NCBI GenBank assembly: GCA_028681275.1
Contig: JAQUIV010000008.1
Coordinates: 1-36,100, forward strand
DNA length: 36,100 nt
Reading direction: 5' to 3'
DNA from: Aliarcobacter sp.
GTDB lineage: Bacteria > Campylobacterota > Campylobacteria > Campylobacterales > Arcobacteraceae
Part shown: positions 1 to 36,100 of the stretch, one piece after another
Position numbering within the stretch: the first letter of the stretch is position 1
Layout of the letters: each line of letters opens with the position of its first letter
Notes under the pieces: generated by a model
Database searches by the model: none
The model's input: only the letters and a program-made list of their open reading frames with translations
Told to the model about the DNA's origin: nothing
Program-made: the position numbers and the translations under genes

Positions 1-1178
<1,178 letters not shown>

Positions 1179-1184
1179 AAACGC

Positions 1185-1736
1185 ATGAGAATGAAATTAC
1201 ATCATACACCGTATGTCTCAAGAAGAATTACAAGAGATTTAATTAGTTGTGAATTTGTTGAGGTTAGAAAAGAGAAACATAGTATTGAAGCAGAAGTTGA
1301 AAGAATATTAGATGCTGATTTAGAAAAAGAGTTTGCTTTAGATGAAAAAGTTCAAGAGATTTTAGCAGCTCAAGAAGAAGAAATCGAATATTTAAATGCA
1401 GATAGAAGACAACTTTTTTGGATGACTAAAAAAAGATTAGCAAATGATTTTGGAGTTATTTTAAATAACGAAGATAGATTTTCAGACATTGCTCACAAAA
1501 TATTAGATTATTTATGGGAAGAAGATTTTATACATTATACATGTTCTGATAATCAAATCAAAAATGTAATATTTGCTTCTTTAGATGATTTTATTAAAGG
1601 TTTTGAAAAAGCTGATAGTGAAGTTATGGCAAAATTAAAAAATTATAAAAGAAAATTAATACCAGGAACTGATGATTATGATCTTGTATATCACAGATTA
1701 TATGAAGAGGAATTAACAAAAAGAGGATTGATATAA
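1185..1736 (+). CDS. DUF507 family protein
   Basis: This 183-residue cytoplasmic protein has the look of the DUF507 family: an N-terminal MRMKLHHTPYVSRRI segment, a highly charged helical middle, and a C-terminal YHRLYEEELTKRGLI tail. The family has no established biochemical role that I know. An AAGGGGG ribosome binding site about nine bases upstream of the ATG at 1185 supports this start over the ATG at 1191. It sits six bases after purA and its stop codon directly abuts the carA start, so the three are very likely co-transcribed. I recall a DUF507 gene between purA and carA in Campylobacter as well, so the order may be old. Confidence 0.85.
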   Translation: MRMKLHHTPYVSRRITRDLISCEFVEVRKEKHSIEAEVERILDADLEKEFALDEKVQEILAAQEEEIEYLNADRRQLFWMTKKRLANDFGVILNNEDRFSDIAHKILDYLWEEDFIHYTCSDNQIKNVIFASLDDFIKGFEKADSEVMAKLKNYKRKLIPGTDDYDLVYHRLYEEELTKRGLI

Positions 1737-2855
1737 ATGCAAAAAGTATGGATATATTTAGAAAATGGGACTTTTTTAGAAGCGAAATCTTTTGGTGCAA
1801 CAGGAACATCTGTTGGAGAAATAGTTTTTAATACATCATTAACTGGATACCAAGAAATTATTTCAGATCCATCTTATGCTGGACAATTTATTACTTTTAC
1901 AATGCCAGAAATTGGAAATGTTGGAGTAAATGACAATGACATGGAAAGTAGAAAGTGCCATTGTAAAGGTGTATTAGTTAGAAATTATCATGCACAATAT
2001 TCAAATTATAGAGCGCAAAATGATTTAGATTCTTTATTAAAAGAACATGGTGTTTTAGGAATTTGTGAAATTGATACAAGATATTTAACAAAAATGATTA
2101 GAGATGAAGGTGCTATGATGATGATAGCATCAACTGAAATTTCTTGTAAAGATGAATTAGCAAAACAATTAGCTGCAAGTCCAAGAATTGAAGATATAAA
2201 TTATATTGAAATCGTATCAACAAAAGAGTCTTATGTTCATAAATCAGGAGCATGGAATCACTCTGTTAAAGCGTATAACAAAGCAGTTATGAGTGATAAA
2301 AAAGTTGTTGTTATTGACTTTGGAGTTAAAAGAAATATTTTAAACGAGCTTGTAAATGTTGGTTTAGAAGTTGAAGTAGTTCCTTCAACATTTAAAGGTG
2401 AAGATTTAATTGCTAGATATGAAGCTAAAGAAATTGGTGGAGTATTTTTATCAAATGGTCCAGGTGACCCTTTAACTTTAGTAAATGAGAAAAAAGAAGT
2501 ACAAAAACTAATAGAGGCAAATATTCCAATGTTTGCTATTTGTTTAGGTCATCAAATGCTTTCTATTGCTCATGGATACGATACTTACAAACTAAAATTT
2601 GGTCAACATGGTGGTAACCATCCAGTTGCTAATAATGGTGTTGTAGAAATTACTGCACAAAATCATAACTATAATGTTCCTGATAATATTATAGAGATTG
2701 CAGATGTAACTCATATCAATTTATTTGATAATACAATTGAAGGTGTTAAATATAAAAATAAAGAGATTTTCTCAGTTCAACATCACCCAGAAGCAAGTCC
2801 AGGACCACATGAGTCGAAATATATCTTCAAACAATTTGCAGATATTGTAAAATAG
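1737..2855 (+). CDS. carA: Carbamoyl-phosphate synthase small (glutaminase) subunit
   Basis: It hydrolyses glutamine and passes ammonia to CarB for carbamoyl phosphate, the precursor of pyrimidines and arginine. At 372 residues it is of normal length. The N-terminal small-subunit domain (about 1-150, with NTSLTGYQEI) is followed by a class I glutamine amidotransferase domain. That domain has LSNGPGDP, the nucleophile Cys269 in AICLGHQML, and the HHPEASPGPH His/Glu motif near the C-terminus. The start codon immediately follows the DUF507 stop, suggesting translational coupling. No carB is in the window. It converges on the reverse receiver-like gene with only ten bases between stops. Confidence 0.97.
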   Translation: MQKVWIYLENGTFLEAKSFGATGTSVGEIVFNTSLTGYQEIISDPSYAGQFITFTMPEIGNVGVNDNDMESRKCHCKGVLVRNYHAQYSNYRAQNDLDSLLKEHGVLGICEIDTRYLTKMIRDEGAMMMIASTEISCKDELAKQLAASPRIEDINYIEIVSTKESYVHKSGAWNHSVKAYNKAVMSDKKVVVIDFGVKRNILNELVNVGLEVEVVPSTFKGEDLIARYEAKEIGGVFLSNGPGDPLTLVNEKKEVQKLIEANIPMFAICLGHQMLSIAHGYDTYKLKFGQHGGNHPVANNGVVEITAQNHNYNVPDNIIEIADVTHINLFDNTIEGVKYKNKEIFSVQHHPEASPGPHESKYIFKQFADIVK

Positions 2856-2874
2856 GGTTATTTCCTTATTTTAC
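2847..2874. terminator. Hairpin spanning two convergent stop codons
   Basis: An inverted repeat (GTAAAATAGGG against CCTTATTTTAC, with one G-T pair and a six-base TTATTT loop) covers the carA stop and the stop of the converging reverse gene. It could slow polymerase from both sides. No clear T-run follows on either strand, so termination is an inference. Confidence 0.4.
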
Positions 2875-3465
2875 AGTAATTTCAATTTCATTATTTACAT
2901 TTACTTCCATTTTAAAGAAGCTTTCATTTACTAAATTTTCAATCTTAAAAATCTCGTTTATATTCATATTGCCAGTTATTGATTTTATTATAATCTTATT
3001 ATCAATTAACTCTTTGTTTTTATAAAACGAATTATCCTCAAGATTAATAAAATTAAAAAGAGCATCAACTGTGTTAATTGATTTTAATTTGTCTTTATTT
3101 GGGCAAAGGAAATCATTTGCCTTATCTAAATAATTTAAAATAGTTCTTGGTTTAACAGGTTTAATTAATCTAACAAATTGAAATAAACTAAAACAATCAT
3201 CACAAGAAACAGGGCATTTAATATGGTCACTTAATAATATAACTTTTTGTTTAGGATTTTTATTTAAAATGTATGCAATTATTTCATCTGCATGCTCAAT
3301 AATATGATCGATTATAATGTATTCAAAACTTGTAAGTTCTAAAAGATTTATAATATTATTTTTTTTTGTTTCAATAGTTGCTTGATAATTTGTAAATTCA
3401 GTAACAATAAGATTCAAAAGACTCACTGTTCGAAGAGAATGGTCAATAATTAGAATATTGTTCAT
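2866..3465 (-). CDS. Receiver-like protein with unknown C-terminal half
   Basis: The first 115 or so residues follow a response-regulator fold pattern: MNNILIIDHSLR, FEYIIIDHIIEH with an Asp at the phosphorylation position, KVILLSDH, and LIKPVKP with the conserved Lys-Pro. The usual acidic pair of strand 1 is reduced to Asp-His. A Cys pair lies in the middle (PVSCDDCFS). The C-terminal 80 residues match no output domain I know, and no DNA-binding helix-turn-helix is apparent. It starts two bases after the pgpA stop with a weak ribosome binding site, so it is probably the last gene of the ispDF operon and translated by coupling. A signalling role is inferred from the fold only. Confidence 0.6.
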   Translation of the reverse strand: MNNILIIDHSLRTVSLLNLIVTEFTNYQATIETKKNNIINLLELTSFEYIIIDHIIEHADEIIAYILNKNPKQKVILLSDHIKCPVSCDDCFSLFQFVRLIKPVKPRTILNYLDKANDFLCPNKDKLKSINTVDALFNFINLEDNSFYKNKELIDNKIIIKSITGNMNINEIFKIENLVNESFFKMEVNVNNEIEITVK

Positions 3466-3467
3466 TA

Positions 3468-3944
3468 TTAAAGAATAAATTTTTCAATTAACTGATAAAC
3501 TCCAGCCGTTGCAATTCCAGCAGCAACTCCAGCAAGAACATCATCACCCATTACACCTAAGCCACCTTTTACATCTCTATCAATTTTTCCAATAAATGAT
3601 GGTTTCCAAATATCAAACAATCTAAAGAAAATAAATGCAATTGGAGCCATAAATAGAACATTTGAGCTATTAATTCCACAAATTGCAAGGGTAATCCACA
3701 TTCCTGCTAATTCATCAATTACTATCTCTTTCCCATCGTGCATACCAACTTCTTTTTCATAAATGTCTATTTGTTTTATAGCAATTACTGTAATTAATAA
3801 AGCTAATAAAAATAGAGTTGATACATGAAGAAATTCAAGCAAAAATAGTCCGATAATTAAAGATACAAACGAACCTACAGTTCCTGGTGCTTTTGGGCTT
3901 AATCCACTAAATCCAACTGTTAGAAAAAATTTTCTAAAATTCAT
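3468..3944 (-). CDS. pgpA: Phosphatidylglycerophosphatase A
   Basis: It removes phosphate from phosphatidylglycerophosphate to give phosphatidylglycerol at the inner membrane. The protein is 158 residues, typical for PgpA. It begins with the family pattern GFSGLSPKAPGTVGS, then hydrophobic segments, then the acidic active-site region DGKEIVIDELAGMW and the late GGLGVMGDDVLAGV segment. The ribosome binding site AGGATA overlaps the stop of the upstream response regulator, so both are in one operon. In Campylobacter jejuni I recall pgpA lying near the same regulator and ispDF, which supports the assignment. Confidence 0.94.
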   Translation of the reverse strand: MNFRKFFLTVGFSGLSPKAPGTVGSFVSLIIGLFLLEFLHVSTLFLLALLITVIAIKQIDIYEKEVGMHDGKEIVIDELAGMWITLAICGINSSNVLFMAPIAFIFFRLFDIWKPSFIGKIDRDVKGGLGVMGDDVLAGVAAGIATAGVYQLIEKFIL

Positions 3945-3953
3945 AAAATATCC

Positions 3954-4844
3954 TTATTTTTTCTTTTCAATATCTAGTTTTTTTCTTTTTTCCCAAAGAG
4001 ACTTTCTTGAAATTCCTAGTTTTTTTGATAGTTCAGTATCTGGATATTTATTTTGATAAGAAACAACCATCATTTTTACATAATCGTTTATTGTCATAAT
4101 ATTTGAGTTTCCAATTAGTTGGTTGTCATTATTAAACTCGATTTTTCTATATGGGAAATCAATTTCTGTTTCTAATGTAGAAACTACGCAGTTTTTATCT
4201 TCAATAAATTTTATAACATTTTCTTTAACATTCTTTTTTAAAGTGTGATAATCGGTAAGGTAAATTATAGATTTTCCTTGTATTGCATTTATCTGTTTTT
4301 GCCATGAAATTGAAGTTAATGAGATAAAAATAATTGGTAAATCCATCTTTCTTGAAAGTTCAAAAACTAATTTATCAGCACATTTTTGTGAGTTTGATTC
4401 TATTAATGTTGGAAAAGATGGAGGCAATAAAGTATCAGATGTATCAATTTCTGCCATTGTAAATTCAAAATATTCTCTTAAAGTTTGTAACTCTCTTTTT
4501 AAACTTCTACAATCTTTATAATGATAGATTTTTCTAATTAATTCATCCATAATAAATGGTTTCATAATATAATCTTTTGCACCATCTTTAATAGGATTTG
4601 TAACAGTTTCATCAGAAATATAAGAGACTAAAAGAAGAATGATTGAATTTTCAGAATATTTTTTTATGATATTTTTACATAAGGCTGAGGGTAAAGATGT
4701 TGATAAAAGAATTGTGTCATAATCTTTTGTAAGATTATCAATATTTGGTGACTCGATATAATCACAACTATGTCCATCATCAAGTAATCTTGATACAACT
4801 TTTTGAGCTAAATAAATCTCATTTTCGATAATTAATATATTCAT
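3954..4844 (-). CDS. HP1021-like atypical orphan response regulator
   Basis: This 296-residue protein has an N-terminal receiver-like domain and a C-terminal Fis-like helix-turn-helix (LSKKLGISRKSLWEKRKKL, last 25 residues). The receiver lacks phosphorylation residues: the acidic pair reads Glu-Asn-Glu and the acceptor Asp is replaced by Ser48 (ILLSTSLP), while the switch Lys95 (IMKPF) remains. The middle (about 115-240) has no clear Walker motifs. These traits, its length and its place next to ispDF match HP1021 of Helicobacter pylori and Cj1608 of C. jejuni, studied as regulators of replication origin and redox or energy genes. I chose the ATG at 4844, which makes an ATGA overlap with the ispDF stop, over an upstream TTG at 4856. 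Confidence 0.82.
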   Translation of the reverse strand: MNILIIENEIYLAQKVVSRLLDDGHSCDYIESPNIDNLTKDYDTILLSTSLPSALCKNIIKKYSENSIILLLVSYISDETVTNPIKDGAKDYIMKPFIMDELIRKIYHYKDCRSLKRELQTLREYFEFTMAEIDTSDTLLPPSFPTLIESNSQKCADKLVFELSRKMDLPIIFISLTSISWQKQINAIQGKSIIYLTDYHTLKKNVKENVIKFIEDKNCVVSTLETEIDFPYRKIEFNNDNQLIGNSNIMTINDYVKMMVVSYQNKYPDTELSKKLGISRKSLWEKRKKLDIEKKK

Positions 4845-5968
4845 TTTCTTTTCCAATCATAATATTTCAATGTAGCTATACTTTGAACAGCTACTCCCTC
4901 TGCTCTACCAATAAATCCCATTTTTTCAGCAGTTGTTGCTTTTACATTTATAAACTGTTTTTCAATATTCAATAACGCAGCTAAAGAATTTTTTATTTCA
5001 TGTTTAAAAGGGTTGATTTTTGGTTTTTGAGCAATTATTGTAGTATCAATATTTACAATCTCATATCCAACATTGTAAATAAATCGAACAATATGCTCTA
5101 ATAAAAGTTTTGAATCAATACCTTTATATTTTTCATCAGTATCAGGGAAAAATTCCCCAATATCTCCAGCTCCACAAGCACCTAACAGTGCATCAATAAT
5201 AGAGTGAATTAAAACATCACCATCACTGTGAGCTTTAAATCCATATTCATAAGGAAGTTTTACACCACCTAAAAACATCTCTTTATTATCTTCAAAGGCA
5301 TGAATATCAAAACCAGTTCCTGTAAAAAAGTTTTTTGATGCTTCTTTTAAACAAGGCAGTTCATCTAGTTCATTTCCAAGAGTTAATTTTTTGCTCTCTT
5401 TACTTCCTTGAATATATTTGATTGTTCCTGCTATTGCTTTAATAGCTGAACTTTCATCTGTATATTCAATATTTGTATCTAAGGCTTCTTTTAAAGTTTT
5501 TGTTAGGGAAAGTTGTGGAGTTTGGATTAATTTTACTTGGTCTCTATTTATTGTATTTGTTTCATAAATTACAGTATCTGTCACATTTAAAACAGGAACT
5601 ATACAATCTGCATTTTCTTTTTCATCTAAAAGATTTTTAATTACACTTTGGGGAATACAAGCACGAGCCACATCACTTATCATTACATATTTTGTTGTTA
5701 CTAATTCTAAAGCATTTAAAATAGATTTTTGCCTAGTATCTCCACCTTTTACAAAAGTAAAATCATAGGTGAAATTTTTCATATAATTTAATTCATCTTC
5801 GTGAGAAGTAACGATAATTTTATCAAATTGTGAAAAAGAAGCTAACCTTTTTGTCACATTTAGCCATAAAGGTTCATTTTCTATTCTAATCCATTGTTTT
5901 TTTGTTTTATGTTCAAAACGCGTGGAATTCCCAGCACATAAAACGATAAGTGTAACATCTAACAACAA
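4841..5968 (-). CDS. ispDF: Bifunctional IspD/IspF enzyme of the MEP isoprenoid pathway
   Basis: It combines the cytidylyltransferase that makes CDP-methylerythritol (IspD, about 1-210) with 2-C-methyl-erythritol 2,4-cyclodiphosphate synthase (IspF, about 216-375). The IspD part has LIVLCAGNSTRF, KKQW and the late DESSAI segment. The IspF part has GTGFDIHAF, HSDGDVLIHSIIDALLGA, FFPDTD and the C-terminal KATTAEKMGFIGRAEGVA. No ATG fits; it starts at TTG (5968), or the next TTG codon, behind an AAAGGGG ribosome binding site with unusually short spacing. The stop overlaps the start of the HP1021-like gene by four bases. Fusion of D and F is common in Campylobacterota. Confidence 0.96.
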   Translation of the reverse strand: MLLDVTLIVLCAGNSTRFEHKTKKQWIRIENEPLWLNVTKRLASFSQFDKIIVTSHEDELNYMKNFTYDFTFVKGGDTRQKSILNALELVTTKYVMISDVARACIPQSVIKNLLDEKENADCIVPVLNVTDTVIYETNTINRDQVKLIQTPQLSLTKTLKEALDTNIEYTDESSAIKAIAGTIKYIQGSKESKKLTLGNELDELPCLKEASKNFFTGTGFDIHAFEDNKEMFLGGVKLPYEYGFKAHSDGDVLIHSIIDALLGACGAGDIGEFFPDTDEKYKGIDSKLLLEHIVRFIYNVGYEIVNIDTTIIAQKPKINPFKHEIKNSLAALLNIEKQFINVKATTAEKMGFIGRAEGVAVQSIATLKYYDWKRK

Positions 5969-5995
5969 AAACCCCTTTGTGTAAAAAAGTTACAA

Positions 5996-6001
5996 ATTAT
6001 A
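5996..6001 (-). promoter_or_regulatory. Candidate -10 box for the ispDF operon
   Basis: TATAAT on the reverse strand, 28 bases upstream of the ispDF start, in the 56-base gap after the HDOD gene. There is no clear -35, as is usual in this phylum. Placement is plausible but the area is so AT-rich that chance matches occur. Confidence 0.4.
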
Positions 6002-6024
6002 ATATAACTTTACTTACGCTTAAG

Positions 6025-6849
6025 TTAAGTATTTTGTTTAATTACTTCTTTTATCACATCAATTGAGTTTAAAAAGTTCTCAACATCAAAATTATACAAA
6101 GCAACTTTTTCTAAAGCTTTATGAATATTCTCATCACTAAGTGGATAACGAATATCACATAAGATTTTTACGATTTCTAAAATCTGCGCTTTTGTTTTAA
6201 ATTCATTTGGACAAGATTCAATATCATCGGTAAAAGCAATTGGAATAATTATATTTGGACTTAAATCCCATTGTTTAAAAACATTTGCGGTTATTCTTGC
6301 ACACGAATATCCAGTATATTTTTTTTCACAGAAAGTTGTATCTTTTCTCTCTTCTAATTCAACCAAAAATTCTTCTGATTTTCTATTTTTTTGAATAACT
6401 TCGGAAATGATAAATTTCCCAACTTCTTGCAAAAATGCAGGTAATAAAAGTTCATTTTTTAAATCAAAATTTATTGTTGAAACCCAAGTATTTATAATAT
6501 TAGAGGCTAGTGCACTTATGAAAAGAAAATCATCATTTTTTACAGCATATGCTAATAAATTGCTATTTATTGTATTTTGAATAGCAGATCCAATTGCAAT
6601 AGAGATAGTGAAATTTATACCCAGCAGATTTATGGCTCTACTTAAAGTTTCTACTTTACTTTTAAATCCAAACATACTTGAATTTGCAACTTTTAAAATG
6701 GTTACAACCATTAAAGGGTCTTTTTCAATAATTGAAATTAACTCTTGAACATTTGTACTTTCAACATTTTTATATTTATCAAGTTCAATTACACTTGAAG
6801 GAAGTGGTGGTAAGGAATTTATCTCTTCAATTAAATCTTTTTTCATCAT
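6025..6849 (-). CDS. HDOD-domain signalling protein
   Basis: The 274-residue protein is built around one HDOD domain (about 10-210): LPPLPSSVIEL, then KDPLMVVTILKVANSSMFG and SRAINLLGI, followed by a helical region with GKFIISEVI. HDOD proteins are non-catalytic relatives of HD phosphohydrolases, linked to signalling and motility regulation in bacteria. No receiver, GGDEF or EAL domain is attached. Two ATG codons stand side by side; the second (6846) has better spacing from AGGA. It lies 12 bases behind the 662-residue gene and is probably co-transcribed with it. What it binds cannot be read from the sequence. Confidence 0.85.
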   Translation of the reverse strand: MMKKDLIEEINSLPPLPSSVIELDKYKNVESTNVQELISIIEKDPLMVVTILKVANSSMFGFKSKVETLSRAINLLGINFTISIAIGSAIQNTINSNLLAYAVKNDDFLFISALASNIINTWVSTINFDLKNELLLPAFLQEVGKFIISEVIQKNRKSEEFLVELEERKDTTFCEKKYTGYSCARITANVFKQWDLSPNIIIPIAFTDDIESCPNEFKTKAQILEIVKILCDIRYPLSDENIHKALEKVALYNFDVENFLNSIDVIKEVIKQNT

Positions 6850-6861
6850 TTTCCTAAAATA

Positions 6862-8850
6862 CTAATAATTTATCTCTATTTCATCTTCATCATCAATAAG
6901 AATATTGAATTTTTTGTTTTGATTTTTAAGATTATTAAGAATTCTACAAATATTATTTTCTATTAGAGTTCTATTTTCATCAAGAATTGATAAGAAATTA
7001 TTTTTATAAACAGTTGTAAAAACTAATCTAATTATATATTTTGGTAAAACTATCTTATACTCTTCAAATCCTGCTTCCAAGATAGCCAAATTTTGATTAG
7101 TTTCAAGAATAGATGTTTCACATAAACCATGAAATATATTATTTGAAATAAAATTTGCTAAAAATATTTTAATTTCATCAATAGGTAAATTTTTATTTAT
7201 TTTATCTAAGATAGTTAATAATTCATTTTCTAATTCAAGATTTTTATTTTTTAAAAACTCTTTTAAAATAAGTTCACTAGAAATTTGAATGTTGTCTAAA
7301 ATAGCAAAATTTATATCCTTATATTCATTTAAAAGAGTATCTAAACCATTTATTTGCACAAATGTTGAATATAAATTTTTTGCTTTTTCTAGATTTCTTT
7401 GATTTGTTGAATAAAAAAGGCTAAGACTCAAATAGATTTTCGAATAAACAGATAAAAGATGTGAAGCAATTTTATAATTATCAACATAAATATAAATTTT
7501 GTTTAATAACTCTTCAATCTCCATAGTATATTTATTTGTCATAGATTTATTTATTGTTAAATCAAATATTTCTAATTTAAAAAATTCATGGTAATCATTT
7601 TTTATTGGTTTATAATCACTTAGAATTTGAGTAATTTGATGATATTTATATATAGCAATATCAGGTGCAAAATATAGAAGTTTATAAATAATTTCTAAAT
7701 TTACATTGTTTGTATTTTGTTGAGAAAATACAAAATCATCAATAATCAAATGATAATCAAGTTTTTTTAAAAAGTCTTGGTTTAGTTGATAATTTGTCAA
7801 AAGGGCATTTAATAGATCTTTTTCAAAATCATTTAAATTTTGAGCAATATCTTCACTTGGAAAATATAAACTAAATTTTTTATAATAAAATCTCAATATT
7901 TTTTGGAAATATTCTGAATCAAAATATAAAACTTCATCCAAAGAATTTTTTAACTCTTTTATTAATGTTAGAATTAAAACCGAAGAGTTCATTTTATATA
8001 TCAAAAATTCAGAAGAGTCCAAATCTTTAGTCTCATTTCCAAAATTACTCTCTTTTGATAAGATGTATCCATCTTCCAGTCTTTCAAGAGCTAATAAATA
8101 GTCTTTAAAAGTTATCTTTAAATCATTTAATTCAAATTTTATTTCATCAATATGTGAAAAGTAATATAAATATTTCCCTTGAATATTATTTAGTTTATTT
8201 ATTTTTTCTTCATCCAATAAAACATTAAATTTTAAAAGATTTATTGTTTCTGTCATTAACTCTATAAAAAATCTTATACTTTTTCTTGCAACCACATCAA
8301 TAGAGATAAAACTACATAGTTGGGTAATTGTTCGTAATAAAACAATATAAGAATCAAATGTTATAGAAAAAAGTTTTTTATCATTTAAAAATAAATATTT
8401 TAATTTTGCTTCGTAAAATCTAAAAAGATTAGAAAGGGAGTCATAGTTATAACTATTATATGACTCTATGATTTTTTCTTGAGTTCCAATAGATAAAATA
8501 TGTAACATTATATTTATATCTTTGAAAAAATAAATGGAGTCTTTTTTTGTAATATTTAGTAATTTATTTTCAATATAAAGATTGATTTGTTCTTTAAATG
8601 TAATATTATTTAAAAATAAATTTTCTAAATCATCGGGGATTTTTTCTTTTTTAGTTGATAATGTTTCTATATAATTTATCGTATATAAAACATTTTTTTC
8701 AATAGAACCTATTAATTGATTGTCATTTTCTAAAATATTATATTTTTCAAGAATTAAATCAATTTGTTTTATACAATCTTTTTGTTCTAACTCTTCATTT
8801 GTAAAAAAAGAAAAGCTTGGAGAGTTTTTAGAATCATCATCAATAATCAT
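6862..8850 (-). CDS. Large protein of unknown function (662 aa)
   Basis: I do not recognise this protein. It is 662 residues, very rich in Asn, Lys, Ile, Leu and Phe, predicted by eye to be largely helical, and has no signal peptide, obvious membrane segment, nucleotide-binding loop or metal-binding motif. The N-terminus (MIIDDDSKNS) and C-terminus (DDEDEIEINY) are acidic. The ATG at 8850 has a good AGGAG ribosome binding site. The next gene, 12 bases downstream, encodes the HDOD protein, so a shared signalling or cell-surface process is possible but unproven. The composition is even more AT-driven than neighbouring metabolic genes, consistent with a fast-evolving, lineage-specific gene. Confidence 0.75.
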   Translation of the reverse strand: MIIDDDSKNSPSFSFFTNEELEQKDCIKQIDLILEKYNILENDNQLIGSIEKNVLYTINYIETLSTKKEKIPDDLENLFLNNITFKEQINLYIENKLLNITKKDSIYFFKDINIMLHILSIGTQEKIIESYNSYNYDSLSNLFRFYEAKLKYLFLNDKKLFSITFDSYIVLLRTITQLCSFISIDVVARKSIRFFIELMTETINLLKFNVLLDEEKINKLNNIQGKYLYYFSHIDEIKFELNDLKITFKDYLLALERLEDGYILSKESNFGNETKDLDSSEFLIYKMNSSVLILTLIKELKNSLDEVLYFDSEYFQKILRFYYKKFSLYFPSEDIAQNLNDFEKDLLNALLTNYQLNQDFLKKLDYHLIIDDFVFSQQNTNNVNLEIIYKLLYFAPDIAIYKYHQITQILSDYKPIKNDYHEFFKLEIFDLTINKSMTNKYTMEIEELLNKIYIYVDNYKIASHLLSVYSKIYLSLSLFYSTNQRNLEKAKNLYSTFVQINGLDTLLNEYKDINFAILDNIQISSELILKEFLKNKNLELENELLTILDKINKNLPIDEIKIFLANFISNNIFHGLCETSILETNQNLAILEAGFEEYKIVLPKYIIRLVFTTVYKNNFLSILDENRTLIENNICRILNNLKNQNKKFNILIDDEDEIEINY

Positions 8851-8876
8851 TACTACTCCTATTGTATATTTGAATT

Positions 8877-8882
8877 ATTATA
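8877..8882 (-). promoter_or_regulatory. Candidate -10 box for the 662-aa/HDOD gene pair
   Basis: TATAAT on the reverse strand about 27 bases before the ATG at 8850. With the forward thiC promoter it makes the 8851-9001 gap a divergent promoter region. I saw no riboswitch or operator there. Confidence 0.4.
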
Positions 8883-8948
8883 TAGAAAAGAAACTTATAC
8901 AAATAATAATTTGGAATTAATGGAAGTAATTAAGGTTCTCTAAACATA

Positions 8949-10354
<1,406 letters not shown>

Positions 10355-10381
10355 TTAAGATAAAAATTATCCTATTTAAAA

Positions 10382-10387
10382 TATAAT
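10382..10387 (+). promoter_or_regulatory. Candidate -10 box for mrp
   Basis: TATAAT lies 33 bases before the mrp ATG in the 66-base gap after thiC, followed by AAGGA (10407-10411). The spacing is good, but AT-richness makes this only suggestive. Confidence 0.4.
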
Positions 10388-10420
10388 TCAATAATTAAAA
10401 AATATGAAGGAATTTTTATT

Positions 10421-11611
10421 ATGGCAACTATAGAAAATATTAAAAAAGAGTTAGAAAATATTAAGTATCCAGGTTTTGCAAAATCAATTGTAGAGTTTGG
10501 ATTTGTAAAAGATATTCAAGTAGATGGAACAAACTGTTCTATCTTTCTTGATATAACTTCAACAGCTCCTGAAGTTGAAGCTCAACTAAGAAAAGAGATT
10601 ACAGCATCAATGAGTGCTATTGGTATAAATGTGACTTTAAATTTCACAAAACCAAAAGAACAAGCTCAAGCAAGTAATAGTGTAAGTGGAAAAAACATAG
10701 CTCCTCAAATTAAAAAAGTGGTAATGGTTAGTTCTGGAAAAGGTGGAGTTGGAAAATCAACTACAACTGTAAATTTAGCCGTTGCTGCTGCTATGCAAGG
10801 TAAAAGAGTTGGTATCTTAGATGCTGATATTTATGGACCAAACATTCCTAGAATGATGGGTTTACAGGGAAAAGAAGTAGAAATTGTTGGAGATAAAGCA
10901 AAACCATTAAATGCTTATGGTGTTGATGTTATGTCAATGGGAATGTTAATGGCTGAAGGTCAAGCTCTTATTTGGAGAGGTGCTATGATTATGAAAGCAA
11001 TCCAACAACTTTTAAGAGATATTTTATGGGAAGAGTTAGATATTTTATTTATTGATATGCCTCCTGGAACTGGTGATGCTCAATTAACTTTAGCTCAAAG
11101 TGTTCCTGTAAGTGCTGGAATTAATGTAACAACTCCTCAACATGTTGCCCTTGATGATTCAAGAAGAAGTTTAGATATGTTCAAAAAACTTCATATTCCA
11201 GTTGCTGGAATTGTTGAAAATATGAGTGGATTTATTTGTCCATCATGTAATGTAGAATCTGATATTTTTGGAATGGGAACTTGTGAAGAGTTAGCAACTC
11301 AATATGACACTCAAGTATTAGGAAATTTACCAATTGAACCAGCTATTAGAGAAGGTGGAGACAGTGGAAAACCAATAGTATATTTTAACCCTGAATCAAT
11401 TTCAGCAAAAAGATATATGATTGCTGCTGATAAGTTAATCCAATTCTTAGCAAATATCGATGATAACATTGATAATTCAGCAATTCAACCAATTATGCCA
11501 GCTGGTGTAAGTGCTTGTTCAACTGAAGGTCAAAAAATAAAAGCTGAACACGAAGCAGCTCAAAAAGCTAAAAGTAGTGGAAGTTGTGGAACTGGATGTG
11601 GTTGCCACTAG
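10421..11611 (+). CDS. apbC: Mrp/ApbC-family iron-sulfur cluster carrier ATPase
   Basis: Mrp/ApbC proteins bind and transfer Fe-S clusters in the cytoplasm. This one has an N-terminal MIP18/DUF59 domain (about 1-90) and a P-loop ATPase from about 100. That domain has the deviant Walker A SSGKGGVGKSTTTVNLA, DADIYGPNIPRMMG, IDMPPGTGDAQLT and a CxxC pair (FICPSCNV) that bridges clusters in this family. At 396 residues it is longer than usual. The extra tail, after a stretch rich in Ala, Lys and Glu, ends in SCGTGCGCH with three more Cys. The gene ends at a hairpin shared with the converging hisIE. In C. jejuni an mrp gene also lies near ispDF. Confidence 0.94.
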   Translation: MATIENIKKELENIKYPGFAKSIVEFGFVKDIQVDGTNCSIFLDITSTAPEVEAQLRKEITASMSAIGINVTLNFTKPKEQAQASNSVSGKNIAPQIKKVVMVSSGKGGVGKSTTTVNLAVAAAMQGKRVGILDADIYGPNIPRMMGLQGKEVEIVGDKAKPLNAYGVDVMSMGMLMAEGQALIWRGAMIMKAIQQLLRDILWEELDILFIDMPPGTGDAQLTLAQSVPVSAGINVTTPQHVALDDSRRSLDMFKKLHIPVAGIVENMSGFICPSCNVESDIFGMGTCEELATQYDTQVLGNLPIEPAIREGGDSGKPIVYFNPESISAKRYMIAADKLIQFLANIDDNIDNSAIQPIMPAGVSACSTEGQKIKAEHEAAQKAKSSGSCGTGCGCH

Positions 11612-11624
11612 GACTGTGAAAGAT

Positions 11625-11648
11625 AAAAAGAGTTTTTAAACTCTTTTT
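11625..11648. terminator. Bidirectional terminator between apbC and hisIE
   Basis: A perfect 11-base inverted repeat (AAAAAGAGTTT and AAACTCTTTTT around TT) sits between the two convergent stops. Its arms place five or more T residues at the 3' side of the stem on both strands, so it can end transcription from either direction. Confidence 0.8.
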
Positions 11649-11654
11649 ATTTAC

Positions 11655-12338
11655 TTATTTATCAACTCTTGAATTTTTTTCTTCAATACCTGAAATTCCA
11701 AATCTTCTAGCTAACTCTTGTTTTACCCTATCTGGGCTTATATTTTTTGATGCAAGTGCAACTAAAACATGATATGTAATATCCGCAGCTTCATAAATAA
11801 TCTCTTCTGTGTCATTATCTTTTATAGCAAAAGTAAACTCGCCAGATTCTTCAACTATTTTTTTAAGCATTGAATTTTGTTTACCTTGAAGAAGTTTTGC
11901 TGTGTATGATTTTGTTGGATCATCATTTTTCTTCTCTTGGATAACATGATATAAAGTATCAATTATTCCATAAGCATTTGTTGTATTAATTTCCACATCA
12001 CTAATTGTTTCATTTGTATTTAGATTTGTGAAAAAGCAAGATTTTCTTCCTGTATGACAAGCAACACCCTCTTGATTTACTTTTAAAAGTAGAGTGTCAT
12101 TATCACAATCAATTAAAATTTCAACAATTTCTTGTAAGTGATTTGAACTTTCACCTTTTTTCCAAATTCTTTGTTTACTTCTACTAAAGTAGTGAGCATA
12201 ATTTGTTTTAATTGTTAATTCAAGGGCTTCTTGATTCATATATGCAAGCATTAAAACTTCATTTGTTGTTGCATCTTGAGTGATAACTGGAATTAGATTA
12301 TCCATCTTTTGCCAATCTATTTTATTTAATTGTTCCAT
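11655..12338 (-). CDS. hisIE: Bifunctional histidine biosynthesis enzyme HisI/HisE
   Basis: It performs two consecutive early histidine steps: pyrophosphate removal from phosphoribosyl-ATP (HisE) and ring opening of phosphoribosyl-AMP (HisI). The HisI part (about 1-110) shows AYMNQEALELT, the SRSKQRIWKKGE segment, the metal-binding DCDNDTLLLKV and CHTGRKSCF. The HisE part (about 125-227) shows DTLYHVI, KIVEESGEF with the acidic metal site, and EAADITYHVLVAL. At 227 residues both domains look complete. It is transcribed away from the SPFH region and ends at the hairpin shared with apbC. No other his genes are in the window. Confidence 0.96.
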   Translation of the reverse strand: MEQLNKIDWQKMDNLIPVITQDATTNEVLMLAYMNQEALELTIKTNYAHYFSRSKQRIWKKGESSNHLQEIVEILIDCDNDTLLLKVNQEGVACHTGRKSCFFTNLNTNETISDVEINTTNAYGIIDTLYHVIQEKKNDDPTKSYTAKLLQGKQNSMLKKIVEESGEFTFAIKDNDTEEIIYEAADITYHVLVALASKNISPDRVKQELARRFGISGIEEKNSRVDK

Positions 12339-12350
12339 AGTTTTATTCCC

Positions 12351-12614
12351 TTAAAAATTTGTTTTAACATCGATTTTCCAATAATCGATAGTTTTTTCTT
12401 CTTTATTAATATTCATATCAAATCCAAAATCAAAATTTTTTATAGAATCTTTTTCTTCTGTTGATTTATATTCTTCAATTTTTTCATATTTAAAATTTTC
12501 ATCATATTTTATTTCAGGTTTAATTTTCACAATAGATTCTATCTCTTTTGCATAAGTAGAAGTTGTGATAAAAAATGAAAAGATGAATATTAATAAAAAA
12601 GAGTTTATTTTCAT
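12351..12614 (-). CDS. Small exported protein (87 aa)
   Basis: This protein begins with a clear Sec signal peptide (MKINSFLLIFIFSFFITTSTYA, likely cleaved after residue 22). The remaining 65 residues are hydrophilic and rich in Lys, Glu, Asp and Ile, so it is expected in the periplasm. There is no lipobox or known domain. It lies between the SPFH gene and hisIE, 12 bases before hisIE. The ATG is preceded by a strong hairpin and no clear ribosome binding site, which is odd. It could also be a fast-evolving family restricted to close relatives; no function can be given. Confidence 0.65.
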   Translation of the reverse strand: MKINSFLLIFIFSFFITTSTYAKEIESIVKIKPEIKYDENFKYEKIEEYKSTEEKDSIKNFDFGFDMNINKEEKTIDYWKIDVKTNF

Positions 12615-12622
12615 GGTTTTAA

Positions 12623-12645
12623 AAGAAGTAGTAAAACTACTTCTT
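12623..12645 (-). terminator. Hairpin between the SPFH gene and the 87-aa gene
   Basis: A perfect 10-base stem (AAGAAGTAGT/ACTACTTCTT on the reverse strand) with a TTT loop starts just after the SPFH stop. The following reverse-strand bases are TTAAAACC and then the next ATG. It may end SPFH transcription partly or shape the leader of the small gene. The T-run after the stem is short. Confidence 0.5.
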
Positions 12646-12649
12646 CTTT

Positions 12650-13729
12650 TTATTGATTTATTGTTGCATCTCGAGATTTGTCTTTAGTATCAACCCAAAT
12701 GTTTGGAGTTGAACCACCAGGTGTTAAGAAAATCTTAGCATCTTTGTTTTCTCTAAGAGCTTCATTGAATTTACCTTGAACTTCAATTTGTTGCATATGT
12801 AATAAATTAGGAGTTAAAGATTCAGCAATAGATTTATTAGCTAATGCTTGAGCTTTTGCTTCAATAGTTACAGCATCTGCTCTTCCTTGAGCTTCAATTC
12901 TTTTTGCTTCAGCTTCACCAGTAGCTTGTGCAGCTCTTTTTTCAGCTTCTTGTTTTGCTCTTAAAACTTCGTATCTTACTCTTTCAGATTCTTGGTTTGC
13001 AATTTGAACTCTTTCAATTTGCTCTTTGATTTTTGCAGGAAGTACAATCTCTCTTAATTGAACAGATTCAACACTTACAGGTTTCCCTTCTAGTCCTTCA
13101 ACTTGTCCTCTAATTCCTTGCTCAATCATAGTTGCAATTTCATTTCTTTTTGTAGGTAAATCTTCAGCATTAAATCCACCAACAACATTTCTAACAACAT
13201 TTCTAACAACTGGATTTACAATTTTGTCTTCCCATGAAAGTCCCCAAGTTGCAATTGTAGATGGCGCTCCTGAAGCTGTTAATCTATATTGAACAGTAAG
13301 TTCAATAGAAACAGGTAAACCTCTTGCATCAAGGATATTAATTGCTGGATTTATTTTAATCCCTGCATCAAATCCACTCATCTCTTCAACACTTCTATAA
13401 TTTAATAGTCTAACTTTTGTATCAACTATAATAACTTTTTGGAAAACAGGTACATATAAATGAAATCCTGGATTTAAAGGTGTTTCATCATATTTTCCAG
13501 TAGTTGCTTTAATACCAACTTGTCCAGATTCAATAATTACAAATGGTTTAAAAATAAAAAGTGCAGCAATTATTATGATAACCACATAAATCATTCCAGC
13601 TTTTTTTCCAAAGTTTTTAAAAAACTCAGGTGTTTCAAATGGAGGTTGGAAGTTTCCACCGTTTCCATTGTTATTTCCACCACCATTATTTTGTTGTCTA
13701 TTTTTAAAATAGTCATTATCTATAGGCAT
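12650..13729 (-). CDS. SPFH/prohibitin-family membrane protein (HflK-like)
   Basis: The 359-residue protein starts with a Gly/Asn-rich low-complexity head (about 12-30) and has one membrane helix (about 44-64, VIIIIAALFIFKPFVII). The SPFH/band 7 domain follows (GQVGIKATTGKYDETPLNPGFHLYVP), then a long Ala/Glu/Arg coiled coil (about 235-300). Such proteins form large membrane-attached rings and, in HflK/HflC, control the FtsH protease. Prohibitin-like proteins with this head are common in Campylobacterota. The ATG has an AAGGAA ribosome binding site. No hflC partner is adjacent. A housekeeping role in membrane quality control is inferred from the family. Confidence 0.88.
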   Translation of the reverse strand: MPIDNDYFKNRQQNNGGGNNNGNGGNFQPPFETPEFFKNFGKKAGMIYVVIIIIAALFIFKPFVIIESGQVGIKATTGKYDETPLNPGFHLYVPVFQKVIIVDTKVRLLNYRSVEEMSGFDAGIKINPAINILDARGLPVSIELTVQYRLTASGAPSTIATWGLSWEDKIVNPVVRNVVRNVVGGFNAEDLPTKRNEIATMIEQGIRGQVEGLEGKPVSVESVQLREIVLPAKIKEQIERVQIANQESERVRYEVLRAKQEAEKRAAQATGEAEAKRIEAQGRADAVTIEAKAQALANKSIAESLTPNLLHMQQIEVQGKFNEALRENKDAKIFLTPGGSTPNIWVDTKDKSRDATINQ

Positions 13730-13774
13730 AATTTTCCTTATTTTTTTGTATTTAATAAGTTATATTAGTTAAGT

Positions 13775-14695
13775 TTAGTTAACGTATGTTAAATACTTAA
13801 TATATTTCTCATTTTTACCAGCAACAACATCAAAATATGCTGATTGGATTTTTTCTGTAATAGCCCCTCTTGATCCACATCCAATAACTCTTCCATCAAC
13901 ATCTCTAATTGGAGTGATTTCTGCTGCTGTTCCTGTAAAGAATGCTTCGTCTGCTATATAAACTTCTTCTCTAGAAATTCTTCTTCTTACAACTTCAATT
14001 CCCATATCAGCAGCTAATTCGATTACAGTTGCTTGAGTGATTGATTCTAAAGAGTTGTCATTTGGAGGAGTGATTAATTTTCCATCTCTAACGATAAAGA
14101 AACAAGCACCAGATGCTTCAGCGATATAACCTTGGTCATCTCTTAATAATGCTTCATCATATCCAGCTTCAACAGCTTCATATTTTGCCATTTGAGAATT
14201 TAAGTAGTTTGCAACTGCTTTTGCTTTTCCCATTCCTGAAGTATTTGGAGTTCTTGTGAAAGATGAAATTTTAACTCTTACACCTTTTTTAAGACCTTCT
14301 TCTCCTAAATAAGCTCCCCATTCCCAAGCAGAAACAGATACATTTACAGGAGCATCTTTATGATAAAGTCCCATTACACCATAACCTAAATAAACTAATG
14401 GTCTAATATATGCACCCTCAAATAATTCATTTTTTTGTAATAATTCAACTTGTGCTTTATTTAATTCTTCAAGTGTAAAAGGTACATTCATAAGTGTCAT
14501 TTTTGAAGAGTTTAATAATCTTTGAGTGTGTTCATTTAATTTGAAAATAGCACATCTTCCATCAACAGTTTTATATGCTTTTGTTCCCTCAATAGCACCA
14601 TTTCCATAATGAAGAGTGTGGCTTAATACATGTACTTTTGCATCATTCCAAGCTACAAATTCTCCATCCATCCAGATATATTTTGACTCAGTCAT
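13775..14695 (-). CDS. ilvE: Branched-chain amino acid aminotransferase
   Basis: It transfers amino groups between glutamate and the keto acids of leucine, isoleucine and valine, using pyridoxal phosphate. It is a class IV fold protein of 306 residues. Motifs include WMDGEFVAWNDAKVHVLSH, HYGNGAIEGTKAY, RPLVYLGYG, the PLP lysine (Lys159 by alignment, in GKAKAVANYLNS), DEALLRDDQGYIAEASGACFF and FFTGTAAEITPI. All conserved parts are present. AGGAA precedes the ATG with normal spacing. The stop is 45 bases from the SPFH start, so joint transcription is possible but not functionally suggestive. Confidence 0.96.
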   Translation of the reverse strand: MTESKYIWMDGEFVAWNDAKVHVLSHTLHYGNGAIEGTKAYKTVDGRCAIFKLNEHTQRLLNSSKMTLMNVPFTLEELNKAQVELLQKNELFEGAYIRPLVYLGYGVMGLYHKDAPVNVSVSAWEWGAYLGEEGLKKGVRVKISSFTRTPNTSGMGKAKAVANYLNSQMAKYEAVEAGYDEALLRDDQGYIAEASGACFFIVRDGKLITPPNDNSLESITQATVIELAADMGIEVVRRRISREEVYIADEAFFTGTAAEITPIRDVDGRVIGCGSRGAITEKIQSAYFDVVAGKNEKYIKYLTYVN

Positions 14696-14731
14696 ATTAT
14701 TAATTCCTAATAGTTAAATTTTTAATGATTT

Positions 14732-14737
14732 ATTTTA
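14732..14737 (-). promoter_or_regulatory. Candidate -10 box for ilvE
   Basis: Reverse-strand TTGGCTAAAAT resembles the extended -10 of this phylum and lies 37 bases before the ilvE ATG. It shares a 122-base gap with the forward lipoprotein promoter. Confidence 0.45.
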
Positions 14738-14789
14738 GCCAAGATATTATTAAAATAAACTCTTAATAATTAATTATTAGATATTTAAA

Positions 14790-14795
14790 TATAAT
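14790..14795 (+). promoter_or_regulatory. Candidate -10 box for the 205-aa lipoprotein gene
   Basis: TATAAT lies 28 bases before the ATG at 14824, in an A/T-only stretch, so support is moderate. Confidence 0.35.
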
Positions 14796-14823
14796 AAAAA
14801 GAAAAAGTAATAAGAGAGTGAAA

Positions 14824-15438
14824 ATGTTTCTAAAAAGGATTTTGAATTTATCAATTTTTATGCTTTTTTCCTTTTTTTTAACAGCTTGTTCCGTTAATAA
14901 TAATCAGTTAGATGTTAATCAAAAAAAAGTTTATGAAAAAGAGCCTATTACTCCTGTTTTGATAAATGAAATAAATCAAATTGTATTAGCTATAAAACAA
15001 AACAATTTAGCTTTATTAAATGCAAAGTATATTCATCCTCTTAATGGTTATTATGATGTTACAAAGTTTGAAAATAGAAATATTTTTGAGATAAAAAAGA
15101 GTATTAATGAAGTTGATAATAATATAGATTCTTTTGAAATTAAGTTTGATAAAGCAACTTTTAATTGTAGTCCCTATGATGATAGTTTATATGGTTGGGA
15201 TAAAGAAGGGGTTTTTGTAAATGCCCAAACAAAACCATATATTACAAAAATAATGGAAGAATCAAATCTTATAAAACCCAATAGTTATAAGCTTGAAGAG
15301 ATAGATAAAGCTGATTTTTTCGAACAAACAAGTTATGAAGTAACCATACCATACAGTATTATATTTTATTTAACAAAAATTGATAATCAGTGGTATATTA
15401 CTTTAGTTGATAATGTAACTACTGATTGTACTAGATAA
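14824..15438 (+). CDS. Putative lipoprotein of unknown function
   Basis: The N-terminus is a lipoprotein signal: a short basic head, a hydrophobic core and the lipobox LTAC with Cys22, so the mature protein is likely membrane-anchored in the periplasm. The remaining 183 residues (KEKEPITP, HPLNGYYDVTKF, YDDSLYGWDKEGVF) match no domain I can name, though the fold looks like a small alpha/beta domain. Two Cys, one in the FNCSPYDDS segment and one in the TTDCTR tail, could form a disulfide. I chose the ATG at 14824 behind AAGAGAG over a GTG two codons earlier. It stands alone ahead of metH. Confidence 0.75.
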   Translation: MFLKRILNLSIFMLFSFFLTACSVNNNQLDVNQKKVYEKEPITPVLINEINQIVLAIKQNNLALLNAKYIHPLNGYYDVTKFENRNIFEIKKSINEVDNNIDSFEIKFDKATFNCSPYDDSLYGWDKEGVFVNAQTKPYITKIMEESNLIKPNSYKLEEIDKADFFEQTSYEVTIPYSIIFYLTKIDNQWYITLVDNVTTDCTR

Positions 15439-15510
15439 TAAAAATTAACAATTTAACAACTTTTAACTACGATTTAAGTACACTATCTAATAATAAATAT
15501 CAAAAACAAT

Positions 15511-15516
15511 TATAAT
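15511..15516 (+). promoter_or_regulatory. Candidate -10 box for metH
   Basis: TATAAT lies 19 bases before the metH ATG, giving a very short leader. The 97-base gap is too small and lacks conserved boxes for a cobalamin or SAM riboswitch. Confidence 0.35.
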
Positions 15517-15535
15517 TAATAATACAGAGAAAAAA

Positions 15536-18500
15536 ATGTTAGAAACAATAAAAAATTTAATTAAAGAAAAAGTTTTAATCATTGATGGAGCTATGGGAAC
15601 ACAGCTTCAAATTGCAGATATAAAACAAGAAGAGTGGTTATTTGAAAACCAAGATTTAGAAGGTTGTAATGAACTTTTAAATCTTACTGCTCCACATATT
15701 TTGGAAAATATTCACGATAATTATGCCAAAGCTGGTGCTGATTTAATTTGTACAAATACTTTTGGTTCAATGCCTTGGGTTTTAGATGAATATGGTATTG
15801 GTCATATGTCTTATGAGTTATCAAAACTTGGAGCATCTCTTGTAAAAAAATCTTGTGAAAAATATAGTACACCACAAAAACCTAGATTTTGTGTATCTTC
15901 AGTTGGACCAGGGACGAAACTTCCATCATTAGGTCATATAAAATATGATGAAATGTATGAGGGTTATAAAATCATGGCTAAAGGTTTAGCTGATGGTGGA
16001 ACGGATATATTTTTACTTGAAACTTGCCAAGACCCACTTCAAATAAAAGCTGCACTTCATGCTTTAAATGACACAGCACCACATATTCCAATTATGGTTT
16101 CTGTTACTATTGAACTAAGTGGAACAATGTTAATTGGAACAGATGCTATGACAATAGCTGCGATTTTAAGTCCATTTAATATTTTATCTTTAGGATTTAA
16201 CTGTGGAACTGGACCAAAACAAGTTCATAAACATGTTAAAACTTTAAGTGAAGTTTGTAAGTTCCCAATTTCAGTTCATGCAAATGCTGGACTTCCTCAA
16301 AATAGAGGTGGAAAAACTTATTATCCAATGCAACCAGATGAATTTACAGCTTTACAAAAAGAGTTCTTAAAAATTCATGGGGTTTCATTTTTAGGTGGTT
16401 GTTGTGGTACCACTCCTGAGCATATAGAAGCTTTGGCAAAAGCTGTTGAAAATGATGTTCCATTAAAACCTTGTGGATTTTTAAAGGCTTCATTGGCTTC
16501 ACTTTTTGGAACAGTTCCATTAAAACAAGAACCAGCTCCACTTTTAATTGGTGAGCGTTCAAATGCCACTGGTTCAAAAGCTTTTAGAGAACTTTTAAAA
16601 GCAAATGATTATGAAGGAACTTTGAGTGTTGGACAACAACAAGTTCGAGCAGGAGCTCATGTAATTGATGTTTCTGTAGGATTTGCAGGTCGTGATGAAA
16701 GATTTGATATGGATGAGGTTGTAGCACTTTATTCTCAAAAAGTTGCACTTCCTTTAATGCCAGATTCAACTCAAATTTATGCCTTAGAAGCAGCGCTTAA
16801 ACAAATAGGTGGAAGAGCGATTATCAACTCTGTAAATCTTGAAGATGGTGAAGAGAAGTTTGATGCTGTTTGTTCATTAGCCAAAAAATTTGGAGCAGCT
16901 TTAGTTTGTCTAGTAATTGATGAAGTTGGAATGGCAAAAACAAAAGATGATAAACTAAGAATTGCTGAAAGAATTTTTGATTTATGTGTAAATAGACATG
17001 GATTTGAAGCTTCTGATTTAGTATTTGATATGCTTACTTTTACTATTGGTTCAGGGGATGATGAATATAGAACAGCTGGAATTGAAACACTTGAAGCAAT
17101 TAGAGAGTTTCAAATCAGACATCCAGAAGTTGGAACAACTTTAGGTTTATCAAATATCTCTTTTGGACTTGCTACAAACGCAAGAATTTATTTAAATTCA
17201 ATTTACCTTGACCATTGTGTAAAAGCAGGTTTAACAAGTGCAATTGTAAATGTAAAACATATTTTACCACTAAATAAAATAAGCCCTGAAGATAAAAAAG
17301 CTTGTGATAATTTAATATTCAATAACCATGAAAATGGTGACCCGTTATTTGCATTTATTGAACATTTCTCAAATGTTGGTGCACAAGAAGAACAAAGTGA
17401 TGAAGAGTATCAAAAACTTGAACCTATTGAGAAAGTTAAAAAACTTTTACTTGATGGAGACAAAGATAGATTATTACCACTTGTTGAAGAGTTAAGACAC
17501 ACAGTAAATCCTGAAACAATTGTAAATGAGTGGTTGATTGATGGAATGAAAATAATTGGAGAACTTTTTGGAAGTGGGCAAATGCAGTTACCATTTGTAC
17601 TTCAAAGTGCTGAAACAATGAAAGCTACCGTTGATGCTTTAAATCCATATTTACCAAAACAAGAAAAAGATAGTGAAACAACACTAATTTTAGGAACTGT
17701 AAAAGGTGATGTTCACGATGTTGGTAAAAATTTAGTTGATATTATTCTTTCAAATAATGGATTTAAAGTTGTAAATGTTGGGATAAAAGCTGATTTAGGA
17801 ACTTTTGTTGATAAATTACAAGAACATAAAGCTCATGCTATTGGAATGAGTGGATTACTTGTAAAATCAACTGCTGTTATGAAAGAAAATCTTGAAGAAC
17901 TACAAAGATTAGGTATTAAGATTCCAGTTTTATTGGGTGGTGCAGCACTTACTAAAAACTTTATAGATGATTATTGTAGACCATTTTATGATGGACCAAT
18001 TTTTTATTGTAGAGATGCTTTTGATGGGGTTGTTTCTATGCAAAGAATTGAAGCTGGTGATGAAAATAATACAGCACTTGCTGCTGATTTAATTCAAATT
18101 CATGATACAAGCGATAGAGTGGAAGAAGAAGCTGTGGAAATTCCTCCTTATGAAGAGATACCACTTCCTGAAAAAGGAACTTTTACTTTCCCTCCAATTT
18201 GGGATAGAATCACAAAAACTGGTGCAAAACTTGATAAAGAACTGATTTTTAAATGGATAAATCACAGGGTTTTATTTAGACAAAGATGGGGATATAAAAG
18301 AGGAAAACAAGATGCTGCTGCATTTTTAAAATATGAAGAAGAAGTAGTTGAGCCAACTTATCAAGCTTTAAAAGCAGAGTTAGTTGATAAAGATATTTTT
18401 GACCCGATTGCTATTTATGCATATTATCCTTGTATATCGCACGATAATAAACTTTATATTTTTGATAAAAAACATCTGTTTAACACACTTGAGGAATCAA

Positions 18501-19012
18501 AAAATGTACCACCTTTGAGTGAAGCTATAAAAGTGTTGGAATTCCCAAGACAAAAAAGAAAACCATTTAGATGTATTGCTGACTTTTTTGCAAATGATAG
18601 ACTTGATGTTGTGGCATTTACACTTGCAAGTGCTGGGCTTAAAATCACTGATTATGAAAGAAGTTTATATGACAAAGGTGAGTTTACAAAATATTACCAA
18701 GTTCATGGACTTGGGGTTGAACTAGCTGAAGCTTTAGCTGAGGTTTTACATAAACAAATTAGACTAGATTTAGACATCGTGCCAAAAGAGGGACATACTT
18801 TAAATGATGTTCAAATGAAACAATATGTAGGTTGTAGATATTCTCCAGGATATGCAGCTTGTCCTGATTTAGCAATGAATAGAGATATTTTTGATTTATT
18901 AAATCCTGAGGAGTTTGGAATAGAGTTAAGTGAAACTTTCCAAATGCACCCAGAACAAACAACTTGTGCTATTGTGGTTACTCACAAAGAAGCAAACTAC
19001 TACAATATTTAA
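15536..19012 (+). CDS. metH: Cobalamin-dependent methionine synthase
   Basis: It moves a methyl group from methyltetrahydrofolate to homocysteine through cobalamin. All modules are visible. The homocysteine/zinc domain runs from DGAMGTQLQ (about 17) to GGCCGTTPEH (about 287), with GFNCGTG between. The pterin domain starts at GERSNATGS (about 339). The cap and B12 domain has DVHDVGKN (about 725) with the lower-ligand His. The C-terminal reactivation domain (about 880-1158) has FKWINHRVLFRQRWGY and YSPGYAACPD. At 1158 residues it is close to the family length. Together with luxS it closes the activated-methyl cycle, recycling homocysteine. Confidence 0.98.
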   Translation: MLETIKNLIKEKVLIIDGAMGTQLQIADIKQEEWLFENQDLEGCNELLNLTAPHILENIHDNYAKAGADLICTNTFGSMPWVLDEYGIGHMSYELSKLGASLVKKSCEKYSTPQKPRFCVSSVGPGTKLPSLGHIKYDEMYEGYKIMAKGLADGGTDIFLLETCQDPLQIKAALHALNDTAPHIPIMVSVTIELSGTMLIGTDAMTIAAILSPFNILSLGFNCGTGPKQVHKHVKTLSEVCKFPISVHANAGLPQNRGGKTYYPMQPDEFTALQKEFLKIHGVSFLGGCCGTTPEHIEALAKAVENDVPLKPCGFLKASLASLFGTVPLKQEPAPLLIGERSNATGSKAFRELLKANDYEGTLSVGQQQVRAGAHVIDVSVGFAGRDERFDMDEVVALYSQKVALPLMPDSTQIYALEAALKQIGGRAIINSVNLEDGEEKFDAVCSLAKKFGAALVCLVIDEVGMAKTKDDKLRIAERIFDLCVNRHGFEASDLVFDMLTFTIGSGDDEYRTAGIETLEAIREFQIRHPEVGTTLGLSNISFGLATNARIYLNSIYLDHCVKAGLTSAIVNVKHILPLNKISPEDKKACDNLIFNNHENGDPLFAFIEHFSNVGAQEEQSDEEYQKLEPIEKVKKLLLDGDKDRLLPLVEELRHTVNPETIVNEWLIDGMKIIGELFGSGQMQLPFVLQSAETMKATVDALNPYLPKQEKDSETTLILGTVKGDVHDVGKNLVDIILSNNGFKVVNVGIKADLGTFVDKLQEHKAHAIGMSGLLVKSTAVMKENLEELQRLGIKIPVLLGGAALTKNFIDDYCRPFYDGPIFYCRDAFDGVVSMQRIEAGDENNTALAADLIQIHDTSDRVEEEAVEIPPYEEIPLPEKGTFTFPPIWDRITKTGAKLDKELIFKWINHRVLFRQRWGYKRGKQDAAAFLKYEEEVVEPTYQALKAELVDKDIFDPIAIYAYYPCISHDNKLYIFDKKHLFNTLEESKNVPPLSEAIKVLEFPRQKRKPFRCIADFFANDRLDVVAFTLASAGLKITDYERSLYDKGEFTKYYQVHGLGVELAEALAEVLHKQIRLDLDIVPKEGHTLNDVQMKQYVGCRYSPGYAACPDLAMNRDIFDLLNPEEFGIELSETFQMHPEQTTCAIVVTHKEANYYNI

Positions 19013-19022
19013 CACTTTAAAT

Positions 19023-19057
19023 TAAGGATGCATTTCTTGCATCCTTATATATTTTTC
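19023..19057 (+). terminator. Terminator after metH
   Basis: A stem of nine to ten pairs (TAAGGATGCA/TGCATCCTTA) with a five-base TTTCT loop is followed by ATATATTTTT. It lies between the metH stop and the EamA gene. Confidence 0.75.
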
Positions 19058-19071
19058 CATAGGATTACAAT

Positions 19072-19923
19072 TTGACAAACAATGCTAAAGGTTTAGCTCT
19101 TACATCTTTGGGTGTATTTATTATGAGTTTAGAATCTCTTTTTATAAAATTTACTACAATTTCGCCTTTTTTGTTCTCTTTTTATATAGGAATATTTATG
19201 TTTATTTCTATGTTCTCAAGTTTTATTTTAAATAAAAAAGAGTACATAAAAAAAGCATTAACTACTAATTTACCTATGATGATAGTTTGCGCTACTTTGA
19301 TGGGAACTTCAAATATATTTTTTATCACAGCTGTAAAAACAACAACAGTTGCAAATGTTGTAATTATTTTTAGTACAGCAGCCCTTTTTTCTGCTTTATT
19401 TGCTTATTTATTTTATAGGGAAAAAATTACAAAAAATATAATAATTGCTTCATTTTTTATGTTCGTGGGATTATTTATAATATTTAACGACAAACTAGAA
19501 ATAGGTAGTTTTGAAGGAAATATTTACGCACTTTTATGTACAGCTTTATTTGCCACTTCTTATGTTTTATTATCAAGATATAAAGATATGGATAGGGTTA
19601 TTTTAACTGCTTTTAGTGGATTAGCCTTGAGTGCAATAGCTTTTTTCTTTTGTGATGAATTACTAATAGATTTTAAAACTTTAATGATTGTAATGGTTAT
19701 GGGATTATTAATAAGCCCTATTTCAAGGGTTTTATTAGGAAATGGAGCAAAATATATAAGTGCTAGTGAAGTGAGTCTTTTGATGATTATAGAGACTATC
19801 ATGGCACCTATTTGGGTTTGGATATTTTTAGATGAAATACCTAGTTCTTATACTTTTATTGGTGGAACTGTTATTGTTGCAACTTTAATTGTTAACTCTT
19901 TATATACTCTAAAAAAGAATTAA
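19072..19923 (+). CDS. EamA/DMT-family membrane transporter
   Basis: The 283-residue protein is almost entirely hydrophobic, with about ten membrane helices in two five-helix repeats. It opens with LALTSLGVFIMSLESLFIKF and includes TTTVANVVIIFSTAALFSALFAYL, the typical EamA pattern at the end of repeat 1. Members export metabolites, amino acids or drugs; the substrate cannot be told. The start is TTG at 19072 behind AGGA; the first ATG in frame is too far inside. It shares four bases with the converging YjdF-like gene. It follows metH after a terminator, so transcription by read-through or from an unseen promoter is needed. Confidence 0.87.
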   Translation: MTNNAKGLALTSLGVFIMSLESLFIKFTTISPFLFSFYIGIFMFISMFSSFILNKKEYIKKALTTNLPMMIVCATLMGTSNIFFITAVKTTTVANVVIIFSTAALFSALFAYLFYREKITKNIIIASFFMFVGLFIIFNDKLEIGSFEGNIYALLCTALFATSYVLLSRYKDMDRVILTAFSGLALSAIAFFFCDELLIDFKTLMIVMVMGLLISPISRVLLGNGAKYISASEVSLLMIIETIMAPIWVWIFLDEIPSSYTFIGGTVIVATLIVNSLYTLKKN

Positions 19924-20510
19924 ATCTTTTTTAGTTGTGTATCGTGATATTTTCTCAAAAACACTAAAGCTAAAATTGCCCCAAATAAAGCCCCTGCCAT
20001 ATCACTTTGTGTATCCCAAATATATCCTTGAGTTCCTAAAAAATCATTTGCAGCTTCGTTTGTAAAAATAGCAACCCACCACTCTACAAGTTCATAAAAT
20101 GCTGAAAAACCTAAACAAAAACAGATTATAAAAAAGTTTCTCCATGCTTCTATTGTGATAATACTTTTTCTTATGATAATTTCCCTTGCAATCATAGCTG
20201 GAATAAAACCTTGTGCTAAATGACCAAGTTTATCGTAGTCGTTTCTCTCTTGTTGAAAAAACTCTTTTATAAAATCAAAAAGTGGAACTTGGGCATAAGT
20301 GTAGTGACCACCAACCATTAAAATAATACAATGAATTAAAATAAGTGAATAAACTAAAGGTGTTAGTCTAAAATTTTTATAGGTTATTGCTAAAACTATT
20401 AAAGCAATCATTGCTGGAAAAACTTCTAAAAACCAAGTGAATAAATCTTTTGGATTTATAAGTGACCAAATAAAAACTGCAAAAAAAATAAATAACCAAA
20501 CTTTAATCAT
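19920..20510 (-). CDS. YjdF-like (DUF2238) membrane protein
   Basis: This 196-residue protein has about six membrane helices. It carries the DUF2238/YjdF pattern: HYTYAQVPLF, NDYDKLGHLAQGFIPAMIARE, FSAFYELVEWWVA and DFLGTQGYIWDTQSDMAGALFGA. The conserved His, Glu and Asp residues in the membrane suggest a metal site or enzyme, but no function is established. The stop codon overlaps the stop of the converging EamA gene. The gene has no operon partners and is divergent from the alcohol dehydrogenase gene downstream. Confidence 0.85.
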   Translation of the reverse strand: MIKVWLFIFFAVFIWSLINPKDLFTWFLEVFPAMIALIVLAITYKNFRLTPLVYSLILIHCIILMVGGHYTYAQVPLFDFIKEFFQQERNDYDKLGHLAQGFIPAMIAREIIIRKSIITIEAWRNFFIICFCLGFSAFYELVEWWVAIFTNEAANDFLGTQGYIWDTQSDMAGALFGAILALVFLRKYHDTQLKKI

Positions 20511-20538
20511 TGTAATCCTTTAGAAATGTTAATTATCC

Positions 20539-20544
20539 TATAAT
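20539..20544 (+). promoter_or_regulatory. Candidate -10 box for the yqhD-like gene
   Basis: TATAAT stands 30 bases before the ATG at 20575, followed by AAAGG (20564-20568) as ribosome binding site. Position and spacing are good. Confidence 0.5.
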
Positions 20545-20574
20545 AAAGCTTCAAAATTATTATAAAGGCTTCTC

Positions 20575-21711
20575 ATGAATTATACATATTTTAATCCAAC
20601 TTCAATCGAGTTTGGAACAGGTAAAATAAAATCAATGACAAAATATATTGATAAAAATTTGAAAGTATTAGTTGTTTATGGTGGTGGAAGTATTAAGAAA
20701 AATGGAGTTTATGACCAAGTGAAAACAGCACTTGAGGGTTATACTTTTTTAGAGTTTAGTGGAGTTGAACCAAACCCGTCAATAGAGACTTTAAATAAAG
20801 CTGTAAAAATTATAAAAGATGAAAAAATAGATTTTATTTTAGCTGTTGGTGGTGGTTCTGTTATTGATGGAAGTAAATATTTAGCAGCAGCAGCACTTTA
20901 TGATGGTGATGCTTGGGATTTTTTAGAGGGAAAAACAGTTGAAAAGGCTCTTCCTTTAGGAGCAATTTTAACACTTCCAGCAACGGGAAGTGAATCAAAT
21001 ACAACGGCTGTAATTTCAAAATTAGCTACAAATGAAAAAAGATATTTTGGTTCACCTTTGGTTTATCCAAAATTTGCAGTTTTAGACCCAAGTGTAATGA
21101 GTTCTTTAGATGATAGACAACTTGCAAATGGTTTAGTTGATGCATTTGTTCATACTTGTGAGCAGTTTTTAACATATCCAACAAGTTCACTTTTACATGA
21201 TGGTTATGCGTTGACTATTTTAAAAGGTTTAAAAACACTTGCGGTTGATTGGAAAAATAGACATGAAATAAAATGGCAAGAAAATCTTATGCTTTTAGCA
21301 AACCAAGCATTAAATGGTTTTATAGGTTCAGGAGTTCCACAAGATTGGGCAACTCATATGATAGGACATGAATTAACTGCATTTTATGGAATTGACCATG
21401 CAAGAAGTTTAGCTGTTGTTCATCCTCAACTTATTAGAGTTATGCTTGAAGATAAAAAAGAGAAATTAGATTTAATGGGTCAAGAAGTTTTTAGAGTTCT
21501 TCATAATAAAGAGATAGTTCTTGAAGCTTTAGAATATATGTACCAAAGTATTGGAATTTCAACAAATTTAAATGACTATAATATCGATGATAAAGTTGTT
21601 GAAAATATTACATCAGCTCTTAAAAAACATGGTATGACAAATATTGGTGAAAAAGGAAATGTAACTTTAGAAAAAGTTGAACAAATCCTAAATATGGCTA
21701 TGAAGAAATAG
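20575..21711 (+). CDS. YqhD-type iron-containing alcohol dehydrogenase / aldehyde reductase
   Basis: It is a group III, metal-dependent alcohol dehydrogenase of 378 residues that should reduce aldehydes to alcohols with NAD(P)H. The nucleotide-binding half has YGGGSIKKNGVYDQV and GGGSVIDGSKY (about 92-102). The metal site is complete: Asp189 and His193 in GLVDAFVH, His261 in WATHMIGHE, and His275 in GIDHARSLA. Spacing matches E. coli YqhD (Asp194, His198, His267, His281). YqhD members detoxify aldehydes from lipid peroxidation, so a protective role is plausible. The 3' end overlaps the converging sensor-kinase gene by 14 bases. Confidence 0.92.
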   Translation: MNYTYFNPTSIEFGTGKIKSMTKYIDKNLKVLVVYGGGSIKKNGVYDQVKTALEGYTFLEFSGVEPNPSIETLNKAVKIIKDEKIDFILAVGGGSVIDGSKYLAAAALYDGDAWDFLEGKTVEKALPLGAILTLPATGSESNTTAVISKLATNEKRYFGSPLVYPKFAVLDPSVMSSLDDRQLANGLVDAFVHTCEQFLTYPTSSLLHDGYALTILKGLKTLAVDWKNRHEIKWQENLMLLANQALNGFIGSGVPQDWATHMIGHELTAFYGIDHARSLAVVHPQLIRVMLEDKKEKLDLMGQEVFRVLHNKEIVLEALEYMYQSIGISTNLNDYNIDDKVVENITSALKKHGMTNIGEKGNVTLEKVEQILNMAMKK

Positions 21712-24238
21712 GTAAAACTATTTCAAACAACGCTCCTTTATGGATTTTATCCATAAAGGTAAACTCTGTATTTACAGCTTTAATTGTTCCTCTTAAGTGT
21801 TTTTCAACCAGAAGTTTACTCATATAAAGTCCAATTCCTGTTCCATTAAATTTGTGTTTTGTTGTAAAATATGGTTCAAAAATTTTGTCTATAATCTCTT
21901 CATCAATTCCACCAGCACTATCTTTTATATCAATAATAAGATTATTTTCTTTTTTGTAAACATCAATAATAATATATTTTTCATCCCCAAGAGTTTGTTT
22001 TAATGCATCTTTTGCATTTACTAAAATATTCATTAGAACTTGAATTAACTCATTTTCTAAAGATAATATTTTTATATCCTCAACATTTTTTATTAAATTA
22101 ATTCTATGTTGCATAAAAGTATTACCCATTAATTCTATAACTTTTTCTATTGCATGGTTTGTACTTAGTTGAGCTGGTGTTTTATTTTTGCTAAAAAAGC
22201 TTCTAAAATCATCAATTGTATTTGATAAATATAAAGTTGATTTTTTTATGTGATTTATTGCTTCATAAAACTCTTCATCACTTAATGTGCTAAACTCTTT
22301 TTTTATCTCCATCCCCGAAGCTGCAACACTTATTGTTGATAGTGGTTGTCTCCATTGGTGGGCAATGTTTTCTAACATTTCACCCATTGAAGCCATTCTT
22401 GATTGTTGGATTAGAATTTTATTTTTTTCTTCGTTTTTTTGAATTTCTAACTCTATTTTTTCATTTAGTTGAGCATTTAATTTTTTTAATAAATATTGTC
22501 TATAAAAAATAAAAATAATGAAAGTAAGAATAATTGAAGCTGTTAATATTTTATATATAAATGCATAATCTATCTCTTTTTGATAATTTACAGAAACCCA
22601 TTTATTTAAGATTTGTTGTTTTTGATTGGCTGTAATATCATTTATTGCTTTTTCAAAAATAGTAGTTAAAATAGGTTCATCATTTCTTGCACCTATTCCT
22701 AATTTCCAAATTTCATCAAATTTTCCAGATATTTTTAATTGACCAATATAGTTATTTTGAATGTGATAACCAACGGTTACTAAAGTATCTATAAATCCAA
22801 ATATTTGACCTTTTCTAACAAGTTCCAATCCATCATTTATATTTTCAACTTCAACAAATGTTGTTTTTGGATATTTCATTTTTAAGATTTCACCAAAAGA
22901 GTAACCTTTTACAATACCTAGTTTTTTATCTTCAACTTGTTGAAAATTATCTATAAAAGGGGTATTTATATTTGCAGCAATTACTAATGGAATTTCTAAA
23001 TAAGGTTTTGTAAAATTCAGATATTTTTCCCTTTGAGGAGTTGTCATAACAAGTGAAAATATGTCACAAGTTCTTTTTTGCCCAAATTCTAAAGATTCAC
23101 TCCATGTTTTTGTTGGAACTAAAGTAATTGGTTTTTTGATTTTTTCTTCAAGTAATTTTATATAATCAGCTGCAATTCCAATATGTTTACCATTTTCAAT
23201 TTTCTCAAAGGGCATCCAATTTGGATCAACACACATTGTGATTTTTTCTTTTTTATTTAAGTAATTTTTTTCTTCATTTGAAAGATAAATTGTATTATCA
23301 AGATGTTGAGTATAGATTAGGTCATCAACATTAATATTGTGTTCAATTAATCCCATAACTCTGTATGTATTAATGATTAAGTTTATTCTTTCAGGAGTGA
23401 TTGTTCCTATTTTTCCATTTTTATCATAAACTAATTTTTTCATTTCATTAGCTTCAAAAATTAAACTAGCTAGAGTTTTATTTTGTGGATTGTATTTTTC
23501 ATAAATTAATTTAGCCACTTCTTCAATATTTTCAAAGGCATATTCCCATCCTTTGATAGTTGCACTATAAAAATCTTTTACAAGTTTTGGATTTTTTGAA
23601 GCAAACTCTTTTGAAGTAAAAATAATCTCTTCGTAGAAGTCAAAACCATAATCTTTTGGATTAAAAATTTTGCTTTCATAACCTTTTTCTTTTAATAAAA
23701 ATGGTTCATTTGTCGTATAAGCAAGCATTAAATCAGTTTTTTTATTTATTAAATCACTTACATCAAAAGAGTGGTCTATGATTTTAATATCATTTAAAGT
23801 AACACCTTTGCTTGTAACCATTGATTTAAAAGTTGCATATTTTTGTTGCTCTTTTGTAATCATTAAAGTTTTGTTTTTTATATCTTCAATGTAGTTTATA
23901 TTTGAATTTTTTAATGCCAATAAAATTAAAGGCGAAGATTGGAAAATAGAACCCAATAAAACAATATCTTTCCCATTTGATTTATCGGTAATTAAAGAGC
24001 TAGAACTTGTACCAAAATCTGCATTTTTATTTAAAACTTCTTCAAGAAGATTTAATGACGAATCATATTTTTTAAGTTCCACATCAAGCCCTACATCTTT
24101 GTAAAAACCTTTTTCCTTTGCCACATAAAAACCTGCAAATTCAAATTGGTCAAGCCACATAAGTTGTACAGATGTTTTTCGTAATTCTGAGGCATTTAAA
24201 AATGATAAAAATAAAATAAATAATATTAGCTTTTTAAT
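21698..24238 (-). CDS. Hybrid sensor kinase with NMT1-like and SBP3 periplasmic domains
   Basis: This reads as a membrane histidine kinase that senses small molecules in the periplasm. The order is: an SsuA/ThiY (NMT1)-like binding domain, an SBP_bac_3 amino-acid-binding-like domain (CVDPNWMPFEKIENGKHIG), a membrane helix (TASIILTFIIFIFY) and the kinase. The kinase has HisKA (ENIAHQWRQPLSTIS, His601 counted from the ATG at 24160) and HATPase (NILVNAKDAL, EPYFTTKHKFNGTGIGLYMS). Upstream of that ATG the frame stays open and encodes a signal peptide (KKLILFILFLSFLNA) whose only plausible start is ATT at 24238, seven bases after AAAAGG. An in-frame TGA lies just upstream. No cognate regulator is adjacent. 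Confidence 0.85.
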   Translation of the reverse strand: MKKLILFILFLSFLNASELRKTSVQLMWLDQFEFAGFYVAKEKGFYKDVGLDVELKKYDSSLNLLEEVLNKNADFGTSSSSLITDKSNGKDIVLLGSIFQSSPLILLALKNSNINYIEDIKNKTLMITKEQQKYATFKSMVTSKGVTLNDIKIIDHSFDVSDLINKKTDLMLAYTTNEPFLLKEKGYESKIFNPKDYGFDFYEEIIFTSKEFASKNPKLVKDFYSATIKGWEYAFENIEEVAKLIYEKYNPQNKTLASLIFEANEMKKLVYDKNGKIGTITPERINLIINTYRVMGLIEHNINVDDLIYTQHLDNTIYLSNEEKNYLNKKEKITMCVDPNWMPFEKIENGKHIGIAADYIKLLEEKIKKPITLVPTKTWSESLEFGQKRTCDIFSLVMTTPQREKYLNFTKPYLEIPLVIAANINTPFIDNFQQVEDKKLGIVKGYSFGEILKMKYPKTTFVEVENINDGLELVRKGQIFGFIDTLVTVGYHIQNNYIGQLKISGKFDEIWKLGIGARNDEPILTTIFEKAINDITANQKQQILNKWVSVNYQKEIDYAFIYKILTASIILTFIIFIFYRQYLLKKLNAQLNEKIELEIQKNEEKNKILIQQSRMASMGEMLENIAHQWRQPLSTISVAASGMEIKKEFSTLSDEEFYEAINHIKKSTLYLSNTIDDFRSFFSKNKTPAQLSTNHAIEKVIELMGNTFMQHRINLIKNVEDIKILSLENELIQVLMNILVNAKDALKQTLGDEKYIIIDVYKKENNLIIDIKDSAGGIDEEIIDKIFEPYFTTKHKFNGTGIGLYMSKLLVEKHLRGTIKAVNTEFTFMDKIHKGALFEIVLPISS

Positions 24239-24296
24239 GTTTTTACCTTTTCAGTATTTTGGACTTTGATTAACGCAATATTATAACAAACTAAGA

Positions 24297-24302
24297 TAAA
24301 AT
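24297..24302 (+). promoter_or_regulatory. Candidate -10 box for the 164-aa gene
   Basis: GATAAAAT precedes the ATG at 24329 by 27 bases, in the divergent gap with the sensor kinase. Weak evidence. Confidence 0.3.
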
Positions 24303-24328
24303 GTTGATTATTAATTTTAGGAATAAAA

Positions 24329-24823
24329 ATGTCTAAAGAAAAAACAATAAAAGATAAAGTTTTAGAGTATATTTATACTATCTCAAAACAACCAATATTA
24401 TTAAAAGATTTATTAGTAGCAAATAGACAACATAATGATGGAATGCATGTAGACCCTGCAAAACTTGGGTTTAGAATAAGATTAATTAGAGCATATCAAG
24501 TTTATATAGGAATTGTTTTAGCTATATTAGTTCCTATTTCATTATTAACTCACAAACCTTTAGCAAAAATTGACCCGCATATTTCTATTCTGGGAGCTAT
24601 GGCAATTACAGCTGCTATATTTATAGGATTTAACTTTTTTAGAGATAGAATGAGAGATACAATGACAAAAGAGCTTATTAAAAGGTCTTGGAAGTTACAT
24701 TTTCCATTTTTTTCTTATGAAGAATACTCTTCTAAAATAAATGAAATTTTTGAAAAAGCTATGAGAGAAGAAGTTTCAAAAAGAGATTTAGAAAAATATA
24801 TTTTAGAAAATCTTTCAAAATAA
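24329..24823 (+). CDS. Small two-helix membrane protein, unknown
   Basis: The 164-residue protein has a soluble head (about 1-55, with DLLVANRQHNDGMHVDPAKLGFR), two membrane helices (about 60-78 and 85-102) and a charged cytoplasmic tail (YEEYSSKINEIFEKAM). AGGAA at 24319-24323 supports the ATG. I do not recognise the family. It lies divergent from the sensor kinase and convergent with the mnmD operon, so it is probably transcribed alone. Its tail hairpin overlaps both convergent stop regions. Confidence 0.75.
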   Translation: MSKEKTIKDKVLEYIYTISKQPILLKDLLVANRQHNDGMHVDPAKLGFRIRLIRAYQVYIGIVLAILVPISLLTHKPLAKIDPHISILGAMAITAAIFIGFNFFRDRMRDTMTKELIKRSWKLHFPFFSYEEYSSKINEIFEKAMREEVSKRDLEKYILENLSK

Positions 24824-24848
24824 ATAAGTAGTTTTTAAAACTACTTAT
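24824..24848. terminator. Hairpin between two convergent genes
   Basis: A 12-base inverted repeat (ATAAGTAGTTTT/AAAACTACTTAT around one T) spans the end of the 164-aa gene and the stop of the reverse mnmD-like gene. The effective loop is a few bases wide. There is no T-run after it on the plus strand, so its terminator role is inferred. Confidence 0.5.
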
Positions 24849-25590
24849 CATGTAAAGCAACCGCTTCTTTATTCCTTTGTTTTTTTAATTCCATATCTAT
24901 ATATTTTTCAATCAACTCTTGTTTTTGTTTAAAGGCTAAAGTAATTTTTCTTTTAACTGGTCTGTTTTCATATATAAAAAATCCAGCTTCATACATAGAA
25001 AGTCGAATTGGTGTAGCAATGGCGTAGGAACTCATAATACAATCATTTTTACAAAGTTTATAAATATCATCAAAATACTCTTTTGTCCAAAGCTCAAAAT
25101 TCACATCACTTGAAAAAGCATCTTGATATATTATGTCAAAACTGTTTGGTTTTAGGCTTTTTATATAATCTCTAGCATTTCCAATAAAAACTTCTATTTT
25201 GATTTTTTCATCTTCATATTTAGAAGTTTTTGCAACTGAATTTATAATGTGTTTTATATTTTCAAACTCTTTTGGGAACTCAAAAGTTTCAAGTGAGTTT
25301 ACAAGATTTCCATCAAGTTCTGGAGAATAAAAGTTTAGTTTTACATCAAGATTATTTTGTAAAATATGATAAATAGTAGAAAAGGTGTTATATCCAATCC
25401 CAAAACAAATATCCAAAATATTAAGTTCTTTTTTGTTTTTGTGAAAGGTAAAAGCTGGAATTATATGTTTTGATAAAGCTTCATTTATAGCTCCATCATC
25501 AGGGTTGTGATAGTGTTGATTATATAGTTTTGAAAATAGGGTGTTTGAACCATCTTTTGTGGGAACTATTGAGTTAATATTATCTTGCAC
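24841..25590 (-). CDS. mnmD: MnmD-like tRNA wobble-uridine methyltransferase
   Basis: The protein (249 residues) resembles the methyltransferase half of MnmC, which completes the mnm5s2U modification of tRNA anticodons. It has ILDICFGIGYNTFST as the SAM-binding motif, YQDAFSSD followed by ELWTKEYF, and the late GFFIYENRPVKRKITLAF segment. The FAD-dependent oxidase half of full-length MnmC is absent, as in stand-alone MnmD proteins. It starts at GTG (25588-25590), three bases after the upstream stop. It is the last gene of the luxS operon. Members acting on other nucleic acids exist, so the exact substrate is inferred. Confidence 0.72.
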   Translation of the reverse strand: MQDNINSIVPTKDGSNTLFSKLYNQHYHNPDDGAINEALSKHIIPAFTFHKNKKELNILDICFGIGYNTFSTIYHILQNNLDVKLNFYSPELDGNLVNSLETFEFPKEFENIKHIINSVAKTSKYEDEKIKIEVFIGNARDYIKSLKPNSFDIIYQDAFSSDVNFELWTKEYFDDIYKLCKNDCIMSSYAIATPIRLSMYEAGFFIYENRPVKRKITLAFKQKQELIEKYIDMELKKQRNKEAVALHDK

Positions 25591-25593
25591 TTT

Positions 25594-26037
25594 TTATAGC
25601 CCATTATCCCAATGGTGCATTTTTTTTGCTGTGAAAATATAAACATCATCAAAAAGCTCAATACAATTTGGAGCTTGAAATCCAACATTTTCTAGTAAAT
25701 CTAAAAGTTCATATCTATTATCATTTGAGATTTTTTCTAGGATTATTATATTTCCTGAATTTTCTAAAGCTTTGTACATAAGTTTTAAAATTGTCTCTTG
25801 ATTTTTGCAAAAAGACAAAATATCTCCTAAAACTACATACTCAAACTCTCTAGCTGTTGCTTTTAGTTTGGCGCTTTCTTCATCTATGAAAGGAATATAT
25901 TTTATATTCCCTTCATTGTCAGCTCTGATTTCTTCTAAAGTTGAATCCACTAAACCTAAAGAGTTATCTATATGAAGAATAGAGATATTTGTATATGATG
26001 AAAATAACTCTTTAAAAAGATTAAGTTTTTGTTGCAC
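25594..26037 (-). CDS. Small methyltransferase-like protein, unknown
   Basis: This 147-residue protein resembles the second half of a SAM methyltransferase fold (EYVVLGDILSFCKNQETILKLMYKAL, NIIILEK, LLENVGFQAPNCIELF). Its first half has only ISILHIDNSLG, and the Gly-rich SAM-binding loop is missing. It may be a degenerate or non-catalytic relative. The start is GTG at 26037, with AGGA from the end of luxS upstream. It lies between luxS and mnmD in one operon, at spacings of three bases on either side. Function unknown. Confidence 0.6.
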   Translation of the reverse strand: MQQKLNLFKELFSSYTNISILHIDNSLGLVDSTLEEIRADNEGNIKYIPFIDEESAKLKATAREFEYVVLGDILSFCKNQETILKLMYKALENSGNIIILEKISNDNRYELLDLLENVGFQAPNCIELFDDVYIFTAKKMHHWDNGL

Positions 26038-26040
26038 TTT

Positions 26041-26556
26041 TTAGTTTCCTAAAGCTTTTAATTTATCTTCACAAAGATATAGTTTTTCATTTGACATAAC
26101 ACCAATTTTACAAGATAAAATATCCTTTGCAATATCTTTTGCTTCTTCTAAAGAGTGCATTGTGTAAGTTCCACATTGGTATTCATTTAATTCTGGAATA
26201 TCATTTTGAGATTGAACTTCAAGTACATCTTTCATAGCTTTTTCCCATGCAGCAGCAACTGTTTCTTCACTAGGAGTTCCAATTAAACTCATGTAAAAAC
26301 CAGTTCTACAACCCATTGGAGAAACATCGATGATTTCAACTGAATCAGAATTTAAATGATTTCTAATGAATCCAGCAAATAAATGCTCTAAAGTATGAAT
26401 ACCTTTTTCACTTAATATTTTTTTATTTGGTACACAAAATCTTAAATCAAATACTGTAATATCATCACCTTTTGGTGTTTTCATAGTTTTTGCAACTCTT
26501 ACTGCGGGTGCTGGCATGATTGTATGGTCAACTCTAAAACTGTCTAATAATGGCAT
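26041..26556 (-). CDS. luxS: S-ribosylhomocysteinase (autoinducer-2 synthase)
   Basis: LuxS cleaves S-ribosylhomocysteine to homocysteine and the AI-2 precursor DPD. It recycles the product of SAM-dependent methylations and can give a quorum signal. At 171 residues it is of normal length. The metal ligands are in [10 protein letters not shown] (two His) and QCGTYTM (Cys); the catalytic Cys is in MGCRTGFYM. It opens with [20 protein letters not shown], the family start, behind AAGGAA. It leads an operon with two methyltransferase-like genes and provides homocysteine to metH elsewhere in the window. Confidence 0.98.
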
Positions 26557-26595
26557 AATAAATTCCTTATAATTTGCTTTTTTTAATAAGTTTGG

Positions 26596-26601
26596 ATTGT
26601 A
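26596..26601 (-). promoter_or_regulatory. Candidate extended -10 promoter for luxS
   Basis: Reverse-strand TTTTGCTACAAT matches the extended -10 pattern of Campylobacterota promoters, 40 bases before the luxS ATG. It faces away from the Septu-like island. Confidence 0.55.
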
Positions 26602-26703
26602 GCAAAAGTTTATTAAATGGGTGGTAATCTGAAAATATAAAAAGGGATTTTGAATAATCTTTTAACTATGATTAGTAATAAAATAATAGCAAAAGAGTTT
26701 TTC

Positions 26704-28496
26704 ATGGAATTGGTTTATTTGTGGGTAAAGAATTATAAGAATATACATGAACAAGGGTTTAATTTTTCGCCAAATTATGATGTAAAATTTACACCAGTTT
26801 ATGAAGATGAAAAGTTATCAAAAAAAAGTGAGTTGAAAATAACTCCAAAAGAAAATCCTTTGAAAGATTTTTTTGGTAAAGATATTAATGTTACAGCTAT
26901 TGTTGGAGAGAATGGGAGTGGAAAGAGCTCTATTCTCATTTTAATCTTGGAATTACTTTTCAAAAAATATAAAGGTGAATCTTGTGATAATGAAATATTT
27001 TTATTAGTTAAAGATGATACTATTAATCAAATAACACAAAATAAAAATACAGAATCTATTTTAGAACATCATGGGATAGATTCATTAAATGAAGTGAATT
27101 TTTATAATTTATACATTAATTTAAGTCGAGATATCTTCCCCTATAAGAAATTTTCAGAAGAATGTTTTCATAAAAATGATAGTTATAAAACACCTATATT
27201 AATCGAACCTGGTAAAATGAATAGTAGTCTTGAATATTATTTAATAAATAAAAGAATTACAAAGTTTTATTCAATTTTAATTGACAATAAAATTAATAGC
27301 TTCTTTAATCCAAACAAAATGAAAATATCTTATTCAAATTATAAAACAATTTATAATGAGAAAATCTTTAGTAAATATGAATCTTTTTGTGAAAATAATT
27401 ATGTAAAAGACAAACATGATAAGTTGATGAGACAAAACAATATTTCATCAATAGAAAATAAAATTAAAGAATTCTATGAAAATAATGATATAAAGGGATT
27501 AAGTAAGTTATATATAATTATAAAAATACTAACTATTGACAAAATAAAATTGATATAGAATTACACGATGAGTTATATACTACATTAGAAAATATATATT
27601 TTGGAAATGTAAGCGTAGATGAAATTATTAGTATATTGGACAATAAACTTTATTCTTTAAATACTGTGAAGTTAGATTCGTATGAAACAATTAAAATATA
27701 TGATTCAATTTTATTCTTAAAAAGTATAAATGAACAAAATACTTATGAATTTATAGTCGATAAAATTAAAAATAATGAAATGCTTGATATTAAAAGTATG
27801 CCTTTGGAAATTGAATCTTTACCCTCTTGGTTAAACATAAAATTTTTTGATGAAGAAAAATCTTATGAATCTTTAAGTACAGGTGAAAAAAGTATTTTTA
27901 TATTATTAATTACAATTTTATATCAAGTAACAAATATAAATGATACCGTATATAAAACTATCCATATTATTTTGGATGAAATTGAGATGAATTTACATCC
28001 TGAGTGGCAAAAGAAATTCTTTAGAGAGTTTTTAAACTCATTGAATAAAGTTAGGAAAAAGAAAATTTGTTTAACATTAATAACACATTCTCCATTTATC
28101 CTTTCAGATATGCCAAAACAAAATGTAATTTTTTTAAAAAAAGATGAAAAAACTGGAAGGTGTATTAATTCGACAGACAAAATAGATTTAAATCCTTTTG
28201 GTGCAAATATTCATACTCTTTTATCTCATGGTTTTTTTATGAAAGATGGGCTTATGGGTGAGTTCGCAAAAAGTAAAATATCTAAAATATTGAATTTTCT
28301 TAATGGAAAGAATAAATTTATTGATACTCCAATAAATCAAATAAAACCTACTATTGAAATAATTGGAGAAGATTTTTTAAGAGAAAAACTTTTAAAAATG
28401 TATGATGAAAAATTTAAAATAAAATCAAAAGATGATGAAATTAAAGAATTAAAAGCTGAAATAGAAAGACTTAAAAATGCTAAAAATAATATTTGA
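26704..28496 (+). pseudogene. ptuA: PtuA-like Septu ATPase, frameshifted
   Basis: Two consecutive frames encode one ABC/AAA-type ATPase of the Septu defence kind. The first (26704-27558, ATG behind AAAGAG; a TTG at 26650 is possible) starts MELVYLWVKNYKNIHEQGFN and has Walker A IVGENGSGKSS (about residues 67-76). The second, open from 27540 to 28496, has signature YESLSTGEKS, Walker B IHIILDEIEMNLHPEW and the His switch LITHSP. A -1 shift between 27540 and 27558 would join them to about 600 residues. With the next gene it forms a PtuA/PtuB-type pair. A one-base deletion, an assembly error or recoding are all possible. ptuA is named by domain pairing, not by search. Confidence 0.8.
27540..27558 (+). 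other. Frameshift site in the ptuA-like gene
   Basis: The first frame ends with TAG at 27556-27558; the second frame is open from just after TGA at 27537-27539. The overlap is 19 bases and contains AAAATAAAA. Insertion of one base here joins the frames. There is no X-XXY-YYZ slippery heptamer and no long homopolymer, so an ordinary deletion or a sequencing error is the simplest reading. Confidence 0.8.
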
Positions 28497-29400
28497 TAAA
28501 GAACTTTTTGATTTACATATTGAAGAAATATCAAAATCAATAACAAAGCTGATATCAAAAAAATTAAAATCAAAATTATGGTTTTATGAAAAAGAATGTT
28601 TGGTTTATGTTAAAGATAATTTAAAAAGTATTTTACAAGCAGATAATAATCAAATGAAAAAATATATAGAACATTTTAAAAATCATTTTCCAAAAGCCAT
28701 TGGTGATTTTAATACTGAAGAAAAAAAATGGAAGAGACTATATAAAATTTTACGAAAAGATATTTTTGAAAAAGAGTATAATAATTGGTCTTCTCGAACT
28801 AAGTACGGGGCATATACTTTTGTAAAAAAACTTGATTTAAAAACTTGTCCATATTGCAATAGGAATTATACTTTCATTGTGGATAAGACTGGAAACTTAA
28901 GACCAGAACTAGACCATTTCTATCCAAAATCAATATATCCATTTTTAGCTATGAGTTTTTATAATCTAATCCCAAGTTGTCCTATTTGTAATCATACTAA
29001 AAGTAGTAAAATAAAGGAAAATCTAATTAATCCTTATGATATAAAAGATGATGATTTTAAATTTACTTATAAACCAATTGATATTTCATTTTCTGAAGTT
29101 GAGAGTAAGAAATATAATATGGATAGTTTTGAAATAGAGTTTAAAAGGAAAAATGAAAACATAGATATTTTTAAATTAGATGAGTTATATAAACAACACA
29201 AAGATATAGTTGTAGATTTACTTATGAAAAAAGCTTATTATCCAAAATCATATGTAGAAGAATTAGAAAAAAGTTTTGGGTTTACAAAAGATGAAATATA
29301 TAGATATTTATTAAACAATTACAAAAAAGAAGAAGATTTACATAAACGCCCACTATCAAAACTAATAAAAGACATAAGCGAAGAGTTAGATTTGGTATGA
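28477..29400 (+). CDS. ptuB: PtuB-like HNH endonuclease (Septu partner)
   Basis: The 307-residue protein has an HNH nuclease core with zinc-binding Cys pairs: TCPYCNRNYTF (Cys124, Cys127), the acidic-His pair in PELDHFYPKS (Asp146, His147), then FYNLIPSCPICNHTKSS (Asn163, Cys168, Cys171, His173). This is the TIGR02646/PtuB layout found in Septu systems. A helical domain of about 115 residues precedes the core. It overlaps the ATPase frame by 20 bases, a sign of translational coupling, and has no strong ribosome binding site of its own. It would cut DNA or RNA when licensed by the ATPase. The nuclease frame itself is intact although its partner is broken. Confidence 0.85.
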   Translation: MLKIIFDKELFDLHIEEISKSITKLISKKLKSKLWFYEKECLVYVKDNLKSILQADNNQMKKYIEHFKNHFPKAIGDFNTEEKKWKRLYKILRKDIFEKEYNNWSSRTKYGAYTFVKKLDLKTCPYCNRNYTFIVDKTGNLRPELDHFYPKSIYPFLAMSFYNLIPSCPICNHTKSSKIKENLINPYDIKDDDFKFTYKPIDISFSEVESKKYNMDSFEIEFKRKNENIDIFKLDELYKQHKDIVVDLLMKKAYYPKSYVEELEKSFGFTKDEIYRYLLNNYKKEEDLHKRPLSKLIKDISEELDLV

Positions 29401-29424
29401 ATTTAATTCATACCAAGATTTTTT
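29392..29424 (+). terminator. Terminator built into the ptuB stop codon
   Basis: A perfect 10-base stem (TTGGTATGAA/TTCATACCAA, loop TTTAA) covers the last codons and TGA of the nuclease gene and is followed by GATTTTTTC. It lies inside the 3' end of the convergent 118-aa gene (stop at 29403). Confidence 0.82.
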
Positions 29425-29759
29425 CTAACCATTGCTTTAAAAGCTTTCATGTGTTCCCTCAACATATTTGGGATAATCTCTTCTTTGCACGCATGAACGA
29501 TATTTGCAAATTCTGGTTTTGAGTAGATTGTATTTCTATCTCTTGCTAAAACTATTAGTTTATTTACATCATCATCTAAATTTATATCCGCTCTATCGCA
29601 GATTGCATCGTAAACATTAAAAAAAACTTCCCTATCATGCGCGGTCATTTGACAACTATCATCAAGCATTTTAAGTGCTAGTTTTGAAGCATAATCAATC
29701 TCTATTGGTTCAAAATTATGAGTTTTTGCCCAATCATAAGCTTTTTTAAAATAATTCAT
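29403..29759 (-). CDS. Hypothetical protein (118 aa)
   Basis: A small soluble protein with no signal or membrane segment and no motif I recognise. It is mostly helical (MNYFKKAYDWAKTHNFEP, FFNVYDAICDRADINLDDDVNKL, LREHMKAFKAMVRKNLGMN). Three Cys and several His and Asp are scattered without a clear site. The ATG has the spacing of a TCTCC-complement (GGAGA) ribosome binding site. It follows the 187-aa gene by nine bases, so they are one operon. Its 3' codons contain the terminator of the converging Septu-like operon. Confidence 0.7.
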   Translation of the reverse strand: MNYFKKAYDWAKTHNFEPIEIDYASKLALKMLDDSCQMTAHDREVFFNVYDAICDRADINLDDDVNKLIVLARDRNTIYSKPEFANIVHACKEEIIPNMLREHMKAFKAMVRKNLGMN

Positions 29760-29768
29760 TTTTTCTCC

Positions 29769-30332
29769 TTAATCCATATATGGAATGTCTAAATTTGCAT
29801 CTCTATCGGTTGCACTAAAATCAAAATCGCTATTTATAGGAAGTTTTGATAGGTTTTTTTCTATTACTTTTATTTGTAAGAGATGATAGTTATTGTTTGA
29901 AATATTTTTTTCTATTTCATTTTTATAAAATCCCAAAATTATTGGGTGAAGTCTCTCTTGGTTTTTTATCAAATCATTTAAAAATAGACTTAATTGTGTT
30001 ATGTCAAATTCATCGATTTTTTGAAGTTTTCGCAAGAGATTTCTAACAAACTGTTTTGGTTGATAATTTTTACTTAAATCCAAAAGTTTTGAAGCTGCAA
30101 ATATATCAGCTTCTTGGGCTGAATAATTGTATAAATATCTAAAATGGTCACATACTATTTCTATATATTTAGGATAATACTTCAAAACAAAAACCAACTC
30201 TTTTAAATCTCCATCAATTAAGACTTGAAATAGGGTTGCCGTTCTTTTTTCTATTTTATCCCAATGTGCGCCATCTTCTTTGAACTCACCAAAAAAACGC
30301 TCGTAATTTTCTAATTTATATTTATCTTCCAT
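29769..30332 (-). CDS. Hypothetical protein (187 aa)
   Basis: A soluble, helix-rich protein (YERFFGEFKEDGAHWDKIEK, LVFVLKYYPKYIEIVCDHFRYLYNYSAQ, QFVRNLLRKLQKIDEFD) ending in an acidic tail (SATDRDANLDIPYMD). No known domain is seen. It is the first gene of a two-gene reverse operon with the 118-aa gene, divergent from the Mla-type operon. Conserved pairs such as this in Arcobacter-like genomes are often of unknown function; I make no functional claim. Confidence 0.7.
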   Translation of the reverse strand: MEDKYKLENYERFFGEFKEDGAHWDKIEKRTATLFQVLIDGDLKELVFVLKYYPKYIEIVCDHFRYLYNYSAQEADIFAASKLLDLSKNYQPKQFVRNLLRKLQKIDEFDITQLSLFLNDLIKNQERLHPIILGFYKNEIEKNISNNNYHLLQIKVIEKNLSKLPINSDFDFSATDRDANLDIPYMD

Positions 30333-30423
30333 AATTTTTTATATGCAAGATTTATACCTCTTTTATTACAGCTATTTTTATTAGAGTTACTGTAAACTAC
30401 GGGATAAAATCAAAATATCAAAA

Positions 30424-30430
30424 AAGGAGA
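30424..30430 (+). promoter_or_regulatory. Strong ribosome binding site for the Mla-type operon
   Basis: AAGGAGA lies ten bases before the ATG of the permease gene, the best Shine-Dalgarno match in this part of the window. A GATAAAAT about 30 bases upstream may be its -10. Confidence 0.6.
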
Positions 30431-30440
30431 AGTTGTTGTT

Positions 30441-31550
30441 ATGGCATATAATTTTCAATTAAAAAAATTAGACAATAACACCTTTGAACTTTTATTATTT
30501 GATATTTGGAAAAAAGAGAATCTAAATGAAAATATCAAAGCTTTAGAAAATGAGGATATTTCAAAAAACTCAAAACTAATAGTAGATTTTCAAAACCTAA
30601 AAGAGTGTGATTCAACTGCTATTATCTATTTTATTTCATTTTTCAAAGGTTTTAAAAAAGAGAATTTAACACTTAAAAATTTGAATATACATGAAGAGAT
30701 TTATAGATTTTATGAAAAACATTATCAAGACAATAATTTAGAAAAAAAAGAGGAAAAGAAGTTTTTAGAAACTATTGGGAAAAAGTTTTATGAAGGCTAC
30801 AAAGAGACAATAAGTTTTATAAATTTTGTTGGGAAAGTTTTTTATTATTTCATTTATTCACTTTTTAATCCAAAAAAAATAAGATTTAAAGCGATGTTAA
30901 AATACATTGATACTTCTGCTGTGAATGCACTTTTTATTGTGGGAATAACTTCATTTTTAGTAGGAGTTGTAATTGCATATCAAGGGGCTGTTCAACTTGA
31001 AAAATTTGGAGCAAATATTTTTATAGTTGAGATGATTTGTATAACTATGTTTAGAGAAATAGCTCCACTTGTTACAGCTATTGTAATTGCTGGACGAAGT
31101 TCTAGTTCATACACAGCAGAGATTGGAGCTATGAAAATAACAGATGAAATAGATGCCATGAGAACTATGGATTTTGAGCCAACTCTATTTTTGGTATTAC
31201 CAAGAATTTTTGCTTTGGTTATTGCTTTGCCTTTATTAGTATTTTTTGCGGATATTATAGGAATATTTGGTGGAATGGTAATAGCTTATATTAATTTAGA
31301 TGTTACCTTTACAGAGTTTATAGCAAGAATGGGGCAAGAAGTTCCAGTAAAACATCTTTTAATTGGAGTTTTTAAATCTATATTTTTTGGAATTGCAATT
31401 GCACTTATTGGATGTTATAGAGGATTTCAAGTACAAAATAACACTACAAGTATAGGAAAATACACAACAATAAGTGTGGTAAATGCTATTTTTGTGGTTA
31501 TTGCTTTAAATGCTATATTTTCAGTAATTCTTACGGAGATAAAAATATAA
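30441..31550 (+). CDS. mlaE: MlaE-like permease with N-terminal STAS domain
   Basis: This is the inner-membrane permease of a lipid-transporting ABC system. The first 95 residues form a STAS-like domain (KLIVDFQNLKECDSTAIIYFISFF), the role played by a separate MlaB in E. coli. After a linker (about 100-130) comes the MlaE domain with about five helices, containing GVVIAYQGAVQLEKFGA, MFREIAPLVTAIVIAGR, EIGAMKITDEIDAMRTM and LPRIFALVIALPLL. At 369 residues the extra length is the fused domain. The stop overlaps the next ATG by one base (TAATG), so the operon is tightly coupled. Confidence 0.92.
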   Translation: MAYNFQLKKLDNNTFELLLFDIWKKENLNENIKALENEDISKNSKLIVDFQNLKECDSTAIIYFISFFKGFKKENLTLKNLNIHEEIYRFYEKHYQDNNLEKKEEKKFLETIGKKFYEGYKETISFINFVGKVFYYFIYSLFNPKKIRFKAMLKYIDTSAVNALFIVGITSFLVGVVIAYQGAVQLEKFGANIFIVEMICITMFREIAPLVTAIVIAGRSSSSYTAEIGAMKITDEIDAMRTMDFEPTLFLVLPRIFALVIALPLLVFFADIIGIFGGMVIAYINLDVTFTEFIARMGQEVPVKHLLIGVFKSIFFGIAIALIGCYRGFQVQNNTTSIGKYTTISVVNAIFVVIALNAIFSVILTEIKI

Positions 31551-32293
31551 TGGAAACACCTAACATTATAAAAGTAGATAATTTATCAACAATTTTTGGT
31601 GAAAATGTAGTACATAAAGATATTTCATTTAGTGTAAAAGAGGGCGAAATATTTGGAGTTTTAGGCGGAAGTGGTTCTGGGAAAACTGTGCTTGTAAAAC
31701 AGATGGTTATGTTGGATAATATTCAAAAGGGAAATATAGAGATTTTAGGAAAAGATATTTCAGATTTGACTTTAAAACAAAGCCAAGATTTAAAACAACA
31801 ATTCTCATATCTTTTTCAATTTGGAGCTTTATATTCATTTTTAAATGTGATTGAAAATATTTCTGTAATGTTAAAAGAGTACACAGATTTACCACAAGAT
31901 TTAATAGAAAAAATAGCCTATACAAATCTTGAAATTGTAGGACTTCCAAAAAGTTCAGCTTTACTTTACCCATCACAATTAAGTGGTGGAATGAAAAAAA
32001 GAGTTGCCCTTGCACGAAGTCTTGCAATGCAACCAAAAATTCTATTTTTGGATGAACCAACAAGTGGATTAGACCCAGCAAGTACACAAAAAATAAATGA
32101 GTTGATGGTGAATTTAAAAAATATTCTAAATATCACAATTATCATAATAACCCACGATTTAGAGACTATAAAAACAGTTTTAGATAGATTTATAATATTA
32201 AAACAAAAGATAATTTTTGATGGAAATATAACTCAAGCTTTAAATAGTGATGATGAATTTATAAAAGATTTTTTAACAAATAAAGGCAAATAA
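31550..32293 (+). CDS. mlaF: MlaF-like ABC ATPase
   Basis: It is the ATPase that powers the MlaE-type permease. The 247-residue protein has Walker A GGSGSGKTVLVKQM (about 42-55), Q-loop QFGALY, signature LSGGMKKRVALARSLA, Walker B ILFLDEPTSGLDPAS and the switch His in IIITHDLETI. These are the features of an ATP-driven lipid transport family. It follows mlaE and precedes mlaD with one-base TAATG overlaps on both sides. Confidence 0.94.
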   Translation: METPNIIKVDNLSTIFGENVVHKDISFSVKEGEIFGVLGGSGSGKTVLVKQMVMLDNIQKGNIEILGKDISDLTLKQSQDLKQQFSYLFQFGALYSFLNVIENISVMLKEYTDLPQDLIEKIAYTNLEIVGLPKSSALLYPSQLSGGMKKRVALARSLAMQPKILFLDEPTSGLDPASTQKINELMVNLKNILNITIIIITHDLETIKTVLDRFIILKQKIIFDGNITQALNSDDEFIKDFLTNKGK

Positions 32294-33195
32294 TGGATAC
32301 AAAAATAAACTTTTTTAAAATAGGCTTGTTTGTAATAGCTTTTGTAACAGCACTTTTAATACTTGTATTTTGGCTTGGGAAATATGGTTTTGAGAAAAAG
32401 AAATTTGATGAATATTCAATCTATTTTAAAGAATCAGTTGCAGGTTTAAATATTGGTTCTTCTATCAAATATAGAGGATTTGATGTTGGATCGGTAAAAG
32501 AGATAAAACTAAATCCAAATAATTCTGAAGAGATACAAATAGATATTACAATTAAAAAAGGTACACCAATAAAAGAGGATAATTTTGCAGTTCTTGGAAA
32601 TCTTGGTATTACTGGACTTAAATATATTGAGTTAAAAGGTGGAAGTAATAATTCAAAACTTTTGGAAGCAAATGAAAATGGGTTAAGAATTATTAATTCA
32701 AGAATATCTGATTTAACAACTTTGGTAGATTCAACCACAGATTTAACAAATGAATTAACGATAGTATTGAGTCAAATGAAAAAACTTTTAAATGATGAGA
32801 ATATAAAAACAATCTCTCAAATACTTGTAAAAACAGAAACTAGTATGAATAATATGGAACAATTTAGTTCTTATCTTGTAAACAATGAAAAAAGAATAGA
32901 TGAGGTTTTAAACAATATTTCAATGCTTTCAAAAACAGGAACAAAATCTTTTGATAGTATAAATAAATCTGCTGATAGTTTTAAAGCCTTATCAAGTGAA
33001 CTTTTGGCTGAAGTAAAAAAAGGAAGTTTTGATATGAAAGATATGTCAAAAGAGAGTTTTGAAAAGCTAAATACAGTTTTAAATAGTTTAGATGCGACAC
33101 TTTCTCAAACGCAAATTTTAATAGATAGTTTAAATCAAAGTCCAAGTGATATTTTATTTAAACAAAAAAATATAAAAAATGGACCAGGAGAATAA
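32293..33195 (+). CDS. mlaD: MlaD-like MCE-domain substrate-binding protein
   Basis: An N-terminal membrane helix (about 8-27, IGLFVIAFVTALLILVFWLG) anchors the protein, and an MCE domain follows (about 38-115: YFKESVAGLNIGSSIKYRG, VGSVKEI, FAVLGNLGITGLKYIELKG). The rest is a long helical tail with repeated Ser/Lys/Asp patterns (about 130-300). MCE proteins form rings that carry phospholipid between membranes with MlaE and MlaF. At 300 residues it is longer than E. coli MlaD (183), as in many Campylobacterota. No MlaC or MlaA gene is in the window. Confidence 0.92.
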   Translation: MDTKINFFKIGLFVIAFVTALLILVFWLGKYGFEKKKFDEYSIYFKESVAGLNIGSSIKYRGFDVGSVKEIKLNPNNSEEIQIDITIKKGTPIKEDNFAVLGNLGITGLKYIELKGGSNNSKLLEANENGLRIINSRISDLTTLVDSTTDLTNELTIVLSQMKKLLNDENIKTISQILVKTETSMNNMEQFSSYLVNNEKRIDEVLNNISMLSKTGTKSFDSINKSADSFKALSSELLAEVKKGSFDMKDMSKESFEKLNTVLNSLDATLSQTQILIDSLNQSPSDILFKQKNIKNGPGE

Positions 33196-33197
33196 AT

Positions 33198-33773
33198 ATG
33201 AAAAATCTTTTTTATCTTTTAATTGTAGTTCTGATTTCTGGATGTTCTTTAAAACAAGAAGTTACAGATATAAATAGTTATTCTATTGATTTTAACTCAA
33301 AAAACAAAAGTTATAAAAACAGTTCAAAATCAATTTTGATTGAAGAACCACTTGTAAATAAAAGCTTTAATTCACGTTCAATTTTTTATAGCCAAAAACC
33401 ATATTTGTTTGAAGAGTATGCAAAAAATAGATGGATAAATCTTCCAAGTAGTATGATTCATAACTCATTATTAGAGTCTTTCCAAAGTAGTAATCTTTTC
33501 TCTTTAGTTTCATTTTCAGATACAAAAATAAAATATGATTATGTTTTAAAAACAAATGTAATTAAAGTCTACCACGAAATAAATGCAGATAAATCTTATG
33601 TAATTTTGAAAATAAATTTTGATTTATTAAAAGATGAGAAATTGGTAAAAACATTTAGTTATGATAAAAAGGTTTTAGTGAAAGAAAACAGACCTTATGA
33701 ATTTGTAAATAGTTTAAATAAAACCTTTGAAGAGATAATGGAAGAGTTGTTAAAGCAGATAAATAAATTATAA
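33198..33773 (+). CDS. ABC-type transport auxiliary lipoprotein (PqiC/DUF330-like)
   Basis: The 191-residue protein has a lipobox (LISGC, Cys16) after a short hydrophobic signal, so it is a lipoprotein. The body resembles auxiliary lipoproteins of MCE systems: SILIEEPLVNKSFNSRSIFY, PYLFEEYAKNRWINLPSSMIHNSLLESFQ, and SYDKKVLVKENRPYEFVNSLN. It starts three bases after mlaD and is the last gene of the operon. In the PqiABC and related systems such lipoproteins bind the MCE tube at the outer membrane. The stop overlaps the converging AbrB-family gene. Confidence 0.83.
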   Translation: MKNLFYLLIVVLISGCSLKQEVTDINSYSIDFNSKNKSYKNSSKSILIEEPLVNKSFNSRSIFYSQKPYLFEEYAKNRWINLPSSMIHNSLLESFQSSNLFSLVSFSDTKIKYDYVLKTNVIKVYHEINADKSYVILKINFDLLKDEKLVKTFSYDKKVLVKENRPYEFVNSLNKTFEEIMEELLKQINKL

Positions 33774-34805
33774 TCTTTTAGCCAAAATTGGAGCTAAATT
33801 CATAACTATAAAAAGTCGCATTATGTGATGAATTGTAATATATGGAACATTTGCTCCAACAATTAAAGCTATTAAATTCATCTCTGTTTGACCACCTGGA
33901 CTAAAAGCTAAAAGTGTTGAAACTATTGGGAAACCAAAAAAGTAGTAAGCAATAGCTATAAAAATTCCAGAGATAAATGCCAAAATCACAAAATGCCCAA
34001 AAGTTCCCATTAGAATTTTTAGAATCATTTTTAATTTCACACCTCTAAATGTAAAACCAATAATTGTTCCAAATATAACTTGAATAAATTTGATTAATTC
34101 ATCGGGAATCAAAGTATGTATAAATCCACCGCTATAAACAATAACACTTAAAATCATTGGACCTATTAAAAAAGCAGCTGATATCTTTAGCTTTTTTGCA
34201 CCAAATGCGCCTATTAATCCAATAATAATCAGATAAAAGAACTCTAGTAAATTTGTGTCTTTTATAGCTTTTGTGATTAATTGATTTCCACTAATATCAA
34301 GATGAAAAACATATTGAATAATAAAAGGTAAAGATAAAACCACAAATAGAAGCCTTGACGATTGAACTAATGTTATTTTAGCCGTATCAGCTTTTTGTTC
34401 TTCTCCTAAAATCACCATTTCCACAACACCACCTGGAGTTGAGCTAAAAAATGCAGTTTTTCTATCAAACTTTAAAACTTTTACATAATAATACATTCCC
34501 GCAAAAGTAACAATAATTGAATAGGGAATAATCAATAAAATACTAAATATATAAATATGTAAAAACTCTAAGATTTCAGGAGTAAAAGCACTTCCAATTA
34601 TCAAACCTATAAAAATTCTAGCTGGTGCTGAAAAGATTTTTGGATTTTGAATTGGAAGTTTCTCAAATCTCATGGCAATAGAAGTTGTAAAAATCGCTCC
34701 TAAAAGCCATGGAAGGGGAAGATGTAAAAAAATAAATAAAACAGAGCCACAAAAACCTATGAAAAGTGCAAGTAACATTTGAGATAATTGTTGCATATTT
34801 ATCAT
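33768..34805 (-). CDS. AbrB-family (PF05145) membrane protein
   Basis: A membrane protein of 345 residues with about ten helices in two similar halves, each starting with a Pro/Gly-rich segment: LPLPWLLGAI with PARIFIGLIIGSAFTPE in the first, and GAFGAKKLKISAAFLIGPMILS in the second. Each half carries a characteristic repeat motif: FFSSTPGGVVEMVILG and LLAFSPGGQTEMNLIA. This is the AbrB duplication family, once labelled ammonia monooxygenase regulators and unrelated to the DNA-binding AbrB. Transport function is unproven. AGGAA before the ATG at 34805 supports the start. It lies 21 bases after pgm, in the same direction. Confidence 0.85.
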   Translation of the reverse strand: MINMQQLSQMLLALFIGFCGSVLFIFLHLPLPWLLGAIFTTSIAMRFEKLPIQNPKIFSAPARIFIGLIIGSAFTPEILEFLHIYIFSILLIIPYSIIVTFAGMYYYVKVLKFDRKTAFFSSTPGGVVEMVILGEEQKADTAKITLVQSSRLLFVVLSLPFIIQYVFHLDISGNQLITKAIKDTNLLEFFYLIIIGLIGAFGAKKLKISAAFLIGPMILSVIVYSGGFIHTLIPDELIKFIQVIFGTIIGFTFRGVKLKMILKILMGTFGHFVILAFISGIFIAIAYYFFGFPIVSTLLAFSPGGQTEMNLIALIVGANVPYITIHHIMRLFIVMNLAPILAKRL

Positions 34806-34826
34806 AGATTTCCTAGCTCAGTTATT

Positions 34827-36100
34827 TTAAGCTATGCTTTTTAAAACTAAATCTTGAGCCTCTTTTATTAGTAATTCTAAATGCTCTTCGCTTATAAAAC
34901 TTTCCGCATAAATCTTATAAATATCTTCAGTTCCAGAAGGTCGTGCTGCAAACCAACCATTTTTTGTTGTAACTTTTAGACCTCCGATACTTGCATTATT
35001 TCCACTTGCATTTGTATAGATGTTTTCAATTTCTTCATTTGCTAAAGTTTTAGATGTAATATCTTTTATACTAAGATTTTTTAGTTTTGCTTTTTGTTCA
35101 TAATTTGCAACTGCATCAACTCTTTTGTAGTAAGCTTTACCAAACTCTTTTTCAAACTCTTGATAAATAACCCCTGGGTCTTTTTTTAGTTTTGCAGTAA
35201 TCTCAGCAGCTAAAAGATTTAAAATAATTCCGTCTTTATCAGTAGACCAAACACTTCCATCTTTTCTCAAAAATGAAGCACCAGCACTCTCTTCTCCACC
35301 AAAAGCCAAACTTCCATCAAATAAACCTTCAACAAACCATTTAAATCCAACAGGTACTTCATAAAGTTTTTTATCTAAAGATTTAACAACTTTATCAATC
35401 ATTGAACTTGAAACTAAAGTTTTACCAACTCCTAGGTCATTTTTCCAAGATTTTCTATTTGAAAATAGATACCAAATAGCAACAGTTAAATAATGATTAG
35501 GATTCATAAGTCCTACACTTTTTGTTACAATTCCATGTCTATCAAAATCTGGGTCATTAGCAAAAGCAATATCATATTTATCAGCTAATTGTATAAGTGA
35601 AGCCATAGCATATGGTGAAGAACAATCCATTCTTATTTTTCCATCATGGTCACATGACATAAAAGAAAAAGTAGGGTCAATTGAATCATTTACAATATCA
35701 AGGTTAAGTCCATAAATTTCATTTATTTTTTTATAAACTTCTAAACCAGACCCACCTAGCGGATCTACACCAATATTAAGATTTGCATTTTTTATAATAT
35801 CCATATCAATAATAGTCTCTAATGCTTTTACATAAGGAGTGATAAAATCAGCAATTTCTAAAAATTTAGATTCATAAATTTTTTCTTTAGCTATGAATTT
35901 AACATCTTTTAAACCATCTTTTAATATTTCATTTGCTCTTTTTTCTATAACAGATGTAACATCAGTATCTGATGGTCCTCCATTTGGAGTGTTGTATTTA
36001 AATCCACCATCACATGGAGGATTATGTGAAGGAGTTATAATCACACCATCATTTAAATCTTTTGAATTTTTATTTGATTCAATTATTGTAAAAGACATAA
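34827..36100 (-). CDS. pgm: Phosphoglucomutase (N-terminal part outside window)
   Basis: It interconverts glucose 1-phosphate and glucose 6-phosphate, feeding glycogen and surface polysaccharide synthesis. The frame runs to the window edge; the ATG at 36098 is probably internal, and by comparison with E. coli Pgm (546 residues) about 120 residues are missing. The phosphoserine loop is [14 protein letters not shown]; metal ligands are in [11 protein letters not shown]; the sugar-binding loop is [10 protein letters not shown]; and the phosphate-binding loop is [15 protein letters not shown] near the C-terminus. All catalytic loops are intact. AbrB follows 21 bases downstream. Confidence 0.95.

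Follow-up and report, generated by a model that had tools for sequence, protein, structure and literature searches.

In Septu, the Walker residues of PtuA and the HNH residues of PtuB are both required for defence, and the system acts by abortive infection with cleavage of tRNA-Tyr (PMC13096335). The PtuAB proteins of retron-Eco7 deplete tRNA-Tyr, and another PtuAB has been reported to target DNA (PMC11555353). PDC-M62 is a candidate system of PADLOC, treated as unpublished in the one paper found that names it, a survey in which it made up 203 of the 244 duplicate calls with DefenseFinder 'Septu' (PMC11811056). The openly licensed PMC papers that we found contain neither a defence assay for PDC-M62 nor a description of the exchangeable ATPase segment discussed below or of the recurrent luxS site, although preprints or subscription journals could describe the segment.

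Here we analyse a Septu-like locus in a 36,100-nucleotide stretch of Aliarcobacter sp. DNA (the window; contig JAQUIV010000008.1, positions 1 to 36,100 of the forward strand), which belongs to a draft genome of 1.84 Mb in 157 contigs that is 77% complete. We favour, with a probability of roughly 0.55, the interpretation that the locus is a PDC-M62 Septu-like pair at a recurrent luxS-mlaE site, with an exchangeable, trigger-sensing cassette inside its ATPase. The features of the locus are collected in Table 1.

Table 1. Features of the M62 locus and its borders, in window coordinates
Feature	Position	Strand	Remarks
luxS	26041..26556	-	left border of variable site; NCBIfam/Pfam
M62A leader, probable promoter and ribosome-binding site	26660..26703	+	near-identical across several luxS-site alleles
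M62A constant N-end, MELVYLWV to Walker A	26704..26928	+	family conservation; still vertical with G025 up to 26927
M62A variable middle (exchangeable cassette)	26929..27869	+	piecewise blastp
Frame break within cassette	27540..27558	+	N-half stop 27556-27558; C-half open from 27540
M62A C-end: signature, Walker B, THSPF, GANIHTLLSHGFFMKDGLMGEFAK block (28200-28271)	27870..28496	+	
M62B HNH nuclease, 307 aa, intact	28477..29400	+	PADLOC PDC-M62B match and conservation
Terminator-like hairpin, between convergent M62B and orf118	29391..29417	+	hairpin search: 1 found vs 0.4 expected
orf118	29403..29759	-	patchy neighbour; in 9/31 genus genomes
orf187	29769..30332	-	patchy neighbour
mlaE-like permease gene	30441..31550	+	right border of variable site

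The PDC-M62 pair and its broken ATPase

The sequence-only reading of this region had named the two proteins PtuA and PtuB of a stand-alone Septu system. The motifs on which it relied are all present, namely Walker A (GENGSGKS, codons 26905-26928), the LSTGEK signature (from 27870), Walker B (ILDEIE, from 27969) and the His switch (THSPF, around 28083) in the ATPase, and the CxxC pairs around Asp-His in the nuclease, which follow the order CPYC ... DH ... CPIC of an HNH protein. Conserved residues of M62B are C124, C127, D146, H147, N163, C168, C171 and N172, with conservation of 98-100% across the family set for those of the CxxC/DH/CxxC motifs. The 20-base overlap of the ATPase C-half with M62B (28477-28496), the unit's own terminator, in the form of a terminator-like hairpin, and the position between luxS and the orf118/orf187 pair were likewise borne out. 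M62A probably starts at ATG 26704, where MELVYLWV is conserved, rather than at TTG 26650. No part of M62A is better conserved than the GANIHTLLSHGFFMKDGLMGEFAK block, which follows the switch motif and has a mean identity of 93% for which the ATPase motifs do not account; this block may contact the nuclease.

The family name itself stood only in part. The pair is Septu-like, but the best PADLOC profiles are PDC-M62A for the ATPase (PDLC04737; 1.4e-74 for the C-half and 2.6e-24 for the N-half) and PDC-M62B for the adjacent nuclease gene (PDLC04743; 2.1e-71), with scores of 250 and 239 bits, whereas the PtuA and PtuB profiles come second at 53.5 and 47.9 bits (7e-15 and 3e-13), some 200 bits weaker. 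Gene order and overlap equal those of PDC-M62. The NCBIfam models fall far under their cut-offs, with the PtuA equivalog reaching 56 bits against a cut-off of 500. The likeness to Septu lies in the ABC ATPase with Walker A, signature and Walker B (here spread over two frames), the downstream HNH partner gene, the lack of a retron and the nearest structures. By sequence, the solved structures closest to the ATPase are retron Ec78 PtuA and Septu PtuA, with its C-end best matched by the PtuAB effectors of Retron I-A (Ec78/Eco7, Ec83), and the closest to the nuclease is a TIGR02646 chain of a retron I-A complex. AlphaFold models of two intact ATPases (L158 and L161) had mean pLDDT values of 57 and 59, too poor for a comparison of the middle folds, and served only to rank nearest structures, among which retron I-A and Septu PtuA again came first. 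If the pair were an ordinary Septu (PtuAB), it would share this domain order, overlap and set of fold relatives, and DefenseFinder assigns most PDC-M62 loci to Septu, so that 'Septu' in a broad sense is defensible. As a strict family call it is disfavoured, and we give it little credence in view of the margin of about 200 bits and of the PtuA of retron-Eco7 and the sister system PDC-M01, neither of which shows a swappable middle (see below). On profile evidence, we thus regard the pair as a Septu-like ABC-ATPase/HNH system of the PDC-M62 family.

Unlike Retron I-A, the locus has no reverse transcriptase or retron RNA beside PtuAB-like genes, in keeping with the earlier preference for a stand-alone system over a retron-Septu. 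Rfam gave no match in the window, in which no tRNA was found either, and a search of the genome found a single reverse transcriptase, an RVT_1 match on another contig (G000 contig C132:18931-19476, E 6e-20, 323-aa frame); a retron was therefore rejected. A phage-borne system was also rejected, as a search with the nuclease found no relatives in viral contigs and the 33 candidates for the ATPase include one viral contig.

The presumed two-gene pair is real, but it comprises three ORFs, because the ATPase is not one open frame. Its N-half (26704, or TTG 26650, to 27558) and its C-half (27540-28496) lie in different frames and, joined for comparison only, align end to end with intact relatives with no missing block (38% identity to the ATPase of G059 over 648 columns). 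About 50 relatives of the family have a single intact ATPase ORF, which makes the break a lesion or an assembly error and not the normal state of the family. A deliberate split, by programmed frameshifting or into two working subunits, would fit the intact motifs on both sides of the break; it is extremely unlikely and the frameshift was rejected, given the one-ORF relatives, the different break positions in the broken alleles of G006 and G026 and the lack of a canonical slippery heptamer at the break site. Unless sequencing error produced the break, the window copy has probably lost its activity. Broken alleles at the luxS site are those of the window, L085 (G006), L104 (G026) and L097 (G019), and defective alleles seem commoner there than elsewhere (4/16 vs 1/42, Fisher p 0.018), in a comparison of small numbers that includes drafts and possible assembly errors.

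The luxS-mlaE site

We compared the luxS regions of 29 other genomes of the genus, two of which (G017 and G024) have contigs that end before the site, leaving 28 informative genomes with the window included. M62 lies between luxS and the mla operon in 14 of these 28, and it occupies the same site in two genomes of other genera (G062 and G092). Nine genus genomes have an empty site in which luxS directly adjoins mlaE, among them G022 and G023, whose luxS genes are the most similar to that of the window; similarity to the empty site ends at 26628 and resumes at about 30485. In three genomes of other genera (G031, G053 and G067), luxS adjoins orf118 without M62, the arrangement that the sequence-only reading had proposed as a sign of insertion, and with 9 of 28 genus sites empty the pair is not a core component of all relatives.

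In the nuclease tree, the alleles of the luxS site are scattered, and well-supported branches force at least 8 label changes. The window nuclease groups with alleles that other genera carry at other sites (G057, G056, G078, G079, G090 and G102; 66-72% identity), and it is only 37% identical to that of G025, the closest occupied relative by its flanks. The luxS-mlaE gap is thus a hotspot with polyphyletic M62 nuclease alleles. The idea of an inserted module holds in so far as empty sites and M62-free luxS-orf118 junctions exist, but it was too simple, since the site is recurrent and the interior of the locus is exchanged in place.

The gap holds further genes. In G001 (L080) and G020 (L098, to which locus L223 of an Aliarcobacter MAG is identical), M62A and M62B are separated by two genes, one for a 105-aa nucleotidyltransferase-like (MNT) protein and the other for a 117-aa HepT/HEPN-like protein. 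L097 of G019 has only the first of these genes, and from their sequences the two are probably a toxin-antitoxin pair inside the defence operon. A four-gene ABC export cassette (two permeases, one ATPase and one membrane-fusion-like protein) is found in the gap of G004, G020, G021 and G029, with or without M62. Leaders of M62 loci elsewhere differ from the luxS-site leader: a second type (CTTTTAAATAATATTCTTGTAATATATTT... 5' of the start codon) occurs in L030, L031, L032, L035, L046, L047, L120, L121, L124, L125 and L147, and a third in L036, L043, L134, L136 and L140. Judging by these sequences, each type of leader may stay with its site as the coding part behind it is swapped.

The variable middle of M62A

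In the family alignment, the first 80 and the last ~220 residues of M62A are conserved (mean identity of 76-93% in the best blocks), and most of the middle is at 5-20%; the variable stretch between Walker A and the signature comprises roughly 200-380 residues. As multiple alignment of the middles is unreliable, we divided each M62A into three pieces, with the cuts at Walker A and the signature, and compared these pairwise for 96 non-redundant systems, with an E threshold of 1e-3 for similarity of the middle. Nuclease identity is 70% or more in 67 pairs; the N-end and C-end match in every one of them, and in 61 the middles show no similarity at this threshold. Across the 96 systems, similarity of the C-end follows that of the nuclease (rho 0.54), and similarity of the middle does not (rho 0.016, p 0.28). 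For example, middles that are 98% identical occur with nucleases that are 35% identical, and the window middle is 25-32% identical to those of G059, G091, G055, G004 and G036, whose nucleases are 34-38% identical to that of the window. With duplicates counted, 104 systems fall into 44 middle clusters, most of which are unrelated in profile-profile comparison; clusters 3 and 5 are clearly related (97%) and a few others reach 70-84%, so truly unrelated cassettes number fewer than 44. The cassettes of ten relatives gave no Pfam or PHROG match above chance.

The controls behaved differently. Because no HNH neighbour was recognised in our scan of Campylobacterota PtuA-like loci, PDC-M01, a candidate system with an ATPase and HNH pair from the same phylum, served instead, and all 7 of its pairs with nuclease identities of 45-83% retain a detectable middle; two further pairs in that set, of low-scoring loci that look M62-like, have no detectable middle. 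Retron-Eco7 PtuAB, a weaker control with a narrower identity range, aligns over its full length in 15 of 15 E. coli records at ~95-99% identity. An exchangeable middle was thus not seen for PtuA here. A related M62 pair in E. coli strain H240 has only 9 copies in E. coli, all near-identical.

At the DNA level, 1,492 pairs share a 5' match, which in 435 is lost within the N-end and does not reach Walker A. In the remaining 1,057 it passes the N-end; 1,008 of these end between -12 and +24 nt from the last codon of Walker A, and just 4 continue through the cassette. Since a match can also end simply because a conserved motif gives way to unconserved sequence, the telling pairs are those with closely similar flanks. 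The cleanest is that of two Sulfurospirillaceae MAGs (L184 and L211), in which 4.2 kb upstream at 81% identity are followed by a different cassette and then by 4.6 kb at 82%, the cassette being the only difference over ~9.5 kb. The window and G025 share 87.8% DNA identity over 24012-26927, up to Walker A, then weak similarity at Walker B (27970, 70%) and, beginning at 29332 within the final codons of the nuclease gene, strong similarity that extends into the flank (88%); a match that ends at Walker A and is back at the nuclease end indicates that the interior of the window locus was replaced in place. The 3' boundary is more diffuse and falls anywhere between ~200 nt upstream of Walker B and several hundred nt downstream.

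Synonymous divergence points in the same direction. The alleles of G003 and G010, whose nucleases are 35% identical, have dS values of 0.28 in the N-end, 0.04 in the middle and 0.57 in the C-end, and those of G001 and G019 have 0.41, 0.00 and 0.07; with dS in the middle far below that in the N-end in both pairs, the middles have moved recently and left their N-ends behind. In addition, omega is 0.24-0.40 in four pairs sharing a cassette type, hence the cassettes are functional protein and not decaying sequence. A middle that was never swapped and merely diverges very fast is a very improbable explanation: it includes part of the ATPase lobe and so is likely to keep some common fold, but rapid divergence would not account for DNA similarity lost at Walker A inside 81-88% identical flanks, for 98% identical middles alongside 35% identical nucleases or for the dS contrast between N-end and middle. 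These comparisons show that the middle of M62A is an exchangeable cassette swapped by recombination. The Flavobacterium alleles L193, L199 and L207 diverged without swapping and have middles 52-72% identical.

Possible roles of the cassette

By analogy with the PtuAB proteins of Septu and retron-Eco7, M62AB is most likely an ATP-gated nuclease. In the mechanism that we favour, the ABC ATPase M62A and the HNH nuclease M62B would form a PtuAB-like complex in which the variable lobe, from Walker A to the signature, recognises a phage-related trigger and the ATPase state then permits the nuclease to act, halting the infected cell. Swaps by recombination would have their 5' breakpoints in the conserved leader and N-end and their 3' breakpoints in the ATPase C-end or the nuclease end, such that either the cassette or the whole interior could be exchanged in place. 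We believe that a lobe under purifying selection that is nonetheless exchanged wholesale most simply recognises something about the invader. The diffuse 3' boundary, the non-swapping Flavobacterium alleles and the broken window copy speak against this explanation.

Type I restriction specificity subunits (HsdS) carry a variable specificity domain in a constant frame, and this domain is moved by recombination. M62A resembles them in the recombinational exchange of a variable part within a constant frame, but the proteins are not homologous, and the variable part of M62A is embedded in an ATPase, where it separates Walker A from the signature. The cassette could, by this parallel, set the nucleic-acid target, as do the target recognition domains of type I restriction, so that a swap would change what is cut and not what triggers cutting; that PtuAB proteins have been reported with different targets, tRNA-Tyr or DNA (PMC11555353), would agree with such a role. 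This is a live rival, but an unlikely one in our view, since the nuclease sequence is independent of the cassette, and a domain that sets the target might be expected to match the nuclease it serves. Also live, though improbable in our view, is a lobe with one common function in which the need to escape inhibitors encoded by phages drives the diversity. The many types kept, with purifying selection inside them, would be compatible with it, but a wholesale swap that reaches the P-loop seems a large step if escape were the only cause, and no inhibitor is known.

Returning to the cassette as a trigger sensor, a fuller version, to which we give somewhat less than even odds, is that PDC-M62 is an immune receptor with interchangeable sensor lobes joined at a fixed Walker A boundary, through which neighbouring species hold the same site with different specificities. 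For PDC-M62, profile-based annotation lumps into one family proteins whose recognition cores may differ completely. If the cassettes are sensors, PDC-M62 would provide dozens of naturally occurring middle types within one frame, and the trigger of Septu-type ATPases would become testable by simple chimeras. Moreover, the family would then represent a second route, besides restriction specificity subunits, by which immune specificity is reshuffled through recombination.
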